Source of the DNA: Falsiroseomonas bella
Lineage (GTDB): Bacteria > Pseudomonadota > Alphaproteobacteria > Acetobacterales > Acetobacteraceae
Direction of reading: 5' to 3'
Length of the DNA: 64,000 bases
Assembly: GCF_003173615.1 (NCBI RefSeq)
Contig: NZ_QGNA01000005.1
Location: forward strand, 248,001 to 312,000
The translations under genes were made by a program, and so were the position numbers. The notes below the pieces were generated by a model. The model saw only the letters and a list, made by a program, of their open reading frames with translations, was not told the origin of the DNA and made no database searches. Shown here one piece after another: positions 1 through 64,000 of the stretch. Each line of letters begins with the position of its first letter. Positions within the stretch are counted from its first letter, which is position 1.

Positions 1-2094
1 GTGAACGAGGTCACCATCGGCATGGCGCATCGCGGGCGCCTCAACGTGCTGGTGAATGTGGTCAAAAAGCCCTACTCGGCGGTCTTCTCGGAGTTCAAGG
101 GCGTCTCCGCACACCCCGAGGACGTGCAGGGCTCGGGCGACGTAAAGTACCATCTCGGCACCTCGACCGACATCGAGATCGCCGGGCGCATGGTGCATCT
201 CTCGCTGCAGCCGAACCCCTCGCATCTGGAAGCGGTGGACCCGGTGGTGGTGGGCAAGGTGCGCGCGCGCCAGGACATGGCGGGCGACACCAAGACCCGC
301 CGTTCCGTCATGGGCATCACCCTGCATGGCGACGCCGCCTTCGCCGGCCAGGGCGTGGTGTATGAGACGCTGGCGATGAGCCAGCTCATCGGCTACCGCA
401 CCGGCGGCACCATCCACATCGTCACCAACAACCAGATCGGCTTCACCACCGTCGCGGCGCATGCCTATTCGGGCCTCTACTGCACCGACGTGGCAAAGAG
501 CATCCAGGTGCCGATCCTGCACGTGAACGGCGACGACCCGGAAGCGGTGGTGTTCTGCGCGCGGATGGCCGCCGAGTTCCGCATGCAGTTCGGCGCGGAC
601 ATCGTGCTCGACATCGTCTGCTATCGCCGCCACGGCCACAACGAGACGGACGAGCCGGCCTTCACCCAGCCGATCATGTACGGCCGCATCAAGGAGATGC
701 GCACCACGCGCGCCCTCTACGCCGAGAGGCTGGCGCGCGAAGGCTCGCTCTCGGCCGACGAAGCGAAGGCGATGTACGACGCATTCAACGCCACGCTGGA
801 GGAGGCTTTCCAGGCGGCGCAGAGTTTCCGGCCGAACAAGGCGGATTGGCTGGAAGGCCACTGGTCCGGCCTCAAGGCGGTGGCCGTCGGGGAGGAGGTC
901 GAGAAGCTGCATGAGACGGCGGTCGGCCTCGATGCACTGCGCGAGGTCGGCGCGGCGCTGACCCGTGTGCCAGCGGAGTTCAACGTCAATCCGAAGATCG
1001 CGCGCCAGCTTGAAGCGAAGAAGCAGGCGATCGAAACGGGCGAAGGCCTCGACTGGGCGACAGGCGAGGCGCTGGCCTTCGGCACGCTGCTGCTGGAAGG
1101 CCATCGCGTGCGCCTCTCGGGCGAGGACGTGCAGCGCGGCACCTTCAGCCATCGCCACGCCTACCTGATCGACCAGAAGACGCAGGCGGAATACGTCCCG
1201 CTGAACAACATCCGCGCCGGCCAGCCGCGCTTCGAGGCGTTCAACTCCCTGCTGTCGGAGTTCGGCGTGCTCGGCTTCGAATACGGCTACAGCCTGGCCG
1301 ATCCGCGCACCCTCGTGCTGTGGGAAGCGCAGTTCGGCGACTTCGCCAACGGCGCGCAGGTGATCATCGACCAGTTCATCGCCAGCGCGGAGACGAAGTG
1401 GCTGCGCATGTCCGGCCTGGTGATGCTGCTGCCGCATGGCTACGAGGGCCAGGGGCCGGAGCATTCCTCGGCGCGCCTCGAGCGCTACCTGCAGCTCTGC
1501 GCGGAGCGCAACATGCGCGTCGGCAACCTGACCACGCCGGCCAACTACTTCCACGCGCTGCGCCGCCAGCTCAAGGCGAACTACCGCAAGCCGCTGGTGC
1601 TGATGACGCCGAAGTCGCTGCTGCGCCACAAGCTGGCCGTCTCCTCGCTGGCGGATTTCGCGCCGGGCAGCGGCTTCCAGTACGTGATCCCGGAGATCGA
1701 CGCGATCGCCCCGGATGCCGAGGTGAAGCGCGTCGTGCTCTGCACCGGCAAGGTCTACTACGACCTGCTGCAGGAGCGCCGCGAGAAGGGCGTGAAGGAC
1801 GTCGCCATCGTGCGGCTGGAGCAGCTCTATCCCTTCCCGCAGATGAGCCTGGGCAAGGCGCTTGCGCCCTATGTGAACGCCGAGGTCGTCTGGTGCCAGG
1901 AGGAGCCCGAGAACATGGGCGCCTGGAGCTTCGTGGACCGCCGCATCGAGAAGGTGCTCGGCGGGCTGGAGCACAAGGCGCGGCGCCCGCGCTACATCGG
2001 TCGTGAGGAAGCCGCGAGCCCGGCCACCGGCCTCGCGCGGATCCATCAGCAGCAGCAAGAGATGTTGGTGCGCCAGGCCCTTCGGTTGGCCTGA
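1..2094 (+). CDS. sucA: 2-oxoglutarate dehydrogenase E1 component (5' end outside window)
   Basis: Thiamine-diphosphate-dependent E1 of the 2-oxoglutarate dehydrogenase complex of the TCA cycle; it decarboxylates 2-oxoglutarate and passes the succinyl group to the lipoyl arm of E2. The visible 697 residues hold the GDAA (110-113) and NNQIGFTT (143-150) TPP/metal region and the YRRHGHNETDEP motif (208-219). The transketolase-like C-terminal half continues to the stop. Full-length E1 proteins are about 950 residues, so roughly 250 N-terminal residues lie upstream; the in-frame GTG at base 1 is internal, not a start. E2 follows 21 bases downstream in the same operon. Identity is secure; only the 5' end is missing. 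Confidence 0.96.
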   Translation: MNEVTIGMAHRGRLNVLVNVVKKPYSAVFSEFKGVSAHPEDVQGSGDVKYHLGTSTDIEIAGRMVHLSLQPNPSHLEAVDPVVVGKVRARQDMAGDTKTRRSVMGITLHGDAAFAGQGVVYETLAMSQLIGYRTGGTIHIVTNNQIGFTTVAAHAYSGLYCTDVAKSIQVPILHVNGDDPEAVVFCARMAAEFRMQFGADIVLDIVCYRRHGHNETDEPAFTQPIMYGRIKEMRTTRALYAERLAREGSLSADEAKAMYDAFNATLEEAFQAAQSFRPNKADWLEGHWSGLKAVAVGEEVEKLHETAVGLDALREVGAALTRVPAEFNVNPKIARQLEAKKQAIETGEGLDWATGEALAFGTLLLEGHRVRLSGEDVQRGTFSHRHAYLIDQKTQAEYVPLNNIRAGQPRFEAFNSLLSEFGVLGFEYGYSLADPRTLVLWEAQFGDFANGAQVIIDQFIASAETKWLRMSGLVMLLPHGYEGQGPEHSSARLERYLQLCAERNMRVGNLTTPANYFHALRRQLKANYRKPLVLMTPKSLLRHKLAVSSLADFAPGSGFQYVIPEIDAIAPDAEVKRVVLCTGKVYYDLLQERREKGVKDVAIVRLEQLYPFPQMSLGKALAPYVNAEVVWCQEEPENMGAWSFVDRRIEKVLGGLEHKARRPRYIGREEAASPATGLARIHQQQQEMLVRQALRLA

Positions 2095-2115
2095 GCACGC
2101 GAGAGGCAGAGCAAG

Positions 2116-3369
2116 ATGACGGAGATCGTGGTTCCCCCCCTGGGGGAGAGCGTTTCGAGCGCAACCGTGGCGCGCTGGCTGAAGAAGGCCGGAGAGGCGG
2201 TCGCGGCCGATGAGCCGCTGGTGGAGCTCGAGACGGACAAGGTGACCGTCGAGGTCAACGCCCCCGCCGCCGGCGTGATCGAGGCGATCGCCGCGAATGA
2301 GGGCGCGGAAGTCGCCGCCGGCGCGGTGCTCGGAACCATCACGGCCGGCGCCGCTGCGGCGCGCCCCGCCTCCACCGGCACGCCGACCGCGCCGACGCCC
2401 GCCCCCGCTGCGGCCGCCGCGCCGCATGTCGAGGCGCCGCGCACGCCGACCGGCCCGGTCTCGCGGCCCGGCGAGCCTTCCGCGGCGCTGCCGAACGGCC
2501 CCGCGGCGACCAAGCTGATGGCCGATGCCGGCATCGGCGCCGGTCAGATCGCGGGCACGGGCAAGGACGGGCGCATCACCAAGGGCGACGTGCTGGATTT
2601 CCTGAGCCGCCCCGCCGCCGCGCCCGCCGCGGCCGCAGCCCCCGCGCCGAAGGCTGCGCGCGCGCTGGAGACGGGCGAGGAGCGCGTGAAGATGACGCGC
2701 CTGCGCCAGACCATCGCGCGTCGCCTCAAGGAAGCGCAGAACACCGCCGCGATGCTCACCACCTTCAACGAGGTGGACATGGGCGCGGTGATGGCGCTCA
2801 GGAACGAGTACAAGGACGTCTTCGAGAAGCGCCACGGCGTGAAGCTCGGCTTCATGAGCTTCTTCGTGAAGGCCTGCGTCGCCGCGCTGAAGGAATTCCC
2901 CGCGGTGAACGCGGAGATCGAGGGCGACGAGATCATCTACAAGCACTTCGTCCACATGGGCATCGCCGTCGGCGGGCCGAGCGGGCTGGTGGTGCCGGTG
3001 CTGCGGAACGCCGACCAGCTCGGCTTCGCGCAGATCGAGAAGTCCATCGGCGATTTCGGCCGCCGCGCCCGCGACGGCGCGCTGAAGCTGGATGAGCTGA
3101 CCGGCGGCAGCTTCACCATCACCAATGGCGGCATCTACGGGTCGCTGATGTCCACGCCGATCCTGAACCCGCCGCAGTCCGGCATCCTGGGCATGCACAA
3201 GATCCAGGAGCGGCCGATGGCCGTCGGCGGCAAGGTCGAGATCCGCCCGATGATGTACATCGCGCTCAGCTACGACCACCGCATCGTGGACGGGAAGGAA
3301 GCCGTCAGCTTCCTGGTCCGCGTGAAGGAAGCCATCGAGGATCCCCGCCGTCTCATGCTGGACGTGTGA
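2116..3369 (+). CDS. sucB: 2-oxoglutarate dehydrogenase E2, dihydrolipoyl succinyltransferase
   Basis: Core succinyltransferase that moves the succinyl group from E1 to CoA. The 417-residue protein has one N-terminal lipoyl domain with the lipoylated lysine expected at K42 (ETDKV), an Ala/Pro-rich linker (about 75-125), a peripheral-subunit-binding domain (about 123-163), a second linker and the catalytic domain. The catalytic HRIVDG signature is at residues 388-393 (H388, D392). Length and a single lipoyl domain are normal for SucB. It lies 21 bases after sucA and is followed by a strong hairpin at 3396-3423, so transcription probably ends here rather than running on to lpd. Confidence 0.97.
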
Positions 3370-3395
3370 TCCCGCCGGACGATTCGGACGCCGAG

Positions 3396-3423
3396 GGGCG
3401 GGCTCCCGGAAGGGAGCCCGCCC
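3396..3423. terminator. hairpin terminator between convergent sucB and AraC-type gene
   Basis: Perfect 12-bp stem (3396-3407 with 3412-3423) closed by a GGAA tetraloop, followed by a weak T-rich tail (TTGTCGTCTT) on the plus strand. It sits 26 bases after the sucB stop and just before the minus-strand stop of the AraC-type gene, so it could end transcription from both sides. The lack of a full T-tract makes efficiency uncertain. Confidence 0.75.
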
Positions 3424-3445
3424 TTGTCGTCTTCGCCCTCGTCGT

Positions 3446-4336
3446 TCAGGCCGCCACCTTCTCCTTCAGCGGCACCAGGATCGCCGTCAGCCATTCGGCC
3501 GGCGGCAGGGTGCGGCAGTCGTTCAGGTAGTCCTCCCGCACCGGCTGATCGGCCGGTTCCTCCCCGCTGCCGGGCAGCCAGTCGCGGTAGATCCAGGAAT
3601 AGGCGCCCTCCAGCTCGGCATAGGGGCCCTGGAAGACCAGCACGGCGCAGCGGCTCGGCGGCAGGTCCAGGATGCGCACGCCCTCCCCGCCCTCCACGCC
3701 GGCCGGCACGGTCAGGCAGGCGTCGGAGCGCAGGTCCTTCTCCGCCACCGTGGTCGGGTCGTCGTGATAGAGTCCGAGGAAGCGCGTCTCCGGCCCGATC
3801 AGCCGGCGCGAAGCGGCCCAGGCCATCAGCCGGTCGAAGCTGCCGCCGATGCCGGTATAGGCGCCCCGATGGGCCAGCGCCGCCAGGCGCAGCGCGGGTT
3901 CGTCGCGGATCGTGATCTCGTGCATGGCGGTCTCCTCTCGATGCGGGGCGGGCGGACGCGGCAGGCCGATGCCGCCGCGGTCACGATAGGCCGCCGGCGG
4001 GATGCCGTAGGCGGCGCGGAAGGCGCGGGTGAAGGCCGCGGCGCTGCCATAGCCGCTGGCCTTCGCGACGGCGGCTATGGGCTCGCCGCCGCGCACCAAA
4101 AGGGCGGCGGCGCGGGACAGGCGCTCCCGCGCCTGGGTCTCGGCGGGGGTCTCGCCGGTCAACTCGCGGTAGATCCGGTGGAAGTGGAAGGGGCTGAAGG
4201 CGGCGGCGGCGGCCAACTCCTCGAGCGTCGGGCTGCGCGCCGGGTCGGCGGCGATCAGCGCCATGGCGCGGGCGATGCGCCGCCCATAGTCGAGCCGGGT
4301 GGAGGCCTTGGCCGGGCCGGGAAGGTCGTGGGGCAT
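3446..4336 (-). CDS. AraC-family regulator with GyrI-like effector domain
   Basis: A 296-residue protein with an N-terminal AraC double helix-turn-helix (about residues 12-110, containing the [18 protein letters not shown] and [18 protein letters not shown] regions) followed by a GyrI-like small-molecule-binding domain (about 138-296). This SoxS/Rob-like order is typical of regulators answering drugs or small hydrophobic ligands. I chose the ATG at 4336; an upstream in-frame start at 4450 would add 38 residues lying in the spacer before lpd. The gene is on the opposite strand between sucB and lpd. Its target is unknown; the neighbouring genes need not be regulated by it. Confidence 0.85.
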
Positions 4337-4455
4337 GGCCGCCTTATGCCGCAGGCCCGGTTGATCCGGGTTGCGGAAGTGGCGGGCGGGTGCGGCTTGT
4401 GCCCGGCGCGCCGCTGCGTATGGTCCGGCCCGGCAAGGACAGGACGGCATACCCC

Positions 4456-5847
4456 ATGGCTGAAAGCTTCGACGTCATCGTCATCGGCGCCGGACCCGGC
4501 GGCTATGTCTGCGCGATTCGCGCGGCGCAGCTCGGGATGAAGGTGGCCTGCGTCGAGAAGCGCGGGACGCTGGGCGGCACCTGCCTGAATGTCGGCTGCA
4601 TCCCGTCGAAGGCGCTGCTGCAATCCTCCGAGCATTTCGAGGAGGCGAAGCACAAGCTGGCGGAGCATGGCGTGAATATCGGCGCCGTCTCGCTCGACCT
4701 GAAGAAGATGCTGGCCCGCAAGGGCGAGGTCGTCTCCTCCAACGTCAAGGGCATCGAGTTCCTGTTCAAGAAGAACAAGGTGACCTGGCTGAAGGGCGAG
4801 GGCCGGATTGCCGCCCCGGGCAAGGTCGAGGTGAACGGCACGACCTACGAGGCAAAAAACATCGTCATCGCCACGGGCAGCGAGAGCATCCCCCTGCCTG
4901 GCATCACGGTGGACGAGAAGCGCGTCGTCACCTCGACGGGCGGGCTCGAGCTCGAACAGGTGCCGGGCCACCTGGTGGTGATCGGCGGCGGCTATATCGG
5001 CCTCGAGCTCGGCAGCGTCTGGCGCCGCCTCGGGTCCGAGGTGACGGTGGTGGAGTTCCTCGACCGCCTGGTGCCCAGCATGGACAACGAGGTCGGCAAG
5101 GCCTTCGAGCGCATCCTGGGCAAGCAGGGGATGAAGTTCCGCCTCAAGACCAAGGTCACCGGCGCGAAGCAGGACGAGACGGGCGTCACGCTGACGCTGG
5201 AACCCGCCGCGGGCGGCAAGGCCGAGGAGCTGCGCGCCGACGTGGTGCTGCTCGCGATCGGCCGCCGCCCCTACACCGAGGGGCTGGGGCTGAAGCAGGT
5301 CGGCGTCGCGCTGGACGAGCGCGGGCGCGTGGTGACAGACGCGCATTTCGCCACCAGCGTCCCGGGCATCTTCGCCATCGGCGACGCCATCATCGGCCCG
5401 ATGCTCGCCCACAAGGCCGAGGAAGAGGGCGTCGCGCTGGCCGAGATGCTGGCCGGCCAGCATGGGCATGTGAACTACGGCGCGATCCCTGGCGTGGTCT
5501 ATACGTGGCCGGAAGTGGCCTCGATCGGCGAGACCGAGGAGCAGCTGAAGGCCCGCGGGCAGGCCTACAAAGTGGGCAAGTTTCCCTTCACGGCAAATGG
5601 CCGCGCCCGCGCGATGGGCGACACGGACGGCTTCGTGAAGATCCTGGCGGACAAGGCGACGGACCGCGTGCTCGGCACGCACATCATCGGGCCCGATGCC
5701 GGCACGCTGATCGCCGAGATCGCGATCGCCATGGAATTTGGCGCGAGCGCGGAGGACGTGGCCCGCACCTGCCACGCCCATCCTTCGTTGAACGAGGCCG
5801 TGAAGGAAGCCGCCCTGGCCGTGGACGGACGCCCGCTTCACATCTGA
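4456..5847 (+). CDS. lpdA: dihydrolipoyl dehydrogenase (E3)
   Basis: FAD- and NAD-dependent E3 that reoxidises the lipoyl groups of 2-oxoacid dehydrogenase complexes. The 463-residue protein starts with an FAD-binding GAGPGG motif (11-16), has the redox-active disulfide C43/C48 ([13 protein letters not shown]), a central NAD-binding GGGYIGLE motif (about 180), and the C-terminal HAHPSLNE signature with the His442/Glu447 catalytic dyad. Start taken at the ATG at 4456, which gives the standard family N-terminus. It shares the locus with sucAB but is separated by a minus-strand regulator and a terminator, so it probably has its own promoter. Its 3' end overlaps the convergent neighbour by 10 bases. 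Confidence 0.96.
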
Positions 5848-6755
5848 CCGGGACAGGCCACGACGAGGCGGCGCGTGCCGATCGCGCCGCCCACCGCCGC
5901 CGCGGCCGCCCCCAGGATCATCGCCGCGAAGACCCAGTAGGCGCCGGTCGCGGCGGCGTTCGTCGCGGCCTCGGCTGCGCTGCGCGCCTGGCGCTCCACC
6001 TCGGTCGCCAGTTCGCGGGCGCGGGATTCCAGCTCGGCGATGCGCGCCTGGGCCTGCTGTTCGGGAATACCGAACTCGGCGGCCAGCAGCGCGGGCAGCC
6101 GGTCCTGGCCGGCCCCGTCACCCTCTTCCCGCACGCGCTCGGCGATCAGCCGCGCGATCTCCGCCTGGCGCTGGTCGCTGCTCATCTCCTCGGGCGCGCC
6201 CTCGCTGCGCAGCATGCGCTCGAGCCGCGCTGTCAGGCCCTCCGGATCCAGCGCGTCGGCCGCCTGCGGCGCAATGGCCTGCGCCGCCTGGCCCAGCCCC
6301 TGCGCCGTGCCGCCGATCAGCGCGGAGGCGCCGCGGGCGGCGGTGCCAGCCGTGCCGGCGACGATGTTCCCGACCAGCAGGAAGGAGAGCAGGAAGGCCA
6401 CCGCCCAGACGGCGAAGCCATGCAGCGCGCCGTCCATCCGGTCCGCCGTGCCGGAGAGCCGCGCCGCGACCCAGCCGCCGCCCAGCAGCGCGACAAGATT
6501 GGCCAGCAGCAGCCAGCCGCCGGCGATCAGCGCGAAGGTCTCCGCGGCCGGGGACTCGCCGGGCGTCGCGGGATCGAGCGTGGTGGCGCCGATCGCAAGC
6601 CCCAGCATGTTGAGCATGGCGCCGAGCCCCACCGCGGCGACACCGCCGGCGAAGACGGCGCCCCAGGAGACGCGAGGCGCGAGGGATGGCGCTCCCTCGG
6701 GGCGTGCGACGGCGACGACGCCGTCATGGTCGGCGGTCGCGACACGGGCCTGCAT
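5838..6755 (-). CDS. multi-pass membrane protein of unknown function
   Basis: A 305-residue protein. Hydrophobic segments are visible near residues 28-55, 70-95, 112-135 and close to the C-terminus (about 275-300). Between them lies a long Ala/Glu/Arg-rich stretch (about 165-265) likely to be an alpha-helical or coiled-coil loop. The first segment ([20 protein letters not shown]) recalls a membrane family common in alphaproteobacteria, but I know no function for it. The ATG at 6755 is preceded by a good AAGGAG Shine-Dalgarno sequence, which decides this start over an upstream ATG at 6899. It is divergent from the PEP-CTERM-like gene and shares a palindrome-bearing spacer with it. Confidence 0.75.
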
Positions 6756-6825
6756 GGAAGACTCCTTCCCCTCCGGAAACACCCGGCCAACGCCAGCACC
6801 GGGGCAAGGGTTTGTGATCGCCCAC

Positions 6826-6844
6826 CGCAACAAACGATGTTGCG
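6826..6844. promoter_or_regulatory. candidate operator, perfect 7-bp inverted repeat
   Basis: CGCAACA, five bases, TGTTGCG: a perfect palindrome in the 142-bp gap between the divergent membrane-protein and PEP-CTERM-like genes. The spacing suits a dimeric regulator. Another GCAAC lies at 6873-6877. No cognate regulator can be assigned. Confidence 0.45.
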
Positions 6845-6897
6845 ACCCGCCAAGCCGCCGCGCGAAGCTGCTGCAACCCTGGTGTGGAGACTGCGCC

Positions 6898-7584
6898 ATG
6901 TCGCGCTCCGGCCCCCTGTTGCTCGCGGCGGCGATCCTGATGGGCCCTGTCGCGACGAGCGCCTCGCCGGTGCCCTTCGTGCCGCTGCCCTATGACATGC
7001 CGAACGGCGACGGCGTGGCCAGCGGCGGAACGTTCAACTACTGGGACGCCCTGTACAACGGCGCCGGCAACACGATGCAGGACGGTGCGCCCCTGTCCGG
7101 CGGCTGGGGGAAGCTGACCGACGGCGTGGCGGCTACGACGCCCTGGTTCGCGGATGCCGATCTCGGCGGAACCGGGCTCTATGTCGGGTGGCGGCGGGGT
7201 TTCACGACTGACCCCACCCTGACCTTCCTGTTCCCCGTGCCTGTCTGCCTCTGCGTGCGGCTCACCATCGACAGCGTGACGATCTGGCTCGACAACACGG
7301 GCGTCGGCGGCGTCGGCGCGCCGCTGGCGATCCTGCTGGACGGCTTGCCGCTGCCTTTTGCGCCGCCCGCGCCCGGCACGGTGGGGCCGGTGGCCTTCGG
7401 CGGCCTCGGCCTGCGCGGGCCGTTCCACGACCTGCAGTTCGTGCAGGATCCGGCACTGCCCTGGACGATGGTCAGCGAGATCCAGTGGACCGGCTTCCTC
7501 ACCTACATCCCCGCGCCCGGGGCGGTGCTGCTGTTCGGCCCGGCACTGGCGTTTCTCGGCGCGTTCCGGCGGCGCGCGGGCTGA
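6898..7584 (+). CDS. PEP-CTERM (VPLPA-type) secreted protein
   Basis: A 228-residue exported protein. It has an N-terminal signal peptide (about 1-23, ending near TSASP) and a C-terminal sorting tail (about 204-228): the IPAPGAV motif, a hydrophobic helix and a terminal RRR cluster. That tail is the hallmark of PEP-CTERM/VPLPA-CTERM proteins processed by an exosortase and often destined for the surface or exopolysaccharide matrix. The body is rich in Gly, Pro, aromatic residues and short beta-like segments, as in other matrix-type PEP-CTERM proteins. No exosortase or polysaccharide gene lies in the window, so the sorting enzyme must be elsewhere. It stands alone and is divergent from the upstream gene. 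Confidence 0.8.
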   Translation: MSRSGPLLLAAAILMGPVATSASPVPFVPLPYDMPNGDGVASGGTFNYWDALYNGAGNTMQDGAPLSGGWGKLTDGVAATTPWFADADLGGTGLYVGWRRGFTTDPTLTFLFPVPVCLCVRLTIDSVTIWLDNTGVGGVGAPLAILLDGLPLPFAPPAPGTVGPVAFGGLGLRGPFHDLQFVQDPALPWTMVSEIQWTGFLTYIPAPGAVLLFGPALAFLGAFRRRAG

Positions 7585-7786
7585 GGCGACGCGATGGGCG
7601 CGGAGTCGCAAAGACCGCGTCCCTGAATCGGCGCGCGCGCCACGCTTAGGGCGTTCGACCGCGGAGACGCCGGGGGTTTCCACGCCGCAAACGCGATAAA
7701 TTCCGGCCACCGGGTTGCGGCGCGCGCAGTTCGGGTGCATCCCCGACCAGTCCCGCCACGCTCTTCGTGGAAGTCCGCCCGACGCG

Positions 7787-8695
7787 ATGCAGGTCTATCT
7801 GCCGATCGCCGAGATGTCGGTGGATGCCCTGCTCCTGCTCGGCATCGGCTTCGGCGTGGGCTGGCTCTCGGGCCTGTTCGGCGTGGGCGGCGGCTTCCTG
7901 CTGACGCCGCTGCTGATCCTGATCGGCATCCCCTCAGCGGTCGCCGTCGGCTCCGGCGCGAACCAGACGCTCGGCGCCTCCGTCTCCGGCCTCATGGCGC
8001 AGTGGCGGCGCGGCAATGTGGATCTGCGCATGGGGGTGGTGCTGCTGATCGGCGGCTTCATCGGCTCCGCGGCCGGCGTGCAGCTTTTCGCCTGGCTCCG
8101 GCGCGCGGGCCAGGTCGATCTTGCGGTGGCGATCTTCTACGTCGTGGTGCTCGGTACGGTCGGCGCGCTGATGGTGCGCGAGAGCGTCGGCGCGATCCTC
8201 CGGCGGAACAAGGCGCGGCCGGCGCGGCTGCACGAGCATCTCTGGATCCACGGCCTGCCGTTCAAGATGCGGTTCCGCAAGTCGCGCCTCTACATCTCCG
8301 TCATCCCGCCGCTGCTGATCGGCGTCGCCATCGGCGTGCTCTCGGCGGTGATGGGCGTCGGCGGCGGCTTCATGCTGGTGCCGGCGATGATCTACCTGCT
8401 GGGCATGCCGACCTCGGTGGTGATCGGCACCTCGCTGTTCCAGGTGGTCTTCGTCACCGCCAACGTCACCTTCCTGCAGGCCGTGCAGGTGGGCAGCGTG
8501 GACATCGTGCTGACGCTGCTGCTGCTGGCCGGCGGCGTGGTCGGTGCGCAGTTCGGCGCGCAGATGGGCACCAGGCTGCGCGGCGAGGAGACGCGCGCGC
8601 TGCTCGGCGCGCTGGTGCTGGCCGTCGCGGGCGCCCTCCTGTGGGACCTGCTGAGCGTGCCGGGGCAGCTCTTCGTGATCGGGCCCGCACCGTGA
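7787..8695 (+). CDS. TauE/SafE (TSUP) family anion permease
   Basis: A 302-residue integral membrane protein of the TSUP family, whose members carry sulfite, sulfoacetate and related organosulfur anions. The two homologous halves each open with the family glycine motif (GVGGGF at 32-37 and again at 190-195). A cytoplasmic basic loop (about 139-170) separates them. The ATG at 7787 gives a natural N-terminus just before the first membrane helix. The stop overlaps the GTG start of the next gene by four bases, so the two are translationally coupled. The substrate cannot be read from sequence. Confidence 0.88.
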   Translation: MQVYLPIAEMSVDALLLLGIGFGVGWLSGLFGVGGGFLLTPLLILIGIPSAVAVGSGANQTLGASVSGLMAQWRRGNVDLRMGVVLLIGGFIGSAAGVQLFAWLRRAGQVDLAVAIFYVVVLGTVGALMVRESVGAILRRNKARPARLHEHLWIHGLPFKMRFRKSRLYISVIPPLLIGVAIGVLSAVMGVGGGFMLVPAMIYLLGMPTSVVIGTSLFQVVFVTANVTFLQAVQVGSVDIVLTLLLLAGGVVGAQFGAQMGTRLRGEETRALLGALVLAVAGALLWDLLSVPGQLFVIGPAP

Positions 8696-9450
8696 GCGCG
8701 CGGGCGGCGCTGCTGCTGCTTGCCGCGCTGCTGCTGGCCGCGCCCGCCGCCCTGGCGCAACCGGGCGCGACGCCCTCCCTCTCCGCCGAGCTCTCCACCC
8801 GCCGGATCGAGGTCAGCACCGCCTTCACCGGCGGCGAGATCCTGGTGTTCGGCGCGACCGACCGCCTGATCGGCGGCGCGGGCGACGAGATCGTGGTGCT
8901 GGCCACCGGGCCGCGGACCTCGCTCGTCGTGCGCCAGAAGATCGAGGTGCTCGGCTTCTGGATCAACGGGCCCTCGGCCCGGTTCAACGGCATCCCCTCC
9001 TACTGGGCGCTGGCCTCGACGCGGCCGGTGGAGCTGATGTTCGCCCCCCTCGCGCGCAGCGAGCTGCGGCTCGGCCTCGACCTGCTGCCGCTGCCGCAGA
9101 TCGGCGACCCGGGGCCGCAGTTCCGCCGCGCCCTGCGCGAGCTGAAGCAGCGCCAGGGGCTGTGGGTGGACCAGCTGCGGCCGATCGAGGTTTCGGGCGG
9201 CCGGCTGTTCCACGCGCGGCTGCCCGTGCCCTCCACTGTCGCCACGGGCACCTATCGCGTGGAGGTGATGCTGGTGCGGGACGGCCGGGTGGTGGCGCGG
9301 CAGGACCTCGCGCTCGATGTGGAGCGCGTCGGCTCGGCCGCCCGTATCGCCGATGTCGCGCAGGGCCTGCCCGTGCTGTATGCCCTGGCATGCATCCTGC
9401 TCGCGGCCTTCGCGGGCTGGCTTGGCAGCGTGCTGTTCCGGAGGGGCTGA
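8692..9450 (+). CDS. TIGR02186-type exported, membrane-anchored protein
   Basis: A 252-residue protein with a signal peptide (cleavage near ALA-Q at 20-23), a beta-rich periplasmic body and one C-terminal membrane helix (about 225-245) followed by RRG. It matches the alphaproteobacterial family I know as TIGR02186, which recurs next to TSUP permeases; its biochemical role is not established. The GTG start overlaps the permease stop (GTGA), and its own stop overlaps the ATG of the stress protein downstream (TGATG), so the three genes form a tightly coupled operon. A periplasmic accessory role for the permease is plausible but inferred from position. Confidence 0.8.
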   Translation: MSARAALLLLAALLLAAPAALAQPGATPSLSAELSTRRIEVSTAFTGGEILVFGATDRLIGGAGDEIVVLATGPRTSLVVRQKIEVLGFWINGPSARFNGIPSYWALASTRPVELMFAPLARSELRLGLDLLPLPQIGDPGPQFRRALRELKQRQGLWVDQLRPIEVSGGRLFHARLPVPSTVATGTYRVEVMLVRDGRVVARQDLALDVERVGSAARIADVAQGLPVLYALACILLAAFAGWLGSVLFRRG

Positions 9451-9944
9451 TGAGCGAGACCGAGGCGGCGGCACAGGCGCGGCGGGACCGCGTCTTCCTC
9501 GTGGTGGTGGATGACAGCCCGGAGCGCCGGGTCGCCCTGCGCTATGCCTGCCTGCGTGCGCGCAAGAGCGGCGGGCGCGTTGCGCTGCTGCGCGTGATCG
9601 AGCCGGCGGGCCAGGTGGAATGGGCCGGCGTCGGCGCGATGCTGGCCGAGGAGCGCCGGCAGGAAGCCGAGAAGCTGCTCTCGGGCCTCGCCGCCGAGGT
9701 GAACGAGCTGACCGGCGGCATCCCGATCCTGCTGATCCGGGAAGGCGATGCGCGCGACGAGCTCCTCGCCCTGCTCGAGGAGGATCCGCGCATCTCCATC
9801 CTGGTGCTGGCCGCGGCCGCCGGCGGCTCCGGACCCGGTCCCCTGATCTCGGCCCTGGCCGGGCGCTACGCCGCCAAGCTCAGCGTGCCGATGACCATCG
9901 TGCCCGGCGCCATCACGGACGCGGAGCTGGACCGGCTGACCTGA
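9450..9944 (+). CDS. universal stress protein (UspA family)
   Basis: A 164-residue single-domain Usp protein. The N-terminal strand VFLVVVDDSPERRVAL carries the acidic residues that normally contact ATP. A Gly/Ser-rich stretch near residues 125-135 (GGSGPG) is a loose version of the G-2x-G-9x-G(S/T) nucleotide loop, and the last strand VPMTIVPG is typical. It is third in the TSUP operon, overlapping the upstream stop by one base. Usp proteins are cytosolic and bind nucleotide; a role in sensing state for this permease is only suggested by linkage. Confidence 0.85.
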   Translation: MSETEAAAQARRDRVFLVVVDDSPERRVALRYACLRARKSGGRVALLRVIEPAGQVEWAGVGAMLAEERRQEAEKLLSGLAAEVNELTGGIPILLIREGDARDELLALLEEDPRISILVLAAAAGGSGPGPLISALAGRYAAKLSVPMTIVPGAITDAELDRLT

Positions 9945-9980
9945 CCCGCCTCGGACGCGGGCCGGCGGGCGTTGCGGGGA

Positions 9981-10010
9981 TTGCCAAAAAGGACCACATG
10001 GGTCTGGTAT
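9981..10010 (+). promoter_or_regulatory. possible sigma70-type promoter for the Nfu gene
   Basis: TTGCCA at 9981-9986 and TGGTAT at 10005-10010 with an 18-base spacer, 31 bases before the ATG at 10042. Matches are reasonable but not strong, and no transcription data support it. Confidence 0.35.
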
Positions 10011-10041
10011 CGCAGCATCAGAACGCGGATCACGAAGCACG

Positions 10042-10608
10042 ATGTTCATCGAGACGGAAGGCACCCCGAACCCGGCCACGCTGAAGTTCCTGCCGGGCCG
10101 CGACGTCATGGGCGGCCGCGGCACCGCCGATTTCACCCACTCCGCGGAAACCGAGGGCCGCAGCCCGCTCGCCGCGCGCATCTTCGGCGTGGGCGAGGTG
10201 GCCCGCGTGTTCCTCGGCAACGACTTCGTCACCGTCACCAAGACTGAGGACGCCGACTGGCAGGCCCTGCGCCCGCGGGTGCTGAGCGCCATCATGGAGC
10301 ACTACCTCTCCGGCCTGCCGGCGATGGAAGGCGAGGAAGCCGCCGCGGAGGACGAGGACTTCGCCCCCGAGGACGGCGAGATCGTCGCCCAGATCAAGGA
10401 ATTGCTGGACACGCGCGTGCGCCCGGCGGTGGCCGGCGATGGCGGCGACATCGTGTTCCGCGGCTTCCGGGAGGGTGTCGTGAAGCTGCACCTGCAGGGC
10501 GCCTGCAGCGGCTGCCCCTCCTCCCGCGCCACGCTGAAGCACGGCGTCGAGAACATGCTGCGCCATTACGTGCCGGAAGTGCAGCGGGTGGAGCAGGTCG
10601 ACGCCTGA
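10042..10608 (+). CDS. Nfu/NifU-type Fe-S cluster scaffold or carrier
   Basis: A 188-residue protein with an N-terminal Nfu_N domain (about 1-90, starting MFIETEGTPNPATLKF) and a C-terminal NifU-like domain (about 112-185). The C-terminal domain carries the cluster-binding CSGC motif (C155, C158). The two parts are joined by an acidic linker (about 97-112). This is the usual alphaproteobacterial/mitochondrial NFU1 layout. It likely carries a [4Fe-4S] cluster to client enzymes in the cytosol, possibly lipoyl synthase, which would serve the lipoylated E2 nearby; that link is inference. It is followed by a strong hairpin. Confidence 0.93.
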   Translation: MFIETEGTPNPATLKFLPGRDVMGGRGTADFTHSAETEGRSPLAARIFGVGEVARVFLGNDFVTVTKTEDADWQALRPRVLSAIMEHYLSGLPAMEGEEAAAEDEDFAPEDGEIVAQIKELLDTRVRPAVAGDGGDIVFRGFREGVVKLHLQGACSGCPSSRATLKHGVENMLRHYVPEVQRVEQVDA

Positions 10609-10625
10609 TTAACGGCCCCCATTGA

Positions 10626-10652
10626 CCGGGCGGATGACGGTCATCCGCCCGG
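10626..10652. terminator. hairpin after the Nfu gene
   Basis: Perfect 12-bp stem (10626-10637 with 10641-10652) and a CGG loop, 17 bases after the stop of the Nfu gene. There is no T-tract, so it may act as a stem-only or Rho-assisted terminator, or protect the 3' end of the mRNA. Confidence 0.6.
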
Positions 10653-10718
10653 CAGTGCTGGCATCGGCGCGTGCGGTCCCTATCTGGACCGCGATCGCAA
10701 CTCCTGGGAAGCCGCCCG

Positions 10719-11318
10719 ATGCTCTCCGACCCGTCGCTGCTTGACGACAAGGCCCTCGACCAGCTGTTCCGCGAGGCGCGGACGCACAATGCCTGGCAGG
10801 ACCGGCCCGTGCCGGACGCCAGGCTCGAGGAGATCTACAACCTCCTGAAGTTCGCCCCGACCTCGGCCAATTCCTCGCCGGCGCGCTTCGTCTTCGTCCG
10901 CACGGCCGAGGGCAAGGCGAAGCTGAAGCAGGCCCTCTCGGCGGGCAATGTCGAGAAGACGATGACCGCGCCGGTCACCGTCATCGTCGCGCATGACGTC
11001 GAGTTCTACGAGAAGCTGCCCTTCCTCTTCCCGCATGCCGATGCGCGGTCCTGGTTCGCCGGCAACCCCGCCTTCGCCGAGCAGAGCGCCTTCCGGAACG
11101 GCACGCTGCAGGGCGCCTACCTGATGCTCGCCGCGCGCGCCGTCGGCCTCGACGTCGGGGCGATGAGCGGCTTCGACAACAGCAAGGTGGACGAGCTGTT
11201 CTTCGCCGGGACGAGCTGGCGGTCCAACTTCCTGGTCAATCTCGGCTATGGCGACGCGGCGGGGCTGTTCCCGCGCAACCCGCGGCTGTCCTTCGACGAG
11301 GCATGCCGCCTGGAATAG
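10719..11318 (+). CDS. nitroreductase family protein, RutE/malonic semialdehyde reductase type
   Basis: A 199-residue flavin-dependent reductase of the HadB/RutE subgroup of nitroreductases. FMN-contact regions include [17 protein letters not shown] (about 44-60) and the C-terminal GMSGFDNSK and NFLVNLGYG blocks. RutE reduces malonic semialdehyde to 3-hydroxypropionate in the E. coli pyrimidine pathway, but no other rut gene is present here, so the substrate is open. Start set at the ATG at 10719 because it gives the usual family N-terminus. The gene is monocistronic, bounded by hairpins at 10626-10652 and 11331-11356. Confidence 0.85.
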
Positions 11319-11330
11319 CGCCGCGATGCG

Positions 11331-11356
11331 CCGCCCGCGCCTCGATGCGCGGGCGG
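11331..11356. terminator. bidirectional hairpin between convergent genes
   Basis: Perfect 10-bp stem (11331-11340 with 11347-11356) and a 6-base loop, placed between the stop of the nitroreductase (plus) and the stop of the response regulator (minus). No T-tract. Confidence 0.6.
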
Positions 11357-11366
11357 CACGGCAGGC

Positions 11367-12092
11367 TCAGGCGGCCTGCGCGGTGCTCCGGCCCGCATGG
11401 GGGTCGAGGCGGTAGCCGCCGCCTTCGGTCAGCAACAGCCGGGCCTGGCTCGGATCGGGTTCGATCTTCTGTCGCAGGCGATAGATATGCGTCTCCAGCG
11501 TGTGCGTGGTGACGGCGCTGTTGTAGCCCCACACCTCGTTCAGCAGGATCTGCCGCCCCACCGGCCGCCCGCCGGCGCGATACAGATACTTCAGGATCGC
11601 CGCTTCCTTCTCCGTCAGCCGGATCTTCCGATTCCGCGAGGGGTCCTGGAGCAGCTTGGCCGAGGGCCGGAAGGTGTAGGGCCCGACCGTGAAGACCGCA
11701 TCCTCGGAATTGTCGAAGACGCGAAGCTGGGCGCGCAGACGGGCGGTCAGCTCGGAGACCCGGAAAGGCTTGGCGATGTAGTCGTTCGCCCCGCTGTCCA
11801 GGCCGCGGACGATGTCCTGCTCGGCATCGGCGCCGGTCAGCATCAGGATGGGCATCCGCAGCCCCTGCCTTCGCAGCCTGGCGCAGAGCTCCCGCCCATC
11901 GCCGTCGGGCAGGCCGATATCGAGGATGACCGCGTCGTAGCGCGCATCCTCCATGCCGAGCCTTGCCGCGGCCTCCGCCGCGCTCGCCGCCTGCTCGGGG
12001 GCGAATTCGCCATCATGCGCAAGCTGCTCGCACAGCGTTTCGCGCAGGGCTTCGTCGTCGTCCACCACAAGGATGGGTCGAGGGCCAGACAT
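11367..12092 (-). CDS. OmpR-type response regulator (orphan)
   Basis: A 241-residue two-component regulator. The receiver domain (1-120) has the acidic pocket DDD (11-13), the phospho-acceptor D58, T86 and K108. The C-terminal winged-helix DNA-binding domain (about 135-235) includes the RLTEKEAAILKYL and THTLETHIYRLRQK regions. Start placed at the ATG at 12092 because the protein then begins right at the receiver domain. No histidine kinase lies within the window, so its partner is elsewhere. It is divergent from ribA across a 276-bp, relatively AT-rich spacer that may hold its own operator. Confidence 0.92.
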   Translation of the reverse strand: MSGPRPILVVDDDEALRETLCEQLAHDGEFAPEQAASAAEAAARLGMEDARYDAVILDIGLPDGDGRELCARLRRQGLRMPILMLTGADAEQDIVRGLDSGANDYIAKPFRVSELTARLRAQLRVFDNSEDAVFTVGPYTFRPSAKLLQDPSRNRKIRLTEKEAAILKYLYRAGGRPVGRQILLNEVWGYNSAVTTHTLETHIYRLRQKIEPDPSQARLLLTEGGGYRLDPHAGRSTAQAA

Positions 12093-12368
12093 CTGTGCTC
12101 CCGCTCCAGAGTTATGTTCAGACGGTACAGCCGACAGGCCGCGAAGAAAACCGGATGAAGCGCGACCCGCCATGCTGCAACGGGGCGATATATATTGGTT
12201 GCGACAGTGCCCCACGGTAGTGCAACGCGGCAACCATCGTCGCGTTCACGACATGGTAGCAGCTTCGTGAGGGTCGGGACGAATTTCTCCGCCGCGCCCC
12301 CTGCCAAACGCCTTGCCCGCGCCACATTGGCCCCCGTGAATCCCCGCCGCCAGCACGGAACCGAACAG
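12093..12368. promoter_or_regulatory. divergent control region between response regulator and ribA
   Basis: A 276-bp gap with a short AT island (GATATATATTGG near 12186-12198). It also has four GCAAC/GTTGC pentamers at 12177-12181, 12198-12202, 12222-12226 and 12230-12234, two of them forming a 7-bp inverted repeat (TGGTTGC at 12196-12202, GCAACCA at 12230-12236). I see no FMN-riboswitch-like structure ahead of ribA. Operator function is inferred. Confidence 0.4.
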
Positions 12369-13541
12369 ATGAGCATTGCGGGACCGATCCCGTCACAGCT
12401 TCGCGAGCCGCCTTCCCAGGATACCGCCGCCCGCGCCCTGCGGGCCGTCCATCGCGCCGCCTCCGAGTTGCGCCGCGGCACGCCGGTGCTGCTGCGCGGC
12501 GCGGAAGGGGCGCTGCTGGCCGCCGCTGCGGAGACCGTGTCGGCCCGCGGCCTGGCGGAGCTCGCCGCCGGCGCCATGGCGCCGGCCTGCCTGCTGCTGG
12601 CGCCCGTCCGGGCGGCGGCGGTGCTGCAGCGCCCGGTGCCGCAGGGCGACCTGCGGGGCCAGTCCCAGGAAGCCGTCGCGCTCCGGCTGCCGCCTTCCCT
12701 GCTCGACCCGGCCGTGCTCCGCAGCCTCGCGGACCCGACCGCCGAGCGGCTGCTGCCCGCCGAGCCCGAGCGCGTGTCGGCCCCTGGCCTGGCGCCGGCC
12801 GCGATCGCCCTGGCCAAGCTTGCCAAGCTCCTGCCGGCCCTCGTCGTCGCCCCGGCCAGCGACGCCGCCGCCAGCCGGCTGGACGTGCTCGCGGTCGGCG
12901 CCGAGCAGGTGCTGTCCTATCCCGATACCGCCGCGGGCACCCTCGGCCGGGTGGCGGAGGCGCGCGTGCCGCTCGAGGACGCCCCGGAGGCCCGCATCGT
13001 CGCCTTCCGCGCGGCCGATGGCGGCATCGAGCACCTGGCGATCCTGGTCGGCCGGCCCGAGACGGCGCTGGCGGAGGGCCGGGTGCCGCTCGCGCGCATC
13101 CATTCCGAATGCTTCACGGGCGACCTGCTCGGGAGCCTGCGCTGCGACTGCGGGCCGCAGCTTCGCGGCGCCATCAAGCGCATGGCCGAGGATCCGGCGG
13201 GCGGCGTGCTGCTGTATCTGGCGCAGGAGGGGCGCGGCATCGGCCTCGTGAACAAGCTGCGTGCCTACACGCTGCAGGACCAGGGCCTCGACACCCTCGA
13301 TGCGAACCGGGCGCTCGGCTACGGCGCGGACGAGCGCAACTTCTGGGTGGCGGCGGAGATGCTGCGCGCCGTCGGCATCCCGCATGTCCGGCTGCTGACC
13401 AACAACCCTGACAAGCTGGCTGGCCTTGCCGCCTGCGGCATCGAGGTTGCGGGGCGGGAGGCGCACCAGTTCGCAGCCAACGGGGTGAACGACGAATACC
13501 TCGCCACCAAGGCCAAGCGCTTCGGGCATCTGCTCGCCTGA
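12369..13541 (+). CDS. ribA: GTP cyclohydrolase II with degenerate RibB-like N-terminal domain
   Basis: Catalyses the first step of riboflavin synthesis, GTP to 2,5-diamino-6-ribosylamino-4(3H)-pyrimidinone 5'-phosphate. The C-terminal half (about 205-390) of this 390-residue protein is a full GTP cyclohydrolase II. It has zinc ligands C248, C259 and C261 (CFTGDLLGSLRCDC) and the EGRGIGL catalytic loop near 287-293. The N-terminal 200 residues have the layout of 3,4-dihydroxybutanone-phosphate synthase, but the acidic catalytic motif of RibB is replaced by an Ala/Leu-rich stretch, so that activity is probably lost. The start at 12369 is the first sensible ATG. A T-tailed hairpin follows. Confidence 0.92.
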   Translation: MSIAGPIPSQLREPPSQDTAARALRAVHRAASELRRGTPVLLRGAEGALLAAAAETVSARGLAELAAGAMAPACLLLAPVRAAAVLQRPVPQGDLRGQSQEAVALRLPPSLLDPAVLRSLADPTAERLLPAEPERVSAPGLAPAAIALAKLAKLLPALVVAPASDAAASRLDVLAVGAEQVLSYPDTAAGTLGRVAEARVPLEDAPEARIVAFRAADGGIEHLAILVGRPETALAEGRVPLARIHSECFTGDLLGSLRCDCGPQLRGAIKRMAEDPAGGVLLYLAQEGRGIGLVNKLRAYTLQDQGLDTLDANRALGYGADERNFWVAAEMLRAVGIPHVRLLTNNPDKLAGLAACGIEVAGREAHQFAANGVNDEYLATKAKRFGHLLA

Positions 13542-13677
13542 TCTGGTGCCCTCGGACGCGTCATGCCGGAGGCACGCCCTCGGCGTGACGCGGCGGCTCC
13601 GCCGCCTTGGCTTCGCGCCACGCACTGATGCGTTGATTTCGGCTGGCGGTCCGGGCGCGGGCCGCATTCGCGGCCTC

Positions 13678-13701
13678 GGCGCGCACAGCGCGCCGGTTTT
13701 T
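13678..13701 (+). terminator. intrinsic terminator downstream of ribA
   Basis: GGCGCGC, ACA loop, GCGCGCC (13678-13694), followed by GG and five Ts. It is the only hairpin in the window with a classical T-tract. It lies in the 213-bp gap after ribA, about 136 bases past the stop; an additional small GCGGCG/CGCCGC hairpin occurs earlier in the same gap. Confidence 0.7.
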
Positions 13702-13754
13702 GCGGCGCGGCACGCAGTTTGCCTCTCCGGCGGCTCCGCAGGGAGGCCGACGGC

Positions 13755-14102
13755 ATGGACATCTCCGCCCTCTTCACCCGGCCGCCCGGCGCGGCCCCCC
13801 AGGCGCCGCCTTCCGTGGGGCCGGATGGCTACGAGCCGATCCCGGGGGACATCACCTTCGCGGAGTTCCTCGCGGGGCTGAATCCCCTGCACCATCTGCC
13901 GGTGGTCGGCACGATCTACCGGGCCGTCACCGGCGACCGCATCCCACCGCCCATGCGCGTGCTCGGTGGCGCCCTGTTCGGCGGGCCGGTCGGCATGCTT
14001 TCCTCGGCCGTCATGGCCGCCATCGAGGAATTTCGCGCCGCCGAGCCGGCCGCGCCGAGCTCCACCCTGGCCCGCAACGGAGACCACCATGCCAGCGGCT
14101 GA
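13755..14102 (+). CDS. small conserved-looking protein of unknown function
   Basis: A 115-residue protein I cannot place in a known family. A Pro-rich N-terminus is followed by FAEFLAGLNPLHHLPVVGTIYR (about 36-57), then a basic/Pro turn and a Gly-rich hydrophobic helix (about 72-90, GGALFGGPVGMLSSAVM) that could sit in or on a membrane. No signal peptide is evident. It overlaps the next gene, an L,D-transpeptidase-fold protein, by 14 bases in another frame, so the two are probably made together. The codon pattern fits its neighbours, which supports it being real. Confidence 0.65.
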   Translation: MDISALFTRPPGAAPQAPPSVGPDGYEPIPGDITFAEFLAGLNPLHHLPVVGTIYRAVTGDRIPPPMRVLGGALFGGPVGMLSSAVMAAIEEFRAAEPAAPSSTLARNGDHHASG

Positions 14103-14607
14103 GCCCGGCTTCGCAACCGTGACGCCGGACGGCCGGCTTATCCTCGGCAGCCTCGTGCTGCGCTGCGCCCTCGGCAAGGGCGGCATCCGCCCGGCGACGG
14201 AGAAACGCGAGGGCGACGGCGCCACGCCCGCCGCGCGCATGCCGCTCCGCCGCGTGCTGTTCCGCGCCGATCGCGGCCCGCCGCCGCGCTGCGCCGTGCC
14301 GGTCGAGCCCATCGCGCCCGAGGATGGCTGGTGCGACGACCCGGGCCACCGCGCCTACAACCGGCCCGTCCGCCTGCCCTTCGACGCCTCCCATGAACGT
14401 CTCTGGCGCGAGGACCCGCTCTACGACATCGTCGGCGTACTCGGCTGGAACGACGATCCGGTGGAGCGCGGGCGCGGCAGCGCGATCTTCCTCCATCTCG
14501 CTCGGCCCGACTTCGCGCCGACCGAGGGCTGCGTCGCACTGGATGCGCGGGACCTGCGCGCCGTGCTCGCTGCCGGCCTCCGCGGGGTCGAGGTGCTGCC
14601 CGGCTGA
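14089..14607 (+). CDS. L,D-transpeptidase (YkuD)-fold protein
   Basis: A 172-residue protein with the catalytic pattern of YkuD-type L,D-transpeptidases: His137, then after a short gap T-E-G-C with the nucleophile Cys148. In the family these enzymes make 3-3 cross-links in peptidoglycan or attach proteins to it. There is no obvious signal peptide, so either export depends on a partner or this is a cytoplasmic member of the family often called L,D-transpeptidase-like. The ATG at 14089 lies inside the 3' end of the preceding small gene. The pairing with that membrane-leaning protein suggests a joint job, but this is inference. Confidence 0.78.
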   Translation: MPAAEPGFATVTPDGRLILGSLVLRCALGKGGIRPATEKREGDGATPAARMPLRRVLFRADRGPPPRCAVPVEPIAPEDGWCDDPGHRAYNRPVRLPFDASHERLWREDPLYDIVGVLGWNDDPVERGRGSAIFLHLARPDFAPTEGCVALDARDLRAVLAAGLRGVEVLPG

Positions 14608-14679
14608 CCGCCCCGGCTTGGCAAGGCCACGCCGCTCGCGTAACGCGGCGCGCAGCGCTGAGACACCCGGGGGCACGGC

Positions 14680-15108
14680 ATGGCCGACATCCATATCGAC
14701 ATCGCAGGCGAGGTGTTCCGCGCCCGCTTCGAGACGCAGGACGCGCCGAAGACCGTCGCGCGCTTCCGCGCGCTGCTGCCCTTCAGCGACCGCATCATCC
14801 ATGTGCGCTGGTCCGGCGAGGCCTGCTGGATCCCGATGGGCGAGCGCGACCTCTCGCTCGGCTTCGAGAACGCCACCAGCCATCCGGCGCCAGGCCATGT
14901 CATCGTCTATCCGGGCGGCATGCCGACCAGCCTGAGCGAGACGGAGATCCTGGTCGCCTACGGCCCCTGCAGCTTCGCCTCCAAGGCGGGGCAGCTCGCC
15001 GGCAACCACTTCCTGACCATCACCGAGAAGCTGGACGTGCTGGCGAAGATCGGCCGGTCGGTGCTGTGGGACGGCGCCAAGGCCATCACCTTCCGTGCGG
15101 GGAGCTGA
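14680..15108 (+). CDS. DUF3830 family protein (cyclophilin-like fold)
   Basis: A 142-residue protein that looks like the DUF3830 family, small beta-barrel proteins distantly related to cyclophilin-like proteins; no activity is established. Recognisable blocks are the N-terminal [19 protein letters not shown], the central [14 protein letters not shown] and the Gly-rich [13 protein letters not shown] segment, ending with NHFLTI. It lies four bases before the FKBP-type isomerase, in the same direction, so the two are probably co-transcribed. The juxtaposition of a cyclophilin-like protein with a true peptidyl-prolyl isomerase may be coincidence. Confidence 0.75.
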
Positions 15109-15112
15109 GGCG

Positions 15113-15457
15113 ATGCCGCTCGGCATGCAGGACATCGTGGTGGGCGAGGGCACGATGGCGCTCGCCGGCAAGCCGGTGACGGTCCACTACACCGGCTGGC
15201 TGTTCGACCCGAAGGCGCCGGACAACAAGGGTCGCAAGTTCGACAGCTCCCGCGACCGCGGCGAGCCCTTCGTCTTCCCGCTCGGCGCGGGCCATGTGAT
15301 CCAGGGCTGGGACCGCGGCGTGGCGGGGATGCGCATCGGCGGCCAGCGGCTGCTGACCATCCCGCCCGAGATGGGCTACGGCGCGCGCGGCGCGGGCGGC
15401 GTCATCCCGCCGAACGCGACGCTGCTGTTCGAGGTGGAACTGCTCGGCGTCGGCTGA
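15113..15457 (+). CDS. FKBP-type peptidyl-prolyl cis-trans isomerase
   Basis: A 114-residue minimal FKBP domain that speeds cis-trans isomerisation of proline peptide bonds. It has the expected [11 protein letters not shown] strand, the [14 protein letters not shown] helix with the active-site Trp, the PPEMGYG loop and the final strand [11 protein letters not shown]. No signal peptide is seen, so it is probably cytosolic. It starts four bases after the DUF3830 gene and is convergent with glpD across a 26-base gap in which I see no strong hairpin. Confidence 0.92.
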
Positions 15458-15483
15458 CGCCGCAACGGGAAAGCGGGCGCCGC

Positions 15484-16968
15484 TCAGCCGCCCAGCCGCG
15501 CCGCAAGGCGGCGCTGGCCTTCCTCCGGCATGTGCAGGCCGAGCTTGGAGCGGCGCCAGAGCACGTCCTCGGCCGTGCGCGCCCATTCGTGGCGGACCAG
15601 CCAGTCCAGCTCGCGCTCGGTGAAGCCGGCGCCGTATTCCGCGCCCATCGCGTTCGGGCCGCTTGCGCCGTCCAGCAGCGCATCGAGGTCGCTGCCATAG
15701 GCGCGCACCAGCCGGCGCAGCACGCTGGGCTCCAGCCAGGGATGGCGGCGCGCCATCTCGGCCTCGAACGCCGGCAGGTCGAGGCCGCCGAACTCCCCGC
15801 CCGGCAACGCCGCCGTTGCGGTCCACGACGTGCCGGGGCGGCCGAGCGCCGCGCCGACCTTCTCCACCGCCTCCTCCGCAAGCCGGCGATAGGTGGTGAT
15901 CTTGCCGCCATAGATCGTCAGCAGCGGCGGCTGGCCGGGCGGCGCATCGGTCTTCAGCACGTAGTCGCGCGTGACGGCGGAGGGATTGTCCGCCCCGTCG
16001 TCGTGCAGCGGGCGCACGCCGGAATAAGTCCAGACGATCTCCTCCGGCTTCGGCGCGCGGCGGAACTGGCGGCCGACAGCGGCGCAGAGATAGGCCGCTT
16101 CCTCCGGCGTGCAGCGCGCCTCCCGGGCGTCGCCGTCATGCGGCACGTCGGTCGTGCCGACCAGCGAGAATTTTCGCTCGTAGGGAATGACGAAGACAAC
16201 GCGGCGGTCGTCGTTCTGCAGGATGTAGGCCTGGTCGCCCTCATACAGGGCGGGCAGCACGATGTGGCTGCCACGCACCAGCCGCACGCGGTCCTGCGCG
16301 CGCGCATGCGCCGCATCCTGCGCCTGCATCACCCAGGGGCCGGCGGCGTTCACCAGGGCACGGGCGCGGATGCGCCGCTCGGTCCCGTCGGCTTCCTGCA
16401 GGCGGCAGGTCCAGGCCTCGCCCTCGCGCTCGGCGCCGAGGAAGCTGGTGCGAACCAGCACCTCCGCGCCGCGCGCGGCGGCGTCGCGGGCGTTCAGCAC
16501 GACGAGGCGGCTGTCCTCCACCCAGCAGTCGGAATAGGCGAAGGCCGCGCTGATCTCCCGCTGCAACGGCTCGCCATAGGGATGCCGCGGCACCGGGATG
16601 CTCTCCGCACCCGGCAGGCTCACGCGGGGCGCCAGGTGGTCGTAGAGGAAGAGGCCGGCGCGGATCATCCAGCGCGGGCGCATCTCCGGCCGGTGCGGCA
16701 GCACGAAGCGCATCGGCCAGATGATGTGCGGCGCCAGCTTCAACAGCACCTCGCGCTCCGCCAGCGCCTCCCGCACCAGGCGGAACTCGTACTGCTCGAG
16801 ATAACGCAACCCGCCATGGATCAGCTTGGAGGAGGCGGAGGAGGTCGCGCCCGCCAGGTCGCCGCGCTCCACGAGGCAGGTGGAAAGCCCCCTGCCCTGC
16901 GCGTCGCGCGCGATGCCGGCGCCGTTGACGCCGCCGCCGATGACGAGAAGGTCGAACAGGTCCGTCAT
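15484..16968 (-). CDS. glpD: glycerol-3-phosphate dehydrogenase, FAD-dependent
   Basis: Membrane-associated flavoenzyme oxidising sn-glycerol 3-phosphate to dihydroxyacetone phosphate and feeding electrons to quinones. The 494-residue protein opens with the FAD-binding GGGVNGAGIARDAQGRG motif (about 11-27) and contains the family blocks SSKLIHGGLRYLEQYEF and GTTDVPHDGD. Length is standard. It is the last gene of a minus-strand operon, four bases after the second phnE. Linkage of glpD to a PhnCDEE importer and a HAD phosphatase suggests that the imported compound yields glycerol 3-phosphate, which is inference. Confidence 0.95.
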   Translation of the reverse strand: MTDLFDLLVIGGGVNGAGIARDAQGRGLSTCLVERGDLAGATSSASSKLIHGGLRYLEQYEFRLVREALAEREVLLKLAPHIIWPMRFVLPHRPEMRPRWMIRAGLFLYDHLAPRVSLPGAESIPVPRHPYGEPLQREISAAFAYSDCWVEDSRLVVLNARDAAARGAEVLVRTSFLGAEREGEAWTCRLQEADGTERRIRARALVNAAGPWVMQAQDAAHARAQDRVRLVRGSHIVLPALYEGDQAYILQNDDRRVVFVIPYERKFSLVGTTDVPHDGDAREARCTPEEAAYLCAAVGRQFRRAPKPEEIVWTYSGVRPLHDDGADNPSAVTRDYVLKTDAPPGQPPLLTIYGGKITTYRRLAEEAVEKVGAALGRPGTSWTATAALPGGEFGGLDLPAFEAEMARRHPWLEPSVLRRLVRAYGSDLDALLDGASGPNAMGAEYGAGFTERELDWLVRHEWARTAEDVLWRRSKLGLHMPEEGQRRLAARLGG

Positions 16969-16972
16969 GCGC

Positions 16973-17800
16973 TCAGATCAGCCGGCTGCGGATCCGCGTG
17001 ACGACGATCTCGGCCACGATCACCACGGCGAGGATCGCCAGCAGCACGGTCGCGACGCGCTCCCACTGGAAGAAGTTGATGGCGTCGTCGAGCACCACGC
17101 CGATGCCACCGGCGCCGACGAGACCGAGCACCGCGCTCTCCCGCACGTTGATGTCCCAGCGGAACAGCGCGATGCCCCAGAAGGCGGGCTGCACCTGCGG
17201 CCAGACGCCCTTGAGCATGATGTGGCCCCAGGGCGCTCCGGCCGCCGTCAACGCCTCGACCGGGCCGCGGTTCGTCTCCTCCAGCGCCTCGGCCAGCAGC
17301 TTGCCGACGAAGCCGACGGAGCGGAAGGCGATGGCGAAGACGCCGGCGGCGGCGCCGGGGCCGAAGACCGCGACGAAGATCAGCGCCCAGACCAGCGAGT
17401 TCACGCTGCGCGAGGAGACCAGCATCAGCTGCGCGAAGGCGTTGAGCGGGCGGATGCGACAGATGTTGCGCGCCGCCAGCAGCGCCAGCGGCACCGCCAG
17501 CAGGAAGGAGAACAGCGTGCCAAGCGTCGCGATGTGCAGCGTCTCGACCAGCGCGGCGTGGACATCCGGGTAGTAGTGCGCGAGGTCCGGCGGCCACATC
17601 CGCACCAGCAGGTCGGCCATCTGCTCCGGCGCGTCTTCCAGGAATTCGGGGATGATCTCCACCGTCCGCACGGCCCAGACGACGCTGGCGACGATCGCCA
17701 GCCAGACCAGCCAGCGCCCGATGCGCTCGGCCGGGGTGAAGCGGTGCCATTCGCGAATGAGCGGCGCCATCGGGCCCGCGGTGCCGGCCGCGCCGCTCAT
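16973..17800 (-). CDS. phnE: PhnE-type ABC transporter permease (second copy)
   Basis: A 275-residue inner-membrane permease of the phosphonate/phosphate (PhnE/PhoT) family. Several membrane helices are visible, with the cytoplasmic coupling loop EALTAAGAPWGHIMLKGVWPQ that docks to the ATPase and the family block NVRESAVLGLVGAGGIG near the C-terminus. Its ATG (17800) overlaps the stop of the upstream phnE (ATGA), so the pair is translationally coupled and probably forms a heterodimer, as PhoE/PhoT do in Sinorhizobium. Confidence 0.92.
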   Translation of the reverse strand: MSGAAGTAGPMAPLIREWHRFTPAERIGRWLVWLAIVASVVWAVRTVEIIPEFLEDAPEQMADLLVRMWPPDLAHYYPDVHAALVETLHIATLGTLFSFLLAVPLALLAARNICRIRPLNAFAQLMLVSSRSVNSLVWALIFVAVFGPGAAAGVFAIAFRSVGFVGKLLAEALEETNRGPVEALTAAGAPWGHIMLKGVWPQVQPAFWGIALFRWDINVRESAVLGLVGAGGIGVVLDDAINFFQWERVATVLLAILAVVIVAEIVVTRIRSRLI

Positions 17801-18585
17801 TGCATCGCCGCCCGGATGCGCGCGGAGATCACCTCCGCCAGGAAGATCAGCGCGATGATGGACAGCAGGATCGCGGCGACGAAATCGTAGTCGAAGCGCT
17901 TGAAGGCGGCGAAGAGCGTGCCGCCGATGCCGCCCGCGCCGACGATGCCGACGAGCGTGGAGTTCCGCAGGTTGGAATCGAGCTGATAGAGGCAGAAGCC
18001 CGTGAACCGGGAGGCGACCTGCGGCAGCACGCCGTAGAGCAGCACCGCGCCGAAGCCCGCGCCCGTCGCGCGGATCGCCTCCACCTGCTTCATCGAGATC
18101 TCCTCGATCGCCTCGGCGAAGAGCTTGGCGATGAAGCCCATGGACGCGATGGTCAGCGCGGCGACTCCGGCCAGCGCGCCGAAGCCGATCGCCTTCACGA
18201 ACAGGATCGCCACGATCACGTAGTGCAGCGACCGGCAGAGCGCGATGAAGGCACGCGTCGGCGCCGTCAGCAGCGTGGGCGCCAGGTTGCGCGCCGCCAT
18301 CAGCCCGAGCGGCAGGGACAGCAGGATGCCAAGGGCGGAGGCGAGGACGGCGATCTGGATGCTCTCCAGCAGGCCCTCGATCAGCAGTTCCCAGCGCTCG
18401 AAATTGGGCGGCCACATGCGCGCGAGGAAGCGCCCCGCCTCGCCGAAGCCGATAAGCAGCCTGTCCCAGGTGATGTCGAGCTGCGCCATCGCGTAGAGCG
18501 AATAGAGCGCGAGGGCGAGCAGCCCGAGCCGCGCGCCCCAGTTCGGCGCGAAGGCCTGCCGCGCGGCTTGCGAGGCGCCGCTCAA
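17797..18585 (-). CDS. phnE: PhnE-type ABC transporter permease (first copy)
   Basis: A 262-residue permease of the PhnE family with the coupling loop [21 protein letters not shown] and the block [18 protein letters not shown]. There is no in-frame ATG ahead of the first helix; the best start is a TTG at 18585 that overlaps the phnC stop and has GAGG about nine bases upstream. The first internal ATG would cut into the first hydrophobic segment. It partners with the second PhnE, PhnC and PhnD. Confidence 0.88.
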
Positions 18586-19379
18586 ATCCAGTCCTCGCCG
18601 CCATAGATCTGCTGCAGGTGGTGCGGCTGCAGCGCCTCCGGCGGGCCGTCGAACACCACCGCGCCTTCGGACATGCCGATGATCCGCTGCGCGAAGCGCT
18701 TCGCAAGATCGACATTGTGGATATTGACGATGACCGGCACGCCGGCGGCCTCCGTCAGCCGCGTCAGCAGCTCCATCACCTCGACCGCCGTCTTGGGATC
18801 GAGAGACGAAGTCGGCTCGTCCGCCAGCAGCAGCTCGGGGCGCTGCATCAGGGCACGCGCGATGCCCACGCGCTGGCGCTGGCCGCCGGAGAGCGCATCG
18901 GCGCGGCGCGTCGCCTGTTCCGGCAGGCCGACCGCGTCGAGCAGCTCGAAGGCGCGGGCGATGTCCTCCTGCGGGTATTTCCGCAGCCAGGCCCGCCATA
19001 GCGGCACATAGCCGAGCCGGCCGGAGAGCACGTTCTCCATCACCGTCAGGCGCTCGACCAGGTTGTACTCCTGGAACACCATGCCGATCCGCCGCCGCGC
19101 AAGCCGCAGCGCGCGGCCCCGCAGCTTCGCGAGATCCTCGCCATGCAGCAGGATCTCGCCGGACGTCGGCTCCACCAGACGGTTGATGCAGCGGATCAGC
19201 GTGGACTTGCCGGTGCCGGAGGGGCCGATGATCGCGGTGATGCCCTGCTCCGGGAACGCAAGGTCGATGCCGCGCAGCACCGGCTTGCCAGGCGTGTATT
19301 CCTTCGCCAGGCCGCGGAGGACGAGCCCCCGCGTGCCGGTCGGGGCGACGCCCCGCGTGCCGATGCCCTGCGCGGCCAT
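18582..19379 (-). CDS. phnC: PhnC-type ABC transporter ATP-binding protein
   Basis: A 265-residue ATPase driving the importer. Walker [10 protein letters not shown] is at 52-60, the Q-loop at VFQEYN (101-106), the ABC signature LSGGQ at 163-167 and Walker B LLLADE at 183-188. The [15 protein letters not shown] segment is typical of PhnC. Start taken at the ATG at 19379; a GTG at 19388 overlapping the phnD stop is an alternative that adds three residues. No clear Shine-Dalgarno precedes either, which fits translational coupling to phnD. Confidence 0.94.
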
Positions 19380-19384
19380 GTGGT

Positions 19385-20455
19385 TCACTGCGTGCGCTGC
19401 GGCTGCTGTTGCTGCTGCTGCTGCTGGCGCTGCTGGTTGCGGCGCTGCTCGGCCTCCAGCTCGCGCCGGCTCTCGGCGTCCCAGGCGGCGCGGTTGTAGG
19501 GCGCGTTCACCGCATCGGCCACGGCGCGCACCGGCGCCCATTGCTGCGCGTAGGTCGCCGGCCAGAAGCGGTCATTCCCGCCGAGGTCGCGCTTCATCGC
19601 CTCCGGGAAGCGGAAGTCGAAGAAGCACTGGCGGATGCGCTGGGCGAGCTCCGGCCGCAGGTCATGCGCCAGGGCGAAGCTGCTGGTCGGGAAGGGATCG
19701 GATTCCCAGATGACGCGGAAGTTCTCGCGCCGCACCTGGCCGCGCGCCACCATGCGGTTGAACACGTCGGAGGCAACGGGCGCCGCGTCGTAGTCGCCGG
19801 CATTCACGCCCATCACGCTGCGGTCGTGCCCGCCCGAATAGATCACCCGGTAGTCGGTGTCCGGCACCAGGCCGAGGCCGGGGAAGAAGGCGCGCGGCGC
19901 CAGGTTGCCGGAATTCGAGGTGGCGGAGGTGTGCGCCACGCGCCGCCCCTTGAGGTCCGACATCTGCTGGAACGGGCTGTCCGCGCGCACCAGCACGGCA
20001 AGGCGATAGCTCTCGAACTCACGCTCATTGCCCTTGATCGCGAAGGGCACGGCGCCGGCGAGGTTCACCGCGAAGGCGGTGGGGCCGGTGGAGAAGCCCG
20101 CGATGTGCAGGCGGCCGGATCGCATCGCCTCGACCTGCGCGGCGTTGGAGGTGACCTGGAAATACACCACGCGCTTCCCCGTGCACTGGGTCAGGAACTC
20201 TGTGAAGGGCCGGAACTGGCTGGCATAGAGCGCGGGATCCTCCACCGGCGTGTAGGCGAAGACCAGGGTGGAGGGATCGCGCAGCCGCGCCGGATCGGTC
20301 GGCACATCGGCCACCATGTCGCGGTTCTCGTCGCAAAAGGCTTCATCGAGGGCGCCGCGGAAGCCGCAGTTGGACTGCGCCTGGGACTGCGACCAGGGCA
20401 TGGTGGCGAGCAGCGCGGCGGCGAAGCCCGCGGCGGGCAACAGGCGTCGGATCAT
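19385..20455 (-). CDS. phnD: PhnD-type periplasmic receptor with polyglutamine tail
   Basis: A 356-residue solute receptor of the phosphonate/phosphite/phosphate group. It has a signal peptide (about 1-26), then the family blocks [23 protein letters not shown] and the phosphate-contacting [16 protein letters not shown] loop. The protein ends in a charged helix and a glutamine-rich tail (last 20 or so residues) encoded by CAG-type repeats, unusual for PhnD. The ATG overlaps the stop of the upstream phosphatase gene. The ligand is unknown; linkage to glpD hints at a glycerol-phosphate type compound rather than a free phosphonate, as no C-P lyase gene is present in the window. Confidence 0.9.
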
Positions 20456-21315
20456 GTTGGCGTCTCCTCCTTGTTGTTGATGGCGGCAAGCACCGCCTCG
20501 GCGAACTCCACGAAGCCGGCGCCGCCCGCGCCCGCCGTCACATAGGACGGCGGGCTGGCGAGGCTTGGCAGGAACGGCGCCACATTCGCAACGCCGACCG
20601 AGAGCGGCACGGCGGCGAAGAGCGGCGCGTCATTCGGGCTGTCGCCGACGAAGGCGACCTGCTGGATCACGGCCTCCAGCGGCTGCCAGAGCGTTGCGAA
20701 GAGATGGCGCAGGCCGGCCAGCTTGTCCCACTCGCCGATCCAGGCGTTCACATGGATCGAGCTGACCTTCGCCGCCGCGCCACCTTCGCGGAAGACCGCG
20801 GCGATGCGCTCGGCGTCTGCCAGCGGCAAGGGGCCGGCGTCCTCGCAGAAATCCACCGCCATGTCGAAGGCGCGGAAGGGTTGGTCGGCGGCGATGCGGC
20901 TGCCCGGGACCAGGGCCATCGCCCGGGCGGCAAGCACTTCGAGCCGCGCGCGCGATGCCGCGCGCGTGGCGTCGTCCTGCACATGGTGGCGGCGCATGCG
21001 GCGGGCGGCGTGGTCCATCGCATACCACAGCGCGCCATTCTCCCCGACCACGGCGGCCACGGGCCAGAGGCGGGCGATCATGTCGCACCAGCCGGCCGGC
21101 CGCCCGGTGACGGGGACCACGAGCAGCCCGGCCTGCTGCAGCCGCTCCAGCGCGGCATAGGCCTCCGCGGTCAGCCGACCCTCGGTGGTCAGGGTATCGT
21201 CGATGTCGGTCAGCACCCAGCGCAACGCGGCCAGCCGCGCGGGGGCGGCGGCGTGGAGCGGCGCCGGCGGGGCCGGCGGGCGGGTGAGCGAACCCATGGG
21301 CCGAATGTGGCACAT
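20452..21315 (-). CDS. HAD superfamily (IIB-type) phosphatase
   Basis: A 287-residue HAD hydrolase. Motif I is TDIDDTL with the nucleophile D37 and general acid D39, motif II PVTGRPAGW, and motif IV VGDSPNDAPLF; the large cap between motifs II and IV is of the IIB type, found in sugar-phosphate and phosphoglycerate phosphatases. The N-terminal 30 residues are Pro/Ala-rich and may be over-called; an ATG at 21297 is the likely alternative start. Its stop overlaps phnD, so it is in the importer operon and probably dephosphorylates an imported or derived metabolite. The exact substrate is unknown. Confidence 0.87.
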   Translation of the reverse strand: MCHIRPMGSLTRPPAPPAPLHAAAPARLAALRWVLTDIDDTLTTEGRLTAEAYAALERLQQAGLLVVPVTGRPAGWCDMIARLWPVAAVVGENGALWYAMDHAARRMRRHHVQDDATRAASRARLEVLAARAMALVPGSRIAADQPFRAFDMAVDFCEDAGPLPLADAERIAAVFREGGAAAKVSSIHVNAWIGEWDKLAGLRHLFATLWQPLEAVIQQVAFVGDSPNDAPLFAAVPLSVGVANVAPFLPSLASPPSYVTAGAGGAGFVEFAEAVLAAINNKEETPT

Positions 21316-21343
21316 GCCGCAGCCGATGTGGAGATCCGCAACA

Positions 21344-22144
21344 TCACGAAGCGGGGTCAGCCAGGGTGACGGCCGTGCCCGCCCGACCCAGCGCCGCCCC
21401 GAGCGGCGCCGGCGGGGGCGCTTCCGTGACCAGGTCCGTCAGTTCCGCCAGGGGGCAGACGCATTCCAGCAGGCCGCGCCCGAATTTTCCGGAATCCGCC
21501 AGCAGGACCCGCCGGGGCGCCCGGGAGAGCATGGCGCGCTTTACCCAGGCGGCGTGGGAGACGACCTCGCAGGGCCCCTCCTCCGTCAGGCCGGAAGCGC
21601 CGATCACCGCCAGGTCGGCATTGAATCGGCGGAGGAAGGCTTCGGTTTCGGAGCCATAGACCCCGCGCTCGGCCACGCTGACCTCGCCGGGGCAGAGCAG
21701 CACGCGCAAGCCCGGCGCGCCGCCGGACGCCAATTCGGTGGCAGCCGTCAGGCTGTTGGTCAGCACCGTCGCGGAAATGCCGCGCGCCGCCAGCGCGCGC
21801 GCGAAATGCGTGGTGGTGCTGCCGGCATCCAGCATGACCACCGCCCCCTCCTGCACCATCGCCGCCGCGGCGGCGCCGATCCGCGCCCGCTCGGCCACCG
21901 CCATCCGTTCGCGGGAGGAGAACTCGGGCTGCAGCCCGGCATGGGTGACGGAGGCGCCGCCATAGGTGCGGCGCACGGCGCCCTGGGCCGACAATTCCTC
22001 GATGTCGCGCCGGACCGTTTCGGCCGACACGCCGAACTGCGTGGCGAGCGCGGAGATGCGCACCGTCGGGTCGGTGGTCAGCGCGGCGAGGATCCGGCGG
22101 TGCCGCTGCGCCTTGGCGGGCGCGCCATCAGTCCTGCGAGGCAT
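21344..22144 (-). CDS. DeoR/GlpR-family transcriptional repressor
   Basis: A 266-residue regulator with an N-terminal DeoR helix-turn-helix (about 14-70, including ISALATQFGVSAETVRRDIEEL) and a C-terminal sugar-phosphate-sensing domain (about 85-250, with LDAGSTTTHFA and the VIGASGLTEEG block). DeoR-type proteins generally answer to phosphorylated sugars; GlpR answers to glycerol 3-phosphate. Placement in one operon with glpD, a phosphatase and PhnCDEE makes a phosphorylated C3 compound the best guess for its effector, but that is inference. It lies 28 bases upstream of the HAD gene. Confidence 0.92.
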   Translation of the reverse strand: MPRRTDGAPAKAQRHRRILAALTTDPTVRISALATQFGVSAETVRRDIEELSAQGAVRRTYGGASVTHAGLQPEFSSRERMAVAERARIGAAAAAMVQEGAVVMLDAGSTTTHFARALAARGISATVLTNSLTAATELASGGAPGLRVLLCPGEVSVAERGVYGSETEAFLRRFNADLAVIGASGLTEEGPCEVVSHAAWVKRAMLSRAPRRVLLADSGKFGRGLLECVCPLAELTDLVTEAPPPAPLGAALGRAGTAVTLADPAS

Positions 22145-22168
22145 GCCCCGCAGGATGACAGACCTGCC

Positions 22169-23677
22169 TCATCCTGTCGCCGGTCCCGAGGGCTCCGGCG
22201 GCTTGCCCGGCGCGATCCAGCGCCCGAGCAGCGCGATGGCGCCGAGGGCGAGCGCCAGCCCAGCCACCGTCGCGGCGATGACCAGCGCGGGCAGTTCCCC
22301 ATACGCGCCGCGCTCCACCGGGAAGGCGGCGTTGAGCCCGCGGGAGAAGACGTTGCCGGCCTGCAGCGCCAGGTTCATCAGGCTGGCGACCAGCGCGAAC
22401 CAGGTCGCCTGCCGCCCGGGCGGCGCATGCACCGCGATCAGCGTCAGCACCGGGATCATGCCGAGCTGCGCCAGCGGCGCCGACAGCACCGTGTCCACCA
22501 GCCCGAGCGTCCGCGCCCCGAAGCCGAGATGCGCCGCGGTCCATGCATGCAGGCCGAACAGCATGCCGATGGTCGGCAGCGAGAAGGCGGCGCCGAGGAT
22601 CGCGAGCCACGCCAGCACGCGGCCGAGCGGCATCCGCACGATGCGCGCGCCGAGCAGCAGCGAGCCCGCGATGGCAAGCCCGGTGCCGATCTGCGCCAGC
22701 ACGCCGAAGAAGGCCTGGTCGTAGCCGAGCACGTCGATCTGCCACCATTGCAGCGCCGGCCCGGCCGGGGGCGCGGCGCGGAAGGCGAAGATCACCGCCG
22801 CCGCCGCGGCCATCGCGCGCTGCGTGGCGGGCGGCACGCCCTCCATCGTGGTGCGCAGCAGGTAGACCAGCACGCCGAGGGTCAGCAGCAGCCCGATCTC
22901 CGGCGCGAAGGGCGGATCGAGGATGCCGAGGGCGAGCAACGCCGCCGCGAAGGCGCCGCCGCCGCCAAGGATGCGCGCATCGGGCCGCTCCGGGCTGCCA
23001 TCCGCCTCCCCCGCCAGGAGGGCGGCGACGACCGAAAGCAGCGGGATCGCGGCGCCGATCAGGAAGACGGTGGAGACCGGCAGCACCTGCGCCGCCCAGC
23101 CGCCGATGCCCGCGGTCGCGAAGGCGCCGCCCATCAGCGCGACGCGGCCGAGCACCTGCACGTCGCCGAGCTCCGCCTGCACCACGGCGGGATCGCGCGG
23201 CGTGCCGTCCGGTGCGGCGCGGTCCACCACCTCCGTCGTCATGGCGTCGGCCACGCAATCCTGCACGACCAGCCCGACCACGACGGTGAGCGAGGCGGCG
23301 ATGTAGACCAGCTCCGCCATGCGCAGCGCGAGCGCGCCGGAGGCGGCGAGGGCCAGCGCGAAACCGGCGCCGCATTGCAGCAGCGCACCCAGCAGGATGT
23401 AGGACCGGCGACGCGAGCCGAGGATCGGCACCGTGTCCACCATGTGCCCGACCACCATCTTCAGCGTCCAGGGCACGGTCAGCCAGGCGGCCAGCGCCAG
23501 CAGCGTCGTCGCGGGCAGGCCCAGGCGCTCGCGTACCCAGAAGGTCTCGGCGATAGCGGCGAAGCCGCTGGCGCCGGCGGCCAGGTAGATCAGCAGCGGT
23601 GGCAGGGTGCGGCGATTGAGGCGCCGCAGCGAGGCGAGCGGGCCTGGAGCCGGCTCGGCTTCGGCGACGGCGCTCAT
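22169..23677 (-). CDS. MFS permease, folate-biopterin transporter (BT1)-like
   Basis: A 502-residue protein with about 12 hydrophobic segments. The N-terminal half has the BT1-like pattern PWTLKMVVGHMVDTVPILG (about 68-86) followed by SRRRSYILLG and the VQDCVADAMTTEVV region, which resemble folate/biopterin transporters rather than sugar MFS carriers. It is the first gene of the minus-strand operon leading into the DeoR regulator (24-base gap), so it may be co-regulated with the PhnCDEE genes. It could equally be a separate unit; no substrate is assignable. It is divergent from the 2-hydroxyacid dehydrogenase. Confidence 0.78.
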   Translation of the reverse strand: MSAVAEAEPAPGPLASLRRLNRRTLPPLLIYLAAGASGFAAIAETFWVRERLGLPATTLLALAAWLTVPWTLKMVVGHMVDTVPILGSRRRSYILLGALLQCGAGFALALAASGALALRMAELVYIAASLTVVVGLVVQDCVADAMTTEVVDRAAPDGTPRDPAVVQAELGDVQVLGRVALMGGAFATAGIGGWAAQVLPVSTVFLIGAAIPLLSVVAALLAGEADGSPERPDARILGGGGAFAAALLALGILDPPFAPEIGLLLTLGVLVYLLRTTMEGVPPATQRAMAAAAAVIFAFRAAPPAGPALQWWQIDVLGYDQAFFGVLAQIGTGLAIAGSLLLGARIVRMPLGRVLAWLAILGAAFSLPTIGMLFGLHAWTAAHLGFGARTLGLVDTVLSAPLAQLGMIPVLTLIAVHAPPGRQATWFALVASLMNLALQAGNVFSRGLNAAFPVERGAYGELPALVIAATVAGLALALGAIALLGRWIAPGKPPEPSGPATG

Positions 23678-23771
23678 GCCGGCGCGGTCGGATGGGGCAT
23701 CGGGGCTCCCTCGGTTGCAGGGCGGCGGCCTTCATCGCCATCATGGCCACGCATTGGCGCAAGTGATCCAG

Positions 23772-24806
23772 ATGGAACGCGAAAAGATCTTCATCTCCTC
23801 CCCGCTCGAGCCCGAGCATGTCGCCCGCATCGCCGCGCTGGACCCCGCGCGGGTCGAGGTGCTCTACGCGCCGGAGCTGCTGCCGCCCACGCGCTACAGG
23901 AACGACCACAAGGGCGCGCCGTTCACCCGCAACGCCGACCAGCAGGCGCGGTGGGAGGCGATGCTGCGCGAGGCGACGATCAGCTTCGACATCCCTTCCG
24001 CCGAGGAGCTGACGAAGGCGCCGAGGCTGCGCTGGATCCAGGCGACGAGCACCGGTGTGGGGCAGCACATCGCGCGCGTCGGCCTGCGGGAGAGCGACAT
24101 CCTGGTGACGACGGCGCGCGGCGTGCATGCGCGGCCGCTGGCGGAATTCGTCTTCATGGCGCTGCTGGCGCATTTCCGGGGGCTGGCGCATCTGCAGGCG
24201 GAGCAGCGCGCGCATCGCTGGACGCGCTATTGCGCGGACGAGGTCGGCGGCAAGACGCTGGTGATCATCGGCGCCGGCGACCTGGCGCGCGGCAGCGCCA
24301 AGGTGGCGAAGGGCCTGGAGATGCATGTGGTCGCGGTGGCGCGCGATCCCGCCAAGGCGCGCGCGCACAACGACCTGTTCGACGAGGTTCTGCCTTCGTC
24401 GGCGCTGCACGCCGCGCTGGGGCGCGCGGATGCGGTGGTGGTGACCGTGCCGCACACGCCGGAGACGGAGCGGATGATCGACGCGGCGGCGATCGCGGCG
24501 ATGCGGCCGGGTGCCGCCTTCGTCAACATCGCGCGCGGCCAGGTGGTGGAGGAACCCGCGCTGATCGCGGCGCTGCGCAGCGGCCACATCGGCTTCGCCG
24601 CGCTGGACGTGGCGGAGGTGGAGCCCCTGCCAGCGGACAACCCGCTCTGGGACATGCCGAACGTGCTGATCAGCCCGCATTCCGCCAGCACGGTGGACAG
24701 CGAGAACGCGCGGATCACCGACATCTTCCTGCACAATCTGCGCTGCTGGCTGGACGGGCGCCGGCAGGCGATGATCAACGTGCTGGACAAGCGCCTGATG
24801 TATTGA
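23772..24806 (+). CDS. D-2-hydroxyacid dehydrogenase (NAD(P)-dependent)
   Basis: A 344-residue oxidoreductase interconverting a 2-oxoacid and a D-2-hydroxyacid. The Rossmann loop is atypical (GAGDLARG, 167-174, instead of GxGxxG plus I/G), but the catalytic triad is complete: R255 (NIARGQ), E284 (DVAEVEPLP) and H303 (SPHSAS). Start at the ATG at 23772 gives the family's short N-terminal strand. The gene stands alone, convergent with korB, and the 58-base gap holds an inverted repeat. Substrate could be glyoxylate, hydroxypyruvate or similar; sequence alone does not decide. Confidence 0.88.
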   Translation: MEREKIFISSPLEPEHVARIAALDPARVEVLYAPELLPPTRYRNDHKGAPFTRNADQQARWEAMLREATISFDIPSAEELTKAPRLRWIQATSTGVGQHIARVGLRESDILVTTARGVHARPLAEFVFMALLAHFRGLAHLQAEQRAHRWTRYCADEVGGKTLVIIGAGDLARGSAKVAKGLEMHVVAVARDPAKARAHNDLFDEVLPSSALHAALGRADAVVVTVPHTPETERMIDAAAIAAMRPGAAFVNIARGQVVEEPALIAALRSGHIGFAALDVAEVEPLPADNPLWDMPNVLISPHSASTVDSENARITDIFLHNLRCWLDGRRQAMINVLDKRLMY

Positions 24807-24814
24807 GGGCGCTC

Positions 24815-24865
24815 AGGCGGCTGATCGGCGAAGGCGGCAACGCCGGAGCGGTGGATCAGCCGCCT
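24815..24865. terminator. long inverted repeat between convergent genes
   Basis: Perfect 12-bp arms (24815-24826 and 24854-24865) around a 27-base loop, exactly spanning the gap between the dehydrogenase stop (plus) and the korB stop (minus). A bidirectional terminator is likely; no T-tract. Confidence 0.55.
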
Positions 24866-25920
24866 CAACGCAAGGCGGCGTTCACCTTCTCCAGCGCCGC
24901 CGCGCCGGGACAGAGATCGGCATCGCCGAGCGCGTTCAGCGGCCCGGCGATGGTGCCGAGATGGTCGTGCAGTTCCTCCGGCTCCGGGTCCACGAAGATC
25001 AGGCCGGTGACGATCTCGCCGGCCGCCTTGCGTTCCTGCAGGTGGTTCATGGCGGAGACGCGGTCCGTGGGATCGTGCTCCTCGGCCAGCTTGCGCAGGC
25101 GCAGCACCGTGCCGTCATGCTGCGTCACCTCGATCGCGGTGCCGGGCTCGTATTCCGCCTCGATGTGGTCGCGGCCGAGGATCACGTCCAGGCGGTTCAC
25201 CGCCTCGTTGTGGGCGCGCACGAAATCGAAGCTCTTGGTCGAGCCCTCATGGTTGTTGAAGGCGACACAGGGGCTGATGCAGTCGATGAAGGCCGCACCC
25301 GGATGGCGCAGCGCGGCCTTGATCAGGGGGACAAGCTGCGCCTTGTCGCCCGAGAAGCTGCGGCCGACGAAGGTGGCGCCGAGCTGCAGCGCCATCGCCA
25401 CCATGTCGATCGGCTCGTCGGTGTTGATCGTGCCCTTCTTCGCCTTCGATCCCTTGTCCGAGGTGGCGGAGAACTGACCCTTGGTCAGGCCGTACACGCC
25501 GTTGTTCTCGACGATGTAGGTCATGTTCACGCCGCGGCGGATGCTGTGCGCGAACTGGCCGAGGCCGATGGAGGCGCTGTCCCCGTCGCCCGAGACGCCG
25601 AGATAGACCAGGTCGCGGTTCGCCAGGTTCGCGCCCGTCAGCACGGAGGGCATGCGGCCATGCACGGAATTGAAGCCATGCGCCGCACCGAGGAAGTAGG
25701 TGGGCGTCTTGGAGGAGCAGCCGATGCCCGAGAGCTTCGCGATCCGGTGCGGCGGCAGGTCCAGCTCGAAGCAGGCCTGGATGATCGCCGCGCTGATCGA
25801 ATCATGGCCGCAGCCGGCGCAGAGGGTGGAGATCGCGCCTTCGTAGTCGCGCCGCGTCAGGCCGAGCGCATTGGGCGCAAGCTGCGGGTGGTGGAACCTG
25901 GATTTGTTGAGGAAGGTCAT
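24865..25920 (-). CDS. korB: 2-oxoacid:ferredoxin oxidoreductase, beta subunit (KorB-type)
   Basis: A 351-residue TPP-binding subunit of a ferredoxin-dependent 2-oxoacid oxidoreductase, probably for 2-oxoglutarate. It has the LCAGCGHDS block (33-41) and the TPP/metal loop GDGDS (111-115), plus the FLGAAHGFNSVHGR region typical of KorB/OforB. No ferredoxin domain is fused. Its ATG overlaps the korA stop by four bases. With KorA and the upstream flavin/Fe-S protein it forms a three-gene operon resembling the 2-oxoglutarate:NADP+ oxidoreductase described in Azoarcus evansii. Confidence 0.9.
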   Translation of the reverse strand: MTFLNKSRFHHPQLAPNALGLTRRDYEGAISTLCAGCGHDSISAAIIQACFELDLPPHRIAKLSGIGCSSKTPTYFLGAAHGFNSVHGRMPSVLTGANLANRDLVYLGVSGDGDSASIGLGQFAHSIRRGVNMTYIVENNGVYGLTKGQFSATSDKGSKAKKGTINTDEPIDMVAMALQLGATFVGRSFSGDKAQLVPLIKAALRHPGAAFIDCISPCVAFNNHEGSTKSFDFVRAHNEAVNRLDVILGRDHIEAEYEPGTAIEVTQHDGTVLRLRKLAEEHDPTDRVSAMNHLQERKAAGEIVTGLIFVDPEPEELHDHLGTIAGPLNALGDADLCPGAAALEKVNAALR

Positions 25921-27755
25921 TCGGCGGCTCCCATCCGCGAGAGCGGGATGACATTGGTCGCGCTGGCACGATCGGCGATCGCGGCACGGATGAAGCGGGC
26001 GGTGATCGGCGTGCCGTCGTAATGCAGCACCGGCACGATGCGCGAAGGATCGATCTCGCCTTCATTCACCACCAGCGTGCGCAGCTGCGCGTCCCGGTTC
26101 TGCTCCACCAGGAAGACGCGCTCGTGCCGGCGCACGAAATCCAGCACGTCGTCGTGAAAGGGGAAGGCGCGGACGCGCAACGCATCCAGGTGGATGCCGT
26201 CCGCCTCGAGCGCCTCCAGCGCCTCCCGCATCGCGGCCGAGGTCGAGCCGTAGAAGATCACGCCGAGCGGCGTCGGCTGCTTCGCGTGCGTCTCCACCGG
26301 CCGCGGCACGATCTGCTTCGCCGTGTCGAACTTCCGCAGCAGCCGCTGCATGTTGTCCACATAGGCAGCACCTTCCTCGGTGTACCGCGCATAGCGGTCG
26401 CGCGAGGTACCGCGGGTGAAGAAGGAGCCCTTGGTGGGGTGCGTGCCGGGCCAGGTGCGGAAGGGAATGCCGTCGCCATCCACATCCAGGTAGCGCCCGA
26501 AGGTCTTTCCTTCCTCCAGCTCCTCGGCCGTCATCACCTTGCCGCGGTCCATGCGGCGGGCGTCGTCCCAGTGGAAGGGCTCGCAGAGCCAGTCATTCAT
26601 GCCGATGTCGAGGTCGAGCAGGACGAAGATCGGCGTCTGCAGGCGGTCGGCCAGGTCGAAGGCGTCCGCGCCCATGATGAAGCACTCATGCGGGTCCTCG
26701 GGCAGCAGCACCACATGCTTGGTGTCGCCATGGCTGGCATAGGCGGCGGCGAGCACATCCGATTGCTGCGTGCGCGTCGGCATGCCGGTGGAAGGGCCGG
26801 CGCGCTGCACGTCGAAGATCACCGCCGGGATCTCCGCGAAATAGGCAAGACCGACGAACTCGCCCATCAGGGAGATGCCGGGGCCCGAGGTGGCGGTGAA
26901 GGCGCGCGCGCCGTTCCAACCCGCGCCGATCACCATGCCGATGCTCGCCAGCTCGTCCTCGGCCTGCACGATGGCGTAGCGCTTGGTGCCGTCCGGGTTG
27001 GTGCGGAACTTCCGGGCGTATCGCTCATAGCCTTCCGCAAGCGAGGTCGAAGGCGTGATCGGATACCAGGCGCAGACCGTCGCGCCGCCATAGACCGCGC
27101 CGAGCGCGGCGGCGGAATTGCCATCCGTGAAGATGCGATCGCCCACCGCATCCATCCGCGCGAGCGTCAGGCCGAGCGGGCAGGAGAGGTTCGCCATTGC
27201 CCAGTCGCGCCCCATCTTCAGCGCGTCGAGATTGGGCTGGATCAGCTTCTCCTTCGCGCGGAACTGCTCGCGGATGAGCTGCGCGGGCGCCTCCGGGTCC
27301 ATGTCCAGCAACGCGGACAGCGCGCCGACATAGATGATGTTCTTGAACAGTTGGCGCTGCCGCGGATCGTCATAGGCCTCGTTGCACATCGCCGTCAGCG
27401 GCACACCGATCACGGTGATGTCCTGGCGGAAGCGCGATTGCGGAATGGGCCGCGTGGAATCGTAGAACAGGTAGCCGCCCGGCTCGATCTCCGCGACGTC
27501 GCGGTCCCAGGTCTGCGGGTTCATCGCCACCATCAGGTCCACGCCGCCGCGCCGGCCGAGATGACCGGCGCCTGAGACCCGCACCTCGAACCAGGTGGGC
27601 AGACCCTGGATGTTCGAAGGGAAGATGTTGCGCGATGCGATGGGGATGCCCATGCGCAGGATGGACTTGGCGAAGAGCTGGTTGGCGGAGGCGGAGCCGG
27701 ATCCGTTGACGTTGGCGAACTTGACGACGAAGTCGTTGGTGGCGGTCAGGGCCAT
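25917..27755 (-). CDS. korA: 2-oxoacid:ferredoxin oxidoreductase, fused gamma-alpha subunit (KorA-type)
   Basis: A 612-residue fusion: an N-terminal gamma domain (about 1-200, with the GSGSASANQLFAKSILRMG CoA/TPP contact region) and an alpha domain (about 205-612, with AWYPITPSTSLAEGYE and the TATSGPGISLMGE block). These parts are separate genes in many archaea and joined in KorA/OforA of bacteria. The ATG at 27755 is preceded by an AGGACGAGGA purine stretch and lies 14 bases after the upstream stop. Together with KorB it would convert a 2-oxoacid and CoA to acyl-CoA plus CO2, or the reverse, using ferredoxin-level electrons. Confidence 0.9.
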   Translation of the reverse strand: MALTATNDFVVKFANVNGSGSASANQLFAKSILRMGIPIASRNIFPSNIQGLPTWFEVRVSGAGHLGRRGGVDLMVAMNPQTWDRDVAEIEPGGYLFYDSTRPIPQSRFRQDITVIGVPLTAMCNEAYDDPRQRQLFKNIIYVGALSALLDMDPEAPAQLIREQFRAKEKLIQPNLDALKMGRDWAMANLSCPLGLTLARMDAVGDRIFTDGNSAAALGAVYGGATVCAWYPITPSTSLAEGYERYARKFRTNPDGTKRYAIVQAEDELASIGMVIGAGWNGARAFTATSGPGISLMGEFVGLAYFAEIPAVIFDVQRAGPSTGMPTRTQQSDVLAAAYASHGDTKHVVLLPEDPHECFIMGADAFDLADRLQTPIFVLLDLDIGMNDWLCEPFHWDDARRMDRGKVMTAEELEEGKTFGRYLDVDGDGIPFRTWPGTHPTKGSFFTRGTSRDRYARYTEEGAAYVDNMQRLLRKFDTAKQIVPRPVETHAKQPTPLGVIFYGSTSAAMREALEALEADGIHLDALRVRAFPFHDDVLDFVRRHERVFLVEQNRDAQLRTLVVNEGEIDPSRIVPVLHYDGTPITARFIRAAIADRASATNVIPLSRMGAAE

Positions 27756-27769
27756 GGTCGTCCTCGTCC

Positions 27770-29602
27770 TCAGCGTTCGGGCGCGGCGACCGGCGCCGGC
27801 ATGCGTGGCGCCGCGGCCCGGCCGCAGGACTGCGCCTTCGGCTTCGCGGTCTCGAGCAGGAACTTCTGCATGTCCCAGGCGCCCGTCGGGCAGCGCTCGG
27901 CACAGAGCCCGCAATGCAGGCAGACATCCTCGTCCTTCACCATGGCGCGCCCGGTCTTGAGGCCGAGCCCGACATAGAGGTCCTGCGATGCGTTGTTCGC
28001 GGGCGCGCGCAGCCGCGTGCGCAGCTCGCTCTCCTCGCCATCATCCACGAAGCTGATGCAGTCGGTCGGGCAGATGTCCATGCAGGCATCGCATTCGATG
28101 CAGAGCTTGGGGGAGAACACCGTCTGCACGTCGCAGTTCAGGCAGCGCTCCGCTTCCTTGAAGGCGAGCTCCCGCGAGAAGCCGAGCTCGACCTCCGTGC
28201 GGATGTCCTTCAGCGCGATTTCCGCCTCCCGCATCGGCACCTTGAAGCGCAGGTCTATCGAGACGTCGTTGTCGTAGCTCCACTCATGGATGCCCATCTT
28301 CTGGCTGGTCAGCGATGTCTCGGGCGGGGGGCGGTTGGCGATGTCCTCGCCGCGGCAGAACAGGTCGATGGAAACCGCCGCCTCATGCCCATGCGCCACG
28401 GCCCAGATGATGTTCTTCGGCCCGAAGGCGGCATCGCCACCGAAGAAGACGTTCGGGATGGTGGACTGGTGCGTCTTCGGGTCGAGCTTGGGCAGGCCCC
28501 AGCGGTCGAACTCCAAGCCGATGTCGCGCTCGATCCAGGGGAAGGCGTTCTCCTGCCCGATGGCCACCAGCACGTCGTCGCAGGGGATGTGCAGGTCGGG
28601 TTCCCCGGTGGGCAGAAGCTGGCGGCGTCCATCCGCGTCGCGCTGCGCCGCCACCTTCTCGAACAGCACGCCGGTCAGGCGGCCATTCGCATGGGTGAAT
28701 TCCTTGGGCACCAGGTAGTTGAGGATCGGGATGCCTTCATGCATCGCGTCCTCCTTCTCCCACGGGCTCGCCTTCATCTCCTCGAAGCCGGAGCGCACCA
28801 CCACCGTCACGTCCTGCCCGCCGAGGCGCCGCGCGGAGCGGCAGCAATCCATCGCCGTGTTGCCGCCGCCCAGCACCACCACGCGACGCCCGACGGACTT
28901 GATGTGCCCGAAGGAGACGGAATTGAGCCAGTCGATGCCGATATGGATGCTTTGCGCCGCTTCCTTGCGGCCGGGAATGTCGAGGTCGCGGCCGCGCGGC
29001 GCGCCGGTGCCGACGAAGACCGCGTCATAGCCATCGGCCAGCACCGCCTTCAGGCTGTCCACGCGCTCGCCCAGCCGCGCGCGCACGCCGAGGTTCAGCA
29101 CGTAGCCGACCTCCTCGTCGATCACCTCCTCCGGCAGGCGGAAGCGCGGGATCTGGGTGCGGATGAAGCCGCCGGCCTTCGAGTCGCCATCGAACACCGT
29201 GACCTCGTAGCCGAGCGGCGCGAGGTCCCGCGCCACCGTCAGCGAGGCCGGGCCGGCGCCGATGCAGGCGATGCGCTTGCCGTTGGGCTGCGCGGCGGGT
29301 CGCGGCATGCGGCCCGTCACGTCATCCTTGTTGTCGGCGGCGACGCGCTTGAGGCGGCAGATGGCGACCGGTTCCTCCTCCACCCGTCCGCGGCGACAGG
29401 CGGGCTCGCAGGGGCGGTCGCAGGTGCGGCCGAGGATTCCGGGAAAGACGTTGGACCACCAGTTCACCATGTAGGCGTCGGTGTAGCGGCCCGCGGCGAT
29501 CAGCCGGATGTATTCGGGAACCGGCGTGTGCGCCGGGCACGCGTACTGGCAATCCACGACCTTGTGGAAGTGCTCGGGAGACTTGGCCTGCGTGACCTTC
29601 AC
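27770..29602 (-). CDS. GltD-like FAD/NAD(P) oxidoreductase with C-terminal 2[4Fe-4S] domain
   Basis: A 610-residue electron-transfer protein. The N-terminal Fe-S module has cysteines C18, C22, C61, C65 and C69 as in glutamate synthase small subunits. It is followed by a FAD domain (GAGPAS, 115-120) and an NAD(P) domain (VVLGGGNTAMDC), and ends with two ferredoxin-type clusters (C501/504/507/511 and C561/564/567/571). The GTG start at 29602 is chosen because GAGGAGG lies six bases upstream. It heads the korAB operon and probably passes electrons between the 2-oxoacid oxidoreductase and NADP(H), replacing free ferredoxin; that role is inferred from the Azoarcus type of enzyme. Confidence 0.88.
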   Translation of the reverse strand: MKVTQAKSPEHFHKVVDCQYACPAHTPVPEYIRLIAAGRYTDAYMVNWWSNVFPGILGRTCDRPCEPACRRGRVEEEPVAICRLKRVAADNKDDVTGRMPRPAAQPNGKRIACIGAGPASLTVARDLAPLGYEVTVFDGDSKAGGFIRTQIPRFRLPEEVIDEEVGYVLNLGVRARLGERVDSLKAVLADGYDAVFVGTGAPRGRDLDIPGRKEAAQSIHIGIDWLNSVSFGHIKSVGRRVVVLGGGNTAMDCCRSARRLGGQDVTVVVRSGFEEMKASPWEKEDAMHEGIPILNYLVPKEFTHANGRLTGVLFEKVAAQRDADGRRQLLPTGEPDLHIPCDDVLVAIGQENAFPWIERDIGLEFDRWGLPKLDPKTHQSTIPNVFFGGDAAFGPKNIIWAVAHGHEAAVSIDLFCRGEDIANRPPPETSLTSQKMGIHEWSYDNDVSIDLRFKVPMREAEIALKDIRTEVELGFSRELAFKEAERCLNCDVQTVFSPKLCIECDACMDICPTDCISFVDDGEESELRTRLRAPANNASQDLYVGLGLKTGRAMVKDEDVCLHCGLCAERCPTGAWDMQKFLLETAKPKAQSCGRAAAPRMPAPVAAPER

Positions 29603-30174
29603 GCCGTTCCTCCTCACGCCTGTGCCTGGACGCTTCGCGCCCCGGGGGTCGTCACAGGCGAAGGTCCGGCCGCATGCGCGGCGGGAAGGCGTGCCAGGCG
29701 AAGCGCAACTCAGCGCCACGACGGGATCCTCCCCAGGATCCTACTGCACTGCACAACCGGCATTCTTGGCGCACCGCAGCAGAAGCTGCGACGCGCGTAA
29801 CGGGTTGAGGATGGCGCAGCCCGCGCGCGCTGCCTAGACCTTTTCCGGCGTGTCAGCGGACCCAGCGGGCGCGATCCATCGCGCCGACGAGAGCCGCCTT
29901 CTTCCCGCGCACCTGGCGGTGATCGCGCTTCAGGACCGCGCCATCCACCAGCATGTCGCGCAGGCTGCCGACAAGGTGATCGAGGCGCGGCGCGATGGCG
30001 TGGCGCCCGTCGAGAACGCGGCCATCAACGTGCTACGCATCGCCTGCTCGTCGCTGATAGCCGCACGCCGACCGCGCGCGGGAGCCCTGATCGGGCGTCG
30101 CGCCGAACGATTGACCGGGCCGGCAACGCCGCCTCATGCTTTCTTGAGGGAGAGATAGGGAGCGCCGGCGACGG
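29603..30174. other. 572-bp gap upstream of the kor operon and the IclR gene
   Basis: Divergent spacer expected to hold promoters for both units. The part next to the kor operon has a short GGATCC repeat pair (near 29720-29742). A GTG-initiated open frame at 29850-30158 (102 residues) has no family signature and no good ribosome-binding site; it may be a gene remnant or chance. I see no RNA gene or clear operator. Confidence 0.5.
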
Positions 30175-31014
30175 ATGAACGACGCAGCGGCCACGACCGG
30201 CACCGCCGAGGAGGACGCCGAAGGCACCGCCGCCGTGCGCTCCGTGTTGATGGCCGTGCGCGTGCTGGAAGCGATGGCGCTGGCCGGGCGCGCGCAGGGC
30301 GTCTCCGACCTGGCGCGGAACCTCGGGGAGCCGAAGGGCCGCGTGCACCGCCACCTCGTCACGCTGCGCAAGGCGGGGCTCGTCGCGCAGGATGCGACCT
30401 CGGACCGCTATCACCTCACCTGGCGGCTGTTCCAGATCGGCCAGGCGGCGGGCGAGCAGTTCGACCTCCGCCGCGTCGCCGAACCGGCGATGCATCGGCT
30501 GCGCGATGCGGCGGGGCAGTCGGTGCTTCTGGCCGTGCCGACGGGCGGCGAGCCGCTGGTGGTGCATGCGCTGGAAGCGCCGAACAAGGTCTCCATCACG
30601 GTGCAGCCCGGCAACCGGCCGCCGCTGCATTGCTCGGCGCAGGGCCGCGTGATGCTCGCCTTCGCGCCGCCCGAACTGCAGGACCGTGCCCTGGCCGCGA
30701 GGCTGGAGGCGCCGACGCCCGCCAGCATGACCGATCCCGCCGCGCTGCGCGCAAGGCTTGCGGCAGTGCGCGAAAGGCTGTGGGAGACGGCGCCGTCGGA
30801 GACGCTGCTCGGCATCAACGTGCTGGCCGCGCCGATCTTCGCCGCCGGCGAGGTGCTGGCCGGCTCCATCGGGCTGGTGGGATCGGTGCAGTTCGTGCGC
30901 GACCCGCCCGACGCGGCGATGCTCGCCGCGCTGCAGGCGGCCGCGGGCGAGATCAGCGAAAGGCTCGGCTCCGCGCGCTACCGGGCCTCCGGCGGGACGA
31001 ATTCGCGCCAGTAG
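30175..31014 (+). CDS. IclR-family transcriptional regulator
   Basis: A 279-residue regulator with an N-terminal winged helix (about 20-85, VLMAVRVLEAMA through QGVSDLARNLGEPKGRVHRHL) and a C-terminal GAF-like effector domain (about 95-270, with PPLHCSAQGRVMLAF and the ETLLGINVLAAPIF region). IclR proteins control aromatic, acetate and small-acid catabolism. Its 3' end overlaps the 3' end of the convergent catabolic operon by 37 bases, so it is the natural candidate regulator of that operon, whose promoter would lie some 8 kb away at about 38.7 kb. This is inference from position. Confidence 0.9.
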   Translation: MNDAAATTGTAEEDAEGTAAVRSVLMAVRVLEAMALAGRAQGVSDLARNLGEPKGRVHRHLVTLRKAGLVAQDATSDRYHLTWRLFQIGQAAGEQFDLRRVAEPAMHRLRDAAGQSVLLAVPTGGEPLVVHALEAPNKVSITVQPGNRPPLHCSAQGRVMLAFAPPELQDRALAARLEAPTPASMTDPAALRARLAAVRERLWETAPSETLLGINVLAAPIFAAGEVLAGSIGLVGSVQFVRDPPDAAMLAALQAAAGEISERLGSARYRASGGTNSRQ

Positions 31015-32030
31015 CCCGGCCGGTCGGGCTGCACGCCGTAGCCCACCTGCCGGTCCGCCGCCAAGCCGACCAGGTCGCCCGCGCTGCCGCCGGTGCGCGC
31101 CAGGTAGTCCGAAAACTCCCGCACGGCGCGGCGCGCGACGTCGAAGCCGCCGGCCATCACCGCGCTGGTCATCTCCACGGCGCTGGCGCCTGCCAGCAGG
31201 AAGCGCGCGACGTCGAGCCCGCTGCGCGCGCCATTGGTGCCGAGCAGCGCGAAATCCTTGCCGACGCGCTTGCGCGTCTGCGCCAGCCAGCGGCAGGTCA
31301 GCGCCAGCGCCCAGGGCCCGCCGAGGGCGCCCGCGGTGCCGAGCATCGGCGCGCGCGTCTCCACATCCGGTACCAGCGCCATGAAGCGGCCCATGACGAT
31401 CACCGCATCGGCGCCGCCCTGCTTCGCCGCCTCGGCCAGCGCGGCCACGTCCTCGCTCTGCCCGGTCAGCTTGATCCAGAGCGGGATGCTGACGGCGGCG
31501 CGCAACGCCGCGGTGATCTCCCGCACGCGATGCGCCGCACGCTCCTGGATGATGGCGCCTTTCACGGCCTCGTCGCCATGCGGCGCGCCGATGTTGAGCT
31601 CCAGCACGCGGATGCCCGCCGCCTGGTAGCGCCGCGCCAGGTCGCAGGCGGCATCCAGCCCGGCCAGGATGATGGAGCCGATGACGTACTGCCCGGATTG
31701 CGCGGCCGCGCGGTCCTCGGCCGCGACCTCGGCGATCCAGGCATCCGCATCCATCTGGTGCAGGCCGGAACGGCCGAACAGCATCGCGTCGTCCGGCGGA
31801 TCAAAATCCCAGGGCACCTTCCGCCAGCGGCTGTCGAGCAGCACATGGTCGCTGCCGTCCAGCTGGCGCTTCGCCGCCGCATTCTCGTTGATGCTCTTCG
31901 CCACCACCGCGCCCGCGCCGGTCGCGCGCGCCGCGCGCAGCGCGCCCGCGGTCATCACATGGTCGCCCGAGCCGATGATGACCGGGTTGTTCAGGCGGAT
32001 GCCGCCGACCGCGACGGAGCAGTCAGGCAT
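30978..32030 (-). CDS. dihydroorotate/dihydropyrimidine dehydrogenase-like flavoprotein
   Basis: A 350-residue FMN-binding TIM barrel of the class-1 dihydroorotate dehydrogenase/PreA group. Recognisable parts are LNNPVIIGSGDHV near the N-terminus, VLELNIGAPHGDE (variant of the LELNxSCP substrate motif), PLWIKLTG with the FMN-contacting Lys, and the C-terminal LLGTNGARSGLDV. No Fe-S domain is fused, unlike PreA. It is the last gene of the hyu operon and overlaps the cupin gene by eight bases. Linkage to hydantoinase-like genes suggests action on a cyclic amide or enone ring, not pyrimidine synthesis, but this is a guess. Confidence 0.78.
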   Translation of the reverse strand: MPDCSVAVGGIRLNNPVIIGSGDHVMTAGALRAARATGAGAVVAKSINENAAAKRQLDGSDHVLLDSRWRKVPWDFDPPDDAMLFGRSGLHQMDADAWIAEVAAEDRAAAQSGQYVIGSIILAGLDAACDLARRYQAAGIRVLELNIGAPHGDEAVKGAIIQERAAHRVREITAALRAAVSIPLWIKLTGQSEDVAALAEAAKQGGADAVIVMGRFMALVPDVETRAPMLGTAGALGGPWALALTCRWLAQTRKRVGKDFALLGTNGARSGLDVARFLLAGASAVEMTSAVMAGGFDVARRAVREFSDYLARTGGSAGDLVGLAADRQVGYGVQPDRPGYWREFVPPEAR

Positions 32031-32355
32031 ATTCGGGCCGCGCCGGCGTGAAGACGTCGAGGTTCATCACCGGCTCGTCGCCCACCACCACGCCGTGATG
32101 CATCGCGTTCGGCGGCACGACGAGCAGGCCGCCGGGGCCGAGGCGATGCACCTCGCCTTCGATGTGGAAGTCGATGGTGCCCGACATGATCCAGACGATC
32201 TGCTCGTTCGGATGCTTGTGCGGCCGGGGCTCGTGTCCCGGCATCAGCCGATGCAGCGCAATCGTCGCGCCATCGCCGGTGAAGCCCTTGCGGTCCACCC
32301 CGGGACGCACCGCGGTCCAGGGGATGGCGTTCCAGTCGATCTTCGGGATGTGCAT
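32023..32355 (-). CDS. cupin-domain protein
   Basis: A 110-residue single cupin. Metal ligands are visible in the first motif, H46, H48 and E51 (HKHPNEQ), and a second-motif histidine occurs in PPNAMHHGV. Small cupins of this type act as isomerases, decarboxylases or ligand sensors. The ATG at 32355 overlaps the TctC stop upstream by one base (TGATG); a GTG three bases earlier is an alternative. It sits between a TctC receptor and the flavoprotein in the hyu operon. Specific reaction unknown. Confidence 0.82.
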   Translation of the reverse strand: MHIPKIDWNAIPWTAVRPGVDRKGFTGDGATIALHRLMPGHEPRPHKHPNEQIVWIMSGTIDFHIEGEVHRLGPGGLLVVPPNAMHHGVVVGDEPVMNLDVFTPARPEYA

Positions 32356-33317
32356 CACTGCCTCGGGATGTTGGCGGCGCGGATGACCCGGCCCCAGAGC
32401 TCGGTGTCCGCGTTGATCAGCGCCAGCATGGCCTCCGGCCCGTGCGCCGCCGGCTCCACCGCCAGGGCGACCAGCCGGTCGCGCACTTCAGGCATCGCCA
32501 TCACGGTGCGAACCTCCGCCGCGAGCCGGTCCACGATCGGTCGCGGCATGTTGGCGGGCCCCGCCATGCCGTTCCAGGTGATGACGCGGTAGTCGGGCAG
32601 GCCGCTCTCCGCCACCGTCGGCACCTCCGGCAGCACGGTGGCGCGGGTGGCGGATGTCACGGCCAGGGCGCGCAGCCGGCCGCCGCTGATCTGGCCGAGC
32701 GTCGTCGCCGCCACCTCCATCGCCGCGGTCACGTCGCCGGTCGCCGTGGCGTTCAGCAGGTCGCCGGTGGAGCGATAGGTGACGATCTCCGCCGGGATGT
32801 TGCCCATGGACTTCAGCAGCTCGAGGGAGAGATGCAGCGCCGTGCCGACGGCGACCGAGCCCATGTTGATGCGCCCCGGATTGGCCCGCGCCCCGGCGAT
32901 CAGGTCTTGCAGGCTGCGATAGGGCGCATTCGCCGCGACCACGATGACATGCGGGAAGCTCGCGACCTGCGTGACGAAGGTGAAGTCCTTGATCGGGTCG
33001 TAGGGCATGCTGCGCATCAGATGCGGCGCCGTCGCGGCCGTGGCGGTCACCAGCAGCAGCGTGTGCCCGTCCGGCGCGGCGCGCGCGACCGTCTCGCTCG
33101 CCAGGATGCCACCAGCGCTCGGCCGGTTCTCGATCACCACCGGCTGGCCGAGCCGGTCCGAGAGCTTCGCGCCGACCAACCGCGCCGTGGTGTCGCCGAC
33201 CCCGCCCGGCGCGAAGCCGACGATCCAGCGGATCGGCCGGTTCGGTGTCCACTCCTGCGCAACGGCGGGCAGGGCGGCGAAGGCGAGCAGGCATGCCAGA
33301 AGCGCGCGTCTCATCAT
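32355..33317 (-). CDS. Bug/TctC-family periplasmic solute receptor (copy 2)
   Basis: A 320-residue receptor of the Bug family (tripartite tricarboxylate transporter receptors). It has a signal peptide (about 1-20, AVA-Q), RPIRWIVGFAPGGVGD binding-loop, VIENRPSAGG and the PDGHTLLLV block, all standard. Start at the first of two ATGs (33317), six bases after GGAGG. No TctA/TctB membrane genes lie in the window; orphan Bug receptors are common in betaproteobacteria and Acetobacteraceae. It overlaps the aldolase gene upstream and is one of two paralogues in the operon, each probably binding a carboxylate pathway substrate. Confidence 0.92.
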   Translation of the reverse strand: MMRRALLACLLAFAALPAVAQEWTPNRPIRWIVGFAPGGVGDTTARLVGAKLSDRLGQPVVIENRPSAGGILASETVARAAPDGHTLLLVTATAATAPHLMRSMPYDPIKDFTFVTQVASFPHVIVVAANAPYRSLQDLIAGARANPGRINMGSVAVGTALHLSLELLKSMGNIPAEIVTYRSTGDLLNATATGDVTAAMEVAATTLGQISGGRLRALAVTSATRATVLPEVPTVAESGLPDYRVITWNGMAGPANMPRPIVDRLAAEVRTVMAMPEVRDRLVALAVEPAAHGPEAMLALINADTELWGRVIRAANIPRQ

Positions 33318-34051
33318 CCGTGTCCTCCCAGGAACGGCCTTGCGCGGCCGATCTTCCGCTTCATGAAGTCCCAGCGCAGGCCGAGATTCTCCGGCGCCAG
33401 CAGGAAGCGCTTGGATTGCGCGGCGGCTTCCGGCGCAAGGCGTTCCAGCCTGCCCGCCGCCGCGGCGCGCAGCTGCACATCGGCCGCCCATTCCAGCACG
33501 GTCATGCCGATGCAGGCCTCCGCCACGCTGCCGCCGACCACCAGCGCGCCATGGTTCTTCAGCAGCAGCCCGCGATTGCGGCCGAGCGCGGCCGCGATCG
33601 CGTCGCCCTCGTCGGTGCCGAGCACGATGCCGTGGAACTCGTCGAACAGCGCGACGTCGTCGGCGAAGATCGCGCCGGTCTGGGTGATCGGCTCCAGCGT
33701 CATCCCGGCGCAGCCGAGCGCGACGCCCGCCTTGCCATGCGTGTGCACGATGCAGGTGACGTCCGGGCGCGCCAGGTAGATGCGCGTATGGATGTGCAGC
33801 GTCGGGTTCACCCGGCCTTCGCCGCGCGTTGTGGCGAGGTCGAAATCGGCCTCGATCAGGCCGTCCGCGCGCACCTCGTCGAAGCCGACGCCCCAGCGAT
33901 GCGACCAGAAGCGATCCGCGCCCGGCAGCCTTGCGGTAAGATGGCCGGCGATGCCGCTCGCCTGACCGTCGGCATCGAGGATGTGGTAGGCATGCAGAAG
34001 ATCGTCGCGGAGGCGGGCCTCCGCATCGGCTGCCGGAGGCCCGTCGGTCAC
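33314..34051 (-). CDS. class II aldolase/adducin family protein
   Basis: A 245-residue zinc-dependent class II aldolase-type enzyme. The metal histidines are visible as H103 and H105 (VHTHGK) and H167 (KNHGAL), with E138 (FDEFHG) nearby. The family includes L-fuculose-phosphate aldolase, ribulose-5-phosphate epimerase-like enzymes and decarboxylases of hydroxyacids, so a C-C cleavage or decarboxylation step is likely. It overlaps both neighbours (TctC copy 1 upstream, TctC copy 2 downstream) by four bases and is therefore embedded in the operon. Substrate unknown. Confidence 0.86.
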   Translation of the reverse strand: MTDGPPAADAEARLRDDLLHAYHILDADGQASGIAGHLTARLPGADRFWSHRWGVGFDEVRADGLIEADFDLATTRGEGRVNPTLHIHTRIYLARPDVTCIVHTHGKAGVALGCAGMTLEPITQTGAIFADDVALFDEFHGIVLGTDEGDAIAAALGRNRGLLLKNHGALVVGGSVAEACIGMTVLEWAADVQLRAAAAGRLERLAPEAAAQSKRFLLAPENLGLRWDFMKRKIGRARPFLGGHG

Positions 34052-35016
34052 TGCTTCTGCACCCCGGCAAGCTGCGCCATGCGTCCCCAGGCCGCGACCT
34101 CCTGCGGGATCATGGTGGCGAGCTCCTCCGGGCTGCTCGGCTCGGGCAGGCCGCCGAGCTCGATCAGGCGCGTGCGGATCTCGGGCACGGCCAGGGCACG
34201 GCGGATGGCGCGGTTCATCGCCTCCACCTGCGGACGCGGCGTGTTGGCGGGGAAGACGATCGCGTTCCAGCTGCGCACGATGTAGTCCGGCATCCCCGCC
34301 TCCGCGCTGGTCGGCACCGCCGGAAGCGAGGGGAAGCGCGAGGGGGCGGTGACCGCCAGCAGGCGGATGCGCCCGGCCTGCACCTGCGGCAGCAGCGGCG
34401 CCAGCAGCTCGCCCGCCACCTGCACCTCTCCCGTCGCGAGCGCATTGGCGAGTTCCGGCGTCGAGCGGTAGGTCACCGTGGTCATCGGCACCTGCGCCAT
34501 CGCGCGGAACAGCTCCACGCCGAGATGCTGTGCGTTGCCGACCGAGATCGACGCGATGTTGAGCTGGTTCGGATGCGCCTTCGCATAGGCGACAAGCTCC
34601 GTCAGGTCGCGCACCGGAAGCTGCGGATTCACCGCGATCACATGGTCGTACCAGACCATCCGGCCGACCGGCGCGAAATCCTTCGTCACGTCGAAGGGAA
34701 TGGTGCGGAAGAACGCGGGCGCGGCCATGTTGCTGGTGGTCAGCAGATACATGGTGTGCCCGTCGGGCGCGGAGCGCGCGACGAACTCCGCGCTGATGAT
34801 CCCACCCGCGCCGGGGCGGTTGTCCACCACGATGGACTGGCCGAGCTCCGCCTGCATGTGCGGCGCCAGCATGCGCACGGTGATGTCGCCAGCGCCGCCG
34901 GCGCCGAAGCCGATCACGAAGCGGATCGGGCGGCTGAACAAGGGTTGCGCCCGCAGGGCGGCGGGCATGGCGAGCGCGCCGCCCGCGGCGGCGATCAACG
35001 AACGGCGTCCGATCAT
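34048..35016 (-). CDS. Bug/TctC-family periplasmic solute receptor (copy 1)
   Basis: A 322-residue Bug receptor with a signal peptide carrying an R-R pair (MIGRRSLIAAAGGAL..), so Tat export is possible. It has RPIRFVIGFGAGGAGD, IVVDNRPGAGG and PDGHTMYLL motifs. It is clearly diverged from copy 2 in the same operon, which suggests two different ligands. It lies 28 bases after hyuB and overlaps the aldolase gene by four bases. Confidence 0.92.
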   Translation of the reverse strand: MIGRRSLIAAAGGALAMPAALRAQPLFSRPIRFVIGFGAGGAGDITVRMLAPHMQAELGQSIVVDNRPGAGGIISAEFVARSAPDGHTMYLLTTSNMAAPAFFRTIPFDVTKDFAPVGRMVWYDHVIAVNPQLPVRDLTELVAYAKAHPNQLNIASISVGNAQHLGVELFRAMAQVPMTTVTYRSTPELANALATGEVQVAGELLAPLLPQVQAGRIRLLAVTAPSRFPSLPAVPTSAEAGMPDYIVRSWNAIVFPANTPRPQVEAMNRAIRRALAVPEIRTRLIELGGLPEPSSPEELATMIPQEVAAWGRMAQLAGVQKQ

Positions 35017-35044
35017 GCTCGGCGCTCCTCCCCCATCTCGATCG

Positions 35045-36601
35045 TTAAGCGGGACCGTAGCCGCCCCCGCCCGGCGTTTCCATCAGCACGTCATCCTGCG
35101 GCTGCATCAGCATCTTGCGCGCCTCGTTCACCGGCTTGCCGTTGACCAGGAAGCGCCCGGCCTGGCCGGGGGCGCCGCCTTCCAGCCCCTCCGGCCCCAC
35201 TTCGGTGCGGCTGGCGACGACATTCAGCAGCCAGGGGTCGCGCGTGCGCATGCGGTAGCCGATCACCTGGCCGTCGCCGCCGCGCTGGCGCCCGGCGCCG
35301 CCCGAACCCGGGCGCAGCTCCTTGCGCGTGAACTCGATCGGCATGGCGGCTTCCAGCACCTCCACCGGCACCGCCGCGACGCCGGTCGGATAGCAGGTCG
35401 CGTCCAGCCCCGGCTTGTCGCGCCGCGCCCCCATGCCGCCCGAGTAGTTGAACATCGAGGAGGTGAAGGGCCTGCCTTCCTCGTCGCGCCCCTGGATCTG
35501 GATGGTCCAGACCGCGCCGGAGCCCTCCGCCACCACGCGATCCGGCATCACCTGATGCAGCGCCTTCAGCACGGGAAAGGGCACGTACATTCCGACGACG
35601 TGGCGCGCATTGACGGGCGCCGGGTAGCGGCAGTTCACGATGCAGCCTTCGGGCGCGACAACCTTCACCGGCCTCAGGCTGCCCCAGTTGTTGGGCAGGT
35701 CGGGATCGAGGCAGGCGCGCACCGCGAAATTCGCATAGGCCGCGGTGTAGTTCAGCACGACATTGATCCCGATCGGCGCCTCGGGCGAGGAGCCGGCGAA
35801 GTCGATCGTCATCTCCCCGGCTGCCGGGTCCACGGTCACCGCGCAGCGCAGCGTGATCTTCTGCCCGCCCGGCACGTCGAAGACGCTCGCGCCCTGGAAG
35901 GTGCCGGCGCGGAGCTTGCGGATGGACTCGCGCGTCGCCTGTTCGGAGCGCTCCAGCACGGCGGCGCTGAGCGCCTCGATATCGTCCAGCCCCTGCCGGT
36001 CGCAGAGCGTGTTCAGCCGCTCCGCCCCGACGCGCCCGGCCGCCACCTGCGCGGCGAGGTCGCCCGCCACATGTTCCGGCGTGCGGACGTTGCGGCGGAT
36101 GATGTCGTGCAGCAGCGCGTTGGGCCGGCCGGCCTCATAGAGCTTCGCCAGCGGGATCCAGAGCCCTTCCTCGTGCACGTCGCGCGCGCCCGCGCCCACG
36201 CCGTAGCCGCCGATGTCGGTGTGGTGGATCGTGCTGCCGAAGAAGCCGATGCAGCGCCCGCCTCGGAACACCGGCGTCATCACCGTGATGTCGAAGAAAT
36301 GCCCCGCCGAGAGCCAGGGATCGTTGGTGATCAGGACGTCCCCGGGCGAGAGCGTGTCCGGCGGGAAGGCCTTCACGAAATGCTGCCCGGCCATGCCGAG
36401 GCTGTTGATGTGGCCCGGCGTGCCCGTGACCGCCTGCGCCACCATCCGACCCCGCCGGTCGAACAGCGCGGTCGCAAGGTCGCCGGCCTCCCGCACGATC
36501 GGACTGAAGGCGATGCGCTGCAGCGCGCGCGCCTGCTCCGTCACCGTGGCGATCAGGTTGGACCAGAGGATCTCGAGCGTGATGCCGTCGAACCGTTCCA
36601 T
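35045..36601 (-). CDS. hyuB: hydantoinase B / 5-oxoprolinase-type subunit
   Basis: A 518-residue HyuB subunit of the ATP-dependent hydantoinase/oxoprolinase/acetophenone carboxylase family. Family blocks are DGITLEILWSNL at the N-terminus, GHINSLG and LITNDPWLSAGH (about 80-100), and the C-terminal Gly-rich RPGSGGAGRQRGGDG and PGGGGYGP. With HyuA it would use ATP to open a cyclic amide or carboxylate a ketone. Its ATG overlaps the hyuA stop (TGATG). Which of these activities applies cannot be decided from the two subunits alone. Confidence 0.9.
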   Translation of the reverse strand: MERFDGITLEILWSNLIATVTEQARALQRIAFSPIVREAGDLATALFDRRGRMVAQAVTGTPGHINSLGMAGQHFVKAFPPDTLSPGDVLITNDPWLSAGHFFDITVMTPVFRGGRCIGFFGSTIHHTDIGGYGVGAGARDVHEEGLWIPLAKLYEAGRPNALLHDIIRRNVRTPEHVAGDLAAQVAAGRVGAERLNTLCDRQGLDDIEALSAAVLERSEQATRESIRKLRAGTFQGASVFDVPGGQKITLRCAVTVDPAAGEMTIDFAGSSPEAPIGINVVLNYTAAYANFAVRACLDPDLPNNWGSLRPVKVVAPEGCIVNCRYPAPVNARHVVGMYVPFPVLKALHQVMPDRVVAEGSGAVWTIQIQGRDEEGRPFTSSMFNYSGGMGARRDKPGLDATCYPTGVAAVPVEVLEAAMPIEFTRKELRPGSGGAGRQRGGDGQVIGYRMRTRDPWLLNVVASRTEVGPEGLEGGAPGQAGRFLVNGKPVNEARKMLMQPQDDVLMETPGGGGYGPA

Positions 36602-38685
36602 CAGCCGCGCTCCGCGATCACGGCGCCCGACGCGTGGACCTGCGCGGTCCAGCCGCGCAGGATCACCAGCGTCGTCTCGCGTTCCTCGATGATGGCCGGC
36701 CCGGCGATGCGCTGCCCGACCGCGAGCGCGGCGCGATCGTACACCGGCACCTCCGGCGCGGCCGGCTCCACCGCGACGCGGCGATGCGTGCGCGGCGCGG
36801 CTGCGGCGCCGCCCGGCAGGGGCGGCGGCGGCGCGGCCGGGATCGGCCCGCGTGCGGCGAGGCGCCAGGTGACGACCTCGACCGCGACGTCGGGCAGGCG
36901 GATGCCGTAGAGCGCTTCGTAGGCGGCTTCAAAGGCGGCGCGCAGCGCGACTGCGTCCCCCGCTTCCGCGACCGCCATCGGGATCTCCGCCGTCACCTCG
37001 TTCTGCTGCCCGCGATAGCGGCAATCCACGCCGAGCGAGAAGGTCGCGCCCGCTTCCGCCACGCCGGCCTCCGCCAGCGCCGCGCGGCCCTCCGCCGCCA
37101 TGCCGGCGATCAGCGCGCGCGCCGCGTCCCAGTCCAGCGTGTCGAGCGTGTCCAGCGCGGAGCGCACCAGATCGAGCCGCACCGGCGAGACCAGCGTGCC
37201 GAAGGCCGAGAGCACGCTCGCCATCGGCGGGAAGATCACCTGCGCGCAATCCAGCAGCTCCGCGACGCGACAGGCATGCACGGGGCCGGCGCCGCCGAAG
37301 GCCAGCATCGGCAGGCCGCGCCAATCGAGGCCGCGATCGGTCGCATGCGCGCGCGCCGCGCCGGCCATATTCTCGCACACCACCTCGAAGACGCCGCGCG
37401 CCGCCGTCACGGCGTCCACGCCAAGCCGGTCCCCGAGCCGCGCGAAGGCCGCCTCCGCCCCCGCCCCGTCCAGCTGCATGTCGCCGCCGAGAAAGCGGTC
37501 CGCATCCAGCAGGCCGAGCACCACATCAGCATCGGTCACGGTCGGCTCCGTGCCGCCGCGGCCGTAGCAGACCGGGCCGGGCTCGCTGCCCGCGCTGCGC
37601 GGCCCGACCTTCAGAAGGCCGAGATTGTCGATCCGCGCAATGGAGCCGCCGCCCGCGCCGATCTCGATCATGTCCACCGAGGGGATGGTGATCGGGAAGC
37701 CGCTGCCGGGCTTGAAGCGGTAGCGACGGTCCACCTCGAACTCGCCGGCCACCAGCGGCTTGCGGTCCAGGATCAGGCAGGCCTTGGCGGTGGTGCCGCC
37801 CATGTCGAAGGACAGCAACCGGTCGGCGCCGAGCAACTCGGAGAAATGCGTCGCGGCCAGCGCGCCGGCGGCCGGGCCGGATTCGATCATCCGCACCGGG
37901 AAGGTGCCCGCCACCTGCGTGCCGACCACGCCGCCATTCGAGAGCATGATCAGCGGCCGGTTCGGGAAGCCGCGGCGCGACAGCTCGGCCGACAGCGCCG
38001 CGAGATAGGGCGCGACGACCGGCTGGGTGTAGGCGTTCATCACCGTCGTCGAGGCGCGCGGATATTCGCGGATCTGCGGCGAGACCTCCGAGGAGAGCGC
38101 GATGTGCAGCGCGGGCGCGGCACGGCGCATCGCCTCCCGCGCCGCGGCCTCGTTGGCGCCGTTGCGATAGGCGTTGAGCAGGCACAGCGCCACGGCCTGC
38201 ACGCCGCGCGCCGCAAGATCCCGCGCCAGTGCGGCCGCCTCCCCGGCATCCACGGGCCTCGCGATGCGTCCGTCCGCCAGCACGCGCTCGTCCAGCGCGA
38301 AGGTCAGCTCCGGCGGCACGAGCGGATCGGGATACTCGATCTGCGGGTCGAACATGTCGTAGCGATGCTCGTTGCGGATCCGCAGCACGTCGCGGAAGCC
38401 CTTGGTCGTGACCAGCGCGGTGGGCGGGCCGCGGCGCTCGATCACGGCGTTGGTGACCAGGGTGGTCGCATGCACCGTCACGTCATCCACCGCGGCCGGC
38501 GCGATGCCGGCGCGGTCGAGTGCCAGGTCCACGGCGCGGAAGAAGCCGTCCAGTAGATTGCGGTGCGTGGTCAGCGTCTTGTCGGTGACGGATCGTCCGT
38601 CGGGTGCGCGCAGCACCACGTCGGTGAAGGTGCCGCCGATGTCCACGGCCAGCGCATGGCCGCGCAGCGCAGGCGTTTCGCCCAC
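36601..38685 (-). CDS. hyuA: hydantoinase A / 5-oxoprolinase-type subunit
   Basis: A 694-residue HyuA subunit, ATP-binding partner of HyuB. It has the actin-like phosphate-1 motif DIGGTFTDV (15-23), an N-terminal HydA_N region (to about 190) and the LSFDMGGTTAKACLI second nucleotide motif near 290-305, then a long C-terminal domain. Length is typical of bacterial HyuA (about 680-710). It is the first gene of the seven-gene minus-strand operon; the promoter should lie in 38686-38838. Family members cut N-methylhydantoin, 5-oxoproline or caprolactam, or carboxylate acetophenone. Confidence 0.92.
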   Translation of the reverse strand: MGETPALRGHALAVDIGGTFTDVVLRAPDGRSVTDKTLTTHRNLLDGFFRAVDLALDRAGIAPAAVDDVTVHATTLVTNAVIERRGPPTALVTTKGFRDVLRIRNEHRYDMFDPQIEYPDPLVPPELTFALDERVLADGRIARPVDAGEAAALARDLAARGVQAVALCLLNAYRNGANEAAAREAMRRAAPALHIALSSEVSPQIREYPRASTTVMNAYTQPVVAPYLAALSAELSRRGFPNRPLIMLSNGGVVGTQVAGTFPVRMIESGPAAGALAATHFSELLGADRLLSFDMGGTTAKACLILDRKPLVAGEFEVDRRYRFKPGSGFPITIPSVDMIEIGAGGGSIARIDNLGLLKVGPRSAGSEPGPVCYGRGGTEPTVTDADVVLGLLDADRFLGGDMQLDGAGAEAAFARLGDRLGVDAVTAARGVFEVVCENMAGAARAHATDRGLDWRGLPMLAFGGAGPVHACRVAELLDCAQVIFPPMASVLSAFGTLVSPVRLDLVRSALDTLDTLDWDAARALIAGMAAEGRAALAEAGVAEAGATFSLGVDCRYRGQQNEVTAEIPMAVAEAGDAVALRAAFEAAYEALYGIRLPDVAVEVVTWRLAARGPIPAAPPPPLPGGAAAAPRTHRRVAVEPAAPEVPVYDRAALAVGQRIAGPAIIEERETTLVILRGWTAQVHASGAVIAERG

Positions 38686-38838
38686 CAGCTTCCTCCTGAC
38701 CCGCGGCGTCCCGCTATGCAGGACGCCGTCCTCCTGAAGGTGAGCTTGCTGCCTGGCCGTTGCGGCGTCAACAGCCTTTCGGCCCGCGCCGCCACAGGGC
38801 GTGCGCAGGCCGGATGCACGAAAGCAGGGAATGGGTGA

Positions 38839-38869
38839 CGACCGGCGCCCTACTCGCGCGCGCCGGTCG
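38839..38869. terminator. hairpin downstream of the SLC13 permease gene
   Basis: Perfect 10-bp stem (38839-38848 with 38860-38869), 11-base loop, 14 bases beyond the minus-strand stop of the SLC13 permease. Likely end of the M20-AbgT-SLC13 operon and a separator from the hyu promoter. No T-tract. Confidence 0.55.
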
Positions 38870-38883
38870 CTATCGGGCGACGC

Positions 38884-40698
38884 TCAGAACGGCCAGACCA
38901 GCGGCACGAGGAAGACCGCGACGATGAAGAACCAGATCATCATCGGAAGCCCGAACTTCCAGTAGTCGCCGAACTCGTAGCCGCCGGGGCGCATCACCAT
39001 CAGGTTGGTCGGCGTGGCGATGGGCGTGAGGAAGGCGGCGGCGGAGACGACCGCGATGCTCATCAGCACCGGCGCGGGCGACACGCCGATGCCGGCCGCC
39101 GCGGCGACGCCGACGGGGATGATGATCAGCGCCGTCGCCGTGTTGCTGATCAATTGGCCGAGGATCGCCGTCAGCACGAACAGCGCGGCCAGCAGCACGC
39201 GCGGGCTGGCATCGCCCGCGATCGCCACCAACCCGTCCGCCATCAGCCGCGCCGCGCCGGTCTGCTCCATTGCCGCCGAAAGCGGCATCATCGCGGCGAC
39301 CAGGATCACCGTGGTCCAGTCGATCGCGCGGTAGGACTGCTCGGCATTCATCACGCCGGTCAGTACGAGCGCGGCGGCCGCCAGCAGCCCCGCCACGGCA
39401 GGCGGCACCAGGCCCGTGGCCAGCAGCAGCACCATCACGCCCAGCACCGCGATCGCCTGCTTCGCGCCGGCGCCGAGCGGCACCGCCTGGCGGCGCACCA
39501 GGTCCGGCGAATTGACCACCAGCACCTGCGGGTCGTTCAGATGCGTGTCGAGCGCCTTCCAGCTGCCCTGCAGAAGGATGGTGTCGCCTGCCTGCAGCAC
39601 CACCGCGTCGCGCCCCAGCGCCTCGCCGCCGCGGTTCACCGCGATCACCACGAGGTCGCCGCTCTCCGTCACCATGCCGGGATAGACGGTGGTGCCGATC
39701 ATCGCGGAGCGCGGCGGCAGCATCACCTCGGCGAGGCCGGAGCTGCGGTTGAACAGCGAATCCTGGATGTCCGCCGCCGCATCCTCCAGGCGGAAGGCCA
39801 GATGCAGCGCGGCGCCGAGGGCGGCGGCGGATTCCGCCGGTCCCGCGATCAGCAGGTGGTCGCCTTCGGCGAAGCGCTCGCGGCGCAGGCGCTCGCCGCT
39901 GTCGCCCTCCTGCATGGCCAGCAGGCGCATGCCCTCATAGGGCGAGAGGTCGAGGCTGGCCATGGGCTGACCGACCAGCGGCGAGGTGGCGCGGATGCGC
40001 ATGCGGAAGACGTCGCGCGAAAGCCCGTACTGCTCCACCAGCGTCACCGCATGCCGGCTGAAATCGGCGGTCATGGAGGGGCCGCCGCGATGCGGCAGCA
40101 GCTTCGTGCCCAGCAGGATGCCGATCGCGATGGTGCCAAGCAGCAGCGGCACGCCGACGATGGTGAATTCGAAGAAGCCGAAGCCGCCGGCGCCAGCCTC
40201 CGCCGCCGCCTCGGAGACCAGAACGTTCACCGGCGAGCCCGTCAGCGCCAGCAGCGAGCCGGCATGGGCGGAGAAGACCATCGGCATCAGCAACTGCGAC
40301 GGCGCGCGGCCGAGCCGGATCGCCATCACCACCACAACCGGCAGCAGCGCGGCGACCGCGCCGTTCAGGCTGATCAAGGCGGTCAGCACCGCGACCAGCA
40401 GCGCGATCAGCGTCATCAGCCGCGGGCGGTTGTCCTCGCCCGCGCCCCTGATCAGCGCCTGCCCCGCCCAGGCGGTGACGCCCGTGCGGTCCAGCGCCGC
40501 GCTCACGACGAAGAGCGTCGCGATGAACATCACCGCCGGATCGCCGAAGCCCGCCAGCGCCTGGCCCAGTGTGAGGATGCCGCTGGCATAGAGCGCCATC
40601 CCGACGCCGAGCGCGACCAGGATGACCGGGATCCTGTTCCAGACGAACAGGACCACCGCGGCCAGGATGATCGCGACGAGGATCAGGATGTCGTTCAT
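38884..40698 (-). CDS. SLC13/DASS-type anion permease with TrkA-C domains
   Basis: A 604-residue permease. N-terminal membrane helices (to about 205) and C-terminal helices (about 410-604) flank two cytosolic TrkA-C/RCK_C domains (about 225-300 and 310-395). The substrate-region motifs SLLALTGSPVN and the C-terminal LTPIATPTNLMVM are typical of the sodium/sulfate-dicarboxylate group. It lies 10 bases after abgT, closing the operon. Sulfate, dicarboxylate or another anion are all possible. Confidence 0.88.
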   Translation of the reverse strand: MNDILILVAIILAAVVLFVWNRIPVILVALGVGMALYASGILTLGQALAGFGDPAVMFIATLFVVSAALDRTGVTAWAGQALIRGAGEDNRPRLMTLIALLVAVLTALISLNGAVAALLPVVVVMAIRLGRAPSQLLMPMVFSAHAGSLLALTGSPVNVLVSEAAAEAGAGGFGFFEFTIVGVPLLLGTIAIGILLGTKLLPHRGGPSMTADFSRHAVTLVEQYGLSRDVFRMRIRATSPLVGQPMASLDLSPYEGMRLLAMQEGDSGERLRRERFAEGDHLLIAGPAESAAALGAALHLAFRLEDAAADIQDSLFNRSSGLAEVMLPPRSAMIGTTVYPGMVTESGDLVVIAVNRGGEALGRDAVVLQAGDTILLQGSWKALDTHLNDPQVLVVNSPDLVRRQAVPLGAGAKQAIAVLGVMVLLLATGLVPPAVAGLLAAAALVLTGVMNAEQSYRAIDWTTVILVAAMMPLSAAMEQTGAARLMADGLVAIAGDASPRVLLAALFVLTAILGQLISNTATALIIIPVGVAAAAGIGVSPAPVLMSIAVVSAAAFLTPIATPTNLMVMRPGGYEFGDYWKFGLPMMIWFFIVAVFLVPLVWPF

Positions 40699-40708
40699 GC
40701 CCGCACGC

Positions 40709-42241
40709 TCACAGGCCCCAGGGCAGGCCGAGCAGGTACCACCCCGCCAGGAACGCGGTCCAGATCACCGACAGCCAGATCACATAGGGCAGCATCAGCG
40801 CGATCACCGTACCGACGCCGGCCTCCTTCTGGTACTTGATCGCGAAGGTCACGATCATCGCGAAATACGCGTTCAGCGGCGTGATCGCGTTCATCGGGCT
40901 GTCGCCCACGCGATACGCCGCCAGAACCGCCTCCGGCTCGACGCCGAGCTGCATCAGCAGCGGCACGAAAACCGGCGCGAAGATCGCCCATTTCGCGATC
41001 GCGGCCGTGATGATCAGGTCCAGCAGGAACACCACGACGACGAAGCCGAGGAGCAGCGCGATGGAGGGCAGCGCCAGCGCCTCCAGCACGGCCGCCATGG
41101 AGACGGCCGCGAGCGTCGCCATGTTGGTGTAGTTGAAGAAGGCGATGAACTGGCTGATCACCAGCAGCAGCAGGATCAGCCCCGCCAGCCCGCCGATCGC
41201 CTTCTGGATCGCCGCGATGACGTCGTTGGTGGTGCGCATCGTGCCCGCGCCGCGGCCATAGGCGATGCCGCAGACCAGGAAGATCAGCGAAATCGAGACG
41301 ATCAGGCTGTTCATGAAAGGCGAGGAGCCGATGATCGCGCCCGTCTGCGGATGACGCAGCGGCGCGCCGGGCGGCAGCGTCAGCAGCGCGAGGAAGGCGA
41401 GCACGCCGAGCAGCCCGAGGCCGGCCATGCGCAGGCCGCGGTACTCCGCTTCCGACAGCACGGTCTCGCCCGGCACCTTGTAGTCGCCGGTGTAGGGGCC
41501 GAGGCGGGGCTCGATGATGCGTTCCGTGATCAGCGCGATCAGCACCGTCAGCAGCGCGACGGAGCCCATCGAGAACCAGACATTCGCCGCCAGGTCGATC
41601 GAGAGGTTCGGGTTCACCAGCCGGATCGCGTCGTTGGTGATCTCCGTCAGGATGCCGTCCACCGGCGTGATCAGGACATTCACCAGGAAGGCCGCCGCCA
41701 CGGAGGCGAAGCCCACCGCGAGCCCGGCCAGCGGATGCCGCCCCACCGAGATGAAGGCCGCCGCCGCCAGCGGGATCAGCACGAGGTAGCCCGCATCGGC
41801 CGCGATGGAGGAGACGATGCCGACGAAGGTCAGGATGTAGGTCAGCGCCTTGGCCGGGGCGACGATCACCAGCTTGCGGATGAGCGCCTTGACCAGCCCG
41901 GATTCCTCCGCGACGCCAACGCCGACCATCGCCACGATGATCACGCCGACCGCGTTGAAGCCCATGAAGTTGCCCACCACGCCGGTGAACATGAAGCGGA
42001 TGCCCTCGATGGTCAGAAGGCTCCGCGCCTCGGTGAAGGCGGGCTCGATGTCGCCGGTAGCGGGGTTGTAGGCCTGGTAGCTGACCCGCGCGCCGAACAC
42101 GGACAGGATCGTGGAGAGCACGATCACGATGGCGATCAGGTAGACGAAGATCATCACCGGGTGCGGCACGCGGTTGCCCACGCGTTCCACCCAGTCGAGC
42201 AGCTTCTGCATCCCGCCCTTCGGCGCGGCGGCCTCGCTCAT
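40709..42241 (-). CDS. abgT: AbgT-family transporter
   Basis: A 510-residue permease of the AbgT family, known for p-aminobenzoyl-glutamate uptake in E. coli and sulfonamide efflux in other bacteria. Family marks are the N-terminal GNRVPHPVMIFVYL, the SSIAADAGYLVLIPL block and the C-terminal VGDSPMNAITPLNAYFAMIV. The ATG at 42241 overlaps the stop of the M20 peptidase (ATGA). In E. coli AbgT works with the M20-type hydrolase AbgAB, so the pairing with an M20 dipeptidase here supports uptake and cleavage of an amino-acyl conjugate; ligand not proven. Confidence 0.9.
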   Translation of the reverse strand: MSEAAAPKGGMQKLLDWVERVGNRVPHPVMIFVYLIAIVIVLSTILSVFGARVSYQAYNPATGDIEPAFTEARSLLTIEGIRFMFTGVVGNFMGFNAVGVIIVAMVGVGVAEESGLVKALIRKLVIVAPAKALTYILTFVGIVSSIAADAGYLVLIPLAAAAFISVGRHPLAGLAVGFASVAAAFLVNVLITPVDGILTEITNDAIRLVNPNLSIDLAANVWFSMGSVALLTVLIALITERIIEPRLGPYTGDYKVPGETVLSEAEYRGLRMAGLGLLGVLAFLALLTLPPGAPLRHPQTGAIIGSSPFMNSLIVSISLIFLVCGIAYGRGAGTMRTTNDVIAAIQKAIGGLAGLILLLLVISQFIAFFNYTNMATLAAVSMAAVLEALALPSIALLLGFVVVVFLLDLIITAAIAKWAIFAPVFVPLLMQLGVEPEAVLAAYRVGDSPMNAITPLNAYFAMIVTFAIKYQKEAGVGTVIALMLPYVIWLSVIWTAFLAGWYLLGLPWGL

Positions 42242-43620
42242 CGCGACAGCGCCTCCAGGATGCGCGCCCAGGAACGGATGCCCTTGCGGAAGCTCTCGAG
42301 GTTGTACTTCTCGTTCGGGCTGTGGATGCGGTCGTCGTCCAGCCCGAAGCCGGCCAGGATCACGTCCATGCCGAGAGCGGTCTTGAGCTGGTGCGTGACG
42401 GGGATGGAGCCGCCCCCGCCGATGAAGACCGCGGGCTTGCCCCATTCGTCCGACAGCGCCTGGCGCGCCTTGGCAAAGGCGGGGTCGGTGTCGGGAAAGC
42501 GGATGGCGCGGCCGGCGCCGTGCTCCTTGAACTCCACCCGGCAATCGGCCGGCACGCGCGCCTTCACATGCTCGCGGAAGGCCTTGCGGATGGCGTGCGG
42601 GTCCTGGTCGAAGACGAGGCGGAAGCTGATCTTCGCGCTCGCCTTGGCGGGGATGACGGTCTTGAAGCCCTCCCCCTGGTAGCCGCCGCCCATGCCGTTG
42701 ATCTCGCAGGTCGGGCGCGACCAGGTCTGCTCCAGCGCGCTGCGCCCCTTCTCGCCGGCCGGCACCGACAGGCCGATCGGGCCGAGGAAGCCTTCCACCG
42801 TGAAGCCCAGCGTGTCCCACTGCTTCTTCAGGCTCTCCGGCAGCTCAGGCACGCCATCGTAGAAGCCCGGCAGCGTGATGCGCCCCTGATCGTCGTAGAG
42901 ATCGGCCAGGATCTTCGCCAGGATGCGGTTCGGGTTCGCCGCCGCCATGCCGTAGAAGCCCGAATGCAGGTCGCGGTCGGCGGCGTGGATGGTGATCTCC
43001 TCGCCGCACAGGCCGCGCAGCATGGTGACGATCGCCGGCGTCTGCGGGTCCCACATGTTGGTGTCGCAGATCAGGCCGATATCCGCCTTCAGCTCCTTCG
43101 CATTGGCATCCAGGAAGCCGGGCAGGTTGGCGCCGCCCGACTCTTCCTCGCCCTCCAGCAGGATCGTCACCGGGATGGGCAGGCTGCCGGTGACGGCCTT
43201 CCAGGCGCGGCAGGCCTCGACGAAGGCCATCAGCTGGCCCTTGTCGTCCGCCGAGCCGCGCGCCGCGATCACCTTGGTCCCGTCGGCCAGCGTCTTGATC
43301 TTCGGATCGAAGGGATCGTCTTCCCAAAGCTCCAGCGGGTCCACCGGCTGCACGTCGTAATGGCCATAGAACAACGCGGAGGGGCCGCTGCCCTTGCGAT
43401 GGTGGCCGACGACGATGGGGTGCCCGGCGGTCGGCCGCGCGTCCGCCTCGAAGCCGATGCCGCGAAGGTCCTCGGCATGCCATTCCGCGTTGCGCTTGCA
43501 CTCCGCGGCATAGGCCGGGTCGGTCGAGATCGAGCGCAGGCGCAGCACGGCGAAAAGCCGCTCCAGCGCCTTCTCGAAATCGCCGTCGATATGGGCCAAA
43601 ACCTTGTCGAGCTCTGACAT
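42238..43620 (-). CDS. M20 family metallodipeptidase
   Basis: A 460-residue zinc exopeptidase of the M20 carnosinase/CPG2-like group. Metal and catalytic residues are visible: H87 and D89 (YGHYDV), D125 (SADDKG), E158 with neighbours (EGEEESGG), and D186 (ICDTNMWD); the dimerisation-domain histidine is in DLHSGFYG. No signal peptide, so it is cytosolic and acts on imported peptides or conjugates. It is the first gene of an operon with AbgT and SLC13 permeases. Its upstream gap (43621-43776) has no clear promoter. Confidence 0.92.
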   Translation of the reverse strand: MSELDKVLAHIDGDFEKALERLFAVLRLRSISTDPAYAAECKRNAEWHAEDLRGIGFEADARPTAGHPIVVGHHRKGSGPSALFYGHYDVQPVDPLELWEDDPFDPKIKTLADGTKVIAARGSADDKGQLMAFVEACRAWKAVTGSLPIPVTILLEGEEESGGANLPGFLDANAKELKADIGLICDTNMWDPQTPAIVTMLRGLCGEEITIHAADRDLHSGFYGMAAANPNRILAKILADLYDDQGRITLPGFYDGVPELPESLKKQWDTLGFTVEGFLGPIGLSVPAGEKGRSALEQTWSRPTCEINGMGGGYQGEGFKTVIPAKASAKISFRLVFDQDPHAIRKAFREHVKARVPADCRVEFKEHGAGRAIRFPDTDPAFAKARQALSDEWGKPAVFIGGGGSIPVTHQLKTALGMDVILAGFGLDDDRIHSPNEKYNLESFRKGIRSWARILEALSR

Positions 43621-43776
43621 GCCTGCCCTCCCGAAAACGCCTCTGTCGTGTCGGCCGGCGCGGCCTTGCGGACGCCCCTGGCCCTTGCCTCCGGACGCGA
43701 CGGGAACCTAGCCCCGCATCCGAATGCGAGCATACACCACGCGTCCCACCCCTATGCGCCGCGTCCGCCGGGCCGC

Positions 43777-45009
43777 TCAGCGCAGGGCGGCCTCGCGGCC
43801 CGGCTGCTCTTCCGGCACGAGGATGCCGACCGGCGGCGGCCGGTCCACCCAAGCCGCGCCGGAGCGTCCCTGCGCCTGCCCGTAATCGAACAGGGCGCGC
43901 ATGTAGCGAGGATCGAAGGGCTGGTCGCGCGGCGCCTGGAAGCCCGGGCCGATCGCCGCCAGCCGGAAGGCCACGCCGTCGCGGTGCATCGTCAGGTAGA
44001 TGCGGTGGATGTCCGCGATCCCGCTGAAATGCAGCAGCGTCTCCACCGAGCGTCGGGCGATGCGGAAGACGTTCCGGTCGGTCGGCGCGCTTTCCACGTC
44101 GATGCGGCCGTTGCGGACCACCCAGGCCGTGCGCTGGCGAGGGGCGCCCGCGGCCGCGGCCGCCTGGCGCAGGTCGAGCGAGGGCGGATACAGGAACACC
44201 TGCGTGGCCGCGCCGCCATCCACATGCATCTCCTGGAAGCGCCGGCCGCCGATCTCGACATCCACGAAGACCGGCGGGAAGGCGCCGGGCACCGAGGCGG
44301 AGGCCAGCAGCACGTCGCGGAACAGTTCGAGCGCATCGGGGTGGCCGCTGGCGGCGATGGCGCCGATGTTCCAGACCACGGGGCGGCGGATGTCGAGGTT
44401 GGTGGTGCCGATCAGCAGCAGCCGGCCGCGCCGGTATTCCCGCGCGATCGCGTCCAGCATCGCCTGGTCGGCATGACGGGCGATGAGGCGATAGAGCGGC
44501 GAGGTGTCGGCCAGCGCCTCGCCGAACAACACGCTGGTCAGGATGCGGCCGAACACGACGATGTCGGTGGGCGCGACCTCGGCGAAGACGGCGCGCAGCT
44601 GCGCGTCATAGGCCGGGCCGAGGAAGGCGAAGGGCGCGATCAGCGCGCCGGCGGAGATGCCGGTCACCACGTCGAATTCCGGGCGCGTGCCGGCCTCCGT
44701 CCAGCCCGCCAGCAGCCCGGCGCCGAAGGCGCCGTTGTCGCCCCCGCCCGACAGCGCCAGGTAGTGGGCCGGGCGCAGCGCCGCGCCGCGCGCCGGCGCC
44801 TCCGCGGCCAGCCGGCGCGTCAGCGCCGTCGCGGCCTCGCGCTCCCAGGCCGCGGCATCGCCGTCGGCCATGAAGCGCGCATTCGGCACGCCGAGCATCG
44901 CGGTCTGCACGCTCTCCTGCGGGGCCGGGGGCGGCAGGCGCGCGAAATTCGCGCAGCCGCCCAGGCCGAGCAGCAGCACCGCCACGGCGAGCCGATGCAG
45001 GAACGTCAT
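43777..45009 (-). CDS. patatin-like phospholipase, predicted lipoprotein
   Basis: A 410-residue lipase of the patatin family. The N-terminus is a lipoprotein signal with lipobox LGGC and acylated Cys19. The oxyanion loop SGGGDNGAFG (87-96), nucleophile S119 in GISAG (117-121) and the dyad Asp264 in VDGGA are all present, so it should be active. The start at 45009 is chosen because it puts the lipobox at the right place. It is probably held on the periplasmic face of a membrane and may hydrolyse phospholipids. It has no same-operon partner; the RND genes begin 245 bases upstream. Confidence 0.9.
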   Translation of the reverse strand: MTFLHRLAVAVLLLGLGGCANFARLPPPAPQESVQTAMLGVPNARFMADGDAAAWEREAATALTRRLAAEAPARGAALRPAHYLALSGGGDNGAFGAGLLAGWTEAGTRPEFDVVTGISAGALIAPFAFLGPAYDAQLRAVFAEVAPTDIVVFGRILTSVLFGEALADTSPLYRLIARHADQAMLDAIAREYRRGRLLLIGTTNLDIRRPVVWNIGAIAASGHPDALELFRDVLLASASVPGAFPPVFVDVEIGGRRFQEMHVDGGAATQVFLYPPSLDLRQAAAAAGAPRQRTAWVVRNGRIDVESAPTDRNVFRIARRSVETLLHFSGIADIHRIYLTMHRDGVAFRLAAIGPGFQAPRDQPFDPRYMRALFDYGQAQGRSGAAWVDRPPPVGILVPEEQPGREAALR

Positions 45010-45103
45010 CCGGCCGGCGCGAGCGGAAGGCGTGGGGCGCGCAATCCGCGCATGGGATCCTCTCGGTCGAAGTCGGCGGCGCAAGGCGAGGTCCGCGCCC
45101 GGT

Positions 45104-45132
45104 CCGGCGGAACGGCTCCGCGGTTCCGCCGG
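45104..45132. terminator. hairpin downstream of the RND pump genes
   Basis: Perfect 10-bp stem (45104-45113 with 45123-45132), 9-base loop, in the 245-bp gap about 120 bases past the minus-strand stop of the RND permease and before the patatin gene. It could end RND transcription; no T-tract. The rest of the gap shows nothing I can name. Confidence 0.45.
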
Positions 45133-45254
45133 TCGGGCATGGACCGCCGGGAACAGTTAGCGCCGAAGAGCGACGCAACTCAACGCGATTGGCACGTGAC
45201 CGATCCATGACGGCATCGGCCAGGGCCGGCGCGCACCCCGCCCCGCCGCGTCGC

Positions 45255-48200
45255 TCAGCCCTCGCCGACCGCAGGGCGCGGCGGGTCGGCCAGCTCCCGC
45301 GGCGCGCGGTCGGCGCGGCGCTCCATGACGATGACGTAGAGCGCGGGCAGCACGATCAGCGTCAGCAGCGTCGCCACCAGCAGCCCGCCCATGATGGCGA
45401 AGGCCATCGGCCCCCAGAACACCGTCGGCGCGATCGGGATCAGGCCGAGCACGGTGGACAGCGCCGTCAGCAGCATCGGCCTCAGGCGCGATGTGGCCGC
45501 CGCCACCACCGCGTCGCGCAGCGCCATCCCGTCGGCGCGGTCCTGGTCGATCTGCACGATCAGGATCACCGCGTTCTTCGCGATCATCCCGACCAGCGCG
45601 AGGATGCCGAGGATCGCGACGAAGCCCAGCGGCCGGCCGAAGGCGAGCAGCGCCATCACCACCCCGATCAGCCCGAGCGGCAGGATCGCCACCACCAGGC
45701 CGAGCCGCGCGAAACTCTGCAGCTGGAACATCAGCACGGTCAGCATGACCACGATCATCATCGGCACCACCGCCATGACCGAGGCCTGGCTGTCCGCGCT
45801 CTCCTCCGCGATCCCGCCGAGCTCGATCGCATAGCCCGCGGGCAGGCGGGCACGCAGCGCCGCGAGGCGCGGCTCGACCTCGGCCACCACCTGGTCCGGC
45901 AGGATGCCGGGCTGGACATCGGCCTGGACCGTCAGCGACGGCACGCGGTCGCGGCGCCAGACCAGGGGGAACTCCTGGCCGTATTCGAAGGTGGCGAACT
46001 GGCCGAACGCCACCGTGCGCCCGCCGGGGATCGGCACCTGCATCGTCAGCAGCGTGTCGAGCGAGAGCCGCTCCGCCGCGGTGGCACGCGCCAGCACGTT
46101 CACCAGGTAGATGTCGTCGCGGATCTGCGTGACGACGCTGCCGGTGATGACCGCGTTCAGCGTGGAGGCGATGGCGGCGGAGGAGAGGCCGAGCTGGCGC
46201 GCCTGTTCCTGGTCCACCACGACGCGCAGCTGCCGCGCCGGCTCCATCCAGTCGAAGTTGAGGTTGCGCGCGCCCGGGCTGGCAGCCAGCACCTGCGAGA
46301 CCTCAAAGGCGATGGAGCGCAGCGTCTCGATGTCCGGGCCGACCACGCGCCATTGCAGCGGCCAGCCCACCGGCGGCCCCAATTCCAGCGGGGAGACGCG
46401 GGCGATGGCAGCGGGGAAGCGCTCCGCCAGCAGCGCCTCGAGCCGGGGCTGCAGGCGCTGCCGCGCCTCGAAATCCTTCGCCACCACCACGGCCTGGGCG
46501 AAGAAGGGGTTTGCGAGCTGCGCATTGAGCGGCAGGTAGAAGCGGATCGCGCCGCGGCCGACATAGGTGCTCCAATGCGCGACATCCGGATCGGCGGCGA
46601 GCGCCGCATCCAGCTGCTCCGCCGCTTCCTGGCTCGCGAAGATGGAGGCGTTCTGCGGCAGCGTGATGTCCACCATCAGCTCCGGCCGGTCGGAGGAGGG
46701 GAAGAACTGCTGCGGCACGAAGCGCACCGCGAACACCGAGACGGCGAAGGCCGCGACCGCGACCGCGACCGTCACCCAGCGCACCCGGATCGCCAGCCGC
46801 AGGAAGCCGGCATAGGCGCGCAGCACGGCGCCAGGCGCCGGCGGCGGCGCGCCGGCGGCAGCGGCCTTCGGCGCCTTCAGGATCGCCATGCCCATCAGCG
46901 GCGCGAAGAGCACGGCGACGAACCAGGACACCACCAGCGCGATGCCGACGACCGCGAAGATGGAGAAGGTGTATTCGCCAGCAGAGCTTGCGGCAAAGCC
47001 GATCGGGATGAAGCCGGCGATGGTCACCAGCGTGCCGGTCAGCATCGGCGCGGCGAGCGTGCGATAGGCGAAGGTCGCGGCCTGGTCCTTGCTGTCCCCG
47101 GCGGCGAGTCGGCGGATCATCGCGTCGATCGTCGTCATCGCGTCGTCGACCAGCAGCGTCAGCGCGATGATCAGCGCGCCGAGCGAGATGCGCTGCAGGT
47201 CTATCCCCGCCAGCAGCATCAGCGGGAAGACGATGGCGAGCGTGAGCGGGATGGAGAGCGCGACCACCGCCCCGGCCCGGATGCCGAGCGCGATGAAGCT
47301 GACCACCATGATGATCACGATCGCCTGCCAGAGGCTTTCGGTGAAGTCGCCGATGGCGGTGTCCACCGTCTCGGCCTGGTCGGCGACGAGGAAGGGCTCG
47401 ATGCCGATCGGCAGCTCGCGCTCGATCAGGCGCATCTCGCGCCGCAAATTCTCGCCGAGGGCGAGGATGTCGCCGCCCTCCCGCATCGCCACCGCCAGCC
47501 CGATCGCGGGCTGGCCGTTGACGCGGAACATCGGCTGCGGCGGGTCGGCGAAGCCGCGGCGGATCTCGGCGATGTCGGTCAGCCGCACCAGCCTGTCGCC
47601 CGCGACGAAGGAGACGGCGGCGAGGTCGGCCTCGTTCTGGAAGGCGCCGGAGACGCGCAGCGCCAGCCTCTCCTCCCCGGTCTGCACCAGCCCAGCGGGG
47701 CTGACCGCGTTCTGCGCCTGCAGCGCCGCGATGAGCGCGGGATAGTTGAGCCCGAGACCCGCCAGGCGTTCGAGCGAGAACTCGATGAACACCACCTCGT
47801 CCTGCGCGCCCAGGATCTCGACCTTCGTCACGTCCGGCACCCGCAGCAGGCGCGAGCGCGCCGCCTCCACCTGGTCGCGCAACTCGCGGCGCGAGAAGCC
47901 GTCGGCGGTGAAGCCGAAGATGATGCCGAAGGTGTCGCCGAAATCGTCGTTGAAGCCCGGCCCCAGCACGCCCTGGGGCAATGTATGGCGCATGTCCCCG
48001 ACGCGCTTGCGCACCTCGTACCACATGTCCGGCACGACCTTCGCCGGGGTCGAGCCCTTCAGGTCCACGAAGATCGTCGTCTGGCCAGCGATCGTGTAGC
48101 TGCGCAACCGGTCGAGGTTCGGCGTCTCCTGCAGGGTGCGCTCCAGGCGCTCCGTCACCTGCAGCAGCGTCTCCTCGATCGTCGCGCCCGGCCAGGCGGC

Positions 48201-48353
48201 GGAGACGACCATGGTGCGGAAGGTGAAGGCCGGGTCCTCGTTGCGGCCGAGCCGCAGGAACACCAGCGCGCCGGCGATGACCGCCACCAGCATGAAATAG
48301 AGAACGAGCTGCGGCCGCCTGATGGACCACTCGGAGAGGTTGGGACCGATCAC
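45255..48353 (-). CDS. RND-family efflux permease
   Basis: A 1032-residue inner-membrane proton-driven pump subunit of the AcrB/HAE1-like type. Two large periplasmic loops follow helices 1 and 7, and the central transmembrane block has the LLVDDAMTTIDAMI segment carrying the acidic proton-relay pair near residue 395. Length is standard for a full RND pump. It starts by overlapping the adaptor stop (ATGA). No outer-membrane TolC-like gene is present, so the outer channel must come from elsewhere. Sequence style is of the multidrug type rather than the heavy-metal type, with low certainty. Confidence 0.94.
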   Translation of the reverse strand: MIGPNLSEWSIRRPQLVLYFMLVAVIAGALVFLRLGRNEDPAFTFRTMVVSAAWPGATIEETLLQVTERLERTLQETPNLDRLRSYTIAGQTTIFVDLKGSTPAKVVPDMWYEVRKRVGDMRHTLPQGVLGPGFNDDFGDTFGIIFGFTADGFSRRELRDQVEAARSRLLRVPDVTKVEILGAQDEVVFIEFSLERLAGLGLNYPALIAALQAQNAVSPAGLVQTGEERLALRVSGAFQNEADLAAVSFVAGDRLVRLTDIAEIRRGFADPPQPMFRVNGQPAIGLAVAMREGGDILALGENLRREMRLIERELPIGIEPFLVADQAETVDTAIGDFTESLWQAIVIIMVVSFIALGIRAGAVVALSIPLTLAIVFPLMLLAGIDLQRISLGALIIALTLLVDDAMTTIDAMIRRLAAGDSKDQAATFAYRTLAAPMLTGTLVTIAGFIPIGFAASSAGEYTFSIFAVVGIALVVSWFVAVLFAPLMGMAILKAPKAAAAGAPPPAPGAVLRAYAGFLRLAIRVRWVTVAVAVAAFAVSVFAVRFVPQQFFPSSDRPELMVDITLPQNASIFASQEAAEQLDAALAADPDVAHWSTYVGRGAIRFYLPLNAQLANPFFAQAVVVAKDFEARQRLQPRLEALLAERFPAAIARVSPLELGPPVGWPLQWRVVGPDIETLRSIAFEVSQVLAASPGARNLNFDWMEPARQLRVVVDQEQARQLGLSSAAIASTLNAVITGSVVTQIRDDIYLVNVLARATAAERLSLDTLLTMQVPIPGGRTVAFGQFATFEYGQEFPLVWRRDRVPSLTVQADVQPGILPDQVVAEVEPRLAALRARLPAGYAIELGGIAEESADSQASVMAVVPMMIVVMLTVLMFQLQSFARLGLVVAILPLGLIGVVMALLAFGRPLGFVAILGILALVGMIAKNAVILIVQIDQDRADGMALRDAVVAAATSRLRPMLLTALSTVLGLIPIAPTVFWGPMAFAIMGGLLVATLLTLIVLPALYVIVMERRADRAPRELADPPRPAVGEG

Positions 48354-49441
48354 GGCGCGGCCCCGAGCAGGCGCACCTTCTGCCCGGGCCGCAGCGCCTG
48401 CACACCCGCGGTGACGACCACCTCGCCCTCCGTCAGGCCGGAGCCGACGACGACGCGCGCGGGATCATGGCGCAGCACCTCGATGTTGCGCAGCGCGACC
48501 GTCTGCGTCGCCGGGTCCACCAGCCAGACCGCGGGCGCGTCGTCCTTGCGGGTCAGCGCGCCGGCCGGGATCGTGATGGCCGCGCCGCCATCCAGCTGCA
48601 TCCGCCCGGTGACGGTCGAGCCCAGGCGCAGCGCCGGCGGCGGATCCTCCAGCCCGATGCGCACCCGGAAGGTGCCGGTCGCCGGATCGGCGCTGGGCGA
48701 GACCTCCCGCACGCGGCCCTGGGTGCGCACGGCGGGATCGAGCGTCAGCGCCACCTCGATCGCCGCATTGGCCGGCGCCTGATCCTTCACCACCGGTGGC
48801 ACGTCGAACACCGCATCCAGGCCGCCCTGGCGGGCGATGCGCACGATCATCCGCCCGGGTGCCACCACCTCGCCGGGCTCCGCCCCGCGCGCCGTGACGG
48901 TGCCGGAGGCATCCGCGACAAGCTCGGTATAGCCGAGCCGGTTCTCCGCGATGTTCGCCTGGGCCTGCGCCGAGTCCAGCGCGCTGCGCGCGGTCTGGCG
49001 CTGCTGCGAGGCCTGGTCGTAGCGCTGGCGCGTGGTCCAGCCGCCGCGCAGCAGCTCGGCCTGCCGCCAGTAGTTGTTCTGCGCCTCGGCGAGCTGCGCC
49101 TCCGCGGCCGCCAGCGCGGCGCGGGCGGCGCGCAGGTTGTTCTCCTCATTCGTCGGATCGAGCCGCGCGATCACCTGCCCGGCCTGCACGCGGTCGCCGA
49201 CATTCACCAGGCGCTCCGTCATCCGGCCGTCTATGCGGAAGCCCAGACTGGCCTCCGTCTCGGCCTGGATGGTGCCGGTCAGGGACACGACCTCGCCACC
49301 CGCGCGTGGCTCCACGGTGACCACGCGCACCGGGCGCGGGTCGGCGGGCGGCGGCGCGGGCGGCTCGCTGCAGGCGAGCAACAGGGCGGGCAGCAGCAGC
49401 AGGGCGCGGCGTCCCGTTGGCAGTGCTGTCGGCATGCGCAT
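48350..49441 (-). CDS. RND periplasmic adaptor (membrane-fusion protein), lipoprotein
   Basis: A 363-residue adaptor linking the RND permease to an outer-membrane channel. It has a lipoprotein signal with lipobox LLAC (Cys24), a barrel-sandwich domain split around an alpha-helical hairpin (about 95-190, RAARAALAAAEAQLAEAQ), and beta-barrel and membrane-proximal domains after it. Two ATGs (49441 and 49435) are possible starts; I took the first, and neither has a strong Shine-Dalgarno. It is co-transcribed with the permease. Confidence 0.9.
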   Translation of the reverse strand: MRMPTALPTGRRALLLLPALLLACSEPPAPPPADPRPVRVVTVEPRAGGEVVSLTGTIQAETEASLGFRIDGRMTERLVNVGDRVQAGQVIARLDPTNEENNLRAARAALAAAEAQLAEAQNNYWRQAELLRGGWTTRQRYDQASQQRQTARSALDSAQAQANIAENRLGYTELVADASGTVTARGAEPGEVVAPGRMIVRIARQGGLDAVFDVPPVVKDQAPANAAIEVALTLDPAVRTQGRVREVSPSADPATGTFRVRIGLEDPPPALRLGSTVTGRMQLDGGAAITIPAGALTRKDDAPAVWLVDPATQTVALRNIEVLRHDPARVVVGSGLTEGEVVVTAGVQALRPGQKVRLLGAAP

Positions 49442-49517
49442 GGAACTGGTTCCACTCGGAAGGCTGAAGTCTAGAACGGGTCGGCGGCGACCAGAAGCGC
49501 GCCATGCGGCAGGGCTT

Positions 49518-51077
49518 CTAGCGCACCGCCATCGCATCTGCGGTGCCGGCCCGGTTGGCGTCATGGGCGGCCCGTCCCACCGGTGAGCCGGGCGTCCCAT
49601 TCGCCCGCTGCCCCGCGGCGCCGGGTGGAATGCCTTCCGCCACGCGGTCGCGCAGGTAAGGAAAGAACGGATTCGAGGAGATCCGCATCAGCGTGTCGAG
49701 CCCGGTCACCAGCACGCCACGCTCGCCCCGCGCCGCCAGCGCGCCGAGATTGAACCCGACCCCGTCGGCCGGATCGGGCACCAGCCCGTAGAGCCAGTCA
49801 TCCACCGGGAAGGGCAAGGCGATGTGGGAGAGCGAGTACAGCTCGCGCGGCCAGGCGAGGTCGAGCGGCACCATCCGCGTCGCCGTCTCGCCGGCCTCCG
49901 TGACCTCCGCCATGACTTCGGCGGAATCGGGGGTGACGTTGGTGATGCGCGTCATGCGGAAGCGCTGCGGCGCGGGGGGCAGCAGGCGGTCCACGGCCTG
50001 CGCCGCCTGCGGCGAGATCAGCGGCCCGAGCTTGGCATCGCGGTTCAGGTCGAACAGCACCAGCTCGCTGCCATTCGCGGGCAGCAGCGCATAGAGCGCG
50101 TTGACGATCGCGGGCGTGCTGACCGTGGCGTCCACCACCGACTGGAAGGTGAGCACCGGGGCAAGCCCATCCAGCCTGCCCGCGGCCGCCAGCCGCCGCG
50201 TCTGCTCCTGCAGCGCCGCCGTCAGCTGGTGCGACTGCCGCGCGGCGTTCACCGGGAAGGAGTTGAACTTGTAGGGGTTGAACTCCGGCAGCAGGTCCAG
50301 CCAGGCCGCGCCGGCGAAGGCGGGCAGCAGCGCCGGCAGGCCGGCGATGCCGGCGAAGCGTGCGAAGGCCGTCACGCCGACCATCGGCGAGACCAGCACC
50401 AGCCGCTGCGGCGCATCGAGCGACGGATCCTCGATGGCATCGAGCGCGTGCTTCATCACCAGCGCGCCGCCATTGGAATAGCCAACCAGGTGCAGCGGCC
50501 TGCCCGCGCCGGCACGCGCGCGCGCCGCGCGCACCGCAAGCCGCGTGGCCGCCGCCCAATCCTCCCAGGTCGCATCGGTCAGGCCAGCCGGCACCGTGCC
50601 GTGGCCCGGCATGCGCGGAACCACCGCCACCCAGCCGCGCGCGCGATACAGCTCCGCCAGGTGGCGCATGCTGTAGGGCGCATCGGTCATGCCATGCACC
50701 AGCACCGCCGCGCCCTGCGGCGGGCCTTCCGGCATCAGGATGACCGATCGGTTCCAGTCCTGCGGGAAGCCGGCGGGGTTGAGCGGGCTGTCCGCGAAGA
50801 AGCGGTTGGCCGGAACGCGGTCCTCGGGGTCGAGACGGTCCGTCACCTCGCGCCGCACCGCGGCGAAGGCGCGCGCCTCGGCCGCCATCCAGGCCTCCCA
50901 ATCCGCACCGGCCATCGCGGCGCGGTCCATCTCCGGCGGGACGTGGACATGCCATGGCCGCAGCGCCGGGCCGCGCTGCACATCATAGGCACGCAGCGCA
51001 AAGACCACGACGAGGAGCAGCAGGAAGAGCCCTGCCGCCCATCGCAGCAGCCGCGTCGTGCCGGCCCGGATGCCCAT
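49518..51077 (-). CDS. alpha/beta hydrolase with N-terminal membrane anchor
   Basis: A 519-residue hydrolase. One hydrophobic helix (about 11-30) anchors it, and the alpha/beta fold follows with the HG oxyanion turn (128-129), the nucleophile S201 in GYSNGG, and a GHGT motif near 158-161. The fold resembles monoacylglycerol-lipase or carboxylesterase types. A Pro/Gly/Ala-rich tail of about 35 residues has no recognised role. ATG at 51077 chosen because AAGGGGG precedes it by seven bases. Substrate unknown; divergent from the AI-2E-type permease. Confidence 0.86.
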   Translation of the reverse strand: MGIRAGTTRLLRWAAGLFLLLLVVVFALRAYDVQRGPALRPWHVHVPPEMDRAAMAGADWEAWMAAEARAFAAVRREVTDRLDPEDRVPANRFFADSPLNPAGFPQDWNRSVILMPEGPPQGAAVLVHGMTDAPYSMRHLAELYRARGWVAVVPRMPGHGTVPAGLTDATWEDWAAATRLAVRAARARAGAGRPLHLVGYSNGGALVMKHALDAIEDPSLDAPQRLVLVSPMVGVTAFARFAGIAGLPALLPAFAGAAWLDLLPEFNPYKFNSFPVNAARQSHQLTAALQEQTRRLAAAGRLDGLAPVLTFQSVVDATVSTPAIVNALYALLPANGSELVLFDLNRDAKLGPLISPQAAQAVDRLLPPAPQRFRMTRITNVTPDSAEVMAEVTEAGETATRMVPLDLAWPRELYSLSHIALPFPVDDWLYGLVPDPADGVGFNLGALAARGERGVLVTGLDTLMRISSNPFFPYLRDRVAEGIPPGAAGQRANGTPGSPVGRAAHDANRAGTADAMAVR

Positions 51078-51143
51078 GCGCGCCCCCTTGCATCGGTCGC
51101 GCAACTGACACTAGCTGGCGCCGCGGCGAGAGGCGAGGCGCGA

Positions 51144-52187
51144 ATGGCGGATGGTCGCGCGATGCGCGTGATGCTCGGGCTGAGCACGGCGATCCTGTTC
51201 GCCGGCGCCATCATGCTGGCGCAATCCGTCGTCGCGCCGGTGGTCTTCGCACTGTTTGCCATCGCGCTGGTCTGGCCTGTGCAGGGCTGGGCGCAGCAGC
51301 GCATGCCGAAGGTCGCCGCGCTGCTCGTCACCATGGTCGTGGCGCTGGTCGCGCTGGTGGGGCTGGCGCTGCTGGTGGCCTGGGCCTTCGGCCGCGTCGG
51401 CCAGTCGGTGGTGGCGAATGCCGCGACGCTGCAGGCGCTCTATGCGCAGAAGATGGCCTGGCTGGAGGCGCAGGGCATCCCGGCGGCCGGCGCGCTGGCG
51501 GGGCAGTTCGATGCGCGCTGGATGGTCCGCGTGGCGCAGGGGGTGCTGGCGCAGCTGCAGGGGATGCTGAGCTTCATCCTGCTCACGCTGGTCTATGTGA
51601 TGCTCGGCCTGCTGGAGGTGGACGTGGCGCAGCGGCAGATGCTGCGCCTCGGTCCCGGCGTGCCGGCCGCGCTGCTGCGCGCGGCGCAGCGCACCGCGCA
51701 GAAGCTGCGCACCTACATGATGGTGCGGACCTTCATGAGCGTGATCACCGGCCTCGCCGTCTGGGCCTTCGCCGCGGCCATGGGCCTCGATCTCGCGGCC
51801 GAATGGGGCGCCATCGCGCTGGTGCTGAACTACATCCCCTTCATCGGCCCGCTGGTGGCAACGCTGTTCCCCACCATCTTCGCGGTGCTGCAATTCGGCA
51901 CCTGGGAAGTGGCGGTGACCGTCTTCGCCGTGCTGCAGATCATCCAGTTCCTCGGCGGCAGCTACATCGAGCCGCGGCTCACCGGCGCGCGGCTGGCCGT
52001 CTCACCCTTCATGGTGCTGGTCTCGGTCTTCGTCGGCAGCTTCCTCTGGGGCATCCCCGGCGCCTTCATCGGCACGCCGGTGCTGATCGCGGTGCTGACG
52101 GTCTGCGAGGCCTTCCCGGCAAGCCGCTGGGTCGCGGACCTGATGTCCGGCCGCGAAGACGCACCGCCGCGCGCCGATCCGGAATAG
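51144..52187 (+). CDS. AI-2E family (PerM-type) transporter
   Basis: A 347-residue membrane protein of the AI-2E/PerM/TqsA family with about eight hydrophobic segments. The conserved C-terminal region has VLNYIPFIGPLVATLFP and the GGSYIEPRLTGARLAVSPFMV blocks that define the family. Members export autoinducer-2, exchange Na+/H+ or have no known job. GAGAGGCGAGG upstream supports the ATG at 51144. It is monocistronic, convergent with the Na/Pi cotransporter with only 11 bases between stops. Confidence 0.88.
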   Translation: MADGRAMRVMLGLSTAILFAGAIMLAQSVVAPVVFALFAIALVWPVQGWAQQRMPKVAALLVTMVVALVALVGLALLVAWAFGRVGQSVVANAATLQALYAQKMAWLEAQGIPAAGALAGQFDARWMVRVAQGVLAQLQGMLSFILLTLVYVMLGLLEVDVAQRQMLRLGPGVPAALLRAAQRTAQKLRTYMMVRTFMSVITGLAVWAFAAAMGLDLAAEWGAIALVLNYIPFIGPLVATLFPTIFAVLQFGTWEVAVTVFAVLQIIQFLGGSYIEPRLTGARLAVSPFMVLVSVFVGSFLWGIPGAFIGTPVLIAVLTVCEAFPASRWVADLMSGREDAPPRADPE

Positions 52188-52198
52188 GGCGACGCGCC

Positions 52199-53881
52199 CT
52201 ATCCCCCGCCGCCGGGCTCCTTGGCCGCGCGTCCCGGGGCAAGTCGGGTGGCCAGCAGTTCGCCGCGGCGTTCCAGCAGCGGATGCGCCACCGCCGCCAG
52301 ATGCGCGCCGACCCGCCGAAGGTCGCGGATCGCATCCAGCACGAGCCCCGGCGTGGCGCCCGGCTCGCCCAGCGGCAGCGGCGCGGCCTTCGCTGCTCGA
52401 CGCGCGGCGGCGCTCTCCGTGCCGCGCAGCATCTCCTTCGCCTGCACCAGGCGGCGCGCGGCCTCCGCATCCGATTCGGTGAAGACGGCGACGGCGAGGC
52501 GCAACTCCTCGCGCAGCGCCGCATGCAGCGCCGCGATGTCCCTTCGGTCCGCCTCCGCCAGCGTCACGCCCCGGCGCGCACGCTTGGCGGCATGCCGCGC
52601 GACGTCGCGGCTCAGCACATCGGCGGCATGTTCCAGCGCGATGGCAAAGGACTGGATGGCCGCGATGCGCTCGCGATCCGACTCCGTCAGCAGATCGCCC
52701 GGCATGCCGGCAAGATACGCGAGCACGGCGCGGTGCAGCCGGTCCACCACGTCGTCCATCGTGGCCAGCGCCTTGGCAGCATCGCGCGCATCCTCGGCGA
52801 AGGCGCGGGTGGAGGCGTCCAGCATCCGCTCCAGCACATCGGCGATGCGCAGCACCTCGCGCCGCGCATTCGCCATCGCCACGGCCGGCATCGCCGCCGC
52901 GGCAGGATCGAGGTAGCGCGGCGCCGCCTCGTCCAGCTCGGGACGCTCGGGCAAGAGCTTCGTCAGCGCCCAGGCCAGCGGGCGCAGCAGCGGCAGGGCG
53001 AGCAGGCTCGTCGCCACGTTGAAGGCGAGATGCGCGGTGGCGACCAGGCGCAACGGCGTCGGCACCAGCGAGGCGAGCCAGGCGCTGACCTCGGGCAGGA
53101 AGGCCAGCACCAGCGCGCAGCCCAGCACGCGGTTGACGAGGTTGCCGAGCGGCAGCCGCAGCCGCGCCCGATCACCCGGCCGGCCGCCGCCCTGCAGCAG
53201 CGGGTTCAGCGCGCTGCCCAGGTTGGCGCCGAGCACCATCGCCACCGCGGCGTCCGGCAGCAGCACGCCGCCGCCGGCGAGCGTCGCCACGAACAGCACC
53301 GCCGCGATGGAGGAATGCGCCGCCCAGGCGATCACGGCCGCCAGCACCAGGTTCGGCAGCGGCTGGTCCGCCATCGCATGCAGCACCTGCGCCAGCGCCG
53401 GCGAGGCCTGCACGGGCGCGAGCGTCTCCACCATCAGATGCAGCGCGAGCAGCATCAGCCCGAGCCCGATGGCAACGCGGCCGAGGTCGCGCGACTGCGC
53501 GCGCCGCCCCTTCCGAAACGCGATGACGCCGAGCAGGATCAGCAGCGGCGAGAGCCAGCCCGCATCGAAGGACAGCACCTGCACGATCATCGCCGTGCCG
53601 ATATTGGCGCCGAGCATCGCCGCCAGCGCCGGCACCAGCGCAACGGCGCCGGCCGAGGCGAAGCCCGCGATCATCAGCGCGGTCGCGGTGCTGCTCTGCA
53701 GCGCCGCGGTCACGCCGAGCCCGGCGAGCAGCGCGCGCCAGGGCGTGCCGAGCGCGGTGCCGAGCAGCGCCTGCAGCCGCCCGCCGAAGGCGCGCTCCAC
53801 GCCGGACTGCACCATGTGCAGCCCCCAGAGCAGCAGCGCGGCCTCGCCCGCGAGCTGGACCAGCAGGCGCAGCTCGGTCAT
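52199..53881 (-). CDS. Na/Pi cotransporter family protein with PhoU-like domain
   Basis: A 560-residue protein of the NptA/YjbB family. The N-terminal membrane domain contains the two inverted QSS-type repeats, QSSTATAL (62-69) and a diverged HSSIAAVL (189-196), plus GANIGT (91-96) and a later GANLGS. The C-terminal 230 residues are helical and PhoU-like. E. coli YjbB of this family exports phosphate; animal NptA/SLC34 proteins import it. It is 17 bases after iolE in the same operon, so it is probably made along with inositol catabolic enzymes. Its role as a phosphate-balancing exporter here is inferred. Confidence 0.9.
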   Translation of the reverse strand: MTELRLLVQLAGEAALLLWGLHMVQSGVERAFGGRLQALLGTALGTPWRALLAGLGVTAALQSSTATALMIAGFASAGAVALVPALAAMLGANIGTAMIVQVLSFDAGWLSPLLILLGVIAFRKGRRAQSRDLGRVAIGLGLMLLALHLMVETLAPVQASPALAQVLHAMADQPLPNLVLAAVIAWAAHSSIAAVLFVATLAGGGVLLPDAAVAMVLGANLGSALNPLLQGGGRPGDRARLRLPLGNLVNRVLGCALVLAFLPEVSAWLASLVPTPLRLVATAHLAFNVATSLLALPLLRPLAWALTKLLPERPELDEAAPRYLDPAAAAMPAVAMANARREVLRIADVLERMLDASTRAFAEDARDAAKALATMDDVVDRLHRAVLAYLAGMPGDLLTESDRERIAAIQSFAIALEHAADVLSRDVARHAAKRARRGVTLAEADRRDIAALHAALREELRLAVAVFTESDAEAARRLVQAKEMLRGTESAAARRAAKAAPLPLGEPGATPGLVLDAIRDLRRVGAHLAAVAHPLLERRGELLATRLAPGRAAKEPGGGG

Positions 53882-53898
53882 CGGCGGGCCGCCTCCTC

Positions 53899-54786
53899 TC
53901 AGCCGAAGGCTGAACGCGCGAAGCGGGCCAGGTTGTCATGGCCCATCCGCGCATAGGTCAGCGGATGCGCCTTGGCCGGATCCTGCTCGGCCTCCACCAC
54001 CAGCCAGCCGGCATAGCCCGCGGCGGCGAGCGGCTTCAGCACGGCGGGATAATCCACGCAGCCATCGCCGGGAACCGTGAAGACGCCTTCGAGCACGGCG
54101 GCCAGGAAGGGCAGGTCGCGCGCCTTCACGTCGCGCATCACCGCCGGCCGGATATCCTTGCAGTGCACATGCACCACGCGCGCCGCGTGGCGCTCCGCCG
54201 CTGCTACCGGATCGCCGCCGGCGAAGGTGAGGTGGCCTGTGTCCAGCAGCAGCCCGACGTCCGGCCCGGTGGTCGCCATCAGCCGGTCCACATCCGCCTG
54301 GCTCTCGATCACCGTCCCCATGTGGTGGTGATAGGCGAGATGCAGCCCGCGCGCCTTCAGCCGCCTGCCGAACTTTTCGATTCGTGGTGCCAGGAGATCC
54401 CAGTCGGCGTCCGACAGGACCGGACGCTGCGACAGCGGCGTCGCGCGCGCGCCATGGATCGCGCGGGCAACCTCGGCATGCACCATCACCGTGCAGCCCA
54501 GCGCGGTCAGCAGCGCGATGTGCGGCTCGGCCTCCGCCATCTCCGCATCCACGTCGCGCTCCAGCAGGCGCGAGCCGTACCAGCCGGAAACCAGCGCCAG
54601 CCCGTGCCGCTGCAGGATCGGCCCGAGCTGCGACGCCACGCGCGGGAACTTGTTGCCGAGCTCGAAGCCCTCGAAGCCCGCCTGCTTCCCTTCCGCCAGG
54701 CAGGTCTCGAGCGGCGTCTCCGCGCCGAGCTCCGGCATGTCGTCATTGGTCCAGGTCAGCGGATTGATGCCGAGGCGGATGGCCAT
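53899..54786 (-). CDS. iolE: myo-inosose-2 dehydratase
   Basis: A 295-residue metal-dependent TIM-barrel enzyme that dehydrates scyllo-inosose (2-keto-myo-inositol), the second step of inositol catabolism. It begins with GINPLTWTNDDMPELG, standard for IolE, and has the acidic and His metal-site region HHHMGTVIES and LLLDTGHLTFAGGDP. ATG at 54786 gives the normal N-terminus. It follows iolD by five bases and precedes the Na/Pi cotransporter by 17. Confidence 0.94.
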   Translation of the reverse strand: MAIRLGINPLTWTNDDMPELGAETPLETCLAEGKQAGFEGFELGNKFPRVASQLGPILQRHGLALVSGWYGSRLLERDVDAEMAEAEPHIALLTALGCTVMVHAEVARAIHGARATPLSQRPVLSDADWDLLAPRIEKFGRRLKARGLHLAYHHHMGTVIESQADVDRLMATTGPDVGLLLDTGHLTFAGGDPVAAAERHAARVVHVHCKDIRPAVMRDVKARDLPFLAAVLEGVFTVPGDGCVDYPAVLKPLAAAGYAGWLVVEAEQDPAKAHPLTYARMGHDNLARFARSAFG

Positions 54787-54791
54787 TGGGG

Positions 54792-56630
54792 TTACGCTCC
54801 TGCGGCCTGGCGCTTGCGGTTGGTCTCGTAGTCGCGGCGCGCGGCCTTCTGCGCCGGCGTCGCGGGCGCCGCGGTCACCGGCACCTCCCACCAGGCGCCG
54901 CCTTCCGCGGTGCCGGTCTGCGGGTCCGTGTCGATGACGATCACCTGCGTGCGCTTTGCGGCGAAGGCTTTTGGCAGCGCGGCTTCCAGCTCCGCGATGT
55001 CAGCCACCTTGCGCGCCTGCGCGCCGAGCGCCGTCGCATGGGCGGCGAAATCCACACGCGGTGCTTCATCCGGCAGAAGGTTGCGAAAGGGCTCGCCGCC
55101 GGTGCCGCGCTGCAGGCGGTTGATGCAGCCGAAGCCGCGATTGTCCAGCACGACGATCGTCAGCTTGGCGCCGAGCGCGACGGAGGTCGCGATCTCGCTG
55201 TTCATCATCAGGTAGCTGCCGTCGCCGACCATCACCACCACCTCGCGCTGCGGCGCCGCAAGCTTGGCGCCGAGCCCGCCGGCGATCTCGTAGCCCATGC
55301 AGGAATAGCCGTATTCCAGGTGGTAGCTTGCGGCATCCGTCGCGCGCCACAGCTTGTGCAGTTCGCCCGGCAGGCCACCCGCGGCGCAGACCACGATGCC
55401 CTGCTTCGGCATGGCGCGGTTGACCGCGCCCAGCACCTGGGCGTCCGTCGGCAGGTCGTTCGCGCCGCGCTTCGGCGCCGCCGTCACGCGCGCCACCGTG
55501 CGGTGCCAGCGCGCGGTCGCCGCCGCCGCCTTCTCCTGCCACGGTCGCGGCACCTGCCACCCGCCGAGCACGGCGGACAGCGCCGCCAGCCCGCGCCCGG
55601 CATCGGCGACCAGCGGCTGCGCGCCGTGCTTCAGCGCATCGAACGCGGCGACGTTCAGCGCGACAAGCTTCGCGCGGCCGAACAGCGCGCGCGATCCCGT
55701 GGTGAAATCCTGCAACCGCGTGCCCACCGCCAGCACCAGGTCGGCCTGCGCCGCCAGGGCATTCGCCGCGGCGCTGCCGGTCACGCCGATGGCGCCGAGA
55801 TTGGCAGGCGCATCCCAGGCCAGGCTGCCCTTGCCGGCCTGGGTCTCCGCCACCGGCACGCCGTGGGAGCGTGCGAACTCGGCAAGCGTTGCTTCCGCGC
55901 AAGCGTATTTGACGCCGCCGCCCGCGATCAGGACGGGCCGCTTCGCCGCGCGCAGCGCCTCCGCCGCCGCGCGCAGCTCCGCCGCGTCCGGCTCCGGCCC
56001 GCGCGGGCGCCAGACGCGCTTGCGGAAGAAGTCGCTCGGCCAGTCCATCGCCTCGGTCTGCACGTCCTGCGGAAAGGCGAGCGTAACCGGTCCGCATTCC
56101 GCCGGATCGGTCAGCACGCGCATCGCGGCCGGCAGCGCTGCCAGCAGCTGCTCCGCGCGCATGATGCGGTCGAAGTAGCGGGAGACCGGACGGAAGCAGT
56201 CATTGGCCGAGACCGTCGCGTCGCCGAAATCCTCGACCTGCTGCAGCACCGGATCGGGCCGGCGGCTGGCAAAGACGTCGCCGGGCAGGAACAGCACCGG
56301 CAGGCGGTTCACATGCGCCACCGCCGCCGCCGTCACCATGTTCGTGGCACCCGGCCCGATCGAGGTGGTGCAGGCCATCATGCGCCGGCGCGCATGGGTC
56401 TTGGCGAAGGCGATGGCGGCATGTGCCATCGCCTGCTCGTTATGCGCGCGAAAGGTGGGCAACACGCGGCGATGCGCATGCAGCGCCGGCCCCAGCCCGG
56501 CCACGTTGCCATGGCCGAAGATCGCCCAGACACCGCCGAAGATGGGCAGGGTGCGGCCGCCGATCTCGGCCTGCTGCGCCGCCAGGAAGCGTATCGTGGC
56601 TTCGGCCGCGGTCAGGCGTAGACTGGCCAT
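54792..56630 (-). CDS. iolD: 3D-(3,5/4)-trihydroxycyclohexane-1,2-dione hydrolase
   Basis: A 612-residue TPP-dependent enzyme opening the inositol-derived ring (third step after IolG and IolE). The TPP glutamate is E65, the metal/TPP motif GDG is at 469-471 with N477, and the acetolactate-synthase-like three-domain layout is complete. The ATG at 56630 lies five bases after GGAGG, which decides it over a GTG at 56642. First gene of iolD-iolE-Na/Pi cotransporter; no iolB, iolC, iolA or iolJ is in the window. Confidence 0.94.
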   Translation of the reverse strand: MASLRLTAAEATIRFLAAQQAEIGGRTLPIFGGVWAIFGHGNVAGLGPALHAHRRVLPTFRAHNEQAMAHAAIAFAKTHARRRMMACTTSIGPGATNMVTAAAVAHVNRLPVLFLPGDVFASRRPDPVLQQVEDFGDATVSANDCFRPVSRYFDRIMRAEQLLAALPAAMRVLTDPAECGPVTLAFPQDVQTEAMDWPSDFFRKRVWRPRGPEPDAAELRAAAEALRAAKRPVLIAGGGVKYACAEATLAEFARSHGVPVAETQAGKGSLAWDAPANLGAIGVTGSAAANALAAQADLVLAVGTRLQDFTTGSRALFGRAKLVALNVAAFDALKHGAQPLVADAGRGLAALSAVLGGWQVPRPWQEKAAAATARWHRTVARVTAAPKRGANDLPTDAQVLGAVNRAMPKQGIVVCAAGGLPGELHKLWRATDAASYHLEYGYSCMGYEIAGGLGAKLAAPQREVVVMVGDGSYLMMNSEIATSVALGAKLTIVVLDNRGFGCINRLQRGTGGEPFRNLLPDEAPRVDFAAHATALGAQARKVADIAELEAALPKAFAAKRTQVIVIDTDPQTGTAEGGAWWEVPVTAAPATPAQKAARRDYETNRKRQAAGA

Positions 56631-56642
56631 GTTCTCCTCCAC

Positions 56643-56658
56643 CCCGGATTGCTCCGGG
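56643..56658 (-). promoter_or_regulatory. small leader hairpin just before the iolD ribosome-binding site
   Basis: CCCGGA, TTGC, TCCGGG: a 6-bp stem with a tetraloop that in the iolD mRNA ends right before the GGAGG of the ribosome-binding site. It might affect translation or mRNA stability; evidence is structural only. Confidence 0.35.
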
Positions 56659-56668
56659 CCGACCTTGT

Positions 56669-56686
56669 GTTACAGTTCGATGACAC
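56669..56686 (-). promoter_or_regulatory. Pho-box-like direct repeat, iolD/iolG control region
   Basis: On the minus strand it reads GTGTCAT, four bases, CTGTAAC, i.e. two 7-base units at 11-base spacing, matching the PhoB consensus CTGTCAT-N4-CTGTCAT at 6/7 and 5/7. It sits about 40 bases upstream of the iolD ATG and 47 upstream of the iolG ATG. PhoB control is plausible but unproven. Confidence 0.45.
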
Positions 56687-56732
56687 TGACTGCAAGCCGG
56701 GCGCGGCAAGCAGCGCGCCCACGGAAACCACC

Positions 56733-57722
56733 ATGATCCACTTCGCACAGTTCGGCGCCGGCCGCATCGGCGCCATCCACGCCGCCAACCTGGCGGCGAG
56801 CGGCGACGCGCGGCTCAAGCATGTCGTGGACGTGCATGCGCCCGCCGCGCAGGCGCTGGCCGCGAAGCACGGCGCCGCCGTCAGCGACACCGCGACCGCG
56901 CTGGCCGACCCGGAGGTGCGCGCCGTCATCATCGCCTCCTCCACCGACACCCACGCCGATCTCGTCATCGCCGCCGCGCGCGCCGGCAAGGCGATCTTCT
57001 GCGAGAAACCCATCGATCTCTCGCTGGCGCGCGTGGATGCCTGCCTGGCGGAGGTGCGCAAGGCCGGCGTGCCGATGCTCGTCGGCTTCAATCGCCGCTT
57101 CGATCCATCCTTCGCCGAGCTGCATCGCCGAATCGGCGCCGGCGCCATCGGCGCGGTGGAGCAGGTGATCATCACCAGCCGCGACCCCGGCCCGCCGCCG
57201 GTCTCCTACGTCAAGGTCTCGGGCGGCCTGTTCCGCGACATGACGATCCATGACTTCGACATGGCGCGCTGGATGCTGGGCGAGGAGCCGATCGAGGTCT
57301 TCGCCCACGGCGCCAACCTGGTGGACCCCGCCATCGGCGCGGCCGGCGACATCGACAGCGCGATGGTGCTGCTGAAGACCGCCTCCGGCCGCATGGCGCA
57401 CATCAACAACAGCCGTCGCGCCAGCTACGGCTACGACCAGCGCGTGGAGGTGTTCGGCAGCGCCGGCCGCCTCATCGCGGGCAACCGCACGCCGACCACG
57501 GTGGAACTGGCGGATGCCAACGCCGTCAGCGCCGACAAGCCGATGCACTTCTTCCTGGAGCGCTACGCCGAGGCCTACCGGATCGAGCTGCAGGCCTTCC
57601 TCGATGCGCTGACGAAGGGCGCGCCGATGCCGGTGGGCGCGGAGGATGGGCGGCAGGCCCTGGTGCTGGCCGATGCCGCCTTCGAGTCGCTGCGCACCGG
57701 GCGTCCGGTGAGGGTCGCCTGA
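56733..57722 (+). CDS. iolG: inositol 2-dehydrogenase
   Basis: A 329-residue Gfo/Idh/MocA dehydrogenase that oxidises myo-inositol (possibly also scyllo- or chiro-inositol) to scyllo-inosose with NAD. The Rossmann loop GAGRIG is at 8-13, the family EKP motif at 91-93, and the catalytic H173 lies in DMTIHDFDMARW. Length is typical of IolG. It opens the plus-strand operon, divergent from iolD over a 102-bp spacer, and overlaps the next gene by one base. Confidence 0.93.
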   Translation: MIHFAQFGAGRIGAIHAANLAASGDARLKHVVDVHAPAAQALAAKHGAAVSDTATALADPEVRAVIIASSTDTHADLVIAAARAGKAIFCEKPIDLSLARVDACLAEVRKAGVPMLVGFNRRFDPSFAELHRRIGAGAIGAVEQVIITSRDPGPPPVSYVKVSGGLFRDMTIHDFDMARWMLGEEPIEVFAHGANLVDPAIGAAGDIDSAMVLLKTASGRMAHINNSRRASYGYDQRVEVFGSAGRLIAGNRTPTTVELADANAVSADKPMHFFLERYAEAYRIELQAFLDALTKGAPMPVGAEDGRQALVLADAAFESLRTGRPVRVA

Positions 57723-58513
57723 TGTCCATGCTGCCGCAGGTGCGGCTGGATGGCCGCGTGGTGCTGGTGACCGGCGGCACCTCCGGCATCGGCGAAGGCT
57801 GCGCGCTTGCCGCGGCCGAGGCCGGCGCGGCGGCGGTCTGCATCACCGGCCGCGACGCAACGCGGGGCGCGGCGGTGGTCGCAAAGCTGCAGACGCTCGG
57901 CACGCGCGCGCATTTCGTCGCCGCCGACCTCGCGGATGCGGAGGCAACCTCCGGCATCGTCGCGCAGGCCGAAGCCGCGCTCGGCATCGTGGACGGGCTG
58001 GTGAACGCAGCGGGGCTGACCGATCGCGGCACCATCCTCGACACCTCCGCCGCGCTCTGGGACCGGCTCTTCGCGGTGAACGCGCGCGCGCCCTTCCTGC
58101 TGACCCAGGCGATGGCGCGGCGCCTGAAAGAAGCGGGCAAGCCCGGCGCGGTGGTGAACGTCATCACCATGTCGAGCCATGGCGGCCAGCCTTTCCTCAC
58201 CGCCTATTCCGCCTCCAAGGGCGCGCTGGCGACGCTGACGAAGAACACGGCGCTGGGCCTGCGCCCGCTGCGCATCCGCGTGAACGGCATCAACATGGGC
58301 TGGGCCGACACGCCGGGCGAGCATGTGATCCAGCAGCGCGACGGCAACCCGCAGGACTGGCTGGAGCGCGCCGAACCGTCCCAGCCCTTCGGGCGACTGC
58401 TGAAGCCGCGCGACGTGGCCGGGCTCGCCACCTACCTGCTGTCCGACGCATCCGAGATGATGACCGGCGCGCTGATCGACTTCGACCAGAACGTGATGGG
58501 TGCCTATACGTGA
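57722..58513 (+). CDS. SDR-family oxidoreductase
   Basis: A 263-residue classical short-chain dehydrogenase. NAD(P) loop TGGTSGIGEG is at 17-26, the NAAG motif near 95-98, and the catalytic S151/S152, Y162 and K166 are present. It is tightly coupled to iolG (TGATG) and to the phosphatase downstream (TGATG). In this setting it could act on an inositol stereoisomer or inosose, but SDR sequences do not reveal substrate. Confidence 0.88.
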   Translation: MSMLPQVRLDGRVVLVTGGTSGIGEGCALAAAEAGAAAVCITGRDATRGAAVVAKLQTLGTRAHFVAADLADAEATSGIVAQAEAALGIVDGLVNAAGLTDRGTILDTSAALWDRLFAVNARAPFLLTQAMARRLKEAGKPGAVVNVITMSSHGGQPFLTAYSASKGALATLTKNTALGLRPLRIRVNGINMGWADTPGEHVIQQRDGNPQDWLERAEPSQPFGRLLKPRDVAGLATYLLSDASEMMTGALIDFDQNVMGAYT

Positions 58514-59292
58514 TGCACGACGACCTCGCCCGCCGCCGCGACATCGCCGGCGGCATCGCACGCGACGCCGCCGCCCTCGCCGCGCGCATGCGCGCGAAGG
58601 GCATGGGTGCAACGACGATGAAGGGCGCGCAGGACTTCCTGACGGAAGCCGATGGCGCGACGGAGCACTTCATCCGCGAGCAGCTCGCACGCCACTTCCC
58701 CGGCGAGCCGATCCTCGGCGAGGAAGGCGGCGGCGAAGCGTCCGAATCCGGCCCGCTCTGGATCCTCGACCCGATCGACGGCACCGCGAATTTCGCGCGC
58801 GACGGCCATCGCTGGTGCGTCTCCATCGGCCTCGCCCGGGACGGGCGCGCGGTGATGGGCGCCGTGGCCCGCCACGAGCCCGCCGAGCTATACGTCGCCG
58901 CGGCAGGCCTGGGCGCGACCCTGAATGGCACCCCGATCCGCGCCGCCGCCACCACGGACATGGCGCGCGCCATCATCGAAATCGGCTGGTCGCTGCGCCG
59001 CCCGGCGGAAGCCTTCGTCGCACTCGCCGGGCGCGTGATGGCGGACGGCGGCGGCGTGCGCTCCCAGGGCTCCGGCACGCTCGGCCTTGTGGAGACCGCC
59101 TGCGGCCGGCTCGACGCCTATCTCGAACTGCACATCAATGCCTGGGACGCGGCGGCGGCGCTCGCCATCGCGCGCGAGGCCGGCTGCTGGACCAACGCCT
59201 TCGACAGCGGCGACTGGCTCGCCGCGGGCAACCCGATCTGCTTCGCCGCACCCGCCCTCGGTCCGCGACTTGCAGCGCTGATGGAGGCTTGA
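58513..59292 (+). CDS. inositol monophosphatase family protein
   Basis: A 259-residue Mg-dependent phosphatase of the IMPase/SuhB superfamily. Metal residues are present: E70 in GEEGGG, the DPIDGT motif with D86 and D89 (86-91), and D212 in the C-terminal WDAAAAL motif. Members cleave inositol 1-phosphate, histidinol phosphate, fructose bisphosphate or 3'-phosphoadenosine phosphate. Position between inositol dehydrogenase genes and an AfuA-like importer makes inositol phosphate the best guess; HisN-type activity cannot be ruled out from sequence. The ATG at 58513 is preferred over a GTG three bases earlier. Confidence 0.88.
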   Translation: MHDDLARRRDIAGGIARDAAALAARMRAKGMGATTMKGAQDFLTEADGATEHFIREQLARHFPGEPILGEEGGGEASESGPLWILDPIDGTANFARDGHRWCVSIGLARDGRAVMGAVARHEPAELYVAAAGLGATLNGTPIRAAATTDMARAIIEIGWSLRRPAEAFVALAGRVMADGGGVRSQGSGTLGLVETACGRLDAYLELHINAWDAAAALAIAREAGCWTNAFDSGDWLAAGNPICFAAPALGPRLAALMEA

Positions 59293-59317
59293 GCTTCCCG
59301 GCGCGCCGGCAGAGAAT

Positions 59318-59335
59318 ATGACAGTTTCGAGGCAG
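59318..59335 (-). promoter_or_regulatory. Pho-box-like direct repeat ahead of the ABC importer
   Basis: On the minus strand it reads CTGCCTC, four bases, CTGTCAT: the second unit matches the PhoB half-site perfectly, the first at 4/7, with correct 11-base spacing. It lies 45 bases before the receptor ATG at 59381 but points away from it, which weakens the case for PhoB action. Confidence 0.35.
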
Positions 59336-59380
59336 TCCGTGGCGCCGGCCGAAGCCGTGCGCGATCAGGGAGGAAGAACC

Positions 59381-60415
59381 ATGTCCGCCACACGCCGCCT
59401 GTTCGGCGCCGCCATCGCCGGCGCCTTCGGCCTGCTCGCCGCCGGCACGGCCAGCGCGCAGGGCAGCCTCACCGTCTACTGCTCGGTGCAGGAGGAATGG
59501 TGCCGTCCGATGATGGCCGCCTTCGAGCGCGCCACCGGCATCAGCGTCGCCATGACGCGCCGCAGCTCCGGCGAGACGCTGACCCAGATCCGCGCCGAGG
59601 CCCAGAACCCGCGCGGCGATGTCTGGTGGGGCGGCACCGGCGATCCGCACATGCAGGCCGCGCAGGAGAACCTGACGCAGGAATACCGCTCCCCGATGCT
59701 CGCGCAGCTGCAGCCCTGGGCCGTTCGCCAGGCGGAGCAGACCGGCTTCCGCACCGTCGGCATCTATGCCGGCGCGCTCGGCTATTCCTACAACGCGCCG
59801 GAGCTGCAGCGCCGGCGCATCACCGCGCCGCGCTGCTGGGCCGACCTGGCGAAGCCCGAGTTCCGCGGCGAGGTCCAGGTGGCCGATCCCAACACCTCCG
59901 GCACCGCCTACACCATGCTCGCAACCCTGGTGCAGATCATGGGCGAGGACCCGGCCTTCACCTACCTCCGCGCCCTGCACCGCAACGTCAATCAGTACAC
60001 CCGCTCCGGCGCCGCGCCGGCGCGCGCCGCCGCCACCGGCGAGACGCTGGTCGGCATCACCTTCCTGCACGACGCCGTGGCGCAGAAGGTCAGCGGCGCG
60101 CCGCTGGAACTCGTCGGCCCCTGCGAGGGCACGGGCTACGAGATCGGCTCCATGTCCATCGTCCGCGGCGCGCGGAACATGGACAACGCCCGCCGCTTCT
60201 ACGACTGGGCGCTGAGCGCCGAGGCGCAGGCGATCGGTGCCGAGGCCAAGGCCTACCAGCTGCCGTCCAACCGCAGCGCCCCGATCCCGCCCCAGGCCCC
60301 GCGCTTCGAGAACGTGCCCCTGATCGACTACGACTTCGCCCGCTGGGGCAACGCGCAGGAGCGCACGCGCCTGATCGACCGCTGGCAGCGCGAGGTGCGT
60401 GCCGGCGCACGCTGA
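59381..60415 (+). CDS. ABC transporter periplasmic receptor, AfuA-like (sugar-phosphate type)
   Basis: A 344-residue receptor with a signal peptide (about 1-27, ASA-Q). The fold is that of ferric-binding proteins (TVYCSVQEEW at 31-40, GDVWWGGTGDPH at 79-90, NTSGTAYT at 171-178). However, the Fe3+ ligands of FbpA (His, Glu, tandem Tyr) are replaced, and a His-Asp pair occurs at 230-231 where FbpA has tyrosines. AfuA of Actinobacillus and Citrobacter, same family, binds hexose phosphates. AGGGAGGAAG before the ATG at 59381 supports the start. A phosphorylated inositol is the contextual guess for the ligand. Confidence 0.85.
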   Translation: MSATRRLFGAAIAGAFGLLAAGTASAQGSLTVYCSVQEEWCRPMMAAFERATGISVAMTRRSSGETLTQIRAEAQNPRGDVWWGGTGDPHMQAAQENLTQEYRSPMLAQLQPWAVRQAEQTGFRTVGIYAGALGYSYNAPELQRRRITAPRCWADLAKPEFRGEVQVADPNTSGTAYTMLATLVQIMGEDPAFTYLRALHRNVNQYTRSGAAPARAAATGETLVGITFLHDAVAQKVSGAPLELVGPCEGTGYEIGSMSIVRGARNMDNARRFYDWALSAEAQAIGAEAKAYQLPSNRSAPIPPQAPRFENVPLIDYDFARWGNAQERTRLIDRWQREVRAGAR

Positions 60416-60448
60416 CGCGTATCGCCTGAGCCGCGCGGCGACCTCGCC

Positions 60449-62656
60449 TTGGGTGCCCTGACGCTTGGCCGCGCGGCGCTGCTCTGCGCCGCGCTCGGCA
60501 TGCTGCTGCTGCCGTGGCACGGGCTGGAGGGCGGCCCGGCGGAGCTCGCCGCCTGGCCGGGCGGCACCGCCGCGCCGCTCGTCGCGCTGCTGCTGTCCGG
60601 CGCGCGCTGGTGGCTCTGGCCGGTCGCGCTGCTGCTCGTGATCACCGCGCCGCCGCTGCTGCGCGGGCGGGCGCCTGGCGGCCTGCTGGTCGCGACGGGT
60701 GCGGGCATCATCCTCTGGACCCTCGCCATGGGCGAGGCGATCGGGCTGCGCGGGCTCGACTGGCACTGGCTCGCGCCGCTGCTCGGCGCGCCGCCGCCGC
60801 AGCCCTCGCTCGGCTGGGGCGCGCTGTTCGTGCTGGTCGGCGCGACGGGCCTGTTCGCCTCCGGCCTTGCGGCGCGCGGCGCCTTCGGCGCGGACGCCTT
60901 CGTCGCCTTCCTGGTCGCGGGCAGCGCATTCCTGCTGCTGCTCTTCGTCTTCGGGCCGCTCTTCACCATCCTGAGCGCCGCGGTTTACGAGGGCGATCGC
61001 TTCGCCCCCGGCGCGCTGGTCGCGCGCGTCACCGCCCCGGAGGCCTGGAGCCTCGCCTGCCTCGCCACCCATGAGGGCTGTGGCGTGGTGTGGAACACGC
61101 TGCTGCTGGCGACGCTCACGGCCGTGCTCTCCACCATGATCGGCCTGTTCTTCGCGCTGCTGGCGGTGCGCGGCGGCGTGCGCGCGGCGCCGCTGTTCCG
61201 CGCCATGACCATCCTGCCGCTGATCACGCCGCCCTTCGTCGTGGCGATGGCGCTGATCGTGCTGTTCGGCCGCACCGGCATCGTCACCACCTTCATGTGG
61301 GACTGGTTCGACATCCCCCGCAGCCGCTGGATCTACGGCCTTCCCGGCGTGCTGCTCGCGCAGGTGCTGGCGCAGGCGCCGATCGCCTTTCTGCTTCTGG
61401 ACGGCGCGCTGCGCGCCATATCGCCGAGCCTCGAGGAAGCCTCCGCCACCATGGGTGCGCGGCGCTTCACCATCTTCCGCACCGTCACCTGGCCGTTGCT
61501 GAAGCCGGCGCTGGCCGCGGCCTTCCTGCTCGGCTTCGTCGAATCGCTCGCGGATTTCGGCAACCCGCTGGTGCTCGGCGGCGATTTCGACGTGCTGTCC
61601 ACGCGCATCTTCTTCGCCATCGCCGGCGCCCGCCACGATCCCGGCCGCGCCGCCGCGCTTGCGCTGCTGCTGCTGGCGCTCACCTTCGGCGCCTTCGCGC
61701 TGCAGGCGCTCTGGCTCGGCCGCCGGCGCTACACGACGGTCACGGGGAAGGGCGATTCCGGCATCCCGGCGCCGCTGCCGGCCGGCCTCAAGCTCACCTG
61801 CGGTCTCGTCGTCTGGCCCTGGATGCTCTTCACCGCCGCGGTCTACGGCGTGATCCTGGTCGGCGGCTTCGTGCACGACATCGGCCGCGGCGACATGAGC
61901 TTCACCTGGCGCCACATCCTGACCGCCTTCGAGGTGGAATGGCGCGACGGCTTCGCGCTGCGCGGCTCCGCCTGGGACAGCCTGCTGACGACCATCGAGG
62001 TCGCCGCCATCGCCGCGCCGATCACCGCCTTCCTCGGCATCCTGCTCGCCTGGCTCATCGCGCGACAGGATTTCCGCGGACGGCGCACGCTGGAATTCAT
62101 GACCATGCTGTCCTTCGCCATCCCGGGCACCGTGGTCGGCGTCTCCTACGTGATGGCGTTCAACGTGCCGCCGATCGAGCTGACGGGCACGGCGCTGATC
62201 CTCATCCTCTGCTTCGTCTTCCGCAACCTGCCGGTGGGCGTGCGCGGAGGGCTGGCCGCGCTGGCCCAGATAGACCGCTCGCTCGACGAGGCCAGCGCCA
62301 CGATGGGCGCCGGCGCGGTGGACACGCTGCGCCGCGTCGTGCTGCCGCTGATGCGGCCCGCCATCATCACCGCCCTCGCCTTCAGCTTCGTCCATGCGAT
62401 GACGGCGGTTTCGGCGGTGATCTTCCTCGTCTCGGCGCGGCACAACCTGGCCACGGTCTACATCGTCGGCCGCGTGGAGGCGGGCGAGATGGCGCTCGCC
62501 ATCGCCTATTCCACCGTCCTCATCTTCATCATGCTCGCCGTGGTGCTCGGCATCGAGAAGGGGGTGGGCCGCGCGCGCCTCGGTCGCCGCGCGGCGCCCG
62601 CCTCACCCGGCCTGCGCAACGCCCCCGCCGCCGCGCCGGTCCGGGCCGGAGCCTAG
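60449..62656 (+). CDS. ABC transporter permease, two fused FbpB-type domains
   Basis: A 735-residue membrane protein made of two permease modules in one chain, as in FbpB/AfuB. Each half carries an EAA coupling loop: EEASATMGARRFTIFRTVTW (about 330-350) and DEASATMGAGAVDTLRRVVL (about 613-632). About 60 extra hydrophobic residues at the N-terminus are longer than usual. No ATG or GTG lies in frame before the first helix, so a TTG start at 60449 is likely; a later ATG would remove 17 residues. It lies 33 bases after the receptor gene. Confidence 0.88.
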   Translation: MGALTLGRAALLCAALGMLLLPWHGLEGGPAELAAWPGGTAAPLVALLLSGARWWLWPVALLLVITAPPLLRGRAPGGLLVATGAGIILWTLAMGEAIGLRGLDWHWLAPLLGAPPPQPSLGWGALFVLVGATGLFASGLAARGAFGADAFVAFLVAGSAFLLLLFVFGPLFTILSAAVYEGDRFAPGALVARVTAPEAWSLACLATHEGCGVVWNTLLLATLTAVLSTMIGLFFALLAVRGGVRAAPLFRAMTILPLITPPFVVAMALIVLFGRTGIVTTFMWDWFDIPRSRWIYGLPGVLLAQVLAQAPIAFLLLDGALRAISPSLEEASATMGARRFTIFRTVTWPLLKPALAAAFLLGFVESLADFGNPLVLGGDFDVLSTRIFFAIAGARHDPGRAAALALLLLALTFGAFALQALWLGRRRYTTVTGKGDSGIPAPLPAGLKLTCGLVVWPWMLFTAAVYGVILVGGFVHDIGRGDMSFTWRHILTAFEVEWRDGFALRGSAWDSLLTTIEVAAIAAPITAFLGILLAWLIARQDFRGRRTLEFMTMLSFAIPGTVVGVSYVMAFNVPPIELTGTALILILCFVFRNLPVGVRGGLAALAQIDRSLDEASATMGAGAVDTLRRVVLPLMRPAIITALAFSFVHAMTAVSAVIFLVSARHNLATVYIVGRVEAGEMALAIAYSTVLIFIMLAVVLGIEKGVGRARLGRRAAPASPGLRNAPAAAPVRAGA

Positions 62657-62665
62657 ACGCCAGCG

Positions 62666-63706
62666 ATGACCGACGCCGCCATCACCTTCGACCGCGTGAC
62701 CAAGGCCTTCGGCACGGTGCGCGCGGTGGACGAGGTCTCCTTCGACCTGCCGCGGGGCGCGCTGGTGACGCTGCTCGGCCCGTCCGGCTGCGGCAAGACA
62801 ACCACGCTCCGCCTCGTCGCCGGGCTCGAACTGCCGACAGAGGGGCGCATCACCATCGAGGGCCGCGACGTCACGCGGCTCGCCGCGGCCGAACGGCGCA
62901 TCGCGATGGTGTTCCAGTCCTATGCGCTGTTCCCGCACATGAACGTGCTGGAGAACGTCGCCTATGGCCTCGTCGTCAACGGCGCGCGCAAGGCGGCGGC
63001 CGAAACGGATGCGCTCGCCATGCTGAAGACGCTGGGGCTGGAGGGCCTCGGCCAGCGCCTGCCGTCCGAGCTTTCGGGCGGCCAGCAGCAGCGCGTCGCG
63101 GTGGCCCGCGCCCTGGTGCTGCGGCCGCAGGTGCTGCTGTTCGACGAGCCGCTGTCGAACCTCGATGCCCGGCTGCGCCGCCGCGTGCGGGAGGACATCC
63201 GCGACCTGCAGAAGCGCCTCGGCCTCTCGGTGGTCTATGTCACCCATGACCAGCAGGAAGCGCTGGCCGTCTCCGACCTGGTCTGCGTGATGCGTGCCGG
63301 GAAGATCGCGCAGATGGGCACGCCGAACGAGCTCTACGAGGACCCGGCCGACTCCTTCATCGCCGACTTCATGGGCGAGGCGAATGTGCTGGACGGCGAG
63401 GTGCTCGGCCCCGACCGCATCGCGCTCGGCGGCGTCGCACTCGCCACGCGCATGCGGGCGCACCCCGCCGGCCCGGCGCAGCTCGCGGTGCGCCCGGAAT
63501 CCATCACGCTGCTGGCCGAGGGCGAGGGCCTGCCCGGCCGCATCCAGCGCGCTGCCTTCCTCGGCCAGACCCGCGAATACGAGGTCGAGACGGCGGTCGG
63601 CACGCTCTTCGTCGTGGCCCCCGCCGCCGCCCCGGCCTTCGCCGGCGGGGAGGCGGTGCGCTGCCGGATGGAGCGCGTGATCCCGCTGCGCCCGCCGCGC
63701 GGCTGA
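62666..63706 (+). CDS. ABC transporter ATP-binding protein (FbpC/AfuC-like)
   Basis: A 346-residue ATPase of the CUT1/FbpC type. Walker A GPSGCGKTT is at 38-46, Q-loop VFQSYA (82-87), ABC signature LSGGQ (136-140), Walker B LLFDE (157-161), H-loop in VTHDQQEA. The C-terminal 100 residues form the TOBE regulatory domain. It starts nine bases after the permease. As last gene of the operon it completes the importer; no other ATPase is needed. Confidence 0.94.
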   Translation: MTDAAITFDRVTKAFGTVRAVDEVSFDLPRGALVTLLGPSGCGKTTTLRLVAGLELPTEGRITIEGRDVTRLAAAERRIAMVFQSYALFPHMNVLENVAYGLVVNGARKAAAETDALAMLKTLGLEGLGQRLPSELSGGQQQRVAVARALVLRPQVLLFDEPLSNLDARLRRRVREDIRDLQKRLGLSVVYVTHDQQEALAVSDLVCVMRAGKIAQMGTPNELYEDPADSFIADFMGEANVLDGEVLGPDRIALGGVALATRMRAHPAGPAQLAVRPESITLLAEGEGLPGRIQRAAFLGQTREYEVETAVGTLFVVAPAAAPAFAGGEAVRCRMERVIPLRPPRG

Positions 63707-63720
63707 AGGGCGCCGGCCCT
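63707..63720. terminator. short hairpin at the end of the ABC operon
   Basis: AGGGC, GCCG, GCCCT: a 5-bp stem between the ATPase stop and the convergent small gene, overlapping the latter's last codon. Weak; it may be chance. Confidence 0.3.
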
Positions 63721-63955
63721 ACTCCCAGCGCAGGCTCTCGTTGCGCGGCGCCGGGCTGGCCGCCGGCCGCTCCGGCGCTGGCGCGGCCTCGACGCGATGC
63801 CCGGCCCGCCGGTCGAGGCTCTCCACCGCGGCAAGCGCGAGTGCCGCCACCTGCACCAGGCGCTGCCGCGCCTCCACCGGCGATCCCTCCCGCGCCTTCA
63901 CCCGCGCCCAGCCCGCATAGTCGGTGATGAGCCGCACGAAGTCGTCGGTGGACAT
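63719..63955 (-). CDS. small protein of unknown function
   Basis: A 78-residue open frame running from an ATG near the window edge to a TAG just after the ABC operon. The first 50 residues look like an amphipathic helical domain (MSTDDFVRLITDYAGWARVK, then RQRLVQVAALALAAVESLDR). The last 25 are Pro/Ala-rich. Small alphaproteobacterial helical proteins of this style exist, but I cannot name the family. Codon use fits the neighbours. Bases 63956-64000 beyond it show no feature. Confidence 0.55.
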   Translation of the reverse strand: MSTDDFVRLITDYAGWARVKAREGSPVEARQRLVQVAALALAAVESLDRRAGHRVEAAPAPERPAASPAPRNESLRWE

Positions 63956-64000
63956 CCTGTCGTCATGCGCCGGGCCACCCCATTGCGCATCCTGCCGCGT

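Follow-up and report, generated by a model that had tools for sequence, protein, structure and literature searches.

Inositol phosphates are a major pool of organic phosphorus in soil and plants, and their use is usually described as dephosphorylation outside the cell, followed by import of free inositol. The available part of a survey describes phytate as abundant, and defines an inositol catabolic cluster as at least three of iolB, iolC, iolD and iolE within 10 kb (PMC9430895). AfuABC of Actinobacillus pleuropneumoniae imports hexose and heptose phosphates (PMC4546632). Its receptor AfuA takes monophosphates and does not bind fructose-1,6-bisphosphate, free glucose, fructose or phosphate; mutation of H205, D206 or E229 abolishes binding, and these three residues form the motif by which homologs are defined (PMC4546632). 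For the alphaproteobacterial inositol module, the available text gives the operator as GGAA-N6-TTCC (PMC2597717).

The window analyzed here (the whole 64,000-nucleotide stretch of Falsiroseomonas bella DNA) contains a locus of nine genes, all open frames with zero internal stops. As first described, iolD-iolE-Na/Pi (minus strand) and iolG-SDR-IMPase-AfuABC (plus strand) diverge from a common control region, and the gap is exactly 102 bp:

52199..53881, minus strand: Na/Pi cotransporter family protein with PhoU domain (TIGR00704, 212.8 bits, cut-off 210.1; PF02690; PF01895)
53899..54786, minus strand: iolE, myo-inosose-2 dehydratase (TIGR04379, 411.7 bits, cut-off 290; ATG at 54786 preferred)
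54792..56630, minus strand: iolD, 3D-trihydroxycyclohexane-1,2-dione acylhydrolase (TIGR04377, 915.2 bits, cut-off 715)
56631..56732, no strand: divergent control region, 102 bp (aligned with 10 congeners and L053)
56669..56686, minus strand: PHO-box-like site GTGTCATCGAACTGTAAC, oriented to iolD (scored with the pstS matrix)
56733..57722, plus strand: iolG, inositol 2-dehydrogenase (TIGR04380, 451.8 bits, cut-off 355; nearest solved chain 4hkt)
57722..58513, plus strand: SDR oxidoreductase (NF004847, 349.6 bits, cut-off 240; nearest solved chain 4nim)
58510..59292, plus strand: inositol monophosphatase-family phosphatase, IMPase (PF00459, 172.7 bits, cut-off 27)
59381..60415, plus strand: AfuA-like periplasmic receptor with signal peptide (solved relatives, contact residues; ATG at 59381 preferred)
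60449..62656, plus strand: AfuB-like two-domain permease, putative start codon (PF00528 twice; TIGR03262, 246.9 bits, below the cut-off of 593)
62666..63706, plus strand: AfuC-like ATPase (PF00005 and TOBE_2)

The iolE and Na/Pi genes are 17 bp apart. On the plus strand, the gaps are -1 bp (iolG-SDR), -4 bp (SDR-IMPase), 85 bp (IMPase-receptor; 88 bp if the receptor starts at the ATG at 59381), 33 bp (receptor-permease) and 9 bp (permease-ATPase). The earlier note had the phosphatase follow the importer in one chain; they do share a chain, but the IMPase gene comes before the importer genes.

We consider that the locus probably serves to import an inositol monophosphate under PhoB control and to dephosphorylate it in the cytoplasm before the ring is oxidized. 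Uptake of the ester would proceed through the AfuA-like receptor with its AfuBC transporter, the cytoplasmic IMPase-family enzyme would free its phosphate, and the released inositol would be oxidized by IolG, dehydrated by IolE and ring-opened by IolD. Phosphate starvation would raise expression via the PHO-like site between the two operons, so that the system would serve both phosphorus and carbon supply.

The best solved relatives of the window receptor are 8x1a, AfuA (4r72-4r75) and the pyridoxal-phosphate receptor P5PA (6wce). Both the published ring residues H205, D206 and E229, and with them the motif of AfuABC-type importers, and the phosphate residues S37 and T150 are present (AfuA numbering throughout). 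H205, D206, E229, S148 and T150 are kept in 27/27 receptor rows of iol-linked loci, and the phosphate-side S148 and T150 in 99/99 receptor rows. The conserved contacts support the proposal of a phosphorylated, ring-shaped ligand. Together with the nearest solved relatives they lead us to reject an iron receptor, and a 2-aminoethylphosphonate importer is rejected as all three subunits score below the NCBIfam equivalog cut-offs (PhnS2 209.3 versus 392.75, PhnT2 354.8 versus 457.7 and PhnU2 246.9 versus 593.25 bits). The contact residues do not single out inositol, since most non-linked homologs share them (H205 in 64/72, D206 in 65/72, E229 in 70/72). At the position of AfuA Ser39, the window receptor and all 99 compared rows have Glu.

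When the proposed co-occurrence of AfuA-like receptors with iolG and IMPase was sought in other genomes, the linkage recurred. The iol/IMPase/AfuABC arrangement is retained in 10/14 congeners, and iol genes (at least 45% identity) lie near AfuA homologs in 24 of the best 80 named loci (17 of these come from beyond the genus group), a fraction that is biased upward because these loci are the best 80 of at least 575 confirmed for a query built from iol-linked receptors. A looser test finds iol and IMPase genes together in 21 of the best 80. The gene association exceeds chance, with 10/14 congeners and 17 of the best 80 named loci outside the genus group. Among 130 genomes of the order, 11/12 close receptor orthologs lie within 3 kb of iolD, as do 0/29 more distant homologs; one genome with a close ortholog (G154) has no iolD match, and in G014 the 4.4 kb preceding IMPase-AfuA contain neither iolG nor SDR. 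On the receptor tree, at least seven changes of linkage are forced between iol rows and IMPase-only rows. A putative RpiR-like regulator, c27, was named by inspection and has no NCBIfam match at 1e-30.

These data also bear on whether this is an ordinary AfuABC importing glucose-6-phosphate or fructose-6-phosphate, with the IMPase as a general sugar phosphatase and the iol genes as neighbors without a common substrate. Every AfuA contact residue is kept, as this explanation would have it, and 31 of the best 80 named loci have IMPase-AfuABC but no iol genes. In L131 it adjoins zwf and edd (glucose-6-phosphate dehydrogenase and phosphogluconate dehydratase), a neighborhood that fits hexose phosphates. 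Nevertheless, this explanation is unlikely, because iolD stands beside nearly all close orthologs and never beside distant homologs of the same order, and because three Bosea-group loci have the inositol operator (as given in the available part of PMC2597717) ahead of their AfuABC genes.

Inspection reveals no signal peptide in the IMPase, which supports dephosphorylation, as anticipated, in the cytoplasm. The enzyme belongs to the PF00459 family, but at 111.7 bits it falls below the cut-off of 332 for the inositol-1-monophosphatase equivalog NF008027, and it is also below that of the HisN equivalog. Of the expected ring oxidation, iolG, iolE and iolD are present, but the complete ring pathway is not: IolB is found in 0/14 genus members (with no iolB match in the window's genome), and neither a KduI-fold protein nor IolC over the cut-off occurs in any of the 14. 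Of the four genes in the cluster definition, as worded in the available part of PMC9430895, the window has only iolD and iolE. The Na/Pi protein is present in the partner operon as described, but as an essential part it fails, since it occurs in only 3/11 congeneric loci; we regard it as accessory rather than a core component. In the earlier reading of an inositol-phosphate utilization locus, the phosphorylated ligand, the linkage and the cytoplasmic dephosphorylation are supported, whereas an essential Na/Pi protein, a complete ring pathway and phytate import are unsupported or weakened. Phytate is unlikely as the imported form given the monophosphate specificity of AfuA, which excludes fructose-1,6-bisphosphate (PMC4546632), and a search for the beta-propeller class of phytases gave no match in the window's genome.

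The SDR is not supported as an IolB substitute, because it is also found in loci with iolC (L132) or iolB (L098). It accompanies many iol-linked loci (at least 50% identity), and different inositol isomers require different dehydrogenases. Both points would suit another phosphorylated inositol as the ligand: glycerophosphoinositol, an inositol bisphosphate, or a scyllo- or chiro-inositol phosphate with the SDR acting on the other stereoisomer. We regard this as quite improbable, as a diesterase-type gene is absent among the nine and, for the bisphosphates, AfuA does not bind fructose-1,6-bisphosphate (PMC4546632). A non-phosphorylated ligand (free inositol, which the iol linkage would fit, another polyol, or iron, whose receptors belong with those of polyamines to the same superfamily) is very improbable given the invariant S148 and T150, a phosphatase in the operon, and closest studied receptors that bind phosphorylated ligands, AfuA rejecting glucose (PMC4546632).

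The preferred inositol-monophosphate reading places the locus under PhoB. The PHO-like site consists of two 7-nt repeats at a spacing of 4 that match the pstS-derived matrix, and ranks first among 127,966 window positions, with a matrix that was partly non-blind, as the likeness of the window site had been noticed beforehand, and that was built from the 13/14 pstS promoters fitting a hand-written pattern (that of G005 did not). It conforms to the definition of a PHO box as a pair of 11-nt direct repeats, each with seven conserved positions; the second spacer is conserved in few relatives. With the full 22-bp matrix, the site ranks first in only 4/11 loci; two close relatives, L093 and L097, lack it, L091 has a degenerate version, and it faces iolD, not the importer. 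A generic PHO matrix, typed by hand from a consensus, places a box upstream of IMPase or AfuA in the top 3 of its own locus in 31/71 loci. Among the windows upstream of other genes the same holds for 36/837, and 12 scrambled motifs reach no more than 16/71 loci. An earlier consensus search, with two exact matches in the 5.94 Mb genome (the window site and the start of speE), missed the genome's own pstS promoter and was superseded by the pstS matrix; it is no independent test because it was loosened to fit the window site. Overall, the site supports a link of the locus to phosphate control through predicted PhoB binding. A possible sigma-70 promoter (CTTGYG-N17-TAAC, minus strand) lies within the conserved block.

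In the Bosea-group loci L145, L150 and L154, GGAA-N6-TTCC (the operator in the available text of PMC2597717) lies 73-83 bp upstream of SDR-iolG-IMPase-AfuABC, which supports a predicted tie of the AfuABC operon to inositol control in these relatives. More tentatively, AfuABC may have been retuned into a dedicated inositol-monophosphate importer that originated together with iol genes in several lineages of Alpha- and Betaproteobacteria, with PhoB as the regulator in one of them and IolR in another; in this genus it would feed a shortened route, which for lack of IolB departs from the standard pathway after the IolD step.

If true, intact import would withhold both phosphorus and carbon from competitors, and under phosphate control would be an unusual bacterial use of compounds that are plentiful in plants and soil. 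Records may understate this class of substrate, because annotation often assigns such receptors to iron or phosphonate, and the iolB/C/D/E survey definition, as given in the available part of PMC9430895, would omit loci of this type.

The window importer agrees with AfuABC of A. pleuropneumoniae (PMC4546632) in the fold family of its receptor, in the ring and phosphate contacts, and in the receptor-permease-ATPase order. In contrast to AfuABC, its operon includes IMPase, SDR and iol genes, and its receptor has Glu for Ser39. P5PA, in the available text of PMC8427247, is related to AfuA and binds another phosphorylated ring compound, pyridoxal-5'-phosphate, so an AfuA-type pocket can be retuned; by alignment it lacks the equivalents of D206 and E229, both present in the window receptor, and that part of the text does not mention iol genes, with which the window importer sits. 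The alphaproteobacterial IbpA-IatA-IatP/IolR module, as far as the available part of PMC2597717 describes it, shares the IolG, IolE and IolD steps, and its operator motif is common to the Bosea-group loci. Unlike the window, with AfuABC and a phosphatase, that module has a free-inositol importer, IolB and over-cut-off IolC are absent from the window's genus, and in the window itself a PHO-like site takes the place of GGAA-N6-TTCC. Finally, Pho-regulon phosphate-ester importers such as Ugp (PMC4415409, available part) similarly have a PhoB-type site before an organic-phosphate importer, whereas the window importer is linked to inositol ring enzymes.

The locus most likely serves to take up and break down an inositol monophosphate, putatively under phosphate control. 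All nine genes named in the earlier note were found intact and in the order given there, and the divergent control region does measure 102 bp. The features concerned are:

52199..63706, both strands: iolD, iolE and the Na/Pi cotransporter gene (minus); iolG, a short-chain oxidoreductase (SDR) gene, IMPase and afuABC (plus)
56669..56686, minus strand: PHO-like site

On the plus strand the IMPase gene lies upstream and the importer genes follow. IMPase-family enzymes act on many phosphomonoesters, and the window IMPase scores under the equivalog cut-offs. The closest named relatives of the window receptor, among the best 80 of at least 575 confirmed matches, belong to Roseomonas/Neoroseomonas (79-90% identity), which places the window in this group.

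The nearest solved chains to this receptor are 8x1a, AfuA (glucose-6-phosphate) and P5PA (pyridoxal-5'-phosphate). In AfuA (PMC4546632), the ring is held by H205, D206 and E229, all essential, and the phosphate by S37 and T150, while glucose, fructose, phosphate and fructose-1,6-bisphosphate do not bind. The window receptor keeps all five contacts. Of 99 receptor rows compared, 27 come from iol-linked loci, and all of these carry H205, D206, E229, S148 and T150, with Ser (18) or Ala (9) at position 37; the 72 others carry H205 in 64, D206 in 65, E229 in 70, and S148 and T150 in all. In contrast to AfuA, which has Ser at position 39, all 99 rows have Glu. Because the AfuA contacts are retained in the window and largely so in the compared rows, a phosphorylated ring compound is well supported as the predicted ligand; since the non-linked rows mostly share these residues, the pocket does not tell hexose phosphate from inositol phosphate.

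Within the genus group, a close receptor occurs in 11 of 14 genomes, and in 10 of those 11 iolE-iolD diverges from iolG-SDR-IMPase-AfuA. AfuBC is visible in nine of these ten, the contig of genome G005 stopping inside AfuA. The eleventh, G014, has IMPase-AfuA on a 6.5-kb contig; iolG and SDR were not found in the 4.4 kb preceding it. The Na/Pi gene is present in 3 of the 11 loci, counting the window. Four receptor matches occur in 9 of the 14 genomes, and three in G014.

The co-occurrence of AfuA-like receptors with iol genes and IMPase, which the earlier note proposed to seek in other genomes, was found recurrently. Among the best 80 of at least 575 confirmed loci, a loose test gave an IMPase relative in 52, any of iolG/D/E in 26, both in 21, IMPase without iol in 31 and Na/Pi in 8. 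Under a stricter test (≥45% identity, ≥40% cover), iol linkage held for 24 of these 80. Seven of the 24 belong to the Roseomonas group, four of them (L092, L094, L095, L096) duplicating contigs already included under G handles; the other 17 fall outside it, in Hyphomicrobiales, Bosea, Beijerinckiaceae, Burkholderiales and others. Linkage is over-represented among the 80, as the query aligned 12 receptors that were all iol-linked except L051. Three Bosea loci (L132, L150, L154) show the row SDR-iolG-IMPase-AfuABC-Na/Pi.

A less biased count covered 130 genomes of the order, with iolD in 36 and a receptor (E 1e-90 or better) in 17. The receptor matches number 41. Twelve share at least 81% identity and count as close; 11 of those lie within 3 kb of iolD, and the twelfth is in genome G154, which has no iolD match. 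None of the remaining 29 is near iolD. Among the 36 iolD genomes, 23 lack a receptor at E 1e-90 and two have unlinked receptors only. A quick tree of 100 receptors requires 13 changes of iol linkage, uncertain rows omitted; a group table of iol versus IMPase-only rows gives 10, seven forced by starred branches, and none of 500 shuffles was as low. Linkage is therefore recurrent, with clustering.

IMPase-AfuABC also occurs without iol partners, in Microvirga and others. In locus L131 (543-14000) it adjoins zwf, edd, and SMP-30-like and fructokinase-like genes (the last two named by inspection); L143 shares zwf, edd and the SMP-30-like gene, and in both loci a ribose-type ABC importer stands beside the module too, an arrangement that suggests a hexose-phosphate version. 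Several phosphorylated compounds are probably substrates of the module, the inositol reading being restricted to its iol-linked branch. Elsewhere, L010:11124-17582 (G000:C12) holds three tandem AfuA-like receptors (about 58, 48 and 56% identity to the window receptor) before one AfuB/AfuC pair, with another ABC system adjoining and no iol linkage, and in L009 (16081-19462) PEP-synthase-like and HAD phosphatase-like genes (named by inspection) lie downstream of the locus.

Genus pstS promoters carry a repeat of the form TGTCATCGAAGCTTCATCGAACTGCAATCG. A matrix built from positions 1-18 of 13 of these sites ranks the iolD-iolG site first of 127,966 window positions (15.0 bits; runner-up 10.4). 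Across the 11 congeneric loci the site again comes top in 9, and second and third in the other two; a pooled half-site matrix recovers 10 of 11, a 22-position matrix only 4. Column-permuted matrices placed the control region first in 5 of 1000 cases, and shuffled control regions reached the score in 0.0004 of 20,000 shuffles. In alignment the PHO-like block is retained and the remainder variable. Three points count against phosphate control: the window site is oriented toward iolD, the block may overlap an ordinary promoter, and among further relatives no site was found in L093 or L097 and a degenerate one in L091. Outside the genus, a generic PHO box located at most 150 bp upstream of IMPase or AfuA ranked first in its locus in 18/71 cases and in the top three in 31/71, against 14/837 and 36/837 upstream of other genes and at most 10/71 and 16/71 for 12 scrambled motifs; an earlier version with 350-bp windows gave 37/124 versus 60/1340 random windows. 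In L134 and L137 a textbook-like PHO box, CTGTCATTAAACTGTCAC, lies about 52 bp upstream of a lone AfuA-like receptor gene.

GGAA-N6-TTCC is described in PMC2597717 as the operator of the alphaproteobacterial inositol module. It is absent from the 102-bp window control region. Of 37 loci examined, five have it no more than 400 bp upstream of one of their genes:

L145, L150, L154: 73-83 bp upstream of SDR
L159: 48 bp upstream of iolG
L132: G+C-rich copy upstream of iolD

In the first four it precedes operons containing or adjoining AfuABC. In the Bosea relatives this predicted operator links AfuABC with inositol regulation, independently of gene linkage. The gene set is recurrent, with two independent regulatory links.

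As for the steps after IolD, neither IolB (TIGR04378) nor the KduI/IolB fold (PF04962) was found in any of the 14 genus members, control searches being positive. The IolC profile TIGR04382 matches sugar kinases in all 14, none over its cut-off (best in the window genome, 163.8 of 300 bits). These negative results cover all 14 genus members searched, not every one of which carries the iolG-iolE-iolD locus; in other groups, IolB lies within locus L098 and a bifunctional IolC within L132. Because IolB/KduI matches are missing from the genus, the IolD product must take another route, or a non-homologous isomerase must exist.

In the open-licence PMC literature we found no description of a bacterial inositol-phosphate ABC importer. 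PMC2597717 offers the speculation that inositol phosphates might be carried by another transporter, of the HlyB type, and PMC11065229 mentions afuA, as an iron transporter, apart from iol genes. A published survey defines inositol clusters by three of iolB/C/D/E within 10 kb (PMC9430895); the window locus falls outside this definition. The window system would be a new combination of known parts.
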